Source: Halomicrobium urmianum
GTDB taxonomy: Archaea > Halobacteriota > Halobacteria > Halobacteriales > Haloarculaceae
Reading direction: 5' to 3'
NCBI RefSeq assembly: GCF_020217425.1
Contig: NZ_CP084090.1
Coordinates: 2,542,001-2,606,000, forward strand
Length of the DNA stretch: 64,000 nt
Shown: in pieces, positions 1 to 64,000 of the stretch
Numbering within the stretch: the first letter of the stretch is position 1
Layout: each line of letters begins with the position of its first letter
Notes under the pieces: generated by a model
Told to the model about the DNA's origin: nothing
What the model saw: only the letters and a program-made list of their open reading frames with translations
The model's database searches: none
Translations under genes and position numbers: made by a program

Positions 1-225
1 ACGTCGCGTCGACGCGGTGCAACGACCGCTCGAACTCCCGTATGGGGCTCGTGCTCATACCGGTCACAGGGTGGCCCCCTTCATAAAACTCGCCGTGAGG
101 CGCAGGGGACTCCCGCCGGCCGTCCGCTTCCTGCGCGTGAACTCACGCCGACTGTCGCAAGTCAGTACCGGTACGACCGCCCAGTATGGGACCGTCGAAC
201 CGGAACACGGCTACAGCAGTCGGTA
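1..225. other. Intergenic, no gene seen
   Basis: This stretch lies 3' of the aldehyde dehydrogenase gene on the minus strand. It contains only a perfect GTACCGGTAC palindrome at 165-174 and short open frames without haloarchaeal protein character (Arg-rich translations). I see no gene, RNA or terminator that I can support. Confidence 0.4.
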
Positions 226-1674
226 TCAGTCGTTCAGGTAGACCGTCTTGGTCTTGGTGTAGAAGTCGACGGCCGCGTCGCCCTGCTCGCGGTAGGTGTT
301 CGTGGAGGTGCGCTTGACGCCCCCGAAGGGCACGTGCAGCTCCAGACCGGTGGACTTCTCGTTGACCTTGACGACGCCGCTCTCGATGCGGTCGACGAAC
401 TCGTTGGCCTGGGCGAGGTCGTCGGTGACGACGCTCGCGGAGAGGCCGTACTCGCTGTCGTTGGCCAGTTCGACGGCGTGGTCGAAGTCCTCGGCCTCCG
501 TCACGGCCAGCACCGGACCGAACACCTCCTCGCGGAAGAGGCGCATGTCGGGCTCGACGTCGGAGAAGACGGCGGGCGTGACGAAGTAGCCGTTGTCGAG
601 GTCGCCCTCGAGGCGTTCGCCGCCGGTCTGGTGGGTGGCGCCCTCCGTCTTGGCGACGTCGACGTACTCGAGCGTGCTCTCGAGTTCGCCCTCGTTGACG
701 TGCGGGCCCATGCCGGGGTCCTCGAGGCCCGGGCCGACGTCGATGGCCTCGGCGCGCTCGGTGATCCGCTCGACGAACTCGTCGTAGAGGTCCGTGTGGA
801 CGATGGCCCGCGAGGTCGCGGTACAGGCCTGACCAGTGACGCCGAAGGCACCGGCCTCGACGATGTCGAGGGCCTGCTCGAGGTCGGCGCTGGACGTGAT
901 GATGGCCGGGTTCTTGCCGCCCATCTCCGCCTGCACGCGCTTGACGTCCTCGGTGGCCGCGTCGTAGACGTGGTGGCCGACCTCGGAGCTACCCGTGAAG
1001 GAGACGACGTCGACGTCCTCGTGGGTGGAGAAGACGTCGCCGACCTCGCTGCCGGGGCCGGTGACGACGTTGACGACGCCGTCGGGGATGCCGGCTTCGT
1101 CGAGCGCGCGGACGATCTCGACGGCGGGGCCCGGCGCGGCGCTGGCGGGCTTGATGACGACGGTGTTGCCGGTCGCCAGGGCGGGCGCGATCTTCCAGGC
1201 CGGGATCGCGATGGGGTAGTTCCAGGGGGTGATCAGACCGGCGACGCCCTGGGGTTCCTTCCGGGTGGAGATGTGGCGGCGACCGCCGCTGGCGCCCTTG
1301 ATCGTGCCGCCGAAGTCCATCGCCTTCTCCGCGTAGTAGTAGAAGATGTCGATGGCACGCTGGACCTCGGGAGCGGCCTCGGAACGGGTCTTCCCCTCCT
1401 CGCGGACGAGCAGTTCGGTCAGCTCGTCCTTGCGGTCCTCGATGATCCCCGCGGCCTCGCGGAGGATCGAGCCGCGCTCGGGCGCGGGCGTGCCGGCCCA
1501 CGAGTCGGCCGCCTCGTCGGCGGCGGCGACGGCCTCCTCCGCGTCCGCGGCGGAGGACTGCTGGTAGCTGTTGACAACTGTCGTCGTGTCTGCGGGATTG
1601 TGGACGTCGATCGTCTCGTCCGTCTCGGCGTCCGTCCACTCGCCCCCAACGTAATTCCTGTTGGTATCGGGCAT
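226..1674 (-). CDS. xacF: Aldehyde dehydrogenase, probable alpha-ketoglutarate semialdehyde dehydrogenase
   Basis: A full-length 482-residue NAD(P)-dependent aldehyde dehydrogenase. The substrate-binding TPWNYP motif is near residue 150, the general-base Glu lies in QAEMGGKNP near residue 250, the catalytic Cys in GQACTATS near residue 283, and the EEVFGPVL motif near residue 383. The C-terminal HVPFGGVKRTS segment is typical of the branch that oxidises 2,5-dioxopentanoate (alpha-ketoglutarate semialdehyde) to 2-oxoglutarate. That is the last step of the oxidative pentose pathway of Haloferax (XacF). The matching upstream enzyme, a XacE-like FAH-family dehydratase, lies at 17384-18244 in this window, which supports the call. 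The exact substrate is an inference; other semialdehydes are possible. An inverted repeat directly upstream of the start (1678-1696) may be its operator. Confidence 0.8.
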   Translation of the reverse strand: MPDTNRNYVGGEWTDAETDETIDVHNPADTTTVVNSYQQSSAADAEEAVAAADEAADSWAGTPAPERGSILREAAGIIEDRKDELTELLVREEGKTRSEAAPEVQRAIDIFYYYAEKAMDFGGTIKGASGGRRHISTRKEPQGVAGLITPWNYPIAIPAWKIAPALATGNTVVIKPASAAPGPAVEIVRALDEAGIPDGVVNVVTGPGSEVGDVFSTHEDVDVVSFTGSSEVGHHVYDAATEDVKRVQAEMGGKNPAIITSSADLEQALDIVEAGAFGVTGQACTATSRAIVHTDLYDEFVERITERAEAIDVGPGLEDPGMGPHVNEGELESTLEYVDVAKTEGATHQTGGERLEGDLDNGYFVTPAVFSDVEPDMRLFREEVFGPVLAVTEAEDFDHAVELANDSEYGLSASVVTDDLAQANEFVDRIESGVVKVNEKSTGLELHVPFGGVKRTSTNTYREQGDAAVDFYTKTKTVYLND

Positions 1675-1677
1675 ACA

Positions 1678-1696
1678 CTGAACAGTGCCCGTTCAG
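1678..1696. promoter_or_regulatory. Inverted repeat upstream of aldehyde dehydrogenase start
   Basis: CTGAAC-N7-GTTCAG is a 6-bp-arm inverted repeat three bases upstream of the minus-strand start codon at 1674, well placed for a repressor or activator site. The half-site TGAACGG(G) recurs upstream of two IclR regulator genes in this window (18441-18449 and about 49271). Binding is inferred only. Confidence 0.35.
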
Positions 1697-1885
1697 CACA
1701 CTTTGTTCTATCGACTGGCGGTCGAGCGGCCGCTTTCGTCGGGAGACTCGCTTCGCTCGACGCCCGAGCCCAGCCTCACGTCGTTCGCGTGGCCGCCTGT
1801 TCGTCGATGACGGTCGCTTCCGCGCGCGCTGGCGGCCAGCGGCTGAACCCGCATGTATTTACCTGACGGTCCGCATCGTACGCCC

Positions 1886-2794
1886 ATGTCAACGGACGCC
1901 GAGGATCCGCTCGACGAAGTCGACACGGAGTCGGTCACCTCCGACGACGTGACCGAGGCGGAGGTCCACGAAGCGCTCTCGTCGGCCAGTCCGGTCACGC
2001 GCCGGCGGGGCGTCGAGGTCTGTGAGTCGTTCGCGGAGTCGGACGTCGACGCCGTGCGACCGTATCTCGACGACCTGGCGGCACTGGTGGGCGGCGACAA
2101 CTCGGGTATCGCGCTACGGGCGATCAGCGTGCTCGACACCGTCGCCGACGCGGAGCCGGCGGCGCTCGAAGGACGGGTCGCCTCGCTGGCCGCCGTCGCC
2201 GACGACGACATCGTGGACGTCCAGCTCACCGCCGGCGTCGCGCTCGGGAAGGTCGTCGTCGAGCGGGCCGACCTCGTCGCGCCGTTCGTCGAGCGACTGA
2301 TCGCGGGGGTCCGGGAGACGGAGCTCGACGAGGGGATTCCGGAGGTCCCCGACGCGGTGGACGACAGGGCGACCCGGCAGACAATCCGGGAGCACGAAGA
2401 GCAGGAGCGCAGCCGCCGCCTCTCCGCCCGGCGGACGCTGAGCAACGTCGTCGTCGCCGTCACCCAGGAGACGCCGGACGAGGCCGTCGACGCTGTCGGC
2501 GACCTGGTCACCCTCCTCGACGACAGGGACCCGGAGGTCGCCGGCTGCGCCGTCGACGCGCTGGGCGAGCTGGCCGAACCGCACCCCGAGGCGGTCGCGC
2601 CCGTCAGCGAGGCGTTGCTGGACTGCCTCGACCACGATCGGTCCTCCGTCCGGGCGCGGGCGATCCGCGCGCTCGGCCGACTCGGCGACGACGACGCCGT
2701 CCCGACGCTCCGCGCGATGGCCGAGGAGGACGACGACGAGAACGTGCGCGAACTGGCGGCCGAAACCGCGGACTACCTCGCAGACGCCGCCTGA
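1886..2794 (+). CDS. HEAT-repeat protein
   Basis: A 302-residue acidic protein made of alternating helices with repeated Asp-x-Asp-x-x-Val-Arg-x-x-Ala patterns such as DDRDPEVAGCAVDALGEL and DDDENVRELAAETADYL. These mark it as an armadillo/HEAT or PBS-lyase-like alpha-solenoid, probably a protein-interaction scaffold. I chose the ATG at 1886 over the upstream ATG at 1853 because a TATA-like gtattta lies about 28 bases ahead, giving a leaderless start. It has no catalytic motif, no signal peptide and no membrane segment. It has no visible link to the sugar genes and may be the edge of the core chromosome. Confidence 0.75.
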   Translation: MSTDAEDPLDEVDTESVTSDDVTEAEVHEALSSASPVTRRRGVEVCESFAESDVDAVRPYLDDLAALVGGDNSGIALRAISVLDTVADAEPAALEGRVASLAAVADDDIVDVQLTAGVALGKVVVERADLVAPFVERLIAGVRETELDEGIPEVPDAVDDRATRQTIREHEEQERSRRLSARRTLSNVVVAVTQETPDEAVDAVGDLVTLLDDRDPEVAGCAVDALGELAEPHPEAVAPVSEALLDCLDHDRSSVRARAIRALGRLGDDDAVPTLRAMAEEDDDENVRELAAETADYLADAA

Positions 2795-2847
2795 CGCAGG
2801 GACGCGGTCGACGACCGGACTTCCGGGAGCATCGTGGCGCGGGCTAC

Positions 2848-2902
2848 AGTAGAAATTGAAACTATTCACACATCGAGTGTGTCAGTGCGTTCAATTTCTA
2901 CT
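2848..2902 (+). repeat. Palindromic element, copy 1 (short form)
   Basis: Imperfect inverted repeat with termini AGTAGAAATTGAA and TTCAATTTCTACT. It matches copies at 48241-48319 (same orientation) and 57641-57718 (inverted), but lacks the 24-base GC-rich core hairpin found between the two TCGAG motifs of the long form, as expected from a deletion between short direct repeats. It overlaps the 3' end of the small membrane-protein gene and provides its stop codon. Confidence 0.75.
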
Positions 2903-3136
2903 ATAGTCGTCCATCGCTCGCTTCGTGCAGTACCAGTAGCTCCCGCCGAAAAAGGCCAGCCCGCCGCCGACGAGGACGATGTCGATGACCAGCAGCGGGA
3001 ACGACTCGTCGCCGGGGCCGACGTACAGCGCGGAGAGGCCCAGGAGGAGGCCGCAGACGATCAGGAGACCGATAGCCATCTTCATCCGCTCCCGATTCGC
3101 ACAGAGCAGGTCCAGCAGCCACGACGACGTCGACAT
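2891..3136 (-). CDS. Small haloarchaeal membrane protein
   Basis: An 81-residue protein with two hydrophobic helices, around residues 22-40 (AIGLLIVCGLLLGLSALYV) and 48-66 (LLVIDIVLVGGGLAFFGGSY), and charged ends. I do not recognise a family. The ATG at 3136 is preferred over those at 3160/3163 because a T-rich TATA-like element (complement of 3162-3168) sits about 28 bases upstream. The last codons (for YSRN) and the TGA stop come from the palindromic element at 2848-2902, so the present C-terminus was probably created by that insertion. It is 100 bases downstream of the GH67 gene but appears to have its own promoter. Confidence 0.6.
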   Translation of the reverse strand: MSTSSWLLDLLCANRERMKMAIGLLIVCGLLLGLSALYVGPGDESFPLLVIDIVLVGGGLAFFGGSYWYCTKRAMDDYSRN

Positions 3137-3235
3137 GATACTGCGGTGGTCGACGGCCATCAAAAATCCAGCGGTGAGCGCCGTGAACGAGCCACCGGCG
3201 ACTGCGACCGGGCCCTCACCGGCGGCGACCGGCCG

Positions 3236-5311
3236 TCAGGGCTCGGGGACGCGTCCCTGCTCGTCGGGGACCCCCGAACAGTCGCGGAAGCGCTCGGTGA
3301 GGACGTCGCGCCACCGCTCGGCCTGGGCGACCTGCTCCTCGAAGCGCTCGGCGACGTGGCGGTGGCGGCGCTCGTCCACCCGTCCCTCGAGGGCGGCCCA
3401 TCGGTCGCGGAGCCGCCGCACCTCGTCGACGCCGTCGTAGCAGTTGTCGTAGAGGCGCTGGACCACGGTCGTCCCGTCGTCGAGTTCGTAGTCCCACGGG
3501 AGGTGGTGGAAGAAGAGGAGATACTTCTCGGGACAGGTCTCGGGCGACTCGTACCGCTCGGCGACGGGGTCGCGGTACTGCGCGGCGTAGCCACTTCCGG
3601 TCGAGGTGCGATCGACGCCGATCCCGTCCTCGCTCGCGCCGTGGTAGCCGGGCCACTCCTCCAGCGACGGGTAGTAGTGGTTCTCCAGGTACTCCTCCCC
3701 GTTGTGCATCATGTGCATGAGTCCCAGGCCGCCGGTCTCGTAGTCGATGCAGGCCTCCAACGAGTCGTGGAGGATCTCGACGACGGTCTCGACGACCTCC
3801 TCGTCGGCCCCGAATGTCTGCTCGGCCCACTCGGTCGTGACCGCCTCGGCGTCGCAGTCCGGGTTCCACGCCGCCCGGCCGAAGGCGTACAGGTTCGCCT
3901 GCGCGAGGTAGTGGCCCGTCCAGCTGTGGTCCTCGCCGACGTTCCCGACGCCGACGACGCCCTCGCCGGGGTCGCGGAAGAATGACTTCACGGGCGTGCC
4001 CGCACCGCCCGCGTGCGTGTCGAAGTCGAACACCTCCGTCCACATCGGGAGGTGGTAGGTGGCGTGAACGCCCTGGCCCGTGTACTCCTGGGTGATCTGG
4101 AGTTCGAGGCCGAGGTCGGTCTCTGGCATCGCGCCGAACAGCGTCGAGACGGGCTCTCTGGGCTGGAAATCGATCGGGCCGTTCTTGATCTGGACGGTGA
4201 CGTTGTCGGCGAACTCGCCGTCCAGCGGCTCGAAGGTGTCGTAGGCCTGGACCGCCCGGTCCTCGTGGGAGCCGTAGACGAACGCGCGCCACCAGACGCG
4301 GCCGCCGTGGGGGTCCAGCGCCTGGGCGATGGCGTTCGCGCCGTCGACGTGGTCGCGGTCGTAGTCGTACGGTCCCGGCTGTCCCTCGGAGTCCGCCTTC
4401 ACGAGGAAGCCGCCGAAGTCCGGGAGCAGGTCGTACACCTCGTCGGCCTTCTCGCGCCACCACGCCCGCACGTCCTCGTCGAGCGGGTCGGCGGTGTCGA
4501 GGTCGCCCACCAGCATCGGGGCGGCGAAGTTGACCGACAGGTACGTCCGGATCCCGTAGCGCCGGAACACCGACGCGAGGCTCGTGAGGTCTTCGAGCCG
4601 ACGGGATTCCAGCAGTCGCCAGCCGTCGAACTCCTGAGCGGCTTCGGTCGTGGTCCCCCGCGGGTAGTAGTCGGTGTTGACGTTGTTGACGACGATGCCG
4701 TTGATGCCAATGGAGGCCAGCAGGCGGGCGTAGTCCTCGTAACGATCGCGCAGATCGGGCAGGCGGTCGAAGTCGAAGATGGACTCGCCGCCGTAACCGC
4801 GCTCGACCGTCCCCCGGAACGGCGTGTCCCACTGGTTGAGCAGCCGATTGGGGGTCGCCGGCTCCTCGCGCACGTCGAGGTCGTCGACGGGTTCGCCGGT
4901 GGCCATCAGGCGGAGGAGGTGGAACGTTCCGTACACCAGTCCCCGGTCCGTCGGTGCGGTCACGACGAGGCAGTCCTGCCCCTCCCACTCGACCGACCGG
5001 AGGAGATAGCCGCCGTCGACGAGGTCTTCGACCGCCTCGGCCGGGACCGACTCGGCGATCATCGCCATGTCGTCGGGGGTGCCCACGGCGAGGAACCCCT
5101 CCGCGGTCGTCGGCGGGTGCTGCCAGAGGTGGACGTCCTCGCCGAGCAGGCCGGGGACGGCGCGCCGGAGTTCGTCCCGCACCGCGCTGCACTCCGGCGA
5201 CTTCTCCGCGACGTACGCGTGTCTGCATCGGCGCCGGTACGCGTCCCGGAGCGCGTCGTCCGCGACGCGCTCGTATCGGAGCCAGCAGTCGTCGTACTGC
5301 TCTGTTGGCAT
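3236..5311 (-). CDS. aguA: GH67 alpha-glucuronidase
   Basis: A 691-residue cytoplasmic protein matching GH67 over its full length. The N-terminal alpha/beta domain ends near residue 125; the (beta/alpha)8 domain begins at LLNQWDTPFRG. The family landmarks YGGESIFD, GINGIVVNNVN, ADSEGQPGPYD (with the expected acid Glu), QEYTGQG and MWTEVFDFDTHA are visible. The enzyme removes 4-O-methyl-glucuronic acid from the non-reducing end of aldouronic acids made by xylanases. There is no signal peptide, so it acts on imported oligosaccharides. I chose the ATG at 5311 because TTTTGTAT (complement of 5333-5341) lies 26 bases upstream. It is divergent from the oligosaccharide ABC transporter at 5619, and the two promoters share a GTGGATTATA motif. 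Confidence 0.92.
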   Translation of the reverse strand: MPTEQYDDCWLRYERVADDALRDAYRRRCRHAYVAEKSPECSAVRDELRRAVPGLLGEDVHLWQHPPTTAEGFLAVGTPDDMAMIAESVPAEAVEDLVDGGYLLRSVEWEGQDCLVVTAPTDRGLVYGTFHLLRLMATGEPVDDLDVREEPATPNRLLNQWDTPFRGTVERGYGGESIFDFDRLPDLRDRYEDYARLLASIGINGIVVNNVNTDYYPRGTTTEAAQEFDGWRLLESRRLEDLTSLASVFRRYGIRTYLSVNFAAPMLVGDLDTADPLDEDVRAWWREKADEVYDLLPDFGGFLVKADSEGQPGPYDYDRDHVDGANAIAQALDPHGGRVWWRAFVYGSHEDRAVQAYDTFEPLDGEFADNVTVQIKNGPIDFQPREPVSTLFGAMPETDLGLELQITQEYTGQGVHATYHLPMWTEVFDFDTHAGGAGTPVKSFFRDPGEGVVGVGNVGEDHSWTGHYLAQANLYAFGRAAWNPDCDAEAVTTEWAEQTFGADEEVVETVVEILHDSLEACIDYETGGLGLMHMMHNGEEYLENHYYPSLEEWPGYHGASEDGIGVDRTSTGSGYAAQYRDPVAERYESPETCPEKYLLFFHHLPWDYELDDGTTVVQRLYDNCYDGVDEVRRLRDRWAALEGRVDERRHRHVAERFEEQVAQAERWRDVLTERFRDCSGVPDEQGRVPEP

Positions 5312-5359
5312 GTGGTCAGGCAGAACGGCCGCGATACAAAACCTCACTGATCCCCATAG

Positions 5360-5370
5360 GTGGATTATAT
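5360..5370 (+). promoter_or_regulatory. Shared operator-like motif GTGGATTATAT, site 1
   Basis: Lies 50-60 bases upstream of the GH67 start codon. It is the same motif as the site overlapping the transporter promoter (reverse complement of 5587-5597) and the IclR gene promoter (25722-25732). This suggests common control, probably by the IclR protein encoded at 25758. Confidence 0.4.
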
Positions 5371-5582
5371 ATATGATGGTTTGTGAGGATTTGTTCCGAC
5401 GCGACCATCGAGACCGGAGATAAACGGCCGTATCTTCTCGATATCGGGGCCAACCTCCGTCTTCTGATAACGGGCGGAATATTATATGTTCCCCACTACA
5501 CACTGAGTTTCCTGTGCCGGGTCAGACGGGGGTAGCGGCCCCAGAAACCCCAAGTACGATACTTGTACGACAGTCATTCACA

Positions 5583-5602
5583 ATATTTATAATCCACTAT
5601 AG
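5583..5602 (-). promoter_or_regulatory. Promoter and shared operator-like motif, site 2
   Basis: On the minus strand this reads CTATAGTGGATTATAAATAT. Its AT-rich part forms the TATA box of the transporter operon (about -30 from the ATG at 5619), so a bound regulator would interfere with TBP. It matches sites at 5360-5370 and 25721-25732. Confidence 0.4.
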
Positions 5603-5618
5603 TTACTATTGGGACGTT

Positions 5619-7421
5619 ATGTCATCCGACAGTGAACGGGACAGGTATGACGACGCGATCAGTCGTCGGAAGATGCTCACAGTCGCCGGCGCGTCCGGCA
5701 TGGCCGCGCTGGCCGGCTGCGGCGGAGACGGCTCCGGGGACGGTTCCGGCGACGGCTCCGACAACGCGACGGACGGATCGACCGGCGACGGGACCGAGGG
5801 CGGTAGCCAGGTCCACGACGTGGAGTTCCACAACGCGTACACGGGCAACCCGGCAGACCTGCACTTCAACACCTCGGGGACGCAGAACTACGCCTGGCCG
5901 GCCGGGCGGGCGGTGTTCGCGCCGTTCCTGAAGTACTCGTTCACCGACAGCGAGTTCCTGCTGGGCGCGCTCGAGGACCTCGAGATCGGGGGGGAGGAGG
6001 TCACGCTGACGTTCCGCGAGGACCTGACGTGGGACAACGGCGACGACTGGACCACCGAGGACCTCGACGTGCAACTGCAGCTGGCCGAGAAGACCGGCAC
6101 CTCGCTGTGGGGGTACGTCGACGACTACGAGATCGTCGACGAGCGCACCGCCACCCTCCAGCTCTCCGGCCCGACCAACCCGGAGATCATCCAGTTCGAG
6201 CTGACGAACTTCTTCGTCGACACGAAGAAAGAGACCCACGAGGAGTTCCTCGACGCAGACGAGGCCGAGTTCCTCCAGTGGGCGTGGGAGGACCCGGTCG
6301 CCAGCGGCATGTGGTCGTTCGTCAGCAAGGACCAGCAGGCCTTCGAGTTCGAGCGCAACCCCGAGTTCTACAACGCCGACAACGTCAACTTCCAGAGCTA
6401 CTACCTGGACAGCTACGGTGGCAACAACGCTCAGCACCAGGCGCTGATCTCCGCCTCGGAGGTGGACGCCGCGACGAGCCTGTTCACGCCGCCGGAGATC
6501 GCCGAGCAGTTCCCGGACCACGTCGTCGAGGTCAACATCCCGGCCAAGTGGGGCTACGGGGTCGTGTTCAACCACGACGATCCGCACTTCGGCCAGCGCG
6601 AGGTTCGCCAGGCCGTCGCTCACGCCATCAACCGCCAGGCGCTGGTCGACAACGCCGGCCCGCGGTCGAAGTTCGTGACGCCCACGCCCTGTGGGATCGC
6701 CCCGCAGGACCAGGAGAGCTGGCTCGGTGACTGGTTCGGCGACTTCGAGACCTACAGTCCCGAATCGAAAGACACCGAGACGGCCGCCCAGCTGATGGAG
6801 GAGGCCGGCTACTCCAAGAACAACGGCACCTGGCAGGACGAGGACGGCAACACGGTCGGCGGGGACTACTACTCGCCGGCCGGCTGGACCGACTGGACGA
6901 CAATGACGGAGACGGTCGTCAGCCAGCTCAACGACTTCGGCTTCGACTTCTCGGTCAACACCCAGCCGACTAACGACTGGTTCAGCAACTACTCCGAGTC
7001 CAACTTCACGATGGGGAGTATGTACTGGCTGCCGGGCGGGTCGCGCTCGGCGTTCCCGTACTTCCCGCTGTACTACCAGCTGTGGGCCACCGACATCGGC
7101 GGCGGCCACAACTACCGCGAGAAGGCCGACTCCGAACAGACCATCCCCGGCCGCGACGGCGGCGAGATGACGCTCAACCCGCTGCAGACCACCGAGAACA
7201 TCGCCAAGCAGCCCAGCCGGGATGACGCGCGCCAGTACGTCCAGCAGGCCGCCTGGCACAACCACATCGAACTGCCCTTCCTGGGGCTGGTCTCCAAGTA
7301 CGAGCAGTCCTGGACCACTAACGACGAGTGGACGGTGGCCGAGGAAGGCTCTACTAACCGTCGGGTCAAGTGGCCGCCGTACTGGTGGGTCCACGAGGGC
7401 GACCTGCAGTACGACGGATAG
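5619..7421 (+). CDS. ABC transporter substrate-binding lipoprotein (family 5)
   Basis: A 600-residue SBP_bac_5 (DppA/OppA-type) protein. The N-terminus has a twin-arginine motif (SRRKMLTVAG) and a lipobox ALAGC, followed by a Gly/Asp/Ser linker, so the mature protein is a lipid-anchored receptor exported by Tat. The body has the family's motifs TFREDLTWDNGDDWTTEDL and REVRQAVAHAINRQ. Family members bind peptides or oligosaccharides. Next to GH67 and upstream of xylan genes, an aldouronic or xylo-oligosaccharide ligand is likely, by inference. The ATG at 5619 is set by the TATA box at 5586-5591. It heads an operon with two permeases and a fused ATPase. Confidence 0.88.
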   Translation: MSSDSERDRYDDAISRRKMLTVAGASGMAALAGCGGDGSGDGSGDGSDNATDGSTGDGTEGGSQVHDVEFHNAYTGNPADLHFNTSGTQNYAWPAGRAVFAPFLKYSFTDSEFLLGALEDLEIGGEEVTLTFREDLTWDNGDDWTTEDLDVQLQLAEKTGTSLWGYVDDYEIVDERTATLQLSGPTNPEIIQFELTNFFVDTKKETHEEFLDADEAEFLQWAWEDPVASGMWSFVSKDQQAFEFERNPEFYNADNVNFQSYYLDSYGGNNAQHQALISASEVDAATSLFTPPEIAEQFPDHVVEVNIPAKWGYGVVFNHDDPHFGQREVRQAVAHAINRQALVDNAGPRSKFVTPTPCGIAPQDQESWLGDWFGDFETYSPESKDTETAAQLMEEAGYSKNNGTWQDEDGNTVGGDYYSPAGWTDWTTMTETVVSQLNDFGFDFSVNTQPTNDWFSNYSESNFTMGSMYWLPGGSRSAFPYFPLYYQLWATDIGGGHNYREKADSEQTIPGRDGGEMTLNPLQTTENIAKQPSRDDARQYVQQAAWHNHIELPFLGLVSKYEQSWTTNDEWTVAEEGSTNRRVKWPPYWWVHEGDLQYDG

Positions 7422-7451
7422 CGCGACGACCTATCCCGTCATCTTTTAAAA

Positions 7452-8450
7452 ATGAACTACTACCTAAGACGGACATTACGGATCCCGTTGACGATCCTGG
7501 CAGTGGCAACGCTCACGTTCGGTCTCATTCGACTGCTGCCCGGCGGTCCGTTCACCCAGCTGCGGATCCAGCTCATTCGGCAGGGCGTTCCGGTCGAGCA
7601 GGTGAACGCCCGAATCGAGGAGCTGCAGAGCATCAGGCCGGACGCGCCGCTCTGGCAGCAGTACATCGACTACATCATTGGGGTGGTACAGCTCGACCTC
7701 GGTCGGTCGATTTCGCTCGAACAGCCGGTCGTAGAGGTGCTCGCGCGGGCGCTACCGTGGACTGTGTTCCTCGTCGTGACCTCCACGATCCTGATGTTCG
7801 TCATCGGCGTGCTGATCGGGGCAGTGCAGGCGTACTGGGAAGGCTCGAAGTTCGACAAGATCATGTCGAGCGGCTCGATCTTCCTGATGTCGGTGCCGTA
7901 CTACATCTTCGCCGTGCTGGCCCTGTTCGTGCTGGCGTTCCAGCTCGGCTGGTTCCCGACCGGGAACGCCGCAGCGCGGAGCGTCGAAGCGGGCTTCACG
8001 ATCGAGTACATCACGAGCGTCCTGCACCACGCCGCGCTGCCGATCGCCGCCTTCACCATCGGTGGGATCGGGTCGACCGCACTCAACATGCGCGGGAACG
8101 GCATTCAGGTGCTCGGCGAGGAGTACGTCGAGGTCGCCCGGCTCCGCGGCCTGTCGAACTCCCGCATCTCCACCCGGTACGTCGCCAAGAACGCGATCCT
8201 GCCGATGTACACCGGGCTCCTCCTGCAGATCGGCTTCCGCCTCGGCGGTACCGTCGTGCTGGAGGAGATCTTCTCGTACCCCGGGCTGGGGTACTACCTG
8301 ATCGAGGCCGTAAACGCGAACGACTATCCCCTGATGATGGGATGCTTCCTCATCATCACGGTGACGCTCGTCGTCGCCGTCTACGTGGCCGACATGACCT
8401 ACGGACTGATCGATCCGCGCATCAGCGCAGGTGATTCCGATGGGTACTGA
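7452..8450 (+). CDS. ABC transporter permease, DppB type
   Basis: A 332-residue inner-membrane permease with an N-terminal signal-anchor helix (RIPLTILAVATLTFGLIRLLPG), further hydrophobic helices at about residues 95-125, 135-165, 190-210, 250-265 and 285-310, and the cytoplasmic EAA-like loop (EEYVEVARLRGLSNSRI) that contacts the ATPase. Length and layout fit DppB/OppB. It starts 30 bases after the binding-protein gene and overlaps the next permease by 11 bases, so it is cotranscribed. Confidence 0.9.
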   Translation: MNYYLRRTLRIPLTILAVATLTFGLIRLLPGGPFTQLRIQLIRQGVPVEQVNARIEELQSIRPDAPLWQQYIDYIIGVVQLDLGRSISLEQPVVEVLARALPWTVFLVVTSTILMFVIGVLIGAVQAYWEGSKFDKIMSSGSIFLMSVPYYIFAVLALFVLAFQLGWFPTGNAAARSVEAGFTIEYITSVLHHAALPIAAFTIGGIGSTALNMRGNGIQVLGEEYVEVARLRGLSNSRISTRYVAKNAILPMYTGLLLQIGFRLGGTVVLEEIFSYPGLGYYLIEAVNANDYPLMMGCFLIITVTLVVAVYVADMTYGLIDPRISAGDSDGY

Positions 8451-9459
8451 CACCGACGCAGGGACGAGCGGCGTCGACTGGCGGTCAGAGGCGACCGACG
8501 CCGACATGACCCGCCGCGACCGGCTCGAGGAGCTGTACGAGCGGATGATCTACGAGCCGGCCGTCGTCGCCTGGTCCGACTGGCGGACCCGGGTCGGCGT
8601 CCTCATCCTCAGCGTCTACCTGCTGATGGGGCTGGTCGAGGTGCTGGGCCTCTACCGGAACCCCAGCCCGAACCAGGCCGACGCGCTCCTGAAACCGTTC
8701 CAAAACATGGCTTACCCCCTCGGGACGACCCGGTCGGGGGTCGACCTGCTGGCGCTGATCATCGACTCCACGCCGTTCATCCTGCTGATGGTGCTCGCGG
8801 GCGGCGTCTGGGCGACCGGCCTCGCCGTCGTCGTCGGCACCGTCTCGGGCTACAAGGGCGGCACGGTCGACAGCGTCATCACGTCGATCTCCGACTTCTT
8901 CATGGCGATCCCGGGGCTACCGCTGGTCATCGTACTGGCGATTACGCTCAGTCCGGAGAACCCGATCCTGCTGGGCGTGATCCTCACAATCAACTACTGG
9001 GCCGGCCTGGGTCGGTCGATCCGATCACAGGTCCTCTCGATTCGGGAGAACAGCTACGTCGAGGCGTCGCGGACGATGGGGACCAGCACGTCGCGGATCA
9101 TCCTCAAGGACGTGCTGCCGAACATCATGCCGTACGTGATGGTCAACTTCGTGCTGGCCGCGCGGTACACCATCTTCGCGTCCGTGGGGCTGTACTTCAT
9201 CGGCGTCCTGCCCTACACCGGACAGAACTGGGGCGTCACGCTGAACAACGCGTACAACCAGGGCGGCCTGTTCACGCTGGACGCGTTCCACTGGCTGCTC
9301 GTCCCCATCATCGCGATCGTGGGACTGGCCTTCGGGCTCATCCTGGTGAGTCAGGGCATGGACCGGATCTTCAATCCCCGGGTCCGGACCCGCCTCACCG
9401 GTGAATCCAAGTCAGTCGAGGAAGGGGAAGACGACGCGACGACAACGGGGATGATCTAA
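8440..9459 (+). CDS. ABC transporter permease, DppC type
   Basis: A 339-residue partner permease of the DppC/OppC family: a hydrophilic N-terminus of about 45 residues, a first helix at VGVLILSVYLLMGLVEVLGL, four or more further helices and the EAA loop SYVEASRTMGTSTSRI. I prefer the ATG at 8440 to the GTG at 8431 because AGGTGA (8429-8434) is a good Shine-Dalgarno sequence at the right distance, unlike the leaderless genes around it. Its 5' end overlaps the DppB gene, and its stop codon abuts the start of the ATPase gene. Confidence 0.9.
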   Translation: MGTDTDAGTSGVDWRSEATDADMTRRDRLEELYERMIYEPAVVAWSDWRTRVGVLILSVYLLMGLVEVLGLYRNPSPNQADALLKPFQNMAYPLGTTRSGVDLLALIIDSTPFILLMVLAGGVWATGLAVVVGTVSGYKGGTVDSVITSISDFFMAIPGLPLVIVLAITLSPENPILLGVILTINYWAGLGRSIRSQVLSIRENSYVEASRTMGTSTSRIILKDVLPNIMPYVMVNFVLAARYTIFASVGLYFIGVLPYTGQNWGVTLNNAYNQGGLFTLDAFHWLLVPIIAIVGLAFGLILVSQGMDRIFNPRVRTRLTGESKSVEEGEDDATTTGMI

Positions 9460-11673
9460 ATGGCTACGGAACGCTCAACCGCGAATCGCGCCACGGTGGA
9501 CAGCAACGTCGAGGATCCGATCCTCGAGATAGAGAACACGAACGTCACCTTCAACGACGGACAGACCTACGTCCTCGACGACGCCAACGTCACTATCGAT
9601 CGCCACGAGGTGCTGGGCATCGTCGGCGAGAGCGGCAGCGGCAAGTCGATGTTCGCGTCCGCGCTGCTCGATGCCGTCCCCGACCCGGGCGTGCTCAGCG
9701 GGCAGATCACCTACCACCCGACCGACGGCGACCCCGTCGACGTGCTGGAGCTGAGCGACGAGGAGCTCCGCCAGTTCCGCTGGGAGGAGATCTCGATGGT
9801 CTTCCAGGGGGCGATGAGCTCGTTCAACCCCACGATGAAGATCGGGGCCCACTTCAAGGAGACGCTGAAGGCCCACGACAAGAGCGTCGACGAGGGGATC
9901 GAGTTCGCCCACGAGCTTCTGGAGAACCTGTACCTCGAGCCGGAACGGGTGCTGGACGCGTATCCCCACGAGCTGTCCGGCGGCATGCAGCAGCGCGCGC
10001 TGATCGCGCTGAGCATGGTGCTGGACCCCGAGGTGCTCGTGATGGACGAGCCGACTGCAGCGCTCGACCTGCTGATGCAGCGGTCGATCCTACAGTTGCT
10101 CAACGACCTCCAGGAGACGTACGACCTCACGATCATCTTCATCACGCACGACCTGCCGCTGGTCGCGTCGCTGGCCGACCGGATGGCCATCATCTACGCG
10201 TTCCAGTTCGCGGAGATCGGTCCGCGGGACGAGATCATCACCAACTCGGCGCACCCGTACACGCGGAAACTGCTGAACGCGACCCCGAACCTCGACGCAC
10301 CGCTGAAGGAGATGCAGCCCATCGAGGGCGAGGGGCCCGCGCCGATCAACGTCCCGTCGGGCTGTCGGTTCCACCCGCGGTGTCCGCTCGCGACCGAGGA
10401 GTGTCGGACCGACGACCCGCCGCTGATCTCACACGGCGACGACGACCCCACCCATCGCGCGGCCTGCCACCACTGGGAGGAGGCACGCGAGGAGATCCCG
10501 CTCAACTTCGACGACGGTGAACTCGACTTCGACAACGTCATCGAGCCGTCCGAACGGGCGCGCACGCCCGCCTCGGAGCGGGACGGCGACGCACTGCTCT
10601 CGCTCAACGACGTGGAGGTCCACTTCACCGAGGAGCAGGGGCTCATGGATCGGTTCACCGGCGAACCGGACGTCGTGAAAGCCGTCGACGGTATCGACCT
10701 CGACATCGAGGAGCAGGACCTCGTCTGTCTGCTCGGCGAGTCGGGCTGTGGCAAGACGACGCTGGGCAAGACGATGATCGGCCTGCAGAAGCCCACCGGC
10801 GGTTCCATCGAGTTCCGCGGTCAGGACATCTGGGACGCCAAGAAGGGCAGGGGGGACGTGGAGATCTCCCACGAGGAGATCCGGCAGTCGCTGCAGATCA
10901 TCCATCAGGACCCGGGCAGCGCGCTCAACCCGAACCGCCGGGTCGTCAACATCCTCTCGGAGCCGCTCCGGCACACGCACCCGAACATCGGCCAGAACGA
11001 GCGCCGCAGTCGGATGCGGTCGCTGCTGGAGCGCGTCGGGATGTCGCCGGCCGACGACTTCCTCGACCGGTATCCCCACCAGCTCTCCGGCGGCGAGAAG
11101 CAGCGCGTCGCGCTCGCGCGGGCGCTGCTGATGAACCCGGAGGCCATCCTCGCCGACGAGGCCATCTCCGCGGTCGACGTGTCGCTGCGCATCGAGATCA
11201 TGGACCTGATGCTCGAACTCCAGGAGGAGTTCGAGACGTCGTTCCTGTTCATCTCGCACGACCTCTCGAACGCGCGGTACTTCGCCGAGCACGGCGACGG
11301 CCGGATCGCGGTGATGTACCTCGGCGAGATCGTCGAGATCGGGTCGGCGGAGCGGCTCATCCAGGACCCGCGCCATCCCTACACGGAGGTGCTGCGCTGG
11401 GCGACGCCGAACCTCGACCTCGACGCGATGGAGGCGTCGGAACCGCCGCTTCGCGAGATCGACGTTCCGGACCCGGTGGACCCGCCGTCGGGCTGCCGGT
11501 TCCACACGCGGTGTCCCGTCGCGCGTGAGGCCTGCCGGAAGGACAAGCCCGAGCTGATGGACGTCGACGGCGGCGACGGCCACGCGGCGTGCTTCCGCGA
11601 GGACCCGAACCACGAGTACTGGGACAGCGAACCTCTCGAGGGCGCGGTCGAGGACCCCGAGGAACTCACGTAA
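9460..11673 (+). CDS. Fused double ABC ATPase (DppD-DppF type)
   Basis: A 737-residue protein with two complete ATP-binding cassettes in one chain. Domain 1 (about 20-300) has Walker A GESGSGKS, signature LSGGMQQR and Walker B VLVMDEPTAALD. Domain 2 (about 385-700) has GESGCGKTT, LSGGEKQR and AILADEAISAVD. Each domain ends in the oligopeptide-transporter tail (SGCRFHxRCP with Cys residues) that can bind an Fe-S cluster. In Escherichia coli DppD and DppF are separate, so this is a gene fusion. The start codon follows the stop of the permease gene with no gap. The module energises import of the substrate bound by the protein at 5619. Confidence 0.92.
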   Translation: MATERSTANRATVDSNVEDPILEIENTNVTFNDGQTYVLDDANVTIDRHEVLGIVGESGSGKSMFASALLDAVPDPGVLSGQITYHPTDGDPVDVLELSDEELRQFRWEEISMVFQGAMSSFNPTMKIGAHFKETLKAHDKSVDEGIEFAHELLENLYLEPERVLDAYPHELSGGMQQRALIALSMVLDPEVLVMDEPTAALDLLMQRSILQLLNDLQETYDLTIIFITHDLPLVASLADRMAIIYAFQFAEIGPRDEIITNSAHPYTRKLLNATPNLDAPLKEMQPIEGEGPAPINVPSGCRFHPRCPLATEECRTDDPPLISHGDDDPTHRAACHHWEEAREEIPLNFDDGELDFDNVIEPSERARTPASERDGDALLSLNDVEVHFTEEQGLMDRFTGEPDVVKAVDGIDLDIEEQDLVCLLGESGCGKTTLGKTMIGLQKPTGGSIEFRGQDIWDAKKGRGDVEISHEEIRQSLQIIHQDPGSALNPNRRVVNILSEPLRHTHPNIGQNERRSRMRSLLERVGMSPADDFLDRYPHQLSGGEKQRVALARALLMNPEAILADEAISAVDVSLRIEIMDLMLELQEEFETSFLFISHDLSNARYFAEHGDGRIAVMYLGEIVEIGSAERLIQDPRHPYTEVLRWATPNLDLDAMEASEPPLREIDVPDPVDPPSGCRFHTRCPVAREACRKDKPELMDVDGGDGHAACFREDPNHEYWDSEPLEGAVEDPEELT

Positions 11674-11764
11674 CGGTTTCCCGGTGCCGACCGGGCCCGT
11701 CGTGGGCCCCGTTCTCCGCAGTCAGCGAAAACACTATTACGCCGCGAGCGGGTACTCCGGACCG

Positions 11765-12124
11765 ATGACACGCTACGAGCCGGCCTGCGAGGACGGGACG
11801 CTCGTCCTGGTCGCCGACGACGTCGACGACCGGCTGGAGGTCGGACCGGTCGACGACGTGGTCGACGCGGTCGGCGGCGACACTCACGCCATCGAGTACG
11901 ACCAGAAGCAGCGCAAGCAGCCGTGGCTCGACACCGACGACGGGACGCTCGAAATCGACGTCCGCGACGCGGTGACGCGGCTGAACCACACGCCGGAGTT
12001 CGTCTCGGAGCTCCGGGAGTACGACATGGGCGAGGACCGCTACGGGCTCCCGACGCGGACGGTCAAGTTCGCCGACCGCTTCGTGGACATCCTCGAACAG
12101 CAGGGTCGCACAGACGCTGAGTAA
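11765..12124 (+). CDS. Conserved-type haloarchaeal small protein, function unknown
   Basis: A 119-residue acidic soluble protein beginning MTRYEPACEDG. It has no signal peptide, membrane helix or catalytic motif I can identify. Composition and codon use are typical of the genome, so it is very likely a true gene. The start is fixed by a TATA-like actatta (11733-11739) about 30 bases upstream. It lies between the transporter operon and a universal-stress gene on the same strand and may be an ordinary chromosomal gene. Confidence 0.6.
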   Translation: MTRYEPACEDGTLVLVADDVDDRLEVGPVDDVVDAVGGDTHAIEYDQKQRKQPWLDTDDGTLEIDVRDAVTRLNHTPEFVSELREYDMGEDRYGLPTRTVKFADRFVDILEQQGRTDAE

Positions 12125-12197
12125 CCCGTCGACCCGCTCGACCGTCCCGCGCTGGCGAGGTAGGGAGTTTATATCTGTCACTCAACTTGCGAATTCT

Positions 12198-12653
12198 ATG
12201 GACGACGCACTTGTCGTGCTCGACGACCGCGAGGACAGCGGCGAACTGCTGCGAGAGGCCGGCGCCTACGCGTCCGGTGCCGACGCCGATCTCGTGCTAT
12301 ACGTCCCGCTGAGCGAGGGGGAGTTCGGCGACGTGGTGTCGGCGCTCGACGAGATCGGCCGCGTCGAGAACAAGGACTACAGCGACGAGGAGGCGATGGG
12401 TATCGCCCGCCAGCACGCCGCCGAGACGGCCGAGGACGCGCTCGAGGGCTTCGACGTGGAGTGGACGATCGTCGCCGACCGCTCGGAGGAGGTGGCGTCC
12501 GAGCGCGTGATCGAGGTCGCCGAGGAACACGGGTGCGACCACGTGTTCACCCTCGGCAGCCAGCGGTCCCCGACCGGCAAGGCCGTCTTCGGCGACGAGA
12601 CGCAGCGCCTCATCCTGAACTTCTGCGGGTACGTCACCGTCAAAATGGAGTGA
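12198..12653 (+). CDS. Universal stress protein (UspA family)
   Basis: A 151-residue UspA-fold protein: the N-terminal strand DDALVVLDDREDSGELLREA, a middle region with alternating acidic helices, and the C-terminal phosphate-loop-like segment near residues 124-136 (GSQRSPTGKAVFGD) followed by VTVKME, as in ATP-binding Usp proteins. A TATA box (tttatat, 12168-12174) 27 bases before the ATG supports a leaderless start. Its role in the sugar region is not evident. Confidence 0.8.
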   Translation: MDDALVVLDDREDSGELLREAGAYASGADADLVLYVPLSEGEFGDVVSALDEIGRVENKDYSDEEAMGIARQHAAETAEDALEGFDVEWTIVADRSEEVASERVIEVAEEHGCDHVFTLGSQRSPTGKAVFGDETQRLILNFCGYVTVKME

Positions 12654-12860
12654 CGCTGGCTGCCGTGCCTGCGACCCGGCCGTCGCCCCCGACGTCGACG
12701 TCCGGAACTGGCGGGCGGCCGGACGAGGCCCTCGACGGACCGCGTTCTGCCCGTTCGGGTCGCACGAATCGATCAGTCCAGTAACGACTGCGAGGAGAGG
12801 CGCGGTGGCGGGGACGCGGTCGGTCAGGTAGTCAGCGGCTGGCGCGAGGTCTCGGGGAGG

Positions 12861-14876
12861 TCACTCGTCGCCGTTGTCGCTGCTGTTGCCTTTTCTGTTC
12901 CCGTTACCCTTTCCGTTTCCGTTGCCGTTCCCGGGCTTGCACTGGTGTCTGTCCCGCCCTGGCGGCGTGAGTTCGACGGTCACCGTGTCGGCGTCGTCGT
13001 CGACGGTGACGGTCGTCTCGGCAGAGAGTCCGCCCTTTTCGACGGAGATCTCGTAGGTGCCCTTGAAGCCTCGGGTCGCGTAGACGCCCGCGTCGTCGGT
13101 CTCGCCGGACTCCTCGGTCCACCACTCGTCGTAGACGAGTTCCAGGAACGTCTCGCCATGCTCCCGCAGCGTCCAGTCGGAGTCGTAGTACGCGCCGGTC
13201 GGTCGCCAGTGGTCGTCGGCCCAGAAGCCCCACGACACGACGCCCTTGACGAGTTCCTTGCTGAACGCCACCGTCAGGAAGTCGTGGAGGTAGTCCCGCT
13301 GGACCGCCACGTCCTGGGCGTTCCGGCGGTCGAAGATTTCGATGTCGAACTCGGTGACGAGCATCGGGAGCCCGAACTCGGCGAACTGGTCGTACCCTGC
13401 GATCATGTCCTCGATGTCCAGTAGCTGGTTCCACTGCTGCTGGTGGTGGCCCATGAACCCGATCGCGTCGATGGAGTAGTCGTTATCGACGAGGTGCTGG
13501 ATGTACTCGTAGTAGGCCTGGCGCTGCCACTGGCCGCCGATGGCACCCATCTCGTTCGTGTGCAGTTCGGCGTCCGTGGTGTCGTCGGCAGTCGTCCACC
13601 ACTCGTCGACAGCGTCCCAGCCGAGGTTCTCGTCGTCGCGGTAGTTTGACTGCCAGATCGGGTGGTTGTGCATGTCCCACTCGGTGACGTCGCCATCGAA
13701 CTCCGCGGCGTGGTCCGCGATCTTCTCGGCGACGACCTGGCGCTTCTCGTCGGCCGAGAGCTCGGGATCGACGTTCATCCCGCCGCCGCCGTCGGTCTGG
13801 TTCTCCTCTCACAGGAGGTAGTGGCCGCGGGTGGGGACGTCGTGGTCGGCGAGCCAGTCGAGCGTGGCTCGCGTGTCCTCGTTGCTGATGTCCCACTCGC
13901 CCTCCCAGGCGGGGTGCTTCAGGGCGTTCTCGACGACGGCCTTGTTGAAGTTCTCGAAGAACGTCTCGCGGTAGATCCGGTCGTCCTCGCTGTCGCCCAT
14001 AACGTGCTCGACCGAGACGGCGCTGCCGAAGTCGAACTCGTGTTCGACCATCTCGACGTCGACCGAGGCTCCCTGCATGGGCTGACCACCGGGATTGACC
14101 ACCTCGACCTCGACGTCCGTCTTCCGGACCTCCTCGATGCGCTCCTGGGCCGCCTCGCGCCACTCGGCGTCCTCGTCACGGCCCGCGTAGTCGTACGGCG
14201 GCAGGGTCCCGAGTCCGACGTCGGCGTCGCTGTAGTCGATCAGGGCGACGCCACCGATCTCGAGGGTCTGGTCAGCGTAGCCGGTCCAGAACTCCAGCGC
14301 CGGGGCCGCGTCGCCGTCCGGAACGGAGCCGATCTCGATCGGGAAGAACCAGCGCAGCCACTCCCCCGTCGGGTCGACGTCGGCGCCGCGCTGCACAAAG
14401 TTCTCGCCGTCGCCGTAGCGGAACGCCGCCCGCGCCTCGGCGTCGGCGTCGTCGCTGCGGACCCACGCGACCCCGAGCAGGCGGTCGCCGGACGCGAAGT
14501 CGGCGTCCTCGATCGGCCCGCGATAGGCGGTCGCCGCGGGGTCGCCGGCCGACACCGCCAGCCGTTCGGCCCGCGCGAAGGGGACGGCGTCCGAGTCGAC
14601 GCTGAACTCGGTCGCCGAACCGTCGCCCTGCAGCGAGAACGCCTCGACGGCGTCGGCCTCCGTCTCGCCGTAGACGTAGCTTCCCTCGGGGAGCTGTCTG
14701 GCCTGGCGGTCCGACGCGGTGAGCTCGGCACGGAGCGCCTCGCGATAGCCGTCCTCCGACTGGGCGCTGACCGAGCCGGTCGCAGACGATCCGATGGCCG
14801 CTGCGGCGCCGAACGCGCCGATGGTCTTGAAGAACGTACGCCGTCTGGTCCGAACGTGCGAAGAGTCGTCTAACAT
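12861..14876 (-). pseudogene. Secreted GH10 xylanase-like protein, interrupted by an in-frame TGA
   Basis: Reading from the ATG at 14876, the protein has a Tat signal (RTRRRTFFKTIGAFGAAAAIG, ending VSAQ), a carbohydrate-binding-like beta domain (about residues 45-220), and a GH10 barrel starting with FGSAV and ENALKHPAW. At RGHYLL the next codon is TGA (complement of 13809-13811) where the family has Trp. The same frame then continues without further breaks for about 315 codons to 12861, with the nucleophile motif LVTEFDIEI and a C-terminal Gly/Asn/Lys-rich tail. The acid/base position reads WDMHNHP instead of the usual WDVVNE, so the general-acid Glu is absent. It is a nonsense pseudogene, a sequencing error or, less likely, readthrough. 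The C-terminal part could restart at the ATG at 13778. Confidence 0.75.
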
Positions 14877-15057
14877 GACGTCGTCTCGCTCCGTCGTTAC
14901 GTTCCCAATGGTGCGATATAATAATGGTGGCTGGATCACGAATTATAATGCGGCTATCGTTGATACTAACAGCGTTAGCTCGGATTGAACCGGGATTCCG
15001 CCGCGATGGACAGACGTGTCGCGCAACCTCTAAGGCGAGGCTTTCCGATTACGGGGT

Positions 15058-16014
15058 ATGGACACCGCGCTCATGCTCCCGCCGCACCCCGATAAACGGT
15101 GGACGATGGCCAGACAGCTGGGTCTCTCGACGGGCGTGGTCCGCTTCTGGGGCGAGGAGGAGTGGTGGACGTACGACTCGCTACTGCAGGCGCGCAACCG
15201 CTTCGCCGACCACGGCCTGTCGCTGGAGGTGGTCGAGGACCGGCCGCCGATGACGGACACCGTCCTGGGCAGGGAGGGGCGCGACGAGGAGATCGAGACG
15301 GTCAAGCAACTGCTGCGGAACATGGGGACAGTCGGCATCGACACCTACAGCTGGGTGTGGACGGAGAACCCCGTCGGGGTGGTCCGGACCTCGGACGAGG
15401 TCCCCCTGCGGGGGGACACCCGGACCACCGCGTACGACCACGAACAGTCGGAGCGGGGGCCGGAGTACCCCGTCGACGTGACGGAGGCGGAGCTGTGGGA
15501 CAACCTCGAATACTTCCTCGACGAGGTCGTGCCCGTCGCGGAGGAGGCGGGCGTGAACCTCGCGCTGCACCCGGACGACCCGCCGGTCGATTCGGTCAGG
15601 GGCGTCCCGCGACTGGTCAACTCCGTCGAGAACGTCCAGCGGATCCTCGACCTGTACGACAGTCCGAACCACGGCCTCACCTTCTGTCAGGGCAACTTCT
15701 CGGCGATGGGCGCCGACGTGCCCGCGGCGATCCGGCAGTTCGGCGACCGCATCCACTTCGTCCACTTCCGCGACGTCGAGGGGTCGTCTGAGGAGTTCGT
15801 CGAGACGTGGCACGACGAGGGGCAGACGGACATGCTGGCCGCGATGGACGTCTACCGCGAGGTCGGCTTCGACGGACCGATCCGGCCCGACCACGTGCCG
15901 CGGATGCTGGACGAGGGCCACCGCGACGACGCGCAGGCCGGCTACACCGACATGGGGCGACTGTTCGCCGTCGGATACATGCGCGGGCTCATGGAGCAGG
16001 TCGGGCCGGAGTAG
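15058..16014 (+). CDS. uxuA: Mannonate dehydratase
   Basis: A 318-residue TIM-barrel enzyme that dehydrates D-mannonate to 2-keto-3-deoxy-D-gluconate. Family signatures are clear: LALHPDDPP with the metal-binding His, the Cys-containing FCQGNFSAMG, HFVHFRDVEGS, IRPDHVPRM and the C-terminal GRLFAVGYMRGL. It is shorter than E. coli UxuA (394) but complete at both ends. Together with glucuronate isomerase at 21812 it forms the isomerase route for glucuronate released by the GH67 enzyme; the intermediate fructuronate reductase is not obvious (see the SDR at 24837). Confidence 0.93.
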   Translation: MDTALMLPPHPDKRWTMARQLGLSTGVVRFWGEEEWWTYDSLLQARNRFADHGLSLEVVEDRPPMTDTVLGREGRDEEIETVKQLLRNMGTVGIDTYSWVWTENPVGVVRTSDEVPLRGDTRTTAYDHEQSERGPEYPVDVTEAELWDNLEYFLDEVVPVAEEAGVNLALHPDDPPVDSVRGVPRLVNSVENVQRILDLYDSPNHGLTFCQGNFSAMGADVPAAIRQFGDRIHFVHFRDVEGSSEEFVETWHDEGQTDMLAAMDVYREVGFDGPIRPDHVPRMLDEGHRDDAQAGYTDMGRLFAVGYMRGLMEQVGPE

Positions 16015-16074
16015 TCGAACCCGGCTCAGTGGCTGAACTCGCCAGTAATTTTATTGTGAACACCGGGCGGTGAT

Positions 16075-17269
16075 GTGCATGGTCGAGAAGGACCAGACGT
16101 CACGCGGACTCGTCGACAGGCGATCGCCGGAGCGTCGGGCGTCGCGGGGCTCGCCGGCTGTAGCGGGGACGGGTCGTCGGACGCGACGGCCACCGACACG
16201 GCGACGCCCACCGACACGCCGACGCCGACTGACATGCCGACCGAGACGCCGACCGAAACCGAGGTCGACGTCGACACCGCGACGCCGGTCGAACGGGGCG
16301 ACGGGCCACTCGCCCGGCCGCCGGAGCTGACCGGCGAGGACGTGTCCCGGCCGACCGGCGAGCCCGGGAACCTCAGAGTGCTCGACTGGGCCGGCTTCGA
16401 GAGCGCCGTCACCTACTCGTTCGACGACAGCCAGCCCTCGCACCTCAGCCACTACGACGCCCTGGAGTCGACCGGCGTCAACACGACGTTCTACCTCTCG
16501 AAGAACGTCACCGCGGGGAGCACCACGGGACAGTGGACCGACGTGGCCGCGGACGGACACGAGATCGGGAACCACACGGTGAGCCACCCGCACAACGACC
16601 TCACCGGGAGCAGCTTCGGGGACCCGCTCGACAGCATGGACGCCGAGATCAGCCAGTGCTCGGAGTACATCACCGGCGAACTCGGTCAGGAGGGCGTCTG
16701 GACGATGGCGTCGCCGTTCGGCGAGAGCGGCTGGACCCAGGCCGCCAGGTCCAATGGACTGTTCCTGAACCGCGGAGTCGGCGGCGGAGCCGTCGCGCCG
16801 GGCCCCGGCGCAGACCCCTACAACCTGCCCTGCTACATGGCCGAGGAGGGCGACACGGCCGACACGTTCAACGGGCTCGTCGACGAGGCGCGCTCGAACG
16901 GGGAGTGGCTCGTCTTCCTGTTCCACTCGATCACCCCCACCGATCAGGAGTGGTTCGCGCCGGTCGGCGTCGACGAGATCATCGGCAGCGTCGAGCACGC
17001 GAAGTCCTACGACGACGTGTGGATCGACACGGTCGCCAACGTCGGCGCGTACTGGCGGGGCCAGCAGCTGTTCGAGTCGGTGACGCCCAACGAGTCCGGC
17101 GACAGGACGGTCTGGGAGTGGGAGCTACCGGACGCGTTCCCCGAAGGCCAGCACCTGCGGGACCGTGGACGGCGGCGTCCTCGAACAGGGCGGCGAGACG
17201 CTGGACTGGCACACGAAGGGGTACTACGAGGTGTCCCTCGACGAGGGGTCGCTGACGCTGCACCACTAG
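16075..17269 (+). pseudogene. Polysaccharide deacetylase (NodB/CE4) lipoprotein, frameshifted
   Basis: The N-terminus has a twin-arginine motif (RTRRQAIAGASG), lipobox GLAGC and a Thr/Pro-rich linker (about residues 35-70). The NodB domain follows, with the metal and catalytic pair SFDD near residue 115 and HTVSH near residue 160. After EGQHLR (about 17158) the frame turns to Arg-rich nonsense running to 17358. The +1 frame from about 17162 instead encodes a plausible C-terminus, TVDGGVLEQGGETLDWHTKG, ending in LTLHH at a TAG (17267-17269). This indicates one extra base in the GGG at 17159-17161. The start is a GTG at 16075; the ATGs at 16073 and 16079 are in another frame, so the 5' end may also be shifted. 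Its likely role is removing acetyl groups from xylan outside the cell. Confidence 0.7.
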
Positions 17270-17383
17270 GAGTCGAGCGCCCCCGTCGACGCCGCCCCGG
17301 CAGCCTGAACGACCCGATTGCCTCGCGGTCTTCACCTGCCGGCTGGCGATATTGTTAAGTGCCGAGCAGCGCCAGGTAGTGCC

Positions 17384-18244
17384 ATGCGCTATTACAGAGT
17401 GGCTACGGACGGGAACGCCCATCTCGTCGCCGAGGACGACGCCGGAGCGTTCGACCTGACCGCGGCCAACGAGCGGATCGACTCGTTCACGACGCTGGCC
17501 CGCTGTGCCGACGTGGCGGGGACGTCCATCGACGACCTCGCGCGCCGACATCGCGAGGACGCCCCGTCGGTCGACCTGACGGCGGCGGACGTCCGCGCCC
17601 CCGCGCGCCCACCCGAGGTGTGGGCCGCCGGCGTCACCTACGAGATCAGCGAGGAGGCCCGCGAGGAGGAGAGCAACACGCCGGACCTCTACATGGAGGT
17701 CTACCGCAGCGAGCGCCCCGAACTGTTCCTCAAGTCGACGCCCTCCCGGACGGTCGGCCCGGGCGAGGCGGTCGGCGTCCGCGGCGATTCCGACTGGGAC
17801 GTCCCCGAACCCGAACTGGGCGTGGTCGTCTACGACGGCGACGTCGTCGGCTACACCATCGGCAACGACGTCAGCAGCCGCGAGATCGAAGGCGACAACC
17901 CGCTGTACCTCCCGCAGGCGAAAATCTACGACCGCAGTTGCTCGATCGGCCCCTGCATCGCCTCGACCGAGTCCATCGACGACCCCCACGACCTCACCAT
18001 GACCATGACCATCGAACGCGACGGCGAGGTCGTCTACGAGCAAAGCGCCGACACCGGCGACATGGTCCACAGCTGCGAGGAACTGGTCTCCTACCTCGAG
18101 CGCCACAACGAACTGCCCGAACTGACCGTCCTGCTGACCGGCACCGCGCTCGTCCCCGAGGACTACACCATGCACCCCGGCGACGAGGTCCTCATCGAAA
18201 TCGAAGACGTCGGCACCCTCACCAACGGCGTCGTCGACGTCTGA
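17384..18244 (+). CDS. xacE: FAH-family sugar-acid dehydratase, probable 2-keto-3-deoxy-pentonate dehydratase
   Basis: A 286-residue fumarylacetoacetate-hydrolase-fold protein. The metal-site Glu residues lie in DVPEPELGVVV, followed by GYTIGNDVSSREIEGDNPLYL and KIYDRSCSIGP, and a C-terminal HPGDEVLIEIEDVGTL typical of the fold. In this branch the enzyme dehydrates 2-keto-3-deoxy-D-xylonate (or arabinonate) to alpha-ketoglutarate semialdehyde, the substrate of the dehydrogenase at 226. The start at 17384 is supported by gatattgtta about 30 bases upstream. The xylose dehydrogenase and xylonate dehydratase expected upstream in the pathway are not beside it. The substrate assignment rests on family resemblance and context. 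Confidence 0.8.
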   Translation: MRYYRVATDGNAHLVAEDDAGAFDLTAANERIDSFTTLARCADVAGTSIDDLARRHREDAPSVDLTAADVRAPARPPEVWAAGVTYEISEEAREEESNTPDLYMEVYRSERPELFLKSTPSRTVGPGEAVGVRGDSDWDVPEPELGVVVYDGDVVGYTIGNDVSSREIEGDNPLYLPQAKIYDRSCSIGPCIASTESIDDPHDLTMTMTIERDGEVVYEQSADTGDMVHSCEELVSYLERHNELPELTVLLTGTALVPEDYTMHPGDEVLIEIEDVGTLTNGVVDV

Positions 18245-18492
18245 ACGGAACCGGGAGACGCAGCGGTGCCGGCCGGTCGCGCGCGAGCGGCGTTCTCGAC
18301 GTCTCGCAACTGGTATTTCCCGACCGCGCTGACGCCACAGGACCGGGGTTTCGAGACCGTTCTGATCGCCTCAGACGCCACTTCACGGGCGGTCTGGCAC
18401 CGAGCGGCGGTGCGAGCGAGAAGCGGTCGTGACTGAAACGACCCGTTCATCTATCCCGAATACTTATTTGCCGGTGTGTCATTAGGGCTCCC

Positions 18493-19254
18493 ATGGGAAC
18501 CACGGCGAGAAATCCGGTGAAATCCGTCGAAACGACGTTCACCATTGTACAGGCGCTGAAGGAACTCGACGGGGCCGGGGTGACAGAGCTGGCGGACTAC
18601 CTCGACCTGCCGAAGAGTTCCGTCCACAACTACCTGAGCACGCTAGAACAGGAGGAGTACGTGTTCAAGGACGGGACCGAGTACCACGTCGGGATCCGGT
18701 TTCTGGACTACGGGGCCTACGCCCGCAATCAGATGGACATCTTCGAGGTGGCCAAGCCCGAACTGGAGCGGTTGGCCTCTGAGACCGGCGAACTCGCTAA
18801 CCTGCTGGTCGAGCAACACGGGATCGGCTCGTACCTCTACCGGACGCGTGGCGAGATGGCCGTCCAGGTGGAGGGCCACGTCGGCACCCGCGCGCCGCTG
18901 CACGCCACCGGCCTCGGCAAGGCCATCCTCGCGCACCTCAACGAGGAACGCGTCCACGAGATCCTCGACGAGCACGGCATGCCGCCCTCGACGCCGAACA
19001 CGATCACCGACCGCGACGAACTGTTCGCGGAGTTCGAGCAGATCAGGGAGGAGGGCGTCGCGTTCGACGACGAGGAGCGCCTGAGCGGGCTCCGCTGCGT
19101 CGCCGCGCCAGTCCACCACGAGGGGGAAATCCACGGCGCCATCAGCGTCTCCGGCCCCACCAACCGCCTCCGCGGCGAGCGCTTCCGGGAGGAACTTCCT
19201 AACAAGGTGCTGGAGGTCCAGAACGTCATCGAACTCAACATCACCTACTCGTAG
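18493..19254 (+). CDS. IclR-family transcriptional regulator
   Basis: A 253-residue regulator with an N-terminal winged helix-turn-helix (GAGVTELADYLDLPKSSVHN, about residues 28-47) and the C-terminal IclR effector domain (GLGKAILAHL, LRCVAAPV, GAISVSGP). It is adjacent and codirectional to the xacE-like gene, as in the xylose cluster of Haloferax where the IclR protein XacR acts, so it probably controls pentose oxidation genes including those at 17384 and 226. TATA-like tacttattt (18461-18469) gives a leaderless start. A TGAACGGG half-site (complement of 18442-18449) precedes the TATA box. Confidence 0.85.
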   Translation: MGTTARNPVKSVETTFTIVQALKELDGAGVTELADYLDLPKSSVHNYLSTLEQEEYVFKDGTEYHVGIRFLDYGAYARNQMDIFEVAKPELERLASETGELANLLVEQHGIGSYLYRTRGEMAVQVEGHVGTRAPLHATGLGKAILAHLNEERVHEILDEHGMPPSTPNTITDRDELFAEFEQIREEGVAFDDEERLSGLRCVAAPVHHEGEIHGAISVSGPTNRLRGERFREELPNKVLEVQNVIELNITYS

Positions 19255-19645
19255 GCCCCTCGGCACGGCGGACGAACTGCGATTCGGTTCCCGACGAGCT
19301 GTTCTACAATCACGAACAGATACGCGCGACCAACGCCGCCGGTGACTCCCGTCGATCGGGTTCCGACGGGGGGACCGAGTTACGTATAGTGACGGAGGTA
19401 ACGGTAGTACTCTCGTTACTTTTCGGGAGCTGCGGGATGGTCATTCCGTTCCACGATGGAGAACCATTTACCGACAGTTCCCGGAGTCGGCCCGGACAGT
19501 TGCTCAGAGCGTACTAGGACCGATACGTGAGCGACCGTCGTCCGCGTCGGACCCGCCGAAGTCGTGGCTGTTCGCGACGGCGCCGTGCGACACCAGCCTG
19601 ATCGGCAGACATATAACCGACACGTTCGATCGGATCGTATCCCAG
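19255..19645. other. Intergenic region with promoter of GDSL gene
   Basis: A 391-base spacer. It contains a TGTTC-N9-GAACA inverted repeat (19300-19318) and a TATA-like acatataacc (19609-19618) that would serve the esterase gene at 19646. No convincing coding frame or RNA was found on either strand. Confidence 0.45.
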
Positions 19646-20661
19646 ATGACCGCAGAGACGCAGTCGTCCGTCACACTGCACAACGTGGCGGAAACGGAGC
19701 CCGCCGACTGGACCACCGACGGTGATCGACTGTGTCGCGTTCCCGCCTCGGTCCGGGCCGACCTGAACGGCGAAGCGCGCGAACCGGTACGCCACCCGAC
19801 CCATAGCGAAATCCGGTTCGTCCCGGAGAGCGAGAGCGACGAGATCGAGGTCACGCTGTCCGCGGCCGACCGAACGCGGGCCCGGATCTTCTGGGGCTCG
19901 TTCCGGCCCTGGCAGGCCATCGAGATCGATTCGACGCCCGAGACGCTCTCCCTCAGCGTTCCGGACCGACTGCGGAGCCTCGACGGGAGCGTCGACGGGG
20001 GCGCTTCGATCGGCGCATCTGCCGGATCGCGTTCGAGCGGTTCACGCCGGTCGCGCTACACGACGTCGCCGGCGACTGCCGACCGCCCGAACCCGCCGAA
20101 CTCCCCGACCGGCGCTACCTCGCCTACGGCACCTCCATCACCGAGGGGGCGAAGGCCTCGGCGGCGCACCTGAGTTACGTGTCGCGCGTCGCCCGCGACT
20201 GCGGCCTCGACGCGCTGAACCTCGCCTGTTCCGGGTCGGCGTACTGCGAGCCCGCGATGGCGGACTACGTCGCGGACCGCGAGGACTGGGACGTCGCGAC
20301 GTTCGCCCTCTCGGTCAACATGGCGAACGCGGGGTTCCCGCCGGCGGAGTTCCGCGAGCGCGCCGACTACTTCGTCGACACCGTCGCCCGGGCGCACCCG
20401 GAGAAGCCGATCGTCTGCGTCACGCTGTTCCCGTACTACGCGGACGTGACGGACGAGGGCGACGCCGACGTCGCGGCGGCCTACCGGGACGCCCTGCGCT
20501 CCGTCGTCGACGACTCGCCGCACGACAACCTCTCCCTCGTCGCCGGGACGGACCTGCTGTCGGCCTCGGACTTGACCTGGGACGTCCTCCACCCCAGCGA
20601 CGGCGGCATGGAGTCTATCGGGGACGGACTGGCCCGGCACCTGGAGACGCGACTCGACTGA
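19646..20661 (+). pseudogene. GDSL/SGNH esterase-like protein, frameshifted
   Basis: The first part (19646 to about 20000) encodes an N-terminal beta domain with FWGSFRPWQAIEI. The second part, in the next frame, encodes an SGNH hydrolase core: RYLAYGTSITEG with the nucleophile Ser, ALNLACSGSAYCEP, FALSVNMAN, and the C-terminal DVLHPSDGG holding the Asp/His pair. The frames join if one G is restored to the GGGGG at 19997-20001, giving about 338 residues, the usual layout of two-domain carbohydrate esterases. No signal peptide is present, so it would act in the cytoplasm, perhaps deacetylating imported xylo-oligosaccharides. It is either a real single-base deletion or a homopolymer sequencing error. 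Confidence 0.72.
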
Positions 20662-20733
20662 AATCGTCGGGCAGTCCGCGACGGGCCGAGTCAGTCGAAC
20701 CGCGGCCAGATTCGAGACGGCCTGAACCGCGCG

Positions 20734-21705
20734 TCAGTCTTCGAGTGCGCCTTTCACCCCGTCGTAGGCCGGCTTCTCGTCGTACCGGTCGTCGAACAGC
20801 AGCGGGTCGCCGGTGAACCGCTCGCCGAAGTCCCTGAAGCTCCGCAGCCAGGTGCTGGCGTCGTGGACGCCCCACGTGACGACTGTGTCACAGCCCGCGT
20901 CGCGACAGGCCGCGACGACGTCGCCGTAGAACTCCGCCTGGTCCTCGTCGGGGTTCTCGGACACGTCGTCGACGTGGAACGCGACGTCCATCTCGGTGAT
21001 CTGGACGTCCAGCCCGAGGTCCCGGAACCGCCGGACGTTCTCCGCGACGGAGCCCGGATCGGGGTGGTCGCCGAGCGCGTGCATCTGGAGGCCGACCCCG
21101 TCGATCGGCACCCCGTCGTCGAGCAGCCCCTCGACCATGTCGTAGACGGCGTCGGACTTCTCGTTGATCCCGTCCGCGCCGTAGTCGTTGTAGTAGAGGT
21201 CCGCGTCGGTGACCTCGTTCGCCCAGCGGAACGCGTCGGCGAGGTACTCCTCGCCCAGCGCGTCGTACCACACGGTGTCGCGCATCGACCCGTCGTCCGC
21301 GACGGCCTCGTTGACCACGTCCCAGGCGTCAATCTTCGACCGGTAGCGACCGGCGACCGTGTGGACGTGGTCGCGCAGGAACGTCCGGAGCTGATCGCCG
21401 GTGTAGTCCCACGCCTGGAACCAGTCGGGCTTCTGGTTGTGCCACACGAGCGTGTGCCCGCGGACGTACATGTCGTGCTCGACGCCGAAGTCGACGACGG
21501 CGTCGGCGTCGCCGAAGTCGTAGGTGTCCCGCGACGGTCGGAGCGGCCCCATCTTCAGGGCGTTCTCCGGAGTGATCGCGTTGAACTCGCTCTTGGCGGT
21601 CCGCAGGTAACTCGGGTCGCTGCGGAGCGCGTCGGGATCGATCGCGGCACCGATTCGGAAGTCGCTGGCGTCGGCCGCCGTGCGAAGCGTCGCCTCGTCT
21701 GACAT
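20734..21705 (-). CDS. Cytoplasmic GH10 endo-1,4-beta-xylanase
   Basis: A 323-residue complete GH10 catalytic domain without signal peptide or binding modules. Motifs in order are NAITPENALKMG, RGHTLVWHNQKPDW, AWDVVNEAV with the acid/base Glu, LYYNDYG, GVGLQMH, VQITEMDV with the nucleophile Glu, and TWGVHDASTW. Such short cytoplasmic enzymes hydrolyse imported xylo-oligosaccharides, in line with the transporter at 5619 and GH67. It is transcribed divergently from glucuronate isomerase, and the two promoters carry an identical ten-base TATA element in mirror arrangement. Confidence 0.93.
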   Translation of the reverse strand: MSDEATLRTAADASDFRIGAAIDPDALRSDPSYLRTAKSEFNAITPENALKMGPLRPSRDTYDFGDADAVVDFGVEHDMYVRGHTLVWHNQKPDWFQAWDYTGDQLRTFLRDHVHTVAGRYRSKIDAWDVVNEAVADDGSMRDTVWYDALGEEYLADAFRWANEVTDADLYYNDYGADGINEKSDAVYDMVEGLLDDGVPIDGVGLQMHALGDHPDPGSVAENVRRFRDLGLDVQITEMDVAFHVDDVSENPDEDQAEFYGDVVAACRDAGCDTVVTWGVHDASTWLRSFRDFGERFTGDPLLFDDRYDEKPAYDGVKGALED

Positions 21706-21811
21706 CGTCTCGGAGGGCGTGAACAGTAACTATAAAACATGTGGCTCCGGTGGCGAGTGCCGGCGCGTCGCACCCGTAGTTTTATAGTCGATTCGGCGGG
21801 AACGTGAGCGT
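21706..21811. promoter_or_regulatory. Symmetric divergent promoter (xylanase / uxaC)
   Basis: The decamer GTTTTATAGT occurs on the minus strand at 21729-21738 and on the plus strand at 21779-21788. Each is centred about 28 bases upstream of its start codon (21705 and 21812), showing two leaderless promoters with matched TATA boxes and implying coordinated expression. Confidence 0.7.
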
Positions 21812-23176
21812 ATGCCCTTCCTCGACGAGGATTACCTGCTCGAGACGGACGCCGCGCGAGAACTGTACGACGCGATCGCCGACCGCCCGATCGTCGATCC
21901 CCACACGCACGCGGACGTCGCCGAGATCGTCGAGAACGACGGCTGGAACGACGTCTGGGAGGTCGAGGCCGCCACGGACCACTACGTCTGGGCGCTGATG
22001 CGCAACTGCGGCGTCGACGAGGAACTGATCACCGGCGACGCCGACAACCGGGAGAAGTGGACGACGCTCGCGGAGGCCTTCCCGCAGTTCGCCGGCAACC
22101 CCACCTACGAGTGGGTCCACCTCGATCTCAGGCGACGGTTCGGAATCGAGAAGACGATCTCCGCCGAAACGGCCGACGAGATCTGGGAGGAGACGAAGGC
22201 CCAGCTCGCCGGGGACGACATGCGACCCCAGGAGCTGCTCGCCGAGATGAACGTCGAGGTCGTCGGTAGCACCGACGATCCGACGGACGACCTCTCGTAC
22301 CACGAGCGCGCCGCCGACGAGGTCGATGGGGTCGAGCTCGTGCCTACCTGGCGCGCGGACCGGGCGGTCAAGGTCGACCGGCCCGAGTGGACCGACTTCG
22401 TCGCCGAACTCGCCGAGGCGATCGAGGTCGACACGGGCGACTTCGACGGGTTCCTCGCCGCGCTGGAGGCCTCCCACGACTACTTCGACGAGCGCGGCTG
22501 CCGCGCCTGCGACCTCGGGATCGAACAGCCCGTCACCCGGCCAGTCAGTGACGAGCGCGCCCGCGACGTCTTCGAGCGGGCGCTGGCCGGGGCCTCACTC
22601 TCCGAACGCGAGGCCGGGGACTTCCAGGCCTACCTCACCGAGTACATCGGCGAACTGAACGCCGAGAAGGGGTGGGTCACGCAGTTGCACGTCGGCCCCG
22701 TCCGCAACTACCGCGACTCGCTGTTCGAGCGGCTCGGTCCGGCCGCCGGCGGGGACGTCTCGACGGGGGACGTGGACCTCGTGAAGCCGCTGGAGCACTT
22801 CTGCAACCGGTTCGACGACGAGATGGACGTCGTCCTCTACGTGATCGATCCGACCCACTACCCGTCGGTCGCGACGATGGCGCGGGTGTTCCCGAACGTG
22901 ACGGTCGGCCCGGCCTGGTGGTTCAACGACAGCCCGTTCGGGATGGAGCAGCAACTTGAGTACGTCGGCACCGTCGAGCTGCTCTCCCAGCACGCCGGGA
23001 TGGTCAGCGACTCGCGGAAGCTCCTCTCCTACGGCTCGCGCTTCGAGATGTTCCGCCGCTCGCTGGCCAACGTCGTCGGGACGCAGGTCGAGCGCGGCCA
23101 GGTGCCGATGGACGTGGCGCGAGACCTCGTCGAGGGCCTCGCGTACGACCGGCCAAAAGAGCTGTACGGGTTCTGA
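21812..23176 (+). CDS. uxaC: Glucuronate isomerase
   Basis: A 454-residue amidohydrolase-fold uronate isomerase that converts D-glucuronate to D-fructuronate (and galacturonate to tagaturonate). Diagnostic segments are IVDPHTHAD near residue 29, DHYVWALMRNCGV, the middle STDDPTDDLSYH, GWVTQLHVGPVRNYR, and the C-terminal GPAWWFNDSPFGMEQQL and DSRKLLSYGSRFEMFRR. It acts on the glucuronate released by the GH67 enzyme and passes fructuronate toward mannonate dehydratase at 15058. Confidence 0.95.
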   Translation: MPFLDEDYLLETDAARELYDAIADRPIVDPHTHADVAEIVENDGWNDVWEVEAATDHYVWALMRNCGVDEELITGDADNREKWTTLAEAFPQFAGNPTYEWVHLDLRRRFGIEKTISAETADEIWEETKAQLAGDDMRPQELLAEMNVEVVGSTDDPTDDLSYHERAADEVDGVELVPTWRADRAVKVDRPEWTDFVAELAEAIEVDTGDFDGFLAALEASHDYFDERGCRACDLGIEQPVTRPVSDERARDVFERALAGASLSEREAGDFQAYLTEYIGELNAEKGWVTQLHVGPVRNYRDSLFERLGPAAGGDVSTGDVDLVKPLEHFCNRFDDEMDVVLYVIDPTHYPSVATMARVFPNVTVGPAWWFNDSPFGMEQQLEYVGTVELLSQHAGMVSDSRKLLSYGSRFEMFRRSLANVVGTQVERGQVPMDVARDLVEGLAYDRPKELYGF

Positions 23177-23216
23177 GCCTGCCGGCACTGGGACCGGCAA
23201 CGGAGCCGAGCTGACT

Positions 23217-24689
23217 TCAGTCCGCGGAGTAGGCGTCCGCTTCCGCGAGGACGGTCGACTCCGCGAGGTCCCACTCGTCCAGATAGTCCTCCTGTGCGGC
23301 GACCAGTTCCGCGAACAGCTCACGGGCCTCCTCGGTCTGGAGGGTCCGCACCTGCTGGTCGATGAGGAAGCCCTGGAACGCGGCGTCGACGTCGCCGTCG
23401 CGGGACGCCTCGATGACGGTCTCGATGGTGTCGACGTGACCGCTGATGAGGGCGCGAACCGGCCGCGGGAAGCCGCCCGCCGCCATCGGCTTGACCTCGT
23501 TGGCGCGGACCACGGCGTTCGTCTCGACGACGGCCTCGCTCTGGAGGTCCGACACCTGGCCGACGTTCGGGAGGTTGACGTTCGTGACGTACTCGTCCTC
23601 CCCGACCAGCCCCCGGAGGATGTCGACAAACACCTCGTCGGACTCGGTCAGCTCGAACTCCTTCTCGCCGTCCAGCCAGGCCTCGACGTCGGTCGTCTGT
23701 TCGGACTCCGCCGGCGTCCAGTGCTTCGCCCGGTAGTCGCTGCCGGTGCGCTTGACGCCCCAGCGGTTGAGCCCCTCCTGGCCGCCCTGGATGAACCAGG
23801 TCGCGTACTCGACGAGGTGGCGGTCGCCCGCCGCGGGCAGGACGCCGAACCGCCGGAACAGCTCCCAGGTCACCTGCCAGTTGTCGACGAACACGCTCTC
23901 GTCCGCGAGGTCGTCCCAGGAGAACTCCCGGTGGGCCCGCTCGCTGTCGACCAGGTCCTCCAGGAGGGGCCAGAGGTCGACCCCCTTGCAGCGGGCCTCG
24001 TCGACCCACGTGAAGTGGTTGATCCCCTTGACGTTGACCGAGACGTCCGAGCGCTCGGCGTCCACGTCGAGCTTCTCGCTCGCGATGTCGGCGAGGTGGC
24101 TCCGGGTGCCCAGCACCTCGTGACAGAGGCCGAGCGCGTTGACGTCGGGGTACTCGTCGTACAGCGCCCGCGTCACGAAGTGGACGGGGTTCGTGTAGTT
24201 GAACACCCACGCGCCGGGGCAGTGCTCGCGGATCGCGGCCGCGAACTCCCGGTAGAGAGGGACCGTCCGCATCGCGCGGAAGATGCCGCCCGGACCGATC
24301 GTGGCCGAGACGGCGCCGTAGATGCCGTACTCCTTCGGGATGTCGAGGTCGTGGACGAACGTCTCCGCGGGGTCGTACTGCGTCGAGAGGACGACGACGT
24401 CGGCACCGGACAGCGCCGTCTCGAGGGAGTCGGTCGCCTCGTAGGACCACTCCGTCGAGGGCTCGACGTCGGCCTCGCCGTGGACCCAGTTGCCGAACTC
24501 CGCGTTCCGCTCGGCGCTCTCGACGTACTCGTCGTAGAGTCGGACCTCGCCGTGCAGGTCGGACTGGGCGAGGTCCCGGATGAGGTTCGGCGCCCACTGG
24601 CGACTGCCGCCGCCGACGTAGGCTATCGTGACGTCGTCGGCGTCGATTGCACTGTCCGATCGCACTGCTGCTGGCGCTTGCTGCGACAT
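23217..24689 (-). CDS. GH4 glycosidase with CHEV motif, probable alpha-galacturonidase
   Basis: A 490-residue NAD- and metal-dependent GH4 enzyme: nucleotide-binding AYVGGGSRQWAPNLI, NYTNPVHFVTRAL, the active-site GLCHEV near residue 197, and VKGINHFTW. GH4 members with CHEV at this site are known as alpha-galacturonidases (LplD type), whereas alpha-galactosidases have CHSV, as the two other GH4 genes in this window do. The enzyme probably splits galacturonic-acid oligomers; its product can be handled by UxaC, which accepts galacturonate. The ATG at 24689 is chosen because CTTTATGCC (complement of 24712-24720) lies about 27 bases upstream. It sits in a uronate gene block. Confidence 0.82.
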   Translation of the reverse strand: MSQQAPAAVRSDSAIDADDVTIAYVGGGSRQWAPNLIRDLAQSDLHGEVRLYDEYVESAERNAEFGNWVHGEADVEPSTEWSYEATDSLETALSGADVVVLSTQYDPAETFVHDLDIPKEYGIYGAVSATIGPGGIFRAMRTVPLYREFAAAIREHCPGAWVFNYTNPVHFVTRALYDEYPDVNALGLCHEVLGTRSHLADIASEKLDVDAERSDVSVNVKGINHFTWVDEARCKGVDLWPLLEDLVDSERAHREFSWDDLADESVFVDNWQVTWELFRRFGVLPAAGDRHLVEYATWFIQGGQEGLNRWGVKRTGSDYRAKHWTPAESEQTTDVEAWLDGEKEFELTESDEVFVDILRGLVGEDEYVTNVNLPNVGQVSDLQSEAVVETNAVVRANEVKPMAAGGFPRPVRALISGHVDTIETVIEASRDGDVDAAFQGFLIDQQVRTLQTEEARELFAELVAAQEDYLDEWDLAESTVLAEADAYSAD

Positions 24690-24836
24690 GGTCCCTAGGG
24701 TGTCATCCACTGGCATAAAGGTCGTGGTGGAAGCAACCTATCGCACGTGATGCGGTCGCTGACAGCGGGAACGTGGCCCGCGACCGACCGGTGGAGCGAC
24801 GCGGGCCCCGAAGCGCGGCCGCGCCGGGTCACGTCC

Positions 24837-25607
24837 TCACTGCGCGCTGTCGTCGTAGCCGCCGTCGACCCTGACGATCTCGCCGGTCGTGAACGAGGCG
24901 GCGTCGCCGGCCAGGTACACCGCGGCGCCCGTGATTTCGTCGGGCGTCGCGACGCGGTCCATCGGCGTCCGGCCGTCGACCTGCTCGCGGAACGCGGAGC
25001 CGTCCTCCATCTTCGGCCCGGCCAGCTCGGTCTTGACGAAGCCCGGCGCGATGGCGTTGACGCGGACCTCCGGGGCGAGGTCGGCCGCCGCCGCGCGCGT
25101 CAGGCCGTTCAGGCCGCTCTTGGCGGCGCAGTATCCCGGCCGCTCCTCGCGGGCCTGGTCGGCCGACATCGACGAGATGTTGACGATGCTCCCCTCGTCC
25201 ATGCCGCGCCCGAACACCTGACACGCGCGGAAGACGCCGGTGAGACAGACGTCGACGTCGCGCTCGAAGTCCTCCTCCGGCATCTCAGTGACCGACGCCT
25301 GCGCGACACTCCCGGCGGAGTTGACGAGGACGTCGACGTCGCCCATCGCCTCGACCGCCGCGTCGTAGAGGTCCTCGACGGACCCGTAGTCGCGGACGTC
25401 GCAGGTGACCTCCGTCGTCTCCGCGCCGCGCTCCCGCAGTTCCGCGGCCGTCTCGGCTACCTTGTCCTCGCTCCGGCTCGACGCGACGACGTCCGCGCCC
25501 TCGTCGGCGAACGCGAGGGCGATGGCCCGTCCGATCCCGCTCGTCCCGCCGATGACCACCGCGGATTTGTCCGCGACGGTGACGGCGTCGCCTGAGGTTT
25601 CGCTCAT
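24837..25607 (-). CDS. SDR oxidoreductase, candidate fructuronate reductase
   Basis: A 256-residue classical short-chain dehydrogenase: GGTSGIGRA cofactor motif, NSAG, the Ser of NISSMSA, YCAAK catalytic pair, and C-terminal TGEIVRVDGGYD. The specificity cannot be read from the sequence. The window has UxaC and UxuA but no long-chain UxuB-type fructuronate reductase, and SDR-type mannonate oxidoreductases exist in Bacillus, so reduction of fructuronate to mannonate is a reasonable inference. KduD-like activity is the main alternative. It is divergent from the IclR gene at 25758. Confidence 0.8.
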   Translation of the reverse strand: MSETSGDAVTVADKSAVVIGGTSGIGRAIALAFADEGADVVASSRSEDKVAETAAELRERGAETTEVTCDVRDYGSVEDLYDAAVEAMGDVDVLVNSAGSVAQASVTEMPEEDFERDVDVCLTGVFRACQVFGRGMDEGSIVNISSMSADQAREERPGYCAAKSGLNGLTRAAAADLAPEVRVNAIAPGFVKTELAGPKMEDGSAFREQVDGRTPMDRVATPDEITGAAVYLAGDAASFTTGEIVRVDGGYDDSAQ

Positions 25608-25716
25608 GTACGAGCGATGGCTCTCTCGGGACGCACGTCAGGTTTACGCTTGGGGTAGCGGTCGGTCGGAGTGGCGCTCACAGTGGTCCTCCGGACCGGG
25701 AACGAAAGGTTTCCAC

Positions 25717-25734
25717 GGATAGTGGATTTTATCC
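25717..25734 (+). promoter_or_regulatory. Promoter and shared operator-like motif, site 3
   Basis: GGATA-N8-TATCC inverted repeat whose centre reads AGTGGATTTTAT (25721-25732), matching the motif at the GH67 and transporter promoters. It includes the TATA box (about -28) of the IclR gene at 25758, which suggests that the regulator represses itself and recognises the same sequence in the 5.3-5.6 kb region. Confidence 0.45.
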
Positions 25735-25757
25735 GGATCGGCGCGGAAGGAGCCAGC

Positions 25758-26531
25758 ATGAAACCCGACGCGTCGGACGACGGTGGCAAGCGGGTCGGCG
25801 CCGTTCAGCGCTCGTTCGCCATTCTGGACGTCCTCCGGCGGTCCGGAACACTCCGCATCAACGATGTTGCAGACGAACTGGACATCCCCACGAGCACGGC
25901 GCACGTCCACCTGAAGACGCTCGAGTCGGTCGGCTACGTGGTGAAGACCGACGACGGGTACAGGCGGGGGCTCCGGTTCCTGCGCGACGGCGTCGCAGTC
26001 CGCGACCGGTACGACGTCCACGGGATGGCCAGACCCGAACTGGACGAGATCGCGGCCGAGACGGGCGAGGTGGCCAACCTTGGCGCCGAGGAGGACGGGC
26101 GGCGCGTGATCCTGTACCAGGCCGAGGGGAGCGACGCCGTCTACGACGACGCGCCGATCGGCGAGTTCACGAGGATGCACTGGACGGCACTGGGGAAGGC
26201 CATCCTCGCGGAACGCTCCGGGGAGTACGTCGACGAGTACCTCGACGCGTACGGACTCCCGGCGGCGACTGAGAACACGATCACGGACGCCGAAGCGTTC
26301 CGAGAGGAACTCGCGACCGTCCACGACAGGGGGTACGCGGTCGAAGACGAAGAGCGCCGCGAGGGGATCCGGTCCGTCGCCGTTCCAATAATCGTGGACG
26401 GGTCCGTCGTCGGGGCCATCTCGCTCTCGGGACCCCGCGAGCGGTTCGACGACGATCGAATCCGGGACGCGCTGGTACCGACGCTACGCGACACGTCGAA
26501 CGTCGTCGAGGTCAGGTGCACCTACGAGTGA
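25758..26531 (+). CDS. IclR-family transcriptional regulator
   Basis: A 257-residue protein with a winged helix-turn-helix at the N-terminus (LRINDVADELDIPTSTAHVH, about residues 34-53) and an IclR ligand domain (ALGKAILAER, IRSVAVPIIVDG, GAISLSGP). The ATG at 25758 is preferred over 25671 since the TATA-like ATTTTAT (25726-25732) lies at about -28. It ends the uronate block and is divergent from the SDR gene. The promoter motif it shares with GH67 and the oligosaccharide transporter makes it the likely regulator of glucuronoxylan use. Confidence 0.85.
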   Translation: MKPDASDDGGKRVGAVQRSFAILDVLRRSGTLRINDVADELDIPTSTAHVHLKTLESVGYVVKTDDGYRRGLRFLRDGVAVRDRYDVHGMARPELDEIAAETGEVANLGAEEDGRRVILYQAEGSDAVYDDAPIGEFTRMHWTALGKAILAERSGEYVDEYLDAYGLPAATENTITDAEAFREELATVHDRGYAVEDEERREGIRSVAVPIIVDGSVVGAISLSGPRERFDDDRIRDALVPTLRDTSNVVEVRCTYE

Positions 26532-27368
26532 CCGCGGATATCGGCGTCACTCGCATTCGCTAATCGGTTTCGTCCGTTCGACGCGCCCGGCAGTCGGCCG
26601 CCCCACCACGTCCCCCGATCGATCTGCCGTCCACTGTGCGTGGAATTACGCCCAGCCACCGCACAGTTCCGGCATCACGTAATGCCGGTACGACCGTTAT
26701 ACTAAACGGCCAGCGTCGAGTCCGGAACGGCCGGTCGTGATCAGTCCGTGGCCGCGAGTCGGTCTGTCTCGGCCCGTTCGAACCGGTACGCCGCCGCGGT
26801 TGGACGAGGACGAACAGCTGCAACGGGCCCCACGATCCGATATTTCCAGAGATGAAAGAGACAGATGCATATACTATCATGAATCATAACGGAGTAGATA
26901 TAGATTCGCTACCGACACGAATCAGGGCTCTGGCAGTCGGGCGCCGGGCCGGCGAGACCGAAACCGGCCACGACGAGCCCAGCTTGTTCCTATGTGTCCT
27001 TTATCAGGGCGATTCTTCGCTCTCACGGATAGAGATACTGTCTCCCTTTTTTCTATAATTATATCTTATATAAATATTTTATTTATATGAATTATTAAAT
27101 AATTAGATAGAGTATACAACTGACCAAGAATGTTTCCCTGCGACTAGTTATCGCGCTGTCTCCGTTCTGTAGCCGCACAGAGATCGGACCGTCGACGCGT
27201 ATGTGACAATATCAATTATATCACAGTAAAAGTATACGTCTGCCGTTCGAGTGTGAATCTCCGGCAGGACCGGCGACACAGGTACCGCCCCGCGTTCTCC
27301 CGCGACGCCGGTCGCTGCCGCGCCGTTCGGGCCGAAGAGCTAAGACCGGGGCAGGGCAAATCGCTTCT
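26532..27368. other. Long intergenic region with palindromes and an extreme AT-rich stretch
   Basis: The 837-base gap has no convincing gene. It holds a perfect hairpin CCGGCAT-N6-ATGCCGG (26669-26688), directly followed by CCGTT-N6-AACGG (26694-26709). Farther on, 27044-27110 is almost pure A/T, with the inverted repeat ATATAAAT-N5-ATTTATAT (27068-27088) and the perfect palindrome AATTATTAAATAATT (27090-27104). The region separates the uronate block from the next module and may hold promoters, a regulator-binding site or an insertion scar. Confidence 0.5.
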
Positions 27369-28412
27369 ATGCGAGCGATAGCAAAGACGGCTCGAGAGGC
27401 GGGTGCACTCGAGGTCGTCGAGCGCCCGATGCCCGAGCCCGGCGCGGAGGAGGTACTGGTCGAGGTCGACTACGCGGGCCTGTGCGGCAGCGACGGCGGG
27501 ATCTACGAGTTCGAGAGCGCGTTCGAGCGGATGGACCTGCCGACCGTCATCGGTCACGAGTACACCGGCCGCGTCGTCGAGGCCGGCGCGGACGTCACCG
27601 GCTTCGCCGTCGGTGACAGAGTCGTCGAGCGGCCGATCCGGCCGTGCGGGGAGTGCTACCAGTGCCGGATCGGCGAGGAGAACGTCTGCCAGAACGCCGT
27701 GATCACCGGCGTCGACCACGACGGGGCCTTCGCAGGGTACATCGCCGCGCCGGCGCGGTACTTCCACCCCGTTCCCGACGACGTCGACCCGCGCCACGCC
27801 GCGACGACCGAGCCGATCAGCATCGGCGCTCGCGCGGTCGTCGAGAACTCGCGGGTCGGCGCCGGCGACCGCGTCCTCGTCGAAGGACCGGGCCCGATCG
27901 GGCTGTTCACCGCCCAGATCGCCGACGCGCAGGGCGGCGAGGTGGTCGTCTCCGGCGTCGGCCCGGACGCCGACTACCGCCTGCCGCTGGCCGAGGAACT
28001 GGGCTTCGAGACGCTGAACGTCGCCGCCGACGACCGCGAGGCCGTCCGCGAGGAACTGACCGACGGCATCGGCTACGACGTGGTCTTCGACACCACCGGA
28101 CACCCCTCCGGGCTCACCACGGCCGTCGACGAAGTCCGGAAAGGCGGCCAGATCGTCCTCGTCGGCCAGACCGGCGAGACGACCATGGAGTACTCGCCGC
28201 TGGTCCGCGCCGAAATCGACCTCCAGTGCTCCTACGCCTCGACCTACGAGGACTTCGAGCGGTCGCTGCGGATGCTCCAATCGGGCGAGGTCGACCCCGA
28301 ACCGATGCTCGACGAGCGGTTCTCCCTCGAGGAGGCCGACGAGGCCTTCGAGACGTTCCTCGCCGGCGACACCTGCAAGGTCCTGTTCGATCCCGCCGAG
28401 TTCCGCGACTGA
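27369..28412 (+). CDS. Zinc-dependent polyol/sugar dehydrogenase (MDR superfamily)
   Basis: A 347-residue medium-chain dehydrogenase. Catalytic zinc ligands Cys39, His63 and Glu64 are in place (GLCGSD and GHE), the structural zinc loop is CGECYQCRIGEENVC, and the cofactor fold carries GPGPIGLF. The family includes sorbitol/iditol, threonine and glucose dehydrogenases, and the substrate here is unknown. It converges on the 2-hydroxyacid dehydrogenase-kinase-aldolase operon and may supply its substrate, for example by oxidising a polyol or aldose. Confidence 0.85.
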   Translation: MRAIAKTAREAGALEVVERPMPEPGAEEVLVEVDYAGLCGSDGGIYEFESAFERMDLPTVIGHEYTGRVVEAGADVTGFAVGDRVVERPIRPCGECYQCRIGEENVCQNAVITGVDHDGAFAGYIAAPARYFHPVPDDVDPRHAATTEPISIGARAVVENSRVGAGDRVLVEGPGPIGLFTAQIADAQGGEVVVSGVGPDADYRLPLAEELGFETLNVAADDREAVREELTDGIGYDVVFDTTGHPSGLTTAVDEVRKGGQIVLVGQTGETTMEYSPLVRAEIDLQCSYASTYEDFERSLRMLQSGEVDPEPMLDERFSLEEADEAFETFLAGDTCKVLFDPAEFRD

Positions 28413-28429
28413 CCGGCCCACTCCCGCTG

Positions 28430-29476
28430 TCAGTCGACGCGGTGCTCGGGCCCCTCGCCAGAGAGGATCGCAGCGAGGTCATCGGCGACGATTCGCGAAC
28501 CGTTGAGGACCGCGTCCCGCGTCGAACCCGCGGTGTGGGGGGAGAGCCAGGCGTTCTCCAGCGAGAGCAGCGGGTGGTCCTCGGGCAGGGGCTCCTCCTC
28601 GAAGACGTCGAGCGCGGCGCCGCCGACGTCGCCCGCTTCGAGCGCGTCGACGAGCGCGTCGGTGTCGACGAGGCCCCCGCGGGCCGTGTTGACCAGCAGC
28701 GCGTCGTCGTCCATCGCCTCGAGGGCGTCGGCGTCGATCAGGTGGTGCGTCTCCTCCGAGAGGCGCACGTGCAGGGTCACGAGGTCGGCGTTCGCGAGCG
28801 TCTCCTCGAAGCCGGCGGGCGTCGCGCCCAGGTCCTTGATATCGCCGTCGTCGACGTACGGGTCGTGCCCGAGGACCTCGGGACCGAACCCGGACCAGCG
28901 CTCGACGACGTTGCGCCCGACGTTCCCCAGGCCGATCACGCCGACGGTGAGCGAACGCACGTCGCGCGGGAGGCCCGCGGGATCGAACTCCAGGGCCCAC
29001 TCGCCCCGGCCGGTCGTCTCGACGAAATGGGGGATCCGGCGGTGGGCCGCTAGGCCGAAAGCGACGGCGTAGTCCGCGACCGCGTCCGCGTTGCGCCCGG
29101 GCGCGTGCAGCACGGTCACGCCGTGCTCCGCGGCCGCCTCGACGTCGAGGTTCTCGACGCCGCCCCGTGCCGCGGCGACCACTTCAAGGTCCTCGCCGGC
29201 TTCGATCACCGCCCGCGAGACGGGCGCCTTGTGCACGACCAGGAACTCGACGCCAGCGACGTTCTCGACGATGGCGCTCGCGTCGTAGTCGCTGGGGCCC
29301 CGCTCCTCCATGTCCATCGTCACGTCGCGGAAGTCGGCCCCGGAGAGGTCCGCCCGCCAGTCCATCCGCTCGACGGTCACCCCCCGGTCCTGGAGGTGAC
29401 CGGCGGATTCGTACATCGCCTCGCTGGGCTGCTGGGGATCGCCGCACAGCAGGCACCGTTTCGCTGAGTCAGTCAT
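28430..29476 (-). CDS. D-2-hydroxyacid dehydrogenase
   Basis: A 348-residue NAD(P)-dependent dehydrogenase of the PGDH/glyoxylate reductase fold: nucleotide motif GLGNVG near residue 180, catalytic Arg in NTARGGLVD, Glu in DVFEEEPL and His in SPHTAG. The N-terminal region has a cysteine pair (CLLC) not usual in the family. It overlaps the upstream FGGY kinase gene by 8 bases, so they form one operon. The substrate is undefined; reduction or oxidation of a 2-keto acid formed from the aldolase product would fit. Confidence 0.85.
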   Translation of the reverse strand: MTDSAKRCLLCGDPQQPSEAMYESAGHLQDRGVTVERMDWRADLSGADFRDVTMDMEERGPSDYDASAIVENVAGVEFLVVHKAPVSRAVIEAGEDLEVVAAARGGVENLDVEAAAEHGVTVLHAPGRNADAVADYAVAFGLAAHRRIPHFVETTGRGEWALEFDPAGLPRDVRSLTVGVIGLGNVGRNVVERWSGFGPEVLGHDPYVDDGDIKDLGATPAGFEETLANADLVTLHVRLSEETHHLIDADALEAMDDDALLVNTARGGLVDTDALVDALEAGDVGGAALDVFEEEPLPEDHPLLSLENAWLSPHTAGSTRDAVLNGSRIVADDLAAILSGEGPEHRVD

Positions 29477-31010
29477 CTGTCGTCTCCGTTTCGGCCGCCG
29501 CGGTTAAGCGTTTCCACGTGGGGCGAATCGCCGCGAGGGTGTCCTCGAAGACCGCCCGGCGGTCCCGGTACACCGAGGCGGCCGCCGGGTCCGGTTCGTG
29601 GCGACGCGCGACGGACACCATCGCGTCGACAGCGGTCGCGTGGTCGGGGTGGACGTTCGCTGCGAGGGCCGCACAGACGGCGGCACCGCGGGCCCCGACC
29701 TCCTCGCCCGCCGGGACCAGCAGCGGGTCGTCGACGGCGGCGGCGAAGACGTCGCTCCAGACCGCGCTGCGGGCCCCGCCGCCGCCCAGGCGGACGTCGG
29801 AGAGCCCGCCGTCCGGCGCCAGTTCGTCGAGGCGGGCGCTCTGGCCGATGGCGACCCCCTCGTAGACGGCCCGGAGCATGTGCGCCTTCGTGTGGTCCGT
29901 CGTGAGGCCGTAGAAGCCGCCCCTGTCGGTCGGATCGTCGGTCGAGCCGTCCAGATACGGGTGGAAGAGCAGCCCCTCGGCACCGGCGGGAACGCCCTCG
30001 ACCACGCGGTCGTACACGTCGTACTCGCCGATTCCCTCGCGCTCGGCCCGGCGTCGCCACTCGTCGCCGACCTCGTCGGTGAACCAGTCGAGACAGACGG
30101 CGGCCGATCGCAGGCCCTTGTACCGCAGGTAACCGTCCGCGAGGAACCGGCGCGTCAGCCCCGGCGGCGCCCCGTCGTCCACGCCGGTCAGGGGGTCGTC
30201 GAGGACGACGATGCTCTGGCCCCACGTCCCGACGATGAGGACGCCCTGGCCGCCCTCGTGCGCGCCCGTCCCGAGCGCCGTCGCTCCGACGTCGTGGAGC
30301 CCCGAGGCGACCGGGGTCCCCGGTTTCAGGCCGGTCTCCTCGGCAGCGGCCTCGGTCACGCGCCCGCACGACCGCCAGCTGGGCACGACGTCCGGGAGGA
30401 GGCCGGGCGAGGCGCGCAGGCCGAGCGCGTCGAAGACTCCGCGGTCGTACCCGTCGTCCCCGGGGCCGTAGAAGACGCTCGCTTCCATCTCGTCAGTGCA
30501 GGCCCGCCCGGTGAGGCGGTACTTCAGGTAGTCCTTGCAGAACAGCAGCGTCTCGGCCCGGTCGACCGCGTCCGGCTCGTGCCGGTCGAGCCAGCCCAGC
30601 AGGCTGAGCGGGTCGGCGGCGAAGGGGGGGTATCCCAGACGCTCGCGCATCCGGTCGGCCGTGCCGTCCGCCTCCCACTCCTCGACCAGATCCGCGGCCC
30701 GGCTGTCCGTCGACTTGATCGCGGGCCGGACCTGCTCGCCGTCCCCGCCGAGCAGGTAGAGCCCGTGGCCGTGGCCGGCGACCCCGACCGCGGCGACGTC
30801 GGCGGCGGGGTCTGGGGCGTCGCCGATCGCCGCACGGATCGCGCCGGCGACGGTCGCCCACAGGTCGTCGAGGTCGACCTCGCGCCGCCCCGGCCCGGGC
30901 CGGTCCGTCGGGGTCTCGCGACTGGCCTGCCCGACCACCTCGCCGCCGGGCGTGAACAGGACGGCCGTCGTGGTCGTGAGGCCGGCGTCGACCCCCAGCA
31001 GCAGCGTCAT
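29469..31010 (-). CDS. FGGY-family carbohydrate kinase
   Basis: A 513-residue two-domain kinase. The N-terminal phosphate-1 motif is GVDAGLTTTTAVL, substrate-site segments are GVAGHGHGLYL and AIKSTDSRA, followed by CKDYLKYRLTG; the second domain has GLHDVGATALGTGA and the adenosine-site VRLGGGGARSAVW. The GHGHGLYL stretch is reminiscent of L-xylulokinase and erythritol kinase branches rather than xylulokinase or glycerol kinase proper, but I cannot fix the substrate. It sits between a class II aldolase (4-base overlap) and a 2-hydroxyacid dehydrogenase, implying a phosphorylative sugar or polyol route, unusual in haloarchaea. Confidence 0.85.
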   Translation of the reverse strand: MTLLLGVDAGLTTTTAVLFTPGGEVVGQASRETPTDRPGPGRREVDLDDLWATVAGAIRAAIGDAPDPAADVAAVGVAGHGHGLYLLGGDGEQVRPAIKSTDSRAADLVEEWEADGTADRMRERLGYPPFAADPLSLLGWLDRHEPDAVDRAETLLFCKDYLKYRLTGRACTDEMEASVFYGPGDDGYDRGVFDALGLRASPGLLPDVVPSWRSCGRVTEAAAEETGLKPGTPVASGLHDVGATALGTGAHEGGQGVLIVGTWGQSIVVLDDPLTGVDDGAPPGLTRRFLADGYLRYKGLRSAAVCLDWFTDEVGDEWRRRAEREGIGEYDVYDRVVEGVPAGAEGLLFHPYLDGSTDDPTDRGGFYGLTTDHTKAHMLRAVYEGVAIGQSARLDELAPDGGLSDVRLGGGGARSAVWSDVFAAAVDDPLLVPAGEEVGARGAAVCAALAANVHPDHATAVDAMVSVARRHEPDPAAASVYRDRRAVFEDTLAAIRPTWKRLTAAAETETTDD

Positions 31011-32011
31011 CGGTCCCCGTCGGCGGAGCGGCTCCGGCCGGCGCTCCCGGACACCGCGGCGAGCTCGCCGTACACGTCGGCGATCCGCTCGCGGATCTCC
31101 CCGCCGACCACGCGCGGGTCGAACCGGCGCTTGTCGGGCGCCCAGTCGGCGTCGGCGAAGAAGGTCGCTCTGTCGTCTTCGACGCCCTCGGGCGGCAGGA
31201 TCGCGTCGGCCTCGTCGCGGTAGAACTCGCAGGCAGTGCGCGCGTACTCGTACTGGTAGCGGGTGTTGGTGTTGAGCTTGCAGACGCCCGTCTCCATCAG
31301 GGCCGATACCTGCTCGGGCGTCAGCCCGGAGGAGCCGTGGACCACGAGCGGTACGTCGAAGCCGCGCTCGCGGAGGGCAGCGTCGATGTCGGCCGCCAGG
31401 TCCACCCGGAGGTCGAGGTCGACGCCAGCGGAGACCCCGTGTTCGGTCCCGATAGAGACGGCCAGCAGGTCACAGCCCGTGCGGTCGACGAACTCGACGG
31501 CTTCCTCGGGATCGGTGTAGAACGCCTCGTCGGTCGTTTCGCCGCTCTCCGTCCCGCTGATCGTGCCGAGTTCCGCCTCGACGAGGACGTCCTCGCCGGC
31601 CAGTCGGTCGACTGCCGCGCGCGTCCGCTCGACGTTCCCCTCGAAGGCCCGGTCGGAGGCGTCGACCATCAGCGACGACGGGTTGGCTTCCTCGACGGCG
31701 GCGTCGATCATCGCCTCGTCCTCGGCGGCCACGTGGTCGACGTTCAGGAAGACCCCCACGTCGACCCCCTCGCTCAGCGCGCGGAGGTGGGCGTCGAGGG
31801 CACGCATTCCCGCCCGGACGTCGCCGTTCCCGACGTACTCGGTCGTGTCGCGCTTGACCTGGAGCACGATGTCCGAGTCGGCGGCGGCCGCCCCGTTCAC
31901 GAGCCCAGTCATGATGTCGAGGTGCGTGACGTTGCTCGCGACGAACCCGTACCCGTCGCGCTTCGCCCCGGCGTACACGTCGGCGAGTTCCTCGCCCCTG
32001 AAGTACGGCAT
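31007..32011 (-). CDS. Class II (zinc) fructose-bisphosphate-type aldolase
   Basis: A 334-residue class II aldolase. Metal and catalytic motifs are FLNVDHVAAEDE, SSLMVDASDR, VEAELGTISG, TGCDLLAVSIGTEHG, LVVHGSSGL and VCKLNTNT. It could act as fructose-, tagatose- or another ketose-bisphosphate aldolase, and linkage to the FGGY kinase suggests a ketose phosphate. The ATG at 32011 is favoured because accttttga on the minus strand lies about 30 bases upstream; a longer frame to 32098 would give an unlikely N-terminus. It is the first gene of the aldolase-kinase-dehydrogenase operon and divergent from the dehydratase at 32131. Confidence 0.85.
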   Translation of the reverse strand: MPYFRGEELADVYAGAKRDGYGFVASNVTHLDIMTGLVNGAAAADSDIVLQVKRDTTEYVGNGDVRAGMRALDAHLRALSEGVDVGVFLNVDHVAAEDEAMIDAAVEEANPSSLMVDASDRAFEGNVERTRAAVDRLAGEDVLVEAELGTISGTESGETTDEAFYTDPEEAVEFVDRTGCDLLAVSIGTEHGVSAGVDLDLRVDLAADIDAALRERGFDVPLVVHGSSGLTPEQVSALMETGVCKLNTNTRYQYEYARTACEFYRDEADAILPPEGVEDDRATFFADADWAPDKRRFDPRVVGGEIRERIADVYGELAAVSGSAGRSRSADGDR

Positions 32012-32130
32012 AGCCCCCGGTTCGGCGCACCCGGTCAAAAGGTTTGTCGCCGGCGCCGCTGGGTAGCCCGTACGACTCGCCCGGGCACCGGGTACCAACG
32101 ATTAAGCACTAGCCCCGATACACCGGACCC

Positions 32131-33405
32131 ATGGCACCCGGCACGGAACCGACGGACTCGAAGTACAGGGGACTCGTCGACGACATGCGCGGCGGAGTGG
32201 GATGGCGCGACCTCCGAACCCCCGACGCGCGCCGTGCGGACGAGCGCGACGTCGAGATCACCGACGTCCGCTGCGTCGTCGTCGAAGGCAACTTCCCGTG
32301 GAACCTGATCGCAGTGGAGACCGACGCCGGGGAGTACGGCCTCGGCGAGGCGTTTCCCGGCCCCGCGTCGGAGTACGTGGCGTTCCTCCGGCCGGGACTG
32401 GTCGGGGAGAACCCCTTCGACGTCGACAGGCTCGTCGAACACATGACGCAGTTGCTGTCGGGCCTGGGCGGGTCGCTGGGATACTCGCAGGCCGCGGTCA
32501 GCGGAATCGAGACGGCCCTGATAGACGTCGTCGGGAAGCTCACCGGGCTTCCGGCCTACCAGCTCATGGGCGGGAAGTACCGCGACGCGGTGCGGATCTA
32601 CTGCGACTGTCACGCCGGCGACGCGCCCGACGCGGACCCCCGGGAGATCTATTCACCCGAGTCCTACGCAGCCGTCGCCCGCGAGGTAGTCGACGAGGGG
32701 TTCGACGCGCTGAAGTTCGACCTCGACGTTCGGACCGAGGCGGCGGACACCGCCACGCGCCGCCTGTCCAACGACGCCGTCGAGCACAAGGTCGAGGTCG
32801 TTCGGGCGGTTCGGGACGCGATCGGATCGAGCCCCGCCCTGGGGTTCGACCTCCACTGGAACTTCTCCGTCGAGACGGCAGAGCGGATCGCCCGGGGCGT
32901 CGAGGACGCCGACCTGGCCTGGCTCGAAGACCCCGTCCCGCCGGAGAACGTCGACGCGCACCGGGCGGTGACCGATTCGACGTCGACGCCGATCCTGGCG
33001 GGCGAGAACATCACGCGCGTGGAGGGCTTCCTCCCCTTCCTCACCGAGCAGGCCGTCGACGTGATAGCGCCGGACCTGCAGAAGGCTGGCGGGCTCTTCG
33101 AGTTCCGGAAGATCGCCACGGTCGCGGACGCCTTCGACGTCCCGGTCGCCCCGCACAACATCTCGAGTCCGATCGGGACGATGGCGAGCGTCCACGCCTG
33201 TGCGACCGTCCCGAACGCCTTCGCCCTGGAGTACCACGCCCGCGAGGTCGACTGGTGGGACGACCTGCACGGCCGCGACGAGCCGCTGATCCGGGACGGA
33301 GAGATTCAGGTGCCCGAGGAGCCCGGTCTGGGGATCGACCTCGATCCGGACGTCGTCCGCGAGCACGCCGCGCCCGGCGAGTCCGGACTCGGACTCGAAG
33401 AGTGA
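32131..33405 (+). CDS. Enolase-superfamily sugar-acid dehydratase (gluconate/xylonate dehydratase-like)
   Basis: A 424-residue mandelate-racemase-type enzyme. The catalytic Lys lies in ALKFDLD, metal ligands are the Asp of FDLHWN, Glu of WLEDPV and Glu of LAGENI, and the His is in APHNISSPIG. The N-terminal DVEITDVRCVVVEGNFPW and the AYQLMGGKYRDAVRIYCDCH region resemble, from memory, the haloarchaeal gluconate and xylonate dehydratases more than bacterial mandelate racemases. The product would be a 2-keto-3-deoxy acid. A TATA-like attaag (32102-32107) at about -27 supports the start. Confidence 0.82.
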   Translation: MAPGTEPTDSKYRGLVDDMRGGVGWRDLRTPDARRADERDVEITDVRCVVVEGNFPWNLIAVETDAGEYGLGEAFPGPASEYVAFLRPGLVGENPFDVDRLVEHMTQLLSGLGGSLGYSQAAVSGIETALIDVVGKLTGLPAYQLMGGKYRDAVRIYCDCHAGDAPDADPREIYSPESYAAVAREVVDEGFDALKFDLDVRTEAADTATRRLSNDAVEHKVEVVRAVRDAIGSSPALGFDLHWNFSVETAERIARGVEDADLAWLEDPVPPENVDAHRAVTDSTSTPILAGENITRVEGFLPFLTEQAVDVIAPDLQKAGGLFEFRKIATVADAFDVPVAPHNISSPIGTMASVHACATVPNAFALEYHAREVDWWDDLHGRDEPLIRDGEIQVPEEPGLGIDLDPDVVREHAAPGESGLGLEE

Positions 33406-33456
33406 GCGGGGGAGCCGGCACGAAGCTTTAACCCACCGACATCTCTAATGGGTTGC

Positions 33457-35124
33457 ATGGCCGCCGAGAGAGAGACAGACGACGGTGTCGCCCTGAACGA
33501 CGTCGATCGGGGCGAGTGGACGATGCGCGACGAGGACGCGCGGTGGTACGTGCGGGGAGCGGTCGACGCGACGGTGTCCCTGGTCGAGTCGACGTTCGGT
33601 CCGGACGGGATGGAGAAGCTCGTCGCCACCGAGGACACGCAGAACCAGCAGGAACTGGTGAGAGTGGACGACGCGGGTCGCCTGCTCGACGCCATCGAGC
33701 GCGGAGACGGCTTCGCCCATCCTGTCGCGGCCCTGCTCGTCGACGGCGTCGACGGGATGCGCAGCGGCCTGCGCGACGGGACGACCGCAGCGGTGCTGCT
33801 GGCCGGGGCGTTCATGGACGAGGGCTTCGAGCTGATCGATCGGGGGCTCGCACCCAGTAGCGTCGTCGTCGGGTACGGCATCGCCCGCGCCCGCACCGGG
33901 CAGGTACTGGACGACCTCGCCCGGCCGGTCGACGCCGGCGACCGCGGGACCCTCGCGGACGTGGCCGCCACGACGATGACGACGAACCTCGATCCGGCGG
34001 TGCGGCGTCGTCTCGCCGACCGGATCGGCGAGACGGTCACGCGGCTGGCCGACGAGCGCGACGACGGGTGGATCGACACGGACGACGCGAGGGTGCTCGC
34101 CCGGCCGGGTGCCGAGGCGGGCGTCTACGACGGACTGATGCTCTCGCGACCGGACGACGCCGGCGCGAACGGCCTGGGCGTCACCGAGCCGATCGAGGAC
34201 GCGACGGTCGCGATCCTCGACGCGGAGATCGACTTCGAGGAGACCGCGAGCGTGCTGGACGGCGGCGACGGCGTGCAGCTCTCCTCCCCCGACGCGGCCC
34301 GGCGGTACCGGTCGGAACTCGAAACGCGGATCGATTCGACGGCCGAGGCGCTGGTCGACCGCGGGGTCGACGTGCTGGTCTGCATGGAGAAACTCGACGA
34401 GTCGATCGTCCGGCCGTTCGAGTCGGCCGGGCTCGCCGTCGTCGACAAGGCGAAGTACCCGAAGGAGGACGTCTATCGGCTCGCCCGCGCGACCGGCGGG
34501 ACGACCGTCTCGGACCTGCGCGACCTGACCGACGACCGCCTGGGCCAGGCCGACCGCGTCGGCCAGCGACGGGTCGGCGACGAGGTCTGGACGGCGTTCG
34601 AGGGGTGTCCGGGCCCCGTCTACACCCTCGTCGCCGACGGGGGGACGGCCGGGGAGGCGGAGCGCCGGCGGGAGGCCGTCGAGGACGCTCTCGAGACGGC
34701 GGCCGTCGCCGCGATGGACGGACAGGTCCTCCCCGGCGCGGGTGCGCCGTCGATGGCCGTGGCGGCCGCGGTCCGCGACGGGGCGGCCGAGGTCAGCGGT
34801 CGCGAGCAGCTCGCCGTCGAGGCCTTCGCCGACGCCGTCGAGCGGCTCCCGGCGACGCTCGCGCGCAACGCTGGACACGACCCGGTCGCCTCGCTGACCG
34901 AACTGCGGTCGGCCCACGCCGCCGGTCGCGCGGCGGCCGGCGTCGACCCGGAGACGGGCGAACCCGTCGACGCGTGGGAGGCGGGCGTCGTCGAGCCCCG
35001 CCGGGTGTTCTCGCAGGCCGTCGAGACGGCCGCCGCGGTCACCGAGCGGCTGCTGACGATCGACGCCGTGCTGTACCCGAACGTCCGGCTCCCGGGCTAC
35101 ACGCCGCGGCCCGAGCGGAACTGA
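33457..35124 (+). CDS. Divergent group II chaperonin (thermosome/TCP-1 family) paralogue A
   Basis: A 555-residue protein recognisable as TCP-1/cpn60: STFGPDGMEKLV near the N-terminus (thermosome LGPKGMDKML), RDGTTAAVLLAGAF (the GDGTT ATP loop, with Asp kept and first Gly lost), GYGIARA, the apical-domain ATVAILDAEIDFEE and VDVLVCMEKLDES, and C-terminal EDALETAAVAAMDGQVLPGAGAPS, which corresponds to the catalytic-Asp and GGGAPE region. It lacks the Met/Gly-rich C-terminal tail of usual thermosomes. It is far from the normal haloarchaeal CctA/B/C type but keeps likely ATPase residues. An ATG at 33448 is the alternative start. It converges with a second such gene and lies inside a sugar island. 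Confidence 0.8.
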   Translation: MAAERETDDGVALNDVDRGEWTMRDEDARWYVRGAVDATVSLVESTFGPDGMEKLVATEDTQNQQELVRVDDAGRLLDAIERGDGFAHPVAALLVDGVDGMRSGLRDGTTAAVLLAGAFMDEGFELIDRGLAPSSVVVGYGIARARTGQVLDDLARPVDAGDRGTLADVAATTMTTNLDPAVRRRLADRIGETVTRLADERDDGWIDTDDARVLARPGAEAGVYDGLMLSRPDDAGANGLGVTEPIEDATVAILDAEIDFEETASVLDGGDGVQLSSPDAARRYRSELETRIDSTAEALVDRGVDVLVCMEKLDESIVRPFESAGLAVVDKAKYPKEDVYRLARATGGTTVSDLRDLTDDRLGQADRVGQRRVGDEVWTAFEGCPGPVYTLVADGGTAGEAERRREAVEDALETAAVAAMDGQVLPGAGAPSMAVAAAVRDGAAEVSGREQLAVEAFADAVERLPATLARNAGHDPVASLTELRSAHAAGRAAAGVDPETGEPVDAWEAGVVEPRRVFSQAVETAAAVTERLLTIDAVLYPNVRLPGYTPRPERN

Positions 35125-35157
35125 TCGGACGGGCCGAGACGGTCGCGGCCGGCGCCG

Positions 35158-36717
35158 TCAGAGTTCTCCCTCCCTGATCGGGACGTCGTCCGGCGGGTCC
35201 GGCTCCTCGTCACCGAGGTCGGTCGCGTCGAGCCGCTCGTCGATCCTGATCAGCTGGACCGCGAGGTCCGTCGCGGCCGAGAACACCTCGCGCTTGAGCG
35301 AGAGCGGCTCGACGATCGGGTCCGCCCCGAGCACGTCCGTCGCCTCACCGGCGAGCGCGTCGATTCCGACGGCGTCGCGCCCCTCGCTGCGGGCGACGCG
35401 CAGGCGGATTACCGCGCGTCCCGCGTCGAGCCCCGCGGTCGCGGCCAGTGCCCGGGGAACGGCCGTCATCGCTCGGCCGAAGCCCTCGGTGGCGAGCTGG
35501 TGGCGGCCGCCTATCGACCGGGCCGCTTCGTCGACGGCCCGGGCAGCCGTCGCCTCGACGGCGCCCCCGCCGGGCACGACGCGTCCGTCCCCGACCGCGG
35601 CGGCCGTGGCCGCGACGGCGGCGTCGACGGAGTTCTCGAACGCCGTGGCGCTCCGGGGGTCCGGCGCGCGGCAGAACACGGTGTAGGTCGGCTCGCCTGC
35701 GTCGGATTTGACGACGGTGACGTCAGACCCGGCTTTCCGCTGGACGGAGACGGTTCCCGTCCCCAGCGCGTCCTCGGTGACCTGCTCGAGCGTGGGGACG
35801 ACGGTCGCGCCCGTGGCGCGCGCGATTCCCGCGAGTTCGTCCGCGTCCACGCGCTGGACGCCGAGGATGCCCCGCGCCGCGAGTTCTGCCTGGACCCGCT
35901 CGTTGATGGCGCGCTCGGTGATCACCGCACTGCACCCGGCGTCCAGCACCGCCTGAAGCCGCTCCCCGAACGCGTCGGACTCGTACTCGGCGACGGCCTC
36001 CCTGTCCTCGAAGGAGTCGGCGTCGAGGACGACGCGCCGGGTGACCCGGCCCGTCTGGCTCCCGACGTGGGGGACGTCGACGGTCGAGGACAGGACCGCG
36101 ACGCCGCCGTCGGCCGAGCGCGGCATCGCGTCGAGGACCGGGCCGCGCTCGAGCACGGTCCCGCGGACGAGGTCCGTCTCGGCGGTCGCACCGCCGGTCT
36201 TCGAGACCACGCGGACGGCCTGGCTCGCTTCGGACCCGGCGTCCTCGACGGCCTCGGCGATCAGGTCGGCCACGGTTCGTCGGGTCTGGGGGGTGCGCGT
36301 GCCCGTCAGCGCCGTCCTGGCCACGGCCGCCGATCCGAACGCCGACAGCGGTCGGGCGTCGCGTTCGACTGCGTCGAGCGCGACGTCCAGTCCCTCGCGG
36401 TACCCTCGCTCTACGGCCGTCGGGTGCAGCCCCTCCTCCGCGAGCCGATCGGCCTCGCGGAGCAAGGCCCCGGCGAGCGTGACGACGGTACCCGTCCCGT
36501 CGCCGTAGCGCTCCCCGAAGCCCGACGCGGCCGTCTCGAGCAGCGTCACCGCGGGATCAGTGACGTCCAGCCGGTCGAGCAACTCGGTCGACGAAGCGGT
36601 CGCCGTGACGGTGCCGTCCGCCTGTATCAGGAGCTTGTTCGCGCCGAACGGTCCGAGCGCGGTCGAGACGACGTCGCAGACGCGCTGCACCCCGCTAGCG
36701 AGCTCTTCGTGTGTCAC
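35158..36717 (-). CDS. Divergent group II chaperonin (thermosome/TCP-1 family) paralogue B
   Basis: A 519-residue TCP-1/cpn60-like protein with a shortened N-terminus: TALGPFGANKLLIQ, YGDGTGTVVTLAGALLREA, HPTAVERGYREGL, SKTGGATAE, AVLSSTVDVPH, AVITERAINERVQAELAARGI, FENSVDAAVAATAAAVGDGRVVPGGGAVE with the presumed catalytic Asp, and ATDLAVQLIRIDERL. In canonical thermosomes the nucleotide loop reads TNDGATIL; here it is ATASSTELL, so one ATP-contact Asp is lost. The start is a GTG with a TATA element (tacttattt, complement of 36743-36751) about 30 bases upstream. It is convergent to paralogue A with a 33-base gap. The two differ strongly from one another, so they are not a recent duplication and could be subunits of one hetero-oligomeric ring. 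Confidence 0.8.
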   Translation of the reverse strand: MTHEELASGVQRVCDVVSTALGPFGANKLLIQADGTVTATASSTELLDRLDVTDPAVTLLETAASGFGERYGDGTGTVVTLAGALLREADRLAEEGLHPTAVERGYREGLDVALDAVERDARPLSAFGSAAVARTALTGTRTPQTRRTVADLIAEAVEDAGSEASQAVRVVSKTGGATAETDLVRGTVLERGPVLDAMPRSADGGVAVLSSTVDVPHVGSQTGRVTRRVVLDADSFEDREAVAEYESDAFGERLQAVLDAGCSAVITERAINERVQAELAARGILGVQRVDADELAGIARATGATVVPTLEQVTEDALGTGTVSVQRKAGSDVTVVKSDAGEPTYTVFCRAPDPRSATAFENSVDAAVAATAAAVGDGRVVPGGGAVEATAARAVDEAARSIGGRHQLATEGFGRAMTAVPRALAATAGLDAGRAVIRLRVARSEGRDAVGIDALAGEATDVLGADPIVEPLSLKREVFSAATDLAVQLIRIDERLDATDLGDEEPDPPDDVPIREGEL

Positions 36718-36837
36718 ACTACGACGTGGTCCCCCCGGGGTAAATAAGTATCGAGCGTCCTAGACGAATTTTGCAACTGCCGGCGCCGTAAAATTGGTGA
36801 TTAATTATTTATGTTAGCGAACGTCAATTTCTGTCGC

Positions 36838-38451
36838 ATGCCAACTAGTGACAAGAGTGGCGAATCCATGAACGATCCCGTGGCGGAGGAGGACGGCGAG
36901 ACGTCGCGCCGTGACTTCGTCAGGATGACGACCGGAGCCGCCAGCGTGGGTGCGCTGGGCGCCCTCGCGGGCTGCGGTGGCGACGGCGGCGACGGCGACG
37001 GTGGCGGTGGCGGCGACGGCGGCGACGGTGACGGCGGTGGCGACACCGCGACCGAGGGCGACGGGGGTGGCGACGGCGGTGGGAGCGACACCACCAGCAT
37101 CACCTTCATCTCCGCGAACGCCGTGGAGAACGGCGACATCCAGGAGCACTTCCAGTCGTCGATGGAGGACTTCTCGTCGAAGAACGAGGGGTACGAGGCC
37201 GACCTGCAGACCGCGTCGTACGGCGACATCCAGAACACGATCACGTCGGCCGTCTCGGCCGGGAACGTCCCGGCGCTCGCCGAGAGCGGTGGCCTCGGCA
37301 TCCAGTACCTCAAGGACGGGCGGCTGGCCGACCACCAGTCGTTCTTCGAGGAGAGCGACACGCTCCCCGACGGGCTCACGTCCGCGGGTCAGCAGGTCTC
37401 GGCGTTCCGCGATTACTGGTGGTCGCTCGGGGCGATCCGCAACACCAACAGCAACCTCGGCATCCGACCGAAGACCTTCTCGCAGGCCGGCGTCGAGAAC
37501 CCGCTAGAGGACCTCAAGACCTGGAGCCAGTTCTACGAGGTCCTCCAGCGGATCGACGAGAACCAGGACATCATCGCCTACGAGGAGACGGGCGTCCCGG
37601 GCGACCTCGAGTCCTACTGGGGCTACGCCCGCACGGCGTACACGGAGGGTACCGACCCGTGGATCCGCGGCGACGGCACCGACCCCGACGTCGTCATCGC
37701 CAACGAGGACATGGAGGAGGACCGCCAGAAGACCGACGGCTGGATCAAGGGCTGCGTCCAGCTGGCGAACCAGTTCAGCAGCGACGAGGCCGCGACCCGG
37801 GGCGACGAGGACATCCCGTCGCTGATGCTCAGCGGCCGGGTCGCCTCGTTCACGTACGCCTTGCCGACGGCCAACCGCTGGTACTCGGTCAGCGAGGACG
37901 CCCAGATCGGCTGGAACGGCGGCGACGGCGACTTCATGCTGCTACCGAACCCCCAGCTTGACGAGGGGTTCGGCGAGATGATCGGCAACGAGGACCTCGC
38001 CGGCCACTCCGGCCAGCACGGCGGCCACGTCTGGGCGCTTGAGCAGGCCCACACTATCTTCGCGGACGTCAGCGACGAGGAGCAGGAGGGCGCCTGGGCC
38101 CTCGGACAGTACCTGCTCGAGGACGACGATTTCGTCCTCCCCGCGTGGGGCGAACACTACGAGGCCATCCCCGGCATGGACTCCAAACTGGACACGCTCA
38201 GGGACGAGTACGACCTGCCGCAGAACTTCGAGCAGGCGCTGCAGAACATGGTCGACTACGGCGACCAGTACAGCAACACCGGCGGTCCCTGGAACGTCTG
38301 GCCCAGCGACCCGATCCGCTGGACGGACATCAACGAGACCATCAGTCAGGCCATCGCCGGCCAGCACAGCGTCGACGAGACGCCGTCGCTCGTCCGCGAC
38401 CGGGTGATGACCCGCCTCGAGGAGGAGAACCAGGGCGAGGTCCCGTCCTGA
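36838..38451 (+). CDS. Sugar ABC transporter substrate-binding lipoprotein (family 1)
   Basis: A 537-residue extracellular solute-binding protein. The Tat motif is SRRDFVRMTTG, lipobox ALAGC, and a long Gly/Asp linker follows (about residues 45-85), then a MalE-type receptor. The ATG at 36838 is set by a TATA box (attattta, 36803-36810) about 30 bases upstream. It heads a complete binding protein-permease-permease-ATPase operon. Ligand unknown; it is longer than the usual 400-450 residues, mainly because of the linker and extra loops. Confidence 0.88.
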   Translation: MPTSDKSGESMNDPVAEEDGETSRRDFVRMTTGAASVGALGALAGCGGDGGDGDGGGGGDGGDGDGGGDTATEGDGGGDGGGSDTTSITFISANAVENGDIQEHFQSSMEDFSSKNEGYEADLQTASYGDIQNTITSAVSAGNVPALAESGGLGIQYLKDGRLADHQSFFEESDTLPDGLTSAGQQVSAFRDYWWSLGAIRNTNSNLGIRPKTFSQAGVENPLEDLKTWSQFYEVLQRIDENQDIIAYEETGVPGDLESYWGYARTAYTEGTDPWIRGDGTDPDVVIANEDMEEDRQKTDGWIKGCVQLANQFSSDEAATRGDEDIPSLMLSGRVASFTYALPTANRWYSVSEDAQIGWNGGDGDFMLLPNPQLDEGFGEMIGNEDLAGHSGQHGGHVWALEQAHTIFADVSDEEQEGAWALGQYLLEDDDFVLPAWGEHYEAIPGMDSKLDTLRDEYDLPQNFEQALQNMVDYGDQYSNTGGPWNVWPSDPIRWTDINETISQAIAGQHSVDETPSLVRDRVMTRLEEENQGEVPS

Positions 38452-38625
38452 GCGCGGGGGAGCGAGCCGCCGTCCGCGGGCCCGCCGCTCGGTCGGCGCC
38501 GTCGCTCGCCTCCCGCCGCTCGACCGCGCCCGCCCGCCGCGGTCCGTTACGGTCCAGTCTATCCTGTGGTTCGTCAACATATGGCAAAGATTTATTCTGC
38601 AGGCATCAGTTCTCCCAATCAGACT

Positions 38626-39573
38626 ATGGCCCAAGAGCAAGCCCGCTCTCGCGAGGAGATACGCGAGGAGTACGGGCTCGACGAGCGGACGATCACGGAT
38701 CGACTCAGGGAGAACTGGGCCGGGTACGTGTTCATCCTGCCGACGTTCCTCGCGTTCACGGCCCTGTTCTACTACCCGATCTTTCGCGGAGTAACGATGA
38801 CAGTCACCAACACGCAACTCGGCGAGCCCGGCGAGTTCGTCGGGCTCGCGAACTACCAGTGGCTGGTGACGAACGACCTGTTCGTCTACGCGTTCGGGTG
38901 GACCATCGTCTTCGTGGCCGGGACCACGTTCCTCCAGCTCGCCCTCGGGCTGCTCGCCGCGCTCCTGCTGAACGAACTGAAAGACGCGGTGAAGGACTGG
39001 ATCGGCGCCGTGATCATGTCGCCGTACTTCTCGGCGCCGCTGGCCGGCGGCGTGATCTGGATGTGGTTCCTGGACAACGACTTCGGGTTCCTGCCGAAGT
39101 TGTTCGCGATATTCGGGGTAGACACGCCGTCGTTCCTCGCGACGGGACTCTGGCCGTTCGTCTCGCTGATCATCGCCCAGACCTGGCACGACTACGCGTA
39201 CTCGGCCATCATCTACGCCGCGGCCCTCTCGAGCATCCCGAAAGAACAGTACGAGGCGGCGGCCCAGTCGGGTGCGAACCGTCTCCAGCGGTTCCGCGAC
39301 GTGACGGTGCCGCGTCTGCTGATTCCAACTATCGTCATCCTGGCGCTGCGGACGGCGTGGAACATCGCCGAGTTCGACCAGCCGTTCGCGCTGACCGGCG
39401 GCGGCCCGGGGACGAGGACGATGCTGCTCAGCATCCTGACCTACCGCGTGGCCTTCGTCAACAACAACTTCGCGCGGGCCTACACGATCGGGATGGCGAT
39501 GGTGCTGCTGTCCATGACGGCCGCGCTGATCTACGTGAAGGCCATCGACCAAGAGGAGGACCTCTACGTCTGA
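38626..39573 (+). CDS. Sugar ABC transporter permease (MalF type)
   Basis: A 315-residue membrane protein with about six helices (first YVFILPTFLAFTALFYYPIF) and the EAA loop EAAAQSGANRLQRFRDVTVP that docks on the ATPase. I chose the ATG at 38626 because of the TATA-like tttatt (38591-38596) about 32 bases upstream; earlier in-frame ATGs (38566, 38581) would add a tail upstream of or overlapping that box. Twelve bases separate it from the partner permease. Confidence 0.9.
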   Translation: MAQEQARSREEIREEYGLDERTITDRLRENWAGYVFILPTFLAFTALFYYPIFRGVTMTVTNTQLGEPGEFVGLANYQWLVTNDLFVYAFGWTIVFVAGTTFLQLALGLLAALLLNELKDAVKDWIGAVIMSPYFSAPLAGGVIWMWFLDNDFGFLPKLFAIFGVDTPSFLATGLWPFVSLIIAQTWHDYAYSAIIYAAALSSIPKEQYEAAAQSGANRLQRFRDVTVPRLLIPTIVILALRTAWNIAEFDQPFALTGGGPGTRTMLLSILTYRVAFVNNNFARAYTIGMAMVLLSMTAALIYVKAIDQEEDLYV

Positions 39574-39584
39574 GGTGAGCAGGT

Positions 39585-40430
39585 ATGCTCAACGAAAACA
39601 AACGAGCCAAACTGCTGTTGTACGCCGGTATCGCCGCGTTCACCCTGTGGGCGGTCGTCCCGTACTACTGGGTGATCCGGACGTCGATCCTGACCAACAT
39701 CGCGGCGATCAGCCCCGACACCGGATTCATCCCGGACATCAGCCTGCTCACGCTCGATTCGTACCTCGCGATCTGGGACCGGTTCGCCTTCCAGACGTAC
39801 TTCGGCAACAGTATCATCGTCTCTATCGCAGCGACGATCATCTCGCTGTTCTTCGCCATTCCGGGCGCATACGCCTTCGCGCGGCTGGACTTCCCCGGCC
39901 GACAGGCGCTGTTCTACACCGCCGTGTTCACCATCATGTTCCCCTGGATCGTGCTGACGATCCCGGTGTACGAGGTGTTCTTCTTCCTCGATCTGGTGAA
40001 CACCCTCACGGGCATCATCATCGCGCTCTCGATCTTCGTGTTGCCACAGAATATCTGGCTGCTCCAGGGCTTTTTCCGGCAGGGCATCCCGGAGAACATC
40101 GAGGAGGCGGCGCTGATCGACGGCCACAACGAACTGACCGCCTTCCTGCGGATCGTGCTCCCGCTGAGCCTCCCCGCGGTCGCCGCGGCGGCGCTGTTCG
40201 CCTTCCTGACGGCCTGGAACAACTTCCTGTGGGTGTTCGTCCTGACGACCGACGAGGCGAACCGGACCGCGACCGTCGCCATCTACTACATCCTCGGAAG
40301 CGACGTGCTCCGGGAGTGGAACGTGCTGATGGCGTCGCTCGTGCTGCTCGTCGCACCGCCAGTGATCTTCTACGGCCTGTCCCGGCGCTACGTCGGCGCG
40401 GGCCTCGGCGGCTCCCCGGGAGGCGGATGA
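39585..40430 (+). CDS. Sugar ABC transporter permease (MalG type)
   Basis: A 281-residue inner-membrane permease with a first helix at LLLYAGIAAFTLWAVVPYYWVI, further helices to residue 265 and the EAA loop EEAALIDGHNELTAFLRIVLP. AGGTGAGC just before the ATG (39573-39580) is a reasonable Shine-Dalgarno sequence, as expected for an internal operon gene. It works with the permease at 38626. Confidence 0.9.
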   Translation: MLNENKRAKLLLYAGIAAFTLWAVVPYYWVIRTSILTNIAAISPDTGFIPDISLLTLDSYLAIWDRFAFQTYFGNSIIVSIAATIISLFFAIPGAYAFARLDFPGRQALFYTAVFTIMFPWIVLTIPVYEVFFFLDLVNTLTGIIIALSIFVLPQNIWLLQGFFRQGIPENIEEAALIDGHNELTAFLRIVLPLSLPAVAAAALFAFLTAWNNFLWVFVLTTDEANRTATVAIYYILGSDVLREWNVLMASLVLLVAPPVIFYGLSRRYVGAGLGGSPGGG

Positions 40431-40513
40431 CCGGATTGTTACGCCGATCTCGGAGCGAACAGAGCACTAATGAATATATGACGGCGCAACGAAGGAAACC
40501 TCAATGATAAACC

Positions 40514-41680
40514 ATGGCACGACTCGAACTCGATAACGTCACGAAGGTGTTCGACACGCAAGCGGAGACGATCGTCGCGGTCGAGGAGCTAGACCTGGAC
40601 ATCAAGGACGGCGAGTTCATCGTCGTCGTCGGCCCGTCCGGTTGCGGCAAGTCGACCACGCTCCGGATGATCGCCGGCCTCGAGACGGTCACCCAGGGCG
40701 AGATCAGACTCGGCGGCGAGCGGATCAACGAGAAGGCGCCGAAGGACCGCGACATCGCGATGGTGTTCCAGTCCTACGCGCTGTACCCGCACAAGACCGT
40801 CCGCCAGAACATGGCCTACGGCCTGCACTTGAGTACCGACCTCGACGACGAGGAGATCGACCGCCGCGTCGAGAACGCCGCCGAGATGATGGGCATCGAG
40901 GACCTCCTCGAGAAGAAGCCCTCCTCGCTGTCCGGCGGGCAGCAACAGCGCGTCGCGACGGGTCGGGCCATCGTCCGCGAACCGTCCCTGTTCCTGTTCG
41001 ACGAGCCGCTATCGAACCTCGACGCGAAGCTCCGCAAGCACATGCGCACCGAACTCGCGCGCATCCACTCCGAGGTCGGCATCACGACGGTGTACGTGAC
41101 CCACGATCAGGAGGAGGCGATGACGATGGCCGATCGTATCGTCATCCTGAACCACGGCGAGCTCCAGCAGGTGGGCGAACCCAAGGAGGTCTACCACGAG
41201 CCCGTCAACCAGTTCGTCGCCGACTTCATCGGCAGCCCCAGCATGAACTTCCGGGACGTCGAACTGGAGCGCGACACCGACGGGGCCGGCACGCTCGTCG
41301 GCGACGGTTTCAGCTACGCGGTCAGCAGCCGCTTCCTCGAGCAGCTCGACCCCTCGAAGACGGACATGGTCCTCGGCGTCAGGCCCGAGGACGTCCGCAT
41401 CGACGCCGAGGCGCCGCCGGGAAAGCGCATCGAGGCCACCGTCGACGTGGTCGAAGTGGTCGGCTCGGACAACTTCATCTACCTCGACGTCGCCGGACGG
41501 GAGTTCAGGGCGCGCGCCCCGACGGAAGTCGAACCGACGGAGGACGAGACGGTCGCTCTCACGTTCGACGAGGACGACGTCCACCTGTTCGACGCGAGGA
41601 CCGACGAGGCGCTCGCCCACGGCTACCCGGACGTCGACGTGACCACGGCGGTCGAACAGTCGGACACGACAGCCGACTGA
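40514..41680 (+). CDS. Sugar ABC transporter ATPase (MalK/UgpC type)
   Basis: A 388-residue ATPase with Walker A GPSGCGKST, Q-loop VFQSYALYPH, signature LSGGQQQRVATG, Walker B LFLFDEPLSNLDAKL and H-loop VTHDQEEAMT. A C-terminal TOBE/regulatory domain (about residues 240-370) contains VLGVRPEDVRID. It closes the transporter operon that begins at 36838. A second, related ATPase is at 56312. Confidence 0.93.
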   Translation: MARLELDNVTKVFDTQAETIVAVEELDLDIKDGEFIVVVGPSGCGKSTTLRMIAGLETVTQGEIRLGGERINEKAPKDRDIAMVFQSYALYPHKTVRQNMAYGLHLSTDLDDEEIDRRVENAAEMMGIEDLLEKKPSSLSGGQQQRVATGRAIVREPSLFLFDEPLSNLDAKLRKHMRTELARIHSEVGITTVYVTHDQEEAMTMADRIVILNHGELQQVGEPKEVYHEPVNQFVADFIGSPSMNFRDVELERDTDGAGTLVGDGFSYAVSSRFLEQLDPSKTDMVLGVRPEDVRIDAEAPPGKRIEATVDVVEVVGSDNFIYLDVAGREFRARAPTEVEPTEDETVALTFDEDDVHLFDARTDEALAHGYPDVDVTTAVEQSDTTAD

Positions 41681-41723
41681 GGCCCCGGAACGCTTTTGCG
41701 CGCTCTCCTCGCCATTCGAACGC

Positions 41724-42830
41724 GTGTCACACGATATCGCACTGATCCCCGGGGACGGCATCGGCACCGAGGTCGTGTCGGCGACGCGACCGCTGCTCGA
41801 CCGCGCCGCGGACCTCGAAGACGCCTCCCTGTCGTACACCGGGTTCGACTGGGGGAGCCAGCGCTACCTCGACGAGGGGGCGATGATGCCCGACGACGGT
41901 ATCGAGCGGCTTCGGGCCCACGACGCCGTCTTCCTCGGTGCCGTCGGCCACCCGGACGTCCCCGACCACGTGACCCTCCGCGGGCTCATGCTGCCGATAC
42001 GGAAGCGGCTGAACCAGCAGGTCTGCAAGCGGCCGTCGGTGCTCTACGACGGCGTCGAGAGCCCGCTCCGGGGCTACGAGGGCGTCTCCGCGAGCGATGC
42101 GAGCGGAGGCTCGTCGGACCAGCGGGCCGATGGTGGCGACATCGACTTCGTCGTCTTCCGCGAGAACACCGAGGGCGAGTACGCCGACGTCGGCGGTCGC
42201 GAGCACCGCGGCTTCGACCACGAGCTCGCCGTCCAGAGCGCGGTGTTCACCCGCGAGGGGACCGAGACGGTCGTCCGAGCGGCGTTCGAGGCCGCTGCCG
42301 AGCGCGAGAGAACACTGACCAACGTGACCAAGTCCAACGCCCAGGCCTACGGCATGGTCCTGTGGGACGAAGTCGTCGCGGACGTGAGCGAGGAGTTCCC
42401 CGACGTCAAGGTGGAGCGCCTGCTCGTGGACGCCGCCGCGATGGACTTCGTCCGACGACCGGAGGCGTTCGACGTCGTGGTCGCCTCGAACCTCTTCGGC
42501 GACGTCCTCACCGACCTGGGCGCCATCGTCACCGGGAGCATGGGACTGGCGCCGTCGGCGAACCTCTGCGTCGACGGCGACGCGCCGTCGATGTTCGAAC
42601 CGGTCCACGGGAGCGCGCCGGACATCGCCGGAGAGGGGATCGCAAACCCCCTCGCGACGGTCCTCTCGGGCGCCATGCTGTTCGAACACCTTGGCGAGAC
42701 GGGGGCGGCGACGCGGCTCCGGACGGCCGTCCGGGAACAGCTGGCCGATCCCGACGCCCCCCGGACGCCGGACCTCGGCGGGGACGCGGGTACGGACGCG
42801 GTCGTCGCCGACCTCCGCGACCGACTGTAG
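41724..42830 (+). CDS. Tartrate/isopropylmalate dehydrogenase family enzyme
   Basis: A 368-residue beta-decarboxylating dehydrogenase. Signatures are ALIPGDGIGTEV, FLGAVGHPDVPDHVTLRG, the substrate Arg/Tyr region VVFRENTEGEYADVGG, TNVTKSNAQ, the metal site VASNLFGDVLTDLGA, and FEPVHGSAPDIAG. The GHPDVPDHVTLRGLMLPIRK segment resembles tartrate dehydrogenase/D-malate dehydrogenase (TtuC/DmlA) rather than LeuB, suggesting tartrate or malate as substrate; that is an inference. The start codon is GTG. It follows the transporter operon by 43 bases and precedes a membrane protein by 3 bases. Confidence 0.8.
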   Translation: MSHDIALIPGDGIGTEVVSATRPLLDRAADLEDASLSYTGFDWGSQRYLDEGAMMPDDGIERLRAHDAVFLGAVGHPDVPDHVTLRGLMLPIRKRLNQQVCKRPSVLYDGVESPLRGYEGVSASDASGGSSDQRADGGDIDFVVFRENTEGEYADVGGREHRGFDHELAVQSAVFTREGTETVVRAAFEAAAERERTLTNVTKSNAQAYGMVLWDEVVADVSEEFPDVKVERLLVDAAAMDFVRRPEAFDVVVASNLFGDVLTDLGAIVTGSMGLAPSANLCVDGDAPSMFEPVHGSAPDIAGEGIANPLATVLSGAMLFEHLGETGAATRLRTAVREQLADPDAPRTPDLGGDAGTDAVVADLRDRL

Positions 42831-42833
42831 ACC

Positions 42834-43922
42834 ATGACCGGCCCGCCCCGCGACGAGTTCGTCGACCACGTTCGGCGGCTCGACCGCGGGGCGCTGACCG
42901 AACTGGTCGCCGACGTCTACGACGCGCGCGACTGGCGGGTGGACGACACCGGCGACGGACGCCTTCTCGTTCGGGCCGCGCAGGGCGACCGCGTCGAACG
43001 GCTGACGATCCGCGTCGCGGAGTCGCTCCCTGCAGACCCCGGGGACGCCGACGTGGTCGTCGTGGGCGACGTCCTCGACGGCGAGCGACTGGGCGACGGG
43101 GCGCGCGTGATCGACGCGCCGGCCCTCCACCGGATGGCGCTGTACGCCGTCGACCGCGACCGCCTGTCGGACCTCCTGGCCGATCACTTCGGGCCGGAAG
43201 CGTTCGCCGAGCGGGAGCGACACCCCGGGCGCTGGATGCCTTCGACGCCGCGGATGCCGTCGATGCCGCGGCCGCGCCTGCCGGAGGGGCGCGCAGGCGC
43301 CACGGCGGTCGCACTCGGCGTCGTCGTCCTCGGCCTGCTCGGCCTGGCGCTGGCGTCTTCGGTCGGCCACGACAGATCGGCGGACGTCGGAATCGGGGTC
43401 GAACAGACGGTCACCCCCGCGCCCGTAGCGGAGACGGTCACCGAGACGACGCCGTCGGTCGCGAGCCCGTGTCCGCCGCCGCCGACGGACGTTCACCCGG
43501 CGGTCCTTCGCCCCGCACCGGTCGACGCGGCCGTCAGCACCGGCCTCGAGGGGTGGTCGATCGAGGGGGCCATCAACGTGAGCTACTTCCACGGGCCGAA
43601 CGAACTCGAGGTCTCCGCCCGGCCGGAGCACCGCCACAAGGCGACCTATCGGAGCCCTCGGGAGACGGCGATCGGACTGTTTCTGGACCGATGGCTGGAC
43701 CGGGCGACGGCGACCGACGCCGGGCCCGCGCTGGCGGAGGCCTACGGAACCGCGCTCGTCTGGGGACGGTACACCGTCACCGCGACTGTCTACGAACGAT
43801 CCGCGTCCGAATCGACTGTCAGCGCCGAGGCGTACACGCTCTTCTCGCACGTCATCAACCCCGACGCTGGCCAGCTCGGCGTCCAGTGCGTGCACCACGC
43901 CGCCGTCGAGTCCGGAGACTGA
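42834..43922 (+). CDS. Membrane-anchored protein with N-terminal restriction-endonuclease-like domain
   Basis: A 362-residue protein of unknown function. Residues 1-120 resemble a restriction-endonuclease-like fold (LTELVADVYDARDWRV, then RLLVRAAQGDRVERL, a pattern seen in Mrr-type domains), without certain catalytic residues. One transmembrane helix is at about 154-173 (AVALGVVVLGLLGLALASSV). The rest is extracytoplasmic, with a Thr/Pro-rich linker and a beta-rich C-terminal domain. It begins 3 bases after the tartrate-dehydrogenase-like gene, so it is translationally coupled, but I see no functional link. Confidence 0.6.
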   Translation: MTGPPRDEFVDHVRRLDRGALTELVADVYDARDWRVDDTGDGRLLVRAAQGDRVERLTIRVAESLPADPGDADVVVVGDVLDGERLGDGARVIDAPALHRMALYAVDRDRLSDLLADHFGPEAFAERERHPGRWMPSTPRMPSMPRPRLPEGRAGATAVALGVVVLGLLGLALASSVGHDRSADVGIGVEQTVTPAPVAETVTETTPSVASPCPPPPTDVHPAVLRPAPVDAAVSTGLEGWSIEGAINVSYFHGPNELEVSARPEHRHKATYRSPRETAIGLFLDRWLDRATATDAGPALAEAYGTALVWGRYTVTATVYERSASESTVSAEAYTLFSHVINPDAGQLGVQCVHHAAVESGD

Positions 43923-44662
43923 CGATCGACCGATCGTCCGCAACCGGGCCCTCTGACGGCGAAGCGATCCATCGAAGACCCGTCGACGGGGCCGCACCGC
44001 TCGCCGACGAGCACGAACAGGGTGGCGCAAACGTGGCGGGCGCCCCCGACCCAGCGGGAGCGACCCCCGGACAGAGCGCCGCGCGTGAACGCTGCCGTCC
44101 GGCGAACTTCTGTCGGAGCGACGTCGCTGATCGGCGGCCGTCTTCGCCGCGACCTTTGCCCGTTAGAACAGCTATCACATCCCTCTGGATTGCATGTGGT
44201 GCTATAAATGAATTCAATATTTGATAACAATTGTTCATGTTTCACTCTGGGGCCGTGGCGACGTTCGATGTAGTAACTGAAGTACCGCTGTTATAGACAG
44301 TCAACGTCTCGGTAGTATGTCCCACATTATCAAACACTATTCTTCCGGGAGTGAAACCGGACGATTGACGCGTGAGCCGCGTCAGATACGTTGGTACGTT
44401 CCACTATCTGATCGACGGAATGGCGTGCGTCCGGTCGACGTCTCTCGAATACTCTTCGACAAGTACTATTCGGTAATTCTGAAATACACTCTTTCGTGTC
44501 TCCGGCCCGTCGAAGTCCCTGTCCACCGCCGAGCCGCCGAAAGAGGCGTGGAACGAATCGGACTCTCCTCGATCGGTCGTTTCGAAAGACGGAACGAGCA
44601 GCGGTGTCGGGGCGGGCTCACGACGACCCGCGGAAGCGACGGTCGACGACCGCGGAGTCGGA
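43923..44662. other. Intergenic, no supported gene; AT-rich middle
   Basis: The 740-base gap separates the convergent genes at 42834 (+) and 44663 (-). The part 44190-44500 is much more A/T-rich than its surroundings, with TATA-like stretches, but open frames on both strands translate into Arg/Ser-rich sequence with no gene character. It may hold a remnant of an insertion. Confidence 0.4.
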
Positions 44663-45706
44663 TCAGGCCGACGCCCCGCCGCTCGCCCGGAGCCGTTCGC
44701 TGACGCGCCTGATCTCGGCCGTCTCGTCGAGGTCGCCCCGGTCGGCTCGCTCCTCGAGGGCGTCCGCCACGGAGCGCTCCGCCTCGACCAGCCGGCGTTC
44801 GATGCGGTCGGCCCGGTCGCGCTGGTCTGCCGTCGGCGATCCGCTGCGGACCGTCTCCAGAAGCGCCCGGGCGTCGCGCGAGACCGCCAGCGCCTGTCGT
44901 CCCTGTTCGACCACGCGGTCGGTGTCGTTCTCCACCCACCGGACCTCCTGCGACCCCTCGTCGACGACGTCCACGATGAAGGCGGCCTTCGAGAGCCTGG
45001 TCTCGGTCCCGGAGGTGCCGGGGTCGACGTCCCCCTGGGCGTCGATTCCCACCAGCACCATCCGCTCGGCCGGGTTGTACGCGTCGGCCGTGTACGCCGC
45101 GGCGCCGACGGAGTTGAACCCGACCAGGAGGACCGCGAAGACGAGGACGCCGAGGAACGCCCGCGGCGCACCGCGGACCGGTTCGGTCCCCCGGAACGGG
45201 TTGTCCCGCGTCCGCTCGAAGGAGAGCGACTGGCTCTCGCTCACGAGGGCCGCGAGGGCGCTGGTCTGCTCGGAGGCGCCGGTGACGACGACTCGACCGG
45301 CGCCGGTGATTCGGACGAAGGAGTTGTGGAAGCCGCCGTGCAGTACCGACAGGCCCGGCCCCTCGTCGAACGCCTCGCGCTCCACCTCGTCGAACCGCTC
45401 GTCGTCGCCGAGGGCCGCCCGTATCGACTCCAGGCAGTCGACGGCGTCGTCGACGACTCCCTCCGAGACGAAGATCGACCCCTGTTCCGCGCTGAAGCCC
45501 TCGTCCACGTCGGCGAATCGCCGCCGCAGCGACCTGACGGCCCCCTTGAGCCAGGCGAAGGCGGCGGGGAGGCCGGCGCCGACGACGCCGACGAACAGGG
45601 CCGTGGCGAACCGGAGCGGCGTCCCGCCGTAGTGGACCGTCGCCCAGAGCGCGACCGCGACGACCAGCCCACCGCCGCCCCGGGAGAGTGCGCGAAGCTT
45701 GTTCAT
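44663..45706 (-). CDS. Haloarchaeal membrane protein, unknown function
   Basis: A 347-residue protein with two N-terminal helices (about residues 11-48, GGGLVVAVALWATVHYGG and FATALFVGVVGAGLPAAFAWL), a soluble middle domain with SIFVSEGVVDDAVDCLE and VVVTGASEQTSALAALV, a third helix (about residues 175-198, FLGVLVFAVLLVGFNSVGAAAY), and a long charged C-terminus with predicted coiled coil (DQRDRADRIERRLVEAERSV). No known family is recognised. The ATG at 45706 lies one base after the stop of the small gene at 45708, so both are in one transcript. Confidence 0.6.
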   Translation of the reverse strand: MNKLRALSRGGGGLVVAVALWATVHYGGTPLRFATALFVGVVGAGLPAAFAWLKGAVRSLRRRFADVDEGFSAEQGSIFVSEGVVDDAVDCLESIRAALGDDERFDEVEREAFDEGPGLSVLHGGFHNSFVRITGAGRVVVTGASEQTSALAALVSESQSLSFERTRDNPFRGTEPVRGAPRAFLGVLVFAVLLVGFNSVGAAAYTADAYNPAERMVLVGIDAQGDVDPGTSGTETRLSKAAFIVDVVDEGSQEVRWVENDTDRVVEQGRQALAVSRDARALLETVRSGSPTADQRDRADRIERRLVEAERSVADALEERADRGDLDETAEIRRVSERLRASGGASA

Positions 45707-45707
45707 G

Positions 45708-45989
45708 TTAGCCGAAGAAGGCCCGTTTGAGCCGGTCGACGATCCCGGACTGGCGGGCGCGGCTCTCCGCCTCACAGACGGGCCCCAGTTTCCGTTCGAG
45801 GTCGTCCCGGTTCTCGAACCGGTCGACGTCCGCGTCGTGGAGGAGCTCGGACAGCATCATGGAGTTCCCCGTCTCGTCGATGACGACGTTCTCCATGGGC
45901 ATGTTCCGCTCCAGCCGCCCCGCGCTCACCGGATACGACCACCCGGACTCGACGATAAGTTCGTGCACGGCGTCGGGTCCGTACGTCAT
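45708..45989 (-). CDS. Small acidic haloarchaeal protein, unknown function
   Basis: A 93-residue soluble protein containing HELIVESGWSYPVSAGRLER and a C-terminal stretch of acidic and Arg residues. No catalytic motif is seen. The ATG at 45989 is favoured over 46001 because the TATA-like atttat (complement of 46015-46020) is then at -28, the normal leaderless spacing. It is cotranscribed with the membrane protein at 44663. Confidence 0.6.
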   Translation of the reverse strand: MTYGPDAVHELIVESGWSYPVSAGRLERNMPMENVVIDETGNSMMLSELLHDADVDRFENRDDLERKLGPVCEAESRARQSGIVDRLKRAFFG

Positions 45990-46096
45990 ATCCCTCAGCA
46001 TGGTTGCCTCACTGATAAATACACCGGCGGTGACAGCCGGGCCTCGCGCGGCGCGGAAGGACAGGTTTAACAGCCCGCTCCGCCGGACCGGTACCC

Positions 46097-47200
46097 ATGG
46101 AACCCGTCTCTGTCGGCGTGCTCGGCTGCGGAACGATCAGCGACGCGTACCTCTCCGGGAACGACCGCTTCGACGCCTTCGAGGTCACGGCCTGCGCGGA
46201 CCTCGACGTGGACCGCACTGCGGACGCGGCCGAGGAGTACGGCCTGCGGGCGCGAACCGTCGACGAACTGGCGGTCGACGACGACGTCGAGGCCGTGGTC
46301 AACCTGACGCCGCCGGGGGCCCACGCGGAGACCTGCCGCCGGCTCCTGGAGGCCGGCAAGCACGTCTACGTCGAGAAGCCGCTGGCGACGACGACGGACG
46401 AGGCGACGGCCATCATCGACGCCGCCGACGAGGCCGACCGCCTGATCGGCTCCGCGCCCGACACCTTCCTCGGGGCGGGCCTCCAGACCTGCCGGCGGCT
46501 GATCGACGACGGTCGGATCGGGGAGCCCGTCGGCGCGACCGCGGTCTGGACCTCAGGCGGGCACGAGTCCTGGCACCCGAACCCGGACTTCTACTACAAG
46601 GAGGGTGCCGGCCCCCTGTTCGACATGGGCCCGTACTACGTGACCGCGCTCGTCTCGCTGCTGGGTCCGGCCAGTCGCGTGACGGGATCCGTGACGCGGG
46701 CGTCCGACGAGCGGACGATCACGAGCGAGCCCCGCCACGGCGAAACCATCGACGTCGAGGTGCCGACCCACGAGTCGGGGATCGTCGAGTTCGAGGACGG
46801 GACGACCGCGAACCTGCTCACGAGCTTCGACGCCCCGGGCGGATCGACGCTCCCGTCACCGGCGTTCGAGATCTACGGGACGGAGGGGACGCTCGCGCTG
46901 CCCGACCCCAACCACTTCGAGGGGCCGGTCCGGGTCCGGAACGCGGGCGGCGAGGCCTTCGAGACGGTCGAACTGAGCCACCGGTACACGGCGGGCCGGG
47001 GGGCCGGCGTCGCCGACCTGGCCCGGGCGATCCGCGGTGACTGGGCCCACCGGACGAGCGGGGACCTCGCGCGCCACGTCCTCTCGGTGCTGTCGGGGAT
47101 CCGCCGGTCCTCGGAGACGGGCGAACACGTCGCGATCGATCCGGACTGCCGGCGCCCCGAGCCGCTGCCGGCGGCATTCCCGGACGACCGGTCGGAGTGA
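46097..47200 (+). CDS. Gfo/Idh/MocA-family oxidoreductase
   Basis: A 367-residue NAD(P)-dependent dehydrogenase with a Rossmann motif GVLGCGTISDAYL, the signature VYVEKPLAT with the catalytic Lys, and a C-terminal alpha/beta domain containing FDMGPYYVTALV. Members oxidise or reduce sugars, inositols or amino sugars; the substrate is unknown. The leaderless start is supported by gtttaac (46070-46076) at -27. It is followed by a ThuA-like gene, a pairing common in bacterial sugar clusters. Confidence 0.85.
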   Translation: MEPVSVGVLGCGTISDAYLSGNDRFDAFEVTACADLDVDRTADAAEEYGLRARTVDELAVDDDVEAVVNLTPPGAHAETCRRLLEAGKHVYVEKPLATTTDEATAIIDAADEADRLIGSAPDTFLGAGLQTCRRLIDDGRIGEPVGATAVWTSGGHESWHPNPDFYYKEGAGPLFDMGPYYVTALVSLLGPASRVTGSVTRASDERTITSEPRHGETIDVEVPTHESGIVEFEDGTTANLLTSFDAPGGSTLPSPAFEIYGTEGTLALPDPNHFEGPVRVRNAGGEAFETVELSHRYTAGRGAGVADLARAIRGDWAHRTSGDLARHVLSVLSGIRRSSETGEHVAIDPDCRRPEPLPAAFPDDRSE

Positions 47201-47287
47201 CCGCGGTTCCCGGGATCCGTGACCGTCGGCGTCGCAGCGCGTTCCGGGAGCGATAGCTTCTTGCCACCGCCGCCGGTGGACGGGTAT

Positions 47288-47950
47288 ATGGTAGTACGTT
47301 CCGTTTTCGCGATCGGTGGCGACCGCTTCCCGTTCCACCGCTTCGAGGACCGCGGTCCCGAGATCGCCGCGGCGGTGGACGGCGTCGCCGACGTGACGCT
47401 GACGACCGACAGGGACGACCTCGTCGACCTCGCGGGGTACGACGCCGTCCTGGACTACACGACCGACAGCACGCTGACCGACGAGCAGCGCGACGGCCTG
47501 CTGTCGTTCGTCGCGGACGGCGGCGGATACGTCGGCCTCCACTGCGCCGCCGACCTCACCAGCACGGCCGCCGACGATCCGGGCGAACTCATCGGCTCCC
47601 GGGACGAACCGTTCCCCGAGCTCAGGGACCTCGTCGGCGGCCACTTCCTGACCCATCCCGAACAGACGCGGTTCGACGTGCGCGTCGTCGACCACTACCA
47701 TCCGATCACGGCCGACCTGGACGACGTCACCGTCTGGGACGAGCCGTACGTCGTCGACGTCGACGACGACGTGCGCGTGCTCGCGCGGGTGGACCATCCG
47801 GACCACGCCGACGTGCCCGTCGCGTGGACGAAACCCTACGGTGACGGACGGGTATTCTACTGCTCGCTCGGCCACGGGACCCCTGCCGTGACGAACGAAG
47901 GCGTCCGGGCGTTGCTCCGGAACGGCGTCCAGTGGGCCGCGGGGGACTGA
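47288..47950 (+). CDS. ThuA-like domain protein
   Basis: A 220-residue protein with the class-I glutamine-amidotransferase-like fold of ThuA/trehalose-utilisation proteins: DGGGYVGLHCAAD, LVGGHFLTHPEQTRF, HPITADLDDVTVWDEPYV, and GDGRVFYCSLGHG near the C-terminus. The function of the family is not well defined; it often occurs beside Gfo/Idh dehydrogenases and is linked to disaccharide use. I use the ATG at 47288, since the frame upstream to 47219 gives an implausible Pro-rich N-terminus. Confidence 0.78.
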   Translation: MVVRSVFAIGGDRFPFHRFEDRGPEIAAAVDGVADVTLTTDRDDLVDLAGYDAVLDYTTDSTLTDEQRDGLLSFVADGGGYVGLHCAADLTSTAADDPGELIGSRDEPFPELRDLVGGHFLTHPEQTRFDVRVVDHYHPITADLDDVTVWDEPYVVDVDDDVRVLARVDHPDHADVPVAWTKPYGDGRVFYCSLGHGTPAVTNEGVRALLRNGVQWAAGD

Positions 47951-48240
47951 CCGGACCGCCGATGAGAATCCCTGCATCGGCCTCGCGCGAGTACGCGGAC
48001 GCACGCGCGGCCCGGAGTATCGCGAGGCACTCTGCCGATCCGGACCCCTGAGAGACACCCTACATAACAACTGTACGGCCGTTAGTATCTCCGGAGACGG
48101 CCACGTCGTTCACGCATCGTGTACGGTACGGACGGGAGAACGCCGCCAGAGCGGTGCCAATCGCGGCGGAGTCGTCGCGGCTGAACGCGCGGACGGGACA
48201 GCGAGACTCCCCCCGCAGTGTTACTAACGTACCTAATTAC

Positions 48241-48319
48241 AGTAGAAATTGAAACTATTTACACATCGAGGGGCACCCCGGGTGCCCCTTCGAGTGTGTC
48301 AGTGCGTTCAGTTTCTACT
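48241..48319 (+). repeat. Palindromic element, copy 2 (long form)
   Basis: A 79-base inverted-repeat element with termini AGTAGAAATTGAA and TTCAGTTTCTACT and a strong GC core hairpin (GGGGCACCCC/GGGTGCCCC, 48270-48289). It sits in the 519-base spacer between the ThuA-like gene and an IclR gene, in the same orientation as copy 1 and inverted to copy 3. Nothing else is recognised in 47951-48469. There is no transposase in it, so it is a MITE-like or structured regulatory repeat. Confidence 0.8.
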
Positions 48320-48469
48320 ACAGGTCCAGTGGCGACCGCGAACATAACCAATTAGAGACAGTTGCCATCGCACAGTCGGACGTGACGACGCCGGCTATAC
48401 GGGCGACGGGTCCGAAGCGGCGGTCTCGACCGGGCGTTCACGGATGGAAAACGGCCCGGGATCGACCAG

Positions 48470-49228
48470 TCACCGGGAAAGCAGGTCGTTTTCGATCGAT
48501 TTGGCGGCGCTGGTGACCAGCCCGGTGACGTCTTCCTCCAGGCGCTTGCCGGACATGTGGTAGTCGCTGCCGGTCACGCTGACGGCGCCGACGGGCTCGC
48601 CGTCCCGGCCGATGACCGGCGACGCGACGCACTGGTGGCCCACCTGGAACTCCTCCCGGTCGAAGGCGACGCGCCTGTCGCGGACCGATCGCAGCTCCCG
48701 CTCCAGCTCCCGGCGGTCGGTGATCGTCTTGTCTGTGTACTCCGACAGCCCGGAACTGTCGAGCACGTCCGCCCGCTCCTCGTCGGGCAGGAAGGCGAGG
48801 ATGGCCTTGCCGCCGGCGGTCGCGTGCAGCGGCGCCACTTCCCCCTCGGCGATACCGGTCGGCATGTCTTCGGTCGGCTCGATCCGGAGGGCGTACACGC
48901 CGCGGTCGTTCTCGTGAGCGATGAAGTTCGCGATGTGGCCGGTCGTGTCCGTGAGGCCCCGCACGACGGGCCGGATGAGCTCCAGCGGCAGTCGCTTGCG
49001 GGCGCGGACGCCGAGGCTCAGGAACCGGTTACTGAGGTAGTAGCCGTCGTCCTCCCGGACGAGGTAGCCCAGGTCCGCTAGCGTCTGGAGGTGCTTGTGA
49101 ACCGCCCCCTTCGACAGGTCCAGGTCGCGGGCCAGCTGGCTCACCCCGGATCCGGGTTCGTCCCGGATGGCCTCCACGATCCGGAAGCTCGTTTCCGTCG
49201 TCGAAACCCGGTACGCGTTCTCGGTCAT
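48470..49228 (-). CDS. IclR-family transcriptional regulator
   Basis: A 252-residue regulator with a winged helix-turn-helix (GVSQLARDLDLSKGAVHKHL, about residues 27-46) and an IclR effector domain (AGGKAILAFL, HQCVASPVIGRDG, GAVSVTGS). ATG 49228 is set by ttttacc (complement of 49251-49257) at -27. It is divergent from galactonate dehydratase at 49504, so galactose/galactonate catabolism is its likely target. The spacer has TTTGC-N17-GCAAA (about 49261-49287) and a TGAACGG half-site. Confidence 0.85.
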   Translation of the reverse strand: MTENAYRVSTTETSFRIVEAIRDEPGSGVSQLARDLDLSKGAVHKHLQTLADLGYLVREDDGYYLSNRFLSLGVRARKRLPLELIRPVVRGLTDTTGHIANFIAHENDRGVYALRIEPTEDMPTGIAEGEVAPLHATAGGKAILAFLPDEERADVLDSSGLSEYTDKTITDRRELERELRSVRDRRVAFDREEFQVGHQCVASPVIGRDGEPVGAVSVTGSDYHMSGKRLEEDVTGLVTSAAKSIENDLLSR

Positions 49229-49503
49229 ACCAGGGAGTAAGCGTCGGGAGCGGTAAAACTGTTTGCACACTGTGAACGGTTAGCAAATGCGCCGACTGCC
49301 AGCGGCCGAGCGACGACGCCGGCAGCGCACGCGGGGAACGCGTCGCCGAACGCCCGCGGTAGGCGGAATTATTATGTAGGTGTTCGTCAAAGTTAGCGAC
49401 GATGCGACCGACGATAGAATCATCAGCCAGCCGTACGGCGCAGTCTCACCAGCGCTCCGCATGACACGTCGACACCCGCTCGACACCCCTGTCTATCCAA
49501 AAT

Positions 49504-50688
49504 ATGAGTTCTGATACGTCCCGCGGTCCAGAGCAGAGCCGCATCGCCGATTACGAACTGTTCGAGGTTCCGCCGCGGTGGCTGTTCCTCCGGGTAGAGA
49601 CGGCCGACGGGACGGTGGGCTGGGGCGAGCCCGTCGTGGAGGGCCGCGCGAAGACCGTCCGGGCCGCCGTCGAGGAGTTGATGGACAACTACCTGCTGGG
49701 CGAGGACCCGGCGGACATCGAGGACCACTGGCAGACGATGTACCGCGGCGGGTTCTACCGCGGCGGGCCGGTGCTCATGTCGGCCATCGCGGGCGTCGAC
49801 CAGGCGCTGTGGGACATCAAGGGCAAGCAGATGGGTGCCCCCGTCCACGAACTGCTCGGCGGTAACGCGCGGAACCGCGTCCGCGTCTACCAGTGGATCG
49901 GCGGCGACCGCCCCAGCGAGGTCGCCGACGAGGCCCGCCAGAAGGTCGATGCGGGCTTCACCGCCCTCAAGATGAACGCGACAGAGGAGATGGAACGCGT
50001 CGACGACCCCGCAACGGTCCAGGCGGCGGTCGACAGGCTCCGGGAGGTCCGCGAAGCGGTGGGCGACGAGGTCGACGTCGGCGTCGACTTCCACGGCCGC
50101 GTGACCAAACCCATGGCCAAGCGCCTCGCCGCCGCGCTGGAGCCCTACGAGCCGATGTTCCTCGAGGAACCCGTCCTCCCCGGACACAACGACGCGCTCC
50201 CCGACATCGCGGCGAAGACGAGCATCCCGATCGCCACCGGCGAGCGGATGTACTCCCGGTGGGACTTCAAGCAGGTCTTCGAGAACGGCGCGGTGGACGT
50301 GATCCAGCCCGACCTCTCCCACGCTGGCGGCATCACCGAGGTCAACAAGATCGCGTCCATGGCCGAGGCCTACGACGTGGCGCTGGCGCCCCACTGCCCG
50401 CTCGGACCCGTCGCGCTCGCGTCCTGCATCCAGGTCGACGCCTGCTCGCCCAACGCGCTCATTCAGGAGCAGAGCCTCAACATCCACTACAACGACACGG
50501 GCGACGTGCTGGACTACCTCGCCGACCCGTCCGTGTTCGAGTACCGCGACGGCTACGTCCAGATCCCGGAGGAGCCGGGGCTGGGCATCGAGATCAACGA
50601 GGAACACGTCCGCCGGCAGGCCGAGAAGACCGTCGACTGGCACAACCCCGTCTGGCGCCACGAGGACGGCAGCGTCGCCGAGTGGTAG
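49504..50688 (+). CDS. dgoD: D-galactonate dehydratase
   Basis: A 394-residue enolase-superfamily dehydratase that closely follows the DgoD pattern: PPRWLFLRVETADGTVGWGE at the N-terminus, FTALKMNA with the catalytic Lys, metal ligands in VDFHGR, FLEEPV and ATGERM, DLSHAGGI, APHCPLGP with the catalytic His, and C-terminal WHNPVWRHEDGSVAEW. It makes 2-keto-3-deoxy-D-galactonate from galactonate. It is divergent from an IclR regulator and followed by an SDR that could form the galactonate precursor, next to beta- and alpha-galactosidases. Confidence 0.93.
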   Translation: MSSDTSRGPEQSRIADYELFEVPPRWLFLRVETADGTVGWGEPVVEGRAKTVRAAVEELMDNYLLGEDPADIEDHWQTMYRGGFYRGGPVLMSAIAGVDQALWDIKGKQMGAPVHELLGGNARNRVRVYQWIGGDRPSEVADEARQKVDAGFTALKMNATEEMERVDDPATVQAAVDRLREVREAVGDEVDVGVDFHGRVTKPMAKRLAAALEPYEPMFLEEPVLPGHNDALPDIAAKTSIPIATGERMYSRWDFKQVFENGAVDVIQPDLSHAGGITEVNKIASMAEAYDVALAPHCPLGPVALASCIQVDACSPNALIQEQSLNIHYNDTGDVLDYLADPSVFEYRDGYVQIPEEPGLGIEINEEHVRRQAEKTVDWHNPVWRHEDGSVAEW

Positions 50689-50752
50689 CGGCGAGCTGAC
50701 GCGTCCCCGTTGATCGGTATCCTTTACCACTACCCCGCTGAATCACTGGTGT

Positions 50753-51568
50753 ATGCCTTCGAGCGACCCGACAGCGAACGCCGTACCGAACAGACACGAA
50801 GACAGCGTCGTGATCGTCACCGGTTCGACCCGCGGCATCGGCGAGGGCGTCGCCCGGCGGTTCGCCGCCGAGGGAGCCTCGGTCGTCGTCACCGGCCGCT
50901 CGACCGACGACGGCGAGGCGGTCGCCGAGGACATCCGGTCGGCCGGTGGCGAGGCGACGTTCGTCAGGGCGGACATGCGCGACCCCGCAGAGATCGAGGC
51001 CCTCATCGAGCACGCCGCCGACGAGTACGGCCGGATCGACGTCCTCGTCAACAACGCGGGCGTCCAGACCGAGACGACCGCGACGGACGCGACGATGGAC
51101 GACTGGGCGTTCGTCCTCGAGACGGACTTCCGGTCGTTCTGGCTCTGTGCGAAACACGCCGTCGAGCACATGCCCGAGGGCGGGACCGTCCTGAACACGT
51201 CCTCGAACCACGCGTTCCTGACGATGCCCGGTATCTTCCCCTACAACGCCGTAAAGGCGGGGATCAACGGCATGACCCGGGCGATGGCGCTGGACCTCGG
51301 TCCGGAGGGGATCACCGTCAACACGATCAACCCCGGCTGGATCGAGATCGAGCGGACGCGGGCGGAACTCGGCGACGACTACGAGTACACCGAGGACATC
51401 CATCCCGTGGGCCGTCTCGGCACGCCCGCAGACGTGGCCGGGCTCGCCGCGTTCCTGGCCAGCGACGACGCGACGTTCATCACCGGCGAGAGCGTCCTGA
51501 TCGACGGCGGCCGGTCGCAGGTGATGCAGGACGACGTGTTCCTCGATTATCGGCGCGGGGAGGAGTGA
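50753..51568 (+). CDS. SDR oxidoreductase, possible galactose dehydrogenase
   Basis: A 271-residue short-chain dehydrogenase: VTGSTRGIGEG cofactor motif, NNAG, the Ser region NTSSNHAF, catalytic YNAVK, and TGESVLIDGG near the end. Position directly after dgoD and beside galactosidases suggests oxidation of D-galactose to galactonolactone; SDR galactose dehydrogenases are known in bacteria. This is contextual and other sugars are possible. The start is supported by cctttacc (50721-50728) at about -28, so it also has its own promoter. Confidence 0.8.
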   Translation: MPSSDPTANAVPNRHEDSVVIVTGSTRGIGEGVARRFAAEGASVVVTGRSTDDGEAVAEDIRSAGGEATFVRADMRDPAEIEALIEHAADEYGRIDVLVNNAGVQTETTATDATMDDWAFVLETDFRSFWLCAKHAVEHMPEGGTVLNTSSNHAFLTMPGIFPYNAVKAGINGMTRAMALDLGPEGITVNTINPGWIEIERTRAELGDDYEYTEDIHPVGRLGTPADVAGLAAFLASDDATFITGESVLIDGGRSQVMQDDVFLDYRRGEE

Positions 51569-51604
51569 CGGAGATGGGGCAGTGAGACGGAGCGACCGTC
51601 GCGA

Positions 51605-54793
<3,189 letters not shown>

Positions 54794-54828
54794 CTAGTTT
54801 TATGGTAGCGTGTGACAACTCCCGGAGT

Positions 54829-56178
54829 ATGCCCGACGTGGCGTTCATCGGAGCCGGTAGTATCGTGTTCGCACGGAACCTCATGGGTGACATCCTCTCC
54901 TATCCCGAACTGCAGGGGAGCACGCTCACCCTGATGGACATCGACGAGGAACGGCTGAATCGGACTGCGACGGCCGGTCGGGAGATGATAGAGCACAACG
55001 ACGTCGAGGCGACCATCGAAACGACGACCGATCGCCGCGAGGCTCTGGAGGGGGCCGACTACGTGCTCAACATGATTCACGTCGGCGGGACGGAGCCCTT
55101 CGAGAACGAGATCAGGATCCCGCAGGAGTACGGAGTCAACCAGGCCGTCGGCGATACGCTCGGGCCTGGCGGAGTGTTCCGCTTCCTCCGGACCGCTCCC
55201 GTGATGCTGGATCTCGCTCGCGACATGGAGGAGCTGTGTCCCGACGCGCTCCTGCTGAACTACACGAATCCGATGGCGATGCTGTGCTGGGCCGTCGACG
55301 AAGCGACTGACGTCGACGTGATCGGACTCTGTCACAGCGTCCAGCACACCGCCGAAGCCATCGCAGACTACGCGGGCGTGCCCGAGGACGAACTGGAGTA
55401 CTGGGTCGCCGGCATCAATCACATGGCGTGGTTCCTCGAAGCGGAGCACGACGGCGAGAGCATCTATCCAGACCTCCACGAGGCTGCGAACGATCCGGAG
55501 ACCTACAGACGCGATAACGTCCGGTTCGACGTCCTCGATCACTTCGGGTACTTCGTCACCGAGTCGAGCAACCACATGTCGGAGTACGTGCCGTACTTCC
55601 GGACCGACGAGGAGACCATCGAAGAGTACACGGTCGAGGAGGAGTTCGACGAGTACTTCGTCGACTGGATGGGGACGGGCGACTACTTCGAGCACTGGTG
55701 TGACTACCAGCAGGAGGCCCGCGAGATGTCGACCGACGAAATCGACCCCGAAATAGAGCGCTCCGAGGAGTACGGCTCGCGGATCATCCACTCGATGGAG
55801 ACGGGCGAACGCCGCCGGATGAACGTCAACGTCCGCAACGACACGAGCGCGGTCGCGAACCTCGGCGAAGACGCCTGCGTTGAGGTACCCTGCCTCGTCG
55901 ACGACCGGGGTGTTCGTCCCTGTTCCGTCGGCGAACTGCCGCCCCAGCTAGCTGCACTCGACAGATCGAATATCGCCGTTCAGCGGCTCGCAGTGACGGC
56001 GGCCCTGGAACGCGATCAGGAGGCACTTCGGCAGGCGATCAAACTCGACCCGCTCACCGCAGCGTCGTGCACGCTCGACGAGATCGACGACATGGTCGAC
56101 GACCTGCTCGCGGCGAACGCCGACTACCTCCCGGACGAACTGGTCGAGTCAGATCGAGTCGCCGCCCGGACGTCGTAG
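54829..56178 (+). CDS. GH4 alpha-galactosidase, paralogue 1
   Basis: A 449-residue GH4 enzyme using NAD and a divalent metal: VAFIGAGSIVFARN, LLNYTNPMAMLCW, GLCHSV (the alpha-galactosidase form of the active-site motif), VAGINHMAW and HMSEYVPYFR. It has high similarity along its length to the gene at 57752 in opposite orientation, with an ATPase gene between them. ATG 54829 follows a TATA-like agttttatg (54796-54804) at -28; upstream in-frame starts are unlikely. It hydrolyses raffinose-type or galactomannan oligosaccharides, by inference. Confidence 0.88.
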   Translation: MPDVAFIGAGSIVFARNLMGDILSYPELQGSTLTLMDIDEERLNRTATAGREMIEHNDVEATIETTTDRREALEGADYVLNMIHVGGTEPFENEIRIPQEYGVNQAVGDTLGPGGVFRFLRTAPVMLDLARDMEELCPDALLLNYTNPMAMLCWAVDEATDVDVIGLCHSVQHTAEAIADYAGVPEDELEYWVAGINHMAWFLEAEHDGESIYPDLHEAANDPETYRRDNVRFDVLDHFGYFVTESSNHMSEYVPYFRTDEETIEEYTVEEEFDEYFVDWMGTGDYFEHWCDYQQEAREMSTDEIDPEIERSEEYGSRIIHSMETGERRRMNVNVRNDTSAVANLGEDACVEVPCLVDDRGVRPCSVGELPPQLAALDRSNIAVQRLAVTAALERDQEALRQAIKLDPLTAASCTLDEIDDMVDDLLAANADYLPDELVESDRVAARTS

Positions 56179-56311
56179 GCGGGACCGATCACGCCGTTTC
56201 AGTCGCCGATCCGAACGTCCGATGCTGCAGCGTGTGGGCAATGCGGTCGACGCCCACGCTTCGGGGTGCCACGTAGAAAAGATTTATCAGCCCCATACAA
56301 CATAATCGACT

Positions 56312-57493
56312 ATGGGCGAGTTAGACATTCGTTCCCTCACCAAGGTGTTTCAGGACGACAGTGGCGAGATCGTAGCCGTCGACGACCTCGACGCCGAAAT
56401 CGATGACGGGGAGTTCATCGTCCTCGTCGGCCCGTCCGGCTGCGGGAAATCGACGACGCTCCGCTGCATCGCCGGCCTCGAGAATCCGACGAGCGGCGAG
56501 CTCGTCCTCGATGGAGAGGACGTGACTGACAAGAAGCCCAAGGCGCGGGACATGGCGATGGTGTTCCAGAACTACGCGCTGTACCCCCACATGACGGCCC
56601 GCGAGAACATGGCCTTCGGGCTGAAGATGACGACCGACCTCTCGAAGGAGGAGATCAACGAGCGCGTCACGGACGCCGCCGAAATGATGGGCATCGAGGA
56701 ACTGCTCGAGAGCAAGCCTGACGAGCTCTCCGGCGGGCAGCAACAGCGCGTCGCGCTCGGACGGGCCATCGTCCGTGAACCGGAGGTCTTCCTGATGGAC
56801 GAGCCGCTGTCGAACCTGGACGCGAAGCTCCGGACGGCCATGCGGACGGAACTGCAGGAGATCCAGCAGGAATTCGACGTGACGACCATCTACGTCACCC
56901 ACGACCAGACCGAGGCGATGACGATGGGTGATCGGATCGCCGTCCTGAACGACGGTCAGCTCCAGCAGATCGGGACGCCCCTGGAGTGCTACCACGAGCC
57001 GGCCAACCAGTTCGTCGCCGGCTTCATCGGTTCGCCCTCGATGAACTTCTTCGACGTCGAACTAGACACCTCGGACGGGGTCCCTGCCCTCGTCCACGAC
57101 GGGTTCAGGTACGAACTCGATGAGGACGTCTACGCCGACATCGAAGGGGAGGGCGACCGGTTCACGCTCGGTATTCGCCCGGAGGACATCGAGACCGTTC
57201 CGGAGGACACGCCCAACGCCATCTCGGTGCCGGTCGAGGTAACTGAGCCCCTCGGCGACGTCACGTACACGTACCTCGACATCGCGGGCGAACAGTACAC
57301 GGCGACCCTCGAGGGCGACATCGTCATCGACCCCGGCTACGAGATCAACGTGGGGTTCCCGCAGGACCGGATCCACATCTTCGACGGCCGGACGGGCCAG
57401 GCACTGCGCAACCGCGAGCCGCCGGAAGAGGTCGACATGGAGTCGCTAGCTGCTCTCTCCGACGGCCAGGGCGTCGGAGTCAGTGCCGAGTAG
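56312..57493 (+). CDS. Sugar ABC transporter ATPase (MalK/MsmK/UgpC type), unlinked to permeases
   Basis: A 393-residue ATPase with Walker A GPSGCGKST, Q-loop VFQNYALYPH, signature LSGGQQQRVALG, Walker B VFLMDEPLSNLDAKL and a C-terminal TOBE-type domain (LGIRPEDIE). It is similar to the ATPase at 40514 but has no permease or binding protein on either side. The nearest set lacking an ATPase is at 59183-62409, about 1.7 kb away, beyond a palindromic element and a reverse-oriented GH4 gene, so it most likely energises that set. TATA-like gatttatc (56280-56287) gives a leaderless start. Confidence 0.92.
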   Translation: MGELDIRSLTKVFQDDSGEIVAVDDLDAEIDDGEFIVLVGPSGCGKSTTLRCIAGLENPTSGELVLDGEDVTDKKPKARDMAMVFQNYALYPHMTARENMAFGLKMTTDLSKEEINERVTDAAEMMGIEELLESKPDELSGGQQQRVALGRAIVREPEVFLMDEPLSNLDAKLRTAMRTELQEIQQEFDVTTIYVTHDQTEAMTMGDRIAVLNDGQLQQIGTPLECYHEPANQFVAGFIGSPSMNFFDVELDTSDGVPALVHDGFRYELDEDVYADIEGEGDRFTLGIRPEDIETVPEDTPNAISVPVEVTEPLGDVTYTYLDIAGEQYTATLEGDIVIDPGYEINVGFPQDRIHIFDGRTGQALRNREPPEEVDMESLAALSDGQGVGVSAE

Positions 57494-57640
57494 ACGCCCG
57501 TAACCGAGGGGGGGGCGTGCTGATACTGGTTCGCCGCTCTGGATTCTGTCCGGTATTCGAACGCTCAGACCCGGAACGATACCGACGCGAGCAGCGACCG
57601 TTCGAGATCGGCGCGGCGGAGCGTCGCTGGTCGCAGTTAT

Positions 57641-57718
57641 AGTAGAAATTGAACGCACTGACACACTCGAGGGGCACCCCGGTGCCCCTCGATGTGCAAA
57701 TGGGTTCAATTCCTGCGT
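57641..57718 (-). repeat. Palindromic element, copy 3 (long form, inverted)
   Basis: A 78-base element that aligns with copy 2 when reverse-complemented, including the GGGGCACC/GGTGCCCC core hairpin (57670-57690). One arm starts AGTAGAAATTGAACGCACTG, as in the right arms of copies 1 and 2; the other arm has drifted (TTCAATTCCTGCGT). It sits between the 3' ends of the ATPase gene and the GH4 gene. Confidence 0.8.
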
Positions 57719-57751
57719 AACGGAAGAAACGAAACCGCGACTGGTCCGTCG

Positions 57752-59059
57752 CTACTCGAGGTCGGGTATGTACTCCGCGTTGGCCTCGATCAGCTCCTCG
57801 GTCATCTCGTGGATCTCGTCCAGCGTCAGTTCGGCGGCGGACAGCGGGTCGAGCTTGATGGCCTGGTGAATCTTCTCGCGGTCGTTCTCGAGCGCGCCTT
57901 CGACGACGAGCCGATGGACGGCCGCGTGCTGGCGCGGGTAGGCGGCGACCTGCGTCGGTAGTTCGCCGACCGAGCAGGGCCGGACCCCGGTACCGTCGAC
58001 CAGTACGGGCACCTCGACGCAGACGTCTTCGGGCAGGTTCTCGATGGCGTCGCTCTCGTTGGAGACGTTGAGGTTCATTCGGCGAGGGGTGTCGGTCTCC
58101 ATCGAGTGGATCAACCGCGATGCGTACTCCTCGGAGCGCTCCGCGCCGACTTCGTCCAGATCGACGTCGAGGTCGGGGTCGTCTCGCTCCTCGGATCGCT
58201 CCTTCCAGCCCTCGAGGTAGGTGGCAGTGGGCATCCGCTCGGCGTAGTCGGTACCGGTCATCGACTCGATGGTCTCCTCGTCGGTCCGGAAGTACGGCAC
58301 GTACTCCGACATGTGATGCGAGGACTCCGTCGGGAAGTAGCCGAAGTGCTTCATCATCTCGAAGCGGACAGTGTCCCGCTCGTAGGTGTCGGGGTCCTCG
58401 GCGGCCTCCCGAAGTTCGGGATAGATGCTCTCGCCGTCGTGCTCCGCTTCGAGGAACCACGCGACGTGGTTGATGCCGGCGACCCAGTACTCCAGTTCGT
58501 CCTCGGGCACGCCCGCGTAGTCTGCGATGGCCTCCGCCGTGTGAGGGACGCTGTGACACAGGCCGACGACGTCGACGTCAGTGGCCTCGTACATCGTCTG
58601 GCAGAGGATCGACATCGGATTCGTGTAGTTCAGCAGGAGCGCGTCGGGACACAGCTCCTCCATGTCCTCGGCGATGTCCAGCATCACCGGGATGGTCCGA
58701 AGCCCGCGGAAGATGCCGCCCGGCCCGATGGTGTCGCCGATGGCCTGCTTCACCCCGTACTCTTCGGGGATGCGGATCTCGTTCTCGAAGGGCTCCGTCC
58801 CGCCGACGTTGATCATGTTGAGCACGTAATCGGCGTCCTCGAGCGCGGCCCGTCGATCGGTGGTCGCCTCGACCGTCGCGTCCAGGCCTTCGTTCTCGAC
58901 CATCGCCTCCGCGACGTCCGCGGTCTGTCCCAGACGGTGCTCGTCGACATCCATCAGCGAGATCGTGCTGTCCGATAGCTCGTCGAACGAGAGGACGTCC
59001 CCGACGATAGTCGTCGCGAACACCATACTACCGGCCCCTATGAGCGTTATCTTCGGCAT
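57752..59059 (-). CDS. GH4 alpha-galactosidase, paralogue 2
   Basis: A 435-residue GH4 enzyme: ITLIGAGSMVFATT, LLNYTNPMSILCQ, GLCHSV, VAGINHVAWFLEAEHDG and HMSEYVPYFRTDEETIE. Differences from paralogue 1 are concentrated in the segment after residue 270, where paralogue 1 has an insertion around its second metal-distal region. It keeps the CHSV form typical of alpha-galactosidases. It is divergent from the sugar-binding protein at 59183 and shares a roughly 120-base promoter region, so it probably acts on what that transporter imports. Confidence 0.88.
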   Translation of the reverse strand: MPKITLIGAGSMVFATTIVGDVLSFDELSDSTISLMDVDEHRLGQTADVAEAMVENEGLDATVEATTDRRAALEDADYVLNMINVGGTEPFENEIRIPEEYGVKQAIGDTIGPGGIFRGLRTIPVMLDIAEDMEELCPDALLLNYTNPMSILCQTMYEATDVDVVGLCHSVPHTAEAIADYAGVPEDELEYWVAGINHVAWFLEAEHDGESIYPELREAAEDPDTYERDTVRFEMMKHFGYFPTESSHHMSEYVPYFRTDEETIESMTGTDYAERMPTATYLEGWKERSEERDDPDLDVDLDEVGAERSEEYASRLIHSMETDTPRRMNLNVSNESDAIENLPEDVCVEVPVLVDGTGVRPCSVGELPTQVAAYPRQHAAVHRLVVEGALENDREKIHQAIKLDPLSAAELTLDEIHEMTEELIEANAEYIPDLE

Positions 59060-59182
59060 ACAGCTACGTAGCGCAGCGGTACACTAATAAAGCTATTCCC
59101 CACGGGGGACGCTGGTGCTGGGGGCTCTCTACAACCGGGGAAAGACTTTTTGTACCTCAACCAAAACAAGGCACCGAGTATC

Positions 59183-60559
59183 ATGACTCAAGATGATAGT
59201 TCGGGCCTTAGTCGACGTAGCATTTTGAAAGGCGTCGGAACTGCGACTGGTGTGACGGCGCTGTCGGGGTGTCTCGGCGGTAATGGAGGCGGCGGTGACG
59301 GCGGAAACAGTACCGGCGGGGATGGTAATAGTGGCAACGTTCCCGAGATTCTCTTCTGGATCGGGTCGGCCGATCCAGAGAGTCCTGGCGGGAAGTTCCG
59401 GGACTGGTACCACTCCTCGTTCGAGGAGAACCACGATGCGAAGCTGACGATCTCGACGTTCTCGTACATGGACCGCCGCCAGAAGTTCCTTACCGGCGGT
59501 CGTCAGGGGGAACCCGACTACATCGAAGGGGTCCTGAGTCACATCAGTGAGTTTCAGAAAGCCGGTCTCCTCGAACCACTGACCGAACAGGCGAAGAACC
59601 TCGATTACTGGGACGGGTTCATCGAGGGAGCGAAAGACGCTGTGACGTACGACGGCGAGGTCTGGGGTCTTCCGTCGACCGGGAACGGGCGTGCGCTCGT
59701 CTATCGGAACGACGTCTTCGAGGAGCTGGGGCTGGAACCGCCGGAGACCGTAGAGGAGTTCCATCAGGCCGGTCGAACCATCAACGAGGAGATGGACGAC
59801 ATGTGGGCGTTCCACAACTGCACCAAGGAGGGATCTGTCCGGGCGTTCCAGGAGTGGATATCTCACGTCTATCAGCACGAGGACAATCTCTACCAGGTAA
59901 AGGACGGATCGTGGGAGCTGGTCCCGAGCGCAGAGACGCTCGGTACGATCTTCAAAAACTGGTACGCCGAGGTCTACGCGTCCGACGACCCTGTCGGAAA
60001 CCCCGATTCGCTGGGGACGGGCTGGCAGGTGAACGACTACGGGTACCTGAACGGAGACTACGCGATGATCGAATGTGGGCCCTGGGTCCTCGAGATGGTC
60101 AGCGACGACGAGATCGACGACAGCGACGCCGCCAAAAAACGCATACAGGAGAACACCACGATCAAGCACCTCCCGCATGCGGAGAACGCGAGCAGAGGGA
60201 CCTACCTCGAGGTCAAGTCGCTGATGGTGAACAAACACTCGTCGAACACGGAAATGGCGTTCCAGGCCGCCGAACACCGTACTAATCTCGAGGCATTCGA
60301 GAAGATGAAGGAGAACGGAATGAATCTCGCAACGCCGATGCACACCGAGATCAGTACGACGATCGAGAACGATAACCTCGCTGCGTTCGGCGACGTCATC
60401 GAAACCGCTCGTCCGCTGGCGAAGATCAAGTGGGGATCCGTTCGGACTGCGTTCTACGAGGAGATGCAGGCGGTCGCCTACGGAGACAAAGACCCGATGA
60501 CCGCCGGCGAGGATTTCCACCAGAAACTGGACGACATCACCAGCGACCTCTCCACGTAG
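59183..60559 (+). CDS. Sugar ABC transporter substrate-binding lipoprotein (family 1)
   Basis: A 458-residue receptor with a Tat motif (SRRSILKGVG), lipobox ALSGC, a Gly/Asn/Asp linker and a MalE-type body (PDYIEGVLSHISEFQKAGLL, MIECGPWVLEMV). ATG 59183 is preferred to 59150 because the shorter form begins near the Tat motif, and a TATA-like tttttgta (59146-59153) lies about 33 bases upstream. The gene and its two permeases use a more mixed third codon position than neighbouring GC-rich genes, which could mean a separate origin; this is an impression, not a calculation. Ligand is likely an alpha-galactoside given GH4 and GH27 neighbours. Confidence 0.87.
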   Translation: MTQDDSSGLSRRSILKGVGTATGVTALSGCLGGNGGGGDGGNSTGGDGNSGNVPEILFWIGSADPESPGGKFRDWYHSSFEENHDAKLTISTFSYMDRRQKFLTGGRQGEPDYIEGVLSHISEFQKAGLLEPLTEQAKNLDYWDGFIEGAKDAVTYDGEVWGLPSTGNGRALVYRNDVFEELGLEPPETVEEFHQAGRTINEEMDDMWAFHNCTKEGSVRAFQEWISHVYQHEDNLYQVKDGSWELVPSAETLGTIFKNWYAEVYASDDPVGNPDSLGTGWQVNDYGYLNGDYAMIECGPWVLEMVSDDEIDDSDAAKKRIQENTTIKHLPHAENASRGTYLEVKSLMVNKHSSNTEMAFQAAEHRTNLEAFEKMKENGMNLATPMHTEISTTIENDNLAAFGDVIETARPLAKIKWGSVRTAFYEEMQAVAYGDKDPMTAGEDFHQKLDDITSDLST

Positions 60560-60560
60560 G

Positions 60561-61481
60561 ATGGCGACCGAAACACCCACTTCGCGCGGTCTGGGCCGCT
60601 ACCAGAAGACGTTCGTCGAGTTCGTCAAGGAGACCTGGCTGGGCTACGCGTTCGTCGTGCCGACGACGCTACTGCTCGGACTGATCGTACTCTATCCGAC
60701 AACGCGCGGCATCCTGATGGCGTTTCAGGAGATGTCGCTGTTGCAACCTAACCAGGCCACCTGGACCGGACTCGAGAACTTCGGGGAGATGTTCGGTTCA
60801 TCGTCCTTCTGGCAGGCGTTCACTAACACGGTGGTTCTGACCGTGGCCGCGGTGTCGCTGGAGTACATTCTAGGGCTCGGGCTCGCGCTCGTCCTCAAAC
60901 AGAAGCTTCCGGGAATCAAGTTGTTCCGGAACTTCTCGATGGTGACCTGGGTGCTGCCGATCGTGGTGATGTCGATCATCTACCGGTTTATGATGCAACC
61001 GGACTACGGGCTCGTCAACGTCGTCCTGTCGACGTTTGGCGTCGAGACGAAGTACTGGTTCGGATCGAAGACGTGGGCGTTTCCACTCATCGTGGTAATG
61101 CACGTGTGGCGGAACGCGCCTTTCTTCGCCATCGCACTCATGGCGAGCATGCAGTCGATTCCGAACTCCCTCTACGAGGCAGCGGAACTCGACGGCGCCA
61201 GTAAGCTTCAGCAGTTCCGTTACATCACGCTGCCGAACATCTCGTACGTCTCGATGATCATGATCGTCCTCCACGTCATCTTCACTGTCAACGACTTCGA
61301 GATAATCTTCCTGACGACGGGAGGCGGTCCGGTCGGTTCGACTAACGTGCTCGCGACCCACGTCTACGAACTGGCCTTCAACGAGTACACGCTGGGATAC
61401 GCGGCGAGCATCGGACTCACAATGCTAGTGCTACTCATGATGTTCACTGTCATCTACGTCAAACTGGAGGAGATCGAGTGA
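60561..61481 (+). CDS. Sugar ABC transporter permease (MalF type)
   Basis: A 306-residue permease with a first helix YAFVVPTTLLLGLIVLYPTT, about six helices in all, and the EAA loop EAAELDGASKLQQFRYITLP. Its start codon follows the binding-protein stop by one base, indicating one operon. Works with the permease at 61522. Confidence 0.9.
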   Translation: MATETPTSRGLGRYQKTFVEFVKETWLGYAFVVPTTLLLGLIVLYPTTRGILMAFQEMSLLQPNQATWTGLENFGEMFGSSSFWQAFTNTVVLTVAAVSLEYILGLGLALVLKQKLPGIKLFRNFSMVTWVLPIVVMSIIYRFMMQPDYGLVNVVLSTFGVETKYWFGSKTWAFPLIVVMHVWRNAPFFAIALMASMQSIPNSLYEAAELDGASKLQQFRYITLPNISYVSMIMIVLHVIFTVNDFEIIFLTTGGGPVGSTNVLATHVYELAFNEYTLGYAASIGLTMLVLLMMFTVIYVKLEEIE

Positions 61482-61521
61482 TGACTGCAAACGCGCCTGA
61501 CAGCGACGGAGGGATCCGATA

Positions 61522-62409
61522 ATGGCGACGAAGGAATCACAGAACATCGTCAAGCGATTTGACGCGTGGCTCGACGACGACATGACGCCGCAGCGGGCGG
61601 TAATCAGCTATGCCGTTCTCTTTATGTACTTCATGTTCCTGCTGTTCCCGATCCTCTACATCGTCGTCGCGACGTTCACCGGTCCGAGTTCGCTGTACTC
61701 GTCGAACATAATTCCAGATCTGAGTGCCGTTACGCTAGAGAACTACGTGGCCGTCCTCTCGAGGGGAGACTTCATCCGGTACGCGCAGAACTCGATCATC
61801 ATCGCCGTGTCGACGACGATTCTCACGCTCACGATGGGGTCCTTCGCAGCGTACTCCCTCAGCCGGTTCGAGTACCCCGGCAGAAAGCCGCTCCTGCTGG
61901 GATATCTCGTCACTCAGATGTTCCCGTGGGTTCTGTTGCTCATCCCCTTCTTCCTCCTGATGTTCAACCTCGGGCTAATCGACTCGTACTTCGGGATCAT
62001 CCTCGCCCACACCGCCTTCGCGTTGCCGTTCGCGACGTGGTTGCTCAAGGGGTACTTCGACGACATCCCGGAGTCGCTCGCCGACGCTGGCAAGATGGAC
62101 GGCTGCTCGGAGCTGCAGGTGTTGCGCTACGTGATGTTGCCTCTGGCGAAGCCCGGTCTTACCGTCGCCGGGTTCTACACGTTCGTGCTCTCCTGGAACG
62201 ACTACCTCGCCGTATCAGTCCTCACGCAAACGGCAGCCGTCCGAACGCTCCCCTTCGGACTCCAGCTGTTCCAGTCGCAGAACCAGGTGAACTGGGGACT
62301 CACTCTCACGGCCGCGACGCTGACGATGCTCCCGGTGATCGTCCTCTTCGCGCTGGTCCAGGAGAAGGTCATCGAAGGACTGGCAAGCGGCGGTATGAAA
62401 GGGTCCTGA
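61522..62409 (+). CDS. Sugar ABC transporter permease (MalG type)
   Basis: A 295-residue permease: first helix ISYAVLFMYFMFLLFPILYI, EAA-like loop LADAGKMDGCSELQVLRYVM, and last helix ending near residue 285 (LPVIVLFALVQEKVIEGL). It is the last gene of the operon; no ATPase gene follows, and the opposite-strand GH27 gene comes next. The missing ATPase is probably the one at 56312 or the promiscuous partner at 40514. Confidence 0.9.
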   Translation: MATKESQNIVKRFDAWLDDDMTPQRAVISYAVLFMYFMFLLFPILYIVVATFTGPSSLYSSNIIPDLSAVTLENYVAVLSRGDFIRYAQNSIIIAVSTTILTLTMGSFAAYSLSRFEYPGRKPLLLGYLVTQMFPWVLLLIPFFLLMFNLGLIDSYFGIILAHTAFALPFATWLLKGYFDDIPESLADAGKMDGCSELQVLRYVMLPLAKPGLTVAGFYTFVLSWNDYLAVSVLTQTAAVRTLPFGLQLFQSQNQVNWGLTLTAATLTMLPVIVLFALVQEKVIEGLASGGMKGS

Positions 62410-62594
62410 CTGCGATCCCTCGTCCGTCTCTCTCTCCCGTCGGCGCGCCCTCATACGAAACGCTGTCCTGCTGATACCACCGACCGAGCAGTTGCGTCCC
62501 CGTGTCTGACCCAGCCTGTCCCGACCACTGTCACCTCCGTCACGGGTAACGCCTTCCTTGCGGGCTCCACTGAGAGAAGCAGTGGGACAGTCAG

Positions 62595-63773
62595 CTACTC
62601 GGGGCTGACACGGAACATCGCGACGTCGTGCGGGCCGACGGTCGCGGTGATCGACCCGCTGGTCGTCCACTCGTCGTCACTCCAGACGTCCGAGACGCGA
62701 TACCGTTCCGCGTCGACCGGGACGTCGACGGTTTCGACGGTCGTTGCGATCTCAGCCGTGTGCTCTCCGCGATTGAACAGTATCAGCGCACACTCGTCAC
62801 CGGCGAGTCGCTTGCTCCAGACCTCCTTGTTCTCGACGGCGCCGTCGCGCGTCCCCTGAATCCCGAGCGGATCCTGATTGATCGCGATCGCCGCCTCGTT
62901 GGTCAGGATCTCCCTGGTGGCGTCGTCCATCTCGGCGAGGTCGTTACCGGCCATCAGCGGCGCGGAGAACAGACACCAGAAGCTGAAGTGCGTCCGCTCC
63001 TCGGCCTCGGTCAGCTCGCGGTCGACGTCCGCCTCCTCGTGCTGGGCCTGACCCGATTCCGGCCCGTTACCGACCTGTAGCATGTCCGGATCGTTCCAGC
63101 CGCCTGGACCGTTCTGGTGTGCGATATCTCGATCGTTCATCTGGTCGATAATGTCGACGATTCCGAGGCCGAACTCGTCGGAGTCAGTACTCCATCGAAC
63201 GACGATGTCACCCGTCGTCCGCCAGAGGTGAGCGCCGACGTTGCGACCCCACTGCCACGGCTGGTTCTGTCCCCACTCGCAGACGCTGTAGACGATGTCC
63301 CGATCGACGGCCACCAGCGCCTGTCCCATCGCAGCGTACCGGCTGATGGCGTCCCGTCCGCGATGGTCGCCGCAGTTGTCGTATTTCAGGTAGTCGACGC
63401 CCCAGTCCGCGAACTGTTCTGCGTGAGCCCGTTCGTGGCCGAGACTCGCGGCATACCCCTGGCAGGTGACGTCACCTGCCGAGGAGTAGATGCCAAATTT
63501 GAGGCCCTTCTCGTGGACGTAGTCCGCGAGCGCTTCGATTCCGCTCGGAAAGTCCTCGGAGTTCGGTTCGAGCCGACCGTCTTCGTCCAGTTCCGCTTCC
63601 ATCCAACAATCGTCGACGACGAGGTACTCGTAGCCGATATCGCGCAGTCCGGTGTCCACAAGCAGGTCCGCTGCGTCGCGAACGTCGTCCTCAGTGACGC
63701 CACAGCTGAAGGCGTTCCACGAGTTCCACCCCATGGGTGGTGTCGTCGCTAATCTACTAGCCGGGTTCGTCAT
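62595..63773 (-). CDS. GH27 alpha-galactosidase
   Basis: A 392-residue melibiase-type enzyme: TPPMGWNSWNAF at the N-terminus, YLVVDDCW, DYLKYDNCG with the nucleophile Asp, ARCH-type SVCEWGQNQPW, and WNDPDMLQVGN with the acid/base Asp; the C-terminal beta domain ends in GPHDVAMFRV. No signal peptide is present, so it acts in the cytoplasm on imported alpha-galactosides. The ATG at 63773 is preferred over the GTG at 63779 because cctatatgc (complement of 63797-63805) sits about 28 bases upstream. It forms a galactoside group with the two GH4 enzymes. Confidence 0.92.
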   Translation of the reverse strand: MTNPASRLATTPPMGWNSWNAFSCGVTEDDVRDAADLLVDTGLRDIGYEYLVVDDCWMEAELDEDGRLEPNSEDFPSGIEALADYVHEKGLKFGIYSSAGDVTCQGYAASLGHERAHAEQFADWGVDYLKYDNCGDHRGRDAISRYAAMGQALVAVDRDIVYSVCEWGQNQPWQWGRNVGAHLWRTTGDIVVRWSTDSDEFGLGIVDIIDQMNDRDIAHQNGPGGWNDPDMLQVGNGPESGQAQHEEADVDRELTEAEERTHFSFWCLFSAPLMAGNDLAEMDDATREILTNEAAIAINQDPLGIQGTRDGAVENKEVWSKRLAGDECALILFNRGEHTAEIATTVETVDVPVDAERYRVSDVWSDDEWTTSGSITATVGPHDVAMFRVSPE

Positions 63774-64000
63774 ACTCACACACGCTTTCGCCGGTGCATA
63801 TAGGTTTGGGTGCGAAGTGAGACGATGTCGTCGCGGACATCGAGTGGACGTGGACGGCGTCGGCGGTCATCGTCCGGAGTTACTCGCAGAGCGTTCTCAC
63901 CCCCCTCGCGCTCTTCGGGTGGTCGGTGATGTACATCGCCGCGGTCGCTGGTTTCCAGCATCTCACGGGCTTTCGCGTCCAGGGCAAAGGCCGGGTGCAA
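63774..64000. other. Window end: GH27 promoter and possible start of another gene
   Basis: It holds the TATA box of the GH27 gene. From about 63830 a plus-strand frame encodes IEWTWTASAVIVRSYSQSVL and then LALFGWSVMYIAAVAGFQHL, which looks like a membrane protein, but it has no good start codon here and runs off the window. I cannot decide whether it is real. Confidence 0.3.

Follow-up and report, generated by a model that had tools for sequence, protein, structure and literature searches.

An 80-bp hairpin element that duplicates TA on insertion, probably a non-autonomous transposon, dispersed through haloarchaeal genomes

Three palindromic repeats in a 64,000-nt stretch of the Halomicrobium urmianum chromosome (NZ_CP084090.1, positions 2,542,001 to 2,606,000; hereafter "the window") belong to a family of mobile 80-bp elements that duplicate the dinucleotide TA on insertion. 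The element is probably a non-autonomous, TA-specific DNA transposon, similar to a MITE or "small mobile repeat", and an enzyme encoded elsewhere, most likely IS630/Tc1-mariner-like, would move it in trans. Such an enzyme would recognize both element ends, cut the element out and join it into a TA, in the manner of IS630/Tc1-mariner DDE transposases. Settled copies would have no required function and would decay neutrally, surviving mainly where they are harmless, near the 3' ends of genes. Support for this explanation comes from filled and empty sites at seven loci, an excess of CTAG targets, copy number, covariation and avoidance of genes.

The initial annotation described the three window copies as dispersed and palindromic, and they proved genuine (Table 1): a 13-base end, with up to two mismatches, occurs five times in the window against 0.05 expected. 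The reported positions were correct, while the widths were too small by about 4 bases on each side. The loss of the core from copy 1 was also borne out, with 23 nt missing in a way that is consistent with deletion between two TCGAG repeats. This shortening is not unique, since two 65-bp copies and one 76-bp copy elsewhere have other breakpoints, and the two 65-bp copies share one that differs from that of copy 1. Across these four shortened copies, the inner hairpin has been lost, wholly or partly, more than once. The described asymmetry of the left and right arms is conserved throughout the whole family. In the window, each copy is flanked by a pair of convergent genes; a short gene may separate copy 1 from the GH67-like gene.

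Table 1. Coordinates of the window copies and of other loci discussed in the text. Lengths of window copies include the target bases; names of neighboring genes come from reading translations, not from a database.
Feature	Location	Strand	Form	Neighbors
Copy 1, short form	window 2844..2906	+	63 bp; C-TA-[57 bp, 2847-2903]-TA-G; lacks the 23-nt inner hairpin	HEAT-repeat-like and GH67-like genes
Copy 2, full form	window 48237..48323	+	87 bp; T-TA-[81 bp, 48240-48320]-CA-G; right TA mutated to CA	ThuA-like and IclR-like genes
Copy 3, inverted, most diverged	window 57637..57720	-	84 bp; + strand reads T-TA-[78 bp, 57640-57717]-TA-A	ABC ATPase and GH4-like genes
Long forms (G084)	L190:1249-1393; L191:1006-1150			
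Long form (G083)	L192:1136-1280			
Long form (Natronococcus sp. CG52 plasmid)	L210:3001-3127			
Head-to-tail pair	G063:C36:43218-43303 and 43307-43392			
Copy enclosing an insertion sequence	L032 (G000:C1:1088000-1090300)			
Copy interrupted by another repeat	L126 (G001:C1:1853648-1855148)			
Copy flanked by another repeat	L002 (G000:C1 near 1830604)			
Copy beside short direct repeats	L009 (G000:C1 near 2076115)			
Sub-threshold Rfam match	L045:921-1107	-		

The family extends far beyond the three places first seen. A search of the whole genome with the end pattern, allowing one mismatch, gave 91 and 81 matches, and the reversed control gave none. Scoring with a covariance model of the family (R1) produced 150 hits when both strands are counted, and reading these gave at least 103 distinct copies, spread over all three large replicons (contigs of 3.36 Mb, 418 kb and 400 kb). 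In the model one pair was mis-set (17-69 instead of 17-70), with little consequence. Exactly 86 columns are spanned by 77 of the copies, with a mean divergence of 8.6% from the consensus, which in this genome has the form C-TA-[80 bp]-TA-G and the sequence CTATAGTAGAAATTGAAACTATTTACACATCGAGGGGCACCCCGGGTGCCCCTCGAGTGTGTCAGTGCGTTCAATTTCTACTATAG. The family thus has the features of a MITE in being 80 bp long, non-coding, an inverted repeat over its full length, dispersed, and present in at least 103 copies.

Direct evidence for mobility came from a comparison of filled and empty sites. The flanks of 20 copies in Halomicrobium katesii (G001) were searched in two congeners, whose names, H. mukohataei (G003) and Halomicrobium sp. 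LC1Hm (G002), were inferred. Clean empty sites were found at seven loci, in eight comparisons, and all read N-TA-N, with CTAG at four of the loci and one case each of CTAA, CTAT and GTAA. Another four pairs (L116, L121, L122 and L123) had diverged too far to be read. When filled, the sites have the structure N-TA-[80 bp]-TA-N and keep the outer bases of the empty site; the difference therefore amounts to 80 bp plus a duplicated TA. Gain in the filled species and precise loss in the empty one are indistinguishable in these pairs, and the structure of the site is the same either way. The element is therefore mobile and duplicates TA on insertion. The initial annotation had seen no clear target duplication; the element ends themselves read TAGTA...TACTA, which makes the duplication invisible from a single filled site. 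In H. urmianum, CTAG accounts for 39 of the 69 insertion sites at which both TAs are intact, against 2.8% of TA contexts at the same loci.

An alternative explanation for these sites is that a serine or tyrosine site-specific recombinase moves the element through a circular 82-bp form, with a 2-bp crossover at TA. This would produce the same N-TA-[80]-TA-N structure and the same net change at the site, and it would fit with the failure to find a DDE partner with common ends (DDE_3 sought in seven carriers; ends compared among those listed or read in 19 genomes). However, the targets are scattered TA sites with no defined attachment site, and we consider this route unlikely.

Other repeats were encountered around the copies. 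Flanks of H. urmianum copies were also tried as probes for empty sites in congeners, and the attempt was dropped since the flanks were too diverged and were swamped by another repeat. A dispersed repeat (GGAACACCAGAAAGCCC...) lies in the right flank of L002 and recurs widely in G005 and G006; two congeners without the hairpin element have dozens of copies of it. The copy at L126 is interrupted by a different dispersed repeat (TTCAGATAAGCCGCTGCATTTT...CACCGAAAGCCC), whereas its filled ortholog in G003 (L144) lacks this interruption. Two unrelated loci, L011 and L013, both have ATACGGACTGTT as the left flank before the copy, perhaps a remnant of another repeat used as a target. At L009, short direct repeats TCGAAATGAGGACACCGGTATCGAAATGA occur twice beside the copy.

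Duplication of TA is the documented signature of IS630/Tc1-mariner enzymes, and the element matches this group in its TA target, its TA duplication and its preference for CTAG. TA duplication has been shown in vitro for ISY100 (PMC2170065), and a CTAG preference of IS630 is named in the title of a paper cited there. Of seven carriers tested for a mobilizing enzyme of this type, five, including H. urmianum, lack the IS630-type DDE_3 domain; G002 and G077, which are among those five, hold well-conserved copies. An intact full-length IS630 element in H. katesii was rejected as a partner because its ends differ. Neither G356 nor the ends listed for 18 other genomes yielded an IS-length element with matching ends, and across the ends listed or read in these 19 genomes none is common to the element and an autonomous transposon. 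These negative results count against the proposed transposon and, because the tests of shared ends and of transposase presence failed, the element has not been classed as an IS630-derived MITE.

The initial annotation allowed that the repeat might be the end of a known insertion sequence, and its copies could likewise be internal deletion products of one. Some ends are solitary in the genome, and the copy at L032 encloses an insert of insertion-sequence size, as such an origin would predict. Isolated ends were considered as autonomous elements in G000, G011, G064, G076, G081-G084, G086, G090 and G356, and those that were read are 80-bp copies, long-loop variants or remnants, the isolated ends being degenerate or truncated copies of the 80-bp element. 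The insert at L032 carries an IS5/ISH-like transposase gene and is a separate insertion sequence that has ends of its own and has apparently duplicated an 8-bp target, AACTAGTT, within the copy; it too was rejected as a partner. No insertion sequence with the same ends was found among the ends listed or read in 19 genomes, and derivation of the element from one is very improbable.

Almost the whole element forms one imperfect hairpin, consisting of an outer stem, an asymmetric internal loop, a bulged base and an inner stem. Among 25 representatives of the family, the structure pairs 95% of cells, and 80 cells are changed on both sides, compared with 24 in shuffles and 8-19 in slid controls. 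Within the H. urmianum copies, compensated double changes at positions 5-17 of the outer arm number 11, where shuffles give 2.3 (maximum 8 of 2000), although the shuffle does not give a strict probability since the copies have common ancestry. The same positions have one uncompensated double change and 87 one-sided changes. We infer that the pattern reflects constraint on the moving lineage, or correction of the palindrome at replication, followed by neutral decay of settled copies. The internal loop and bulged base are asymmetric in all versions. G-U pairs had hinted that one strand might fold preferentially, but the two strands proved to fold about equally well, and the idea was dropped.

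Changes of paired stem letters without a fixed terminal sequence are unusual for the end of a DDE transposon, and this also counts against the proposed transposon. A different possibility, which we regard as considerably less probable, is that the element is a self-complementary DNA parasite with no autonomous relative, and that a host-encoded or single-copy enzyme reads the fold rather than fixed ends and inserts the element at TA. Recognition of the fold would explain both the paired stem changes and the retention of an asymmetric loop across a whole archaeal order.

The fold also invites comparison with REP/REPIN elements, whose movement depends on a Y1 (HUH) transposase and passes through a folded DNA single strand. 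The imperfect hairpin, the conserved asymmetry and the GTAG/GTAA next to the foot of the stem are consistent with such a mechanism. Nevertheless, no Y1 domain was found in 6 of 25 element-rich genomes, so Y1 was rejected as a universal driver, yet one is present in 12 of 16 element-free genomes. The element duplicates TA, which Y1 transposition, as characterized for IS200/IS605, is not known to do. Clustering by orientation is likewise absent along the H. urmianum chromosome. A replichore orientation bias was looked for and is absent from this chromosome and from H. mukohataei; an apparent orientation clustering in a partial list from H. katesii (z = -2.9) is without support elsewhere. The REP/REPIN mechanism is thus disfavored and must be judged highly improbable.

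The genomic context of the copies was assessed with a simple gene finder based on codon usage in H. urmianum. Insertions lie inside genes in 5% of cases, compared with 41% of TA sites, and between convergent genes in 25%, compared with 7% of TA sites. Gene 3' ends lie at a median distance of 49 bp from the insertions, and 5' ends at a median of 180 bp. The excess between convergent genes, together with the covariation of the stems, could suggest that the element primarily serves the host, as a structured RNA, a transcription terminator or a protein-binding site. While these data are consistent with a host function, a bias toward 3' ends is also what harmless insertion predicts, and close species differ in whether a given site is filled, the empty alleles being clean. 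In addition, settled copies often carry one-sided stem changes, and Rfam gave no match in the window and none overlapping the element in six loci at E up to 1. Given this freedom of inserted copies to change on one side and the lack of an Rfam match, the element is not explained primarily by a host RNA function; a host role of any of these kinds is very unlikely as the main explanation, and single copies may have been co-opted. Of the identities first proposed, a mobile element such as a MITE is supported by the TA-duplicating site pairs, about 100 copies and order-wide spread, and a structured RNA is not favored as the primary one. Separately, about 190 bases from a short-form copy at L045, Rfam gave a sub-threshold match to sot0042, a sense overlapping transcript RNA, which scored 60.6 bits where the cut-off is 88.

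Far from being confined to three unconserved places, the element recurs across the order, in 144 of 392 sampled Halobacteriales genomes and 39 of 95 genera (E up to 1e-4), with differing stems and the same fold. In a search of about 85,000 prokaryote species genomes, a conserved 21-base pattern turned up in Halobacteria alone, and it occurs in 55 haloarchaeal plasmid records; the phage and viral collections searched gave no copy of the element. Lineage versions are symmetric between the arms, with GAAAT/ATTTC in H. urmianum, GCTCT/AGAGC in Natrinema, GCAAC/GTTGC in G356 and GGTCT/AGACC in G008, and the commonest version in Halomicrobium and Haloarcula retains two mismatches. In G356, both 17-base ends are exact in 17 copies and eight copies have the same model score, which argues for recent activity there. 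The family has recently been active in several species. Long forms of about 127-145 bp carry extra material in the terminal loop, and in two Haloarcula-like genomes about 54 extra bases at the same position form two more hairpins. Two copies of equal score lie head to tail in G063, 3 bases apart, which could be an insertion at the edge of another copy or a duplication.

MITEs derived from IS630/Tc1-mariner elements, such as Correia/NEMIS and RUP, share their ends with an autonomous IS630-type element. The haloarchaeal element resembles them in being short and gene-free, with inverted repeats, TA duplication, a CTAG-like target and high copy number; it differs in that no autonomous partner was found and in that the entire 80 bp pairs, not the ends alone. 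By description rather than sequence comparison, the nearest published category appears to be the small mobile repeats of Haloquadratum walsbyi, SMR-A and SMR-B, which are about 80-110 bp long with prominent inverted repeats and have no transposase and no related transposon (PMC3119063). Their mobility was proven by differences between strains, and their mobilization was called enigmatic; they are reported to lack a target duplication, and SMR-A inserts into palindromes of other elements (PMC3119063). The two share a haloarchaeal host, an inverted-repeat structure of this size and, for the 80-bp element in the 19 genomes whose listed or read ends were compared, the lack of a related transposon. 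The 80-bp element differs in its TA duplication, its preference for CTAG and its position between genes, although in the SMRs, too, a duplicated TA may have escaped notice. REP/REPIN elements with RAYT transposases (PMC3116915, PMC3733652) are likewise many-copy intergenic imperfect hairpins; unlike them, the element duplicates TA and is not associated with Y1 transposases. Haloarchaeal PATEs are also gene-free, palindromic and present in many copies, but they have neither the terminal inverted repeats nor the target duplication of the 80-bp element (PMC3119063). The element appears under no name in the openly licensed papers or the RNA library searched, although an earlier description may exist, and its sequence had a single, unrelated match in the text of openly licensed papers.

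With a presence in more than one-third of sampled genomes and up to about 100 copies in each, the element appears to be among the commonest small mobile repeats of haloarchaea. With the exact 80-bp unit and the target rule (TA, mostly CTAG) supplied by the filled and empty sites, co-occurrence can be used to look for the missing enzyme, and candidates can be tested in harmless laboratory archaea. The paired stem changes, in an element with no partner that shares its ends, raise the question of whether that enzyme reads a folded strand rather than linear ends.
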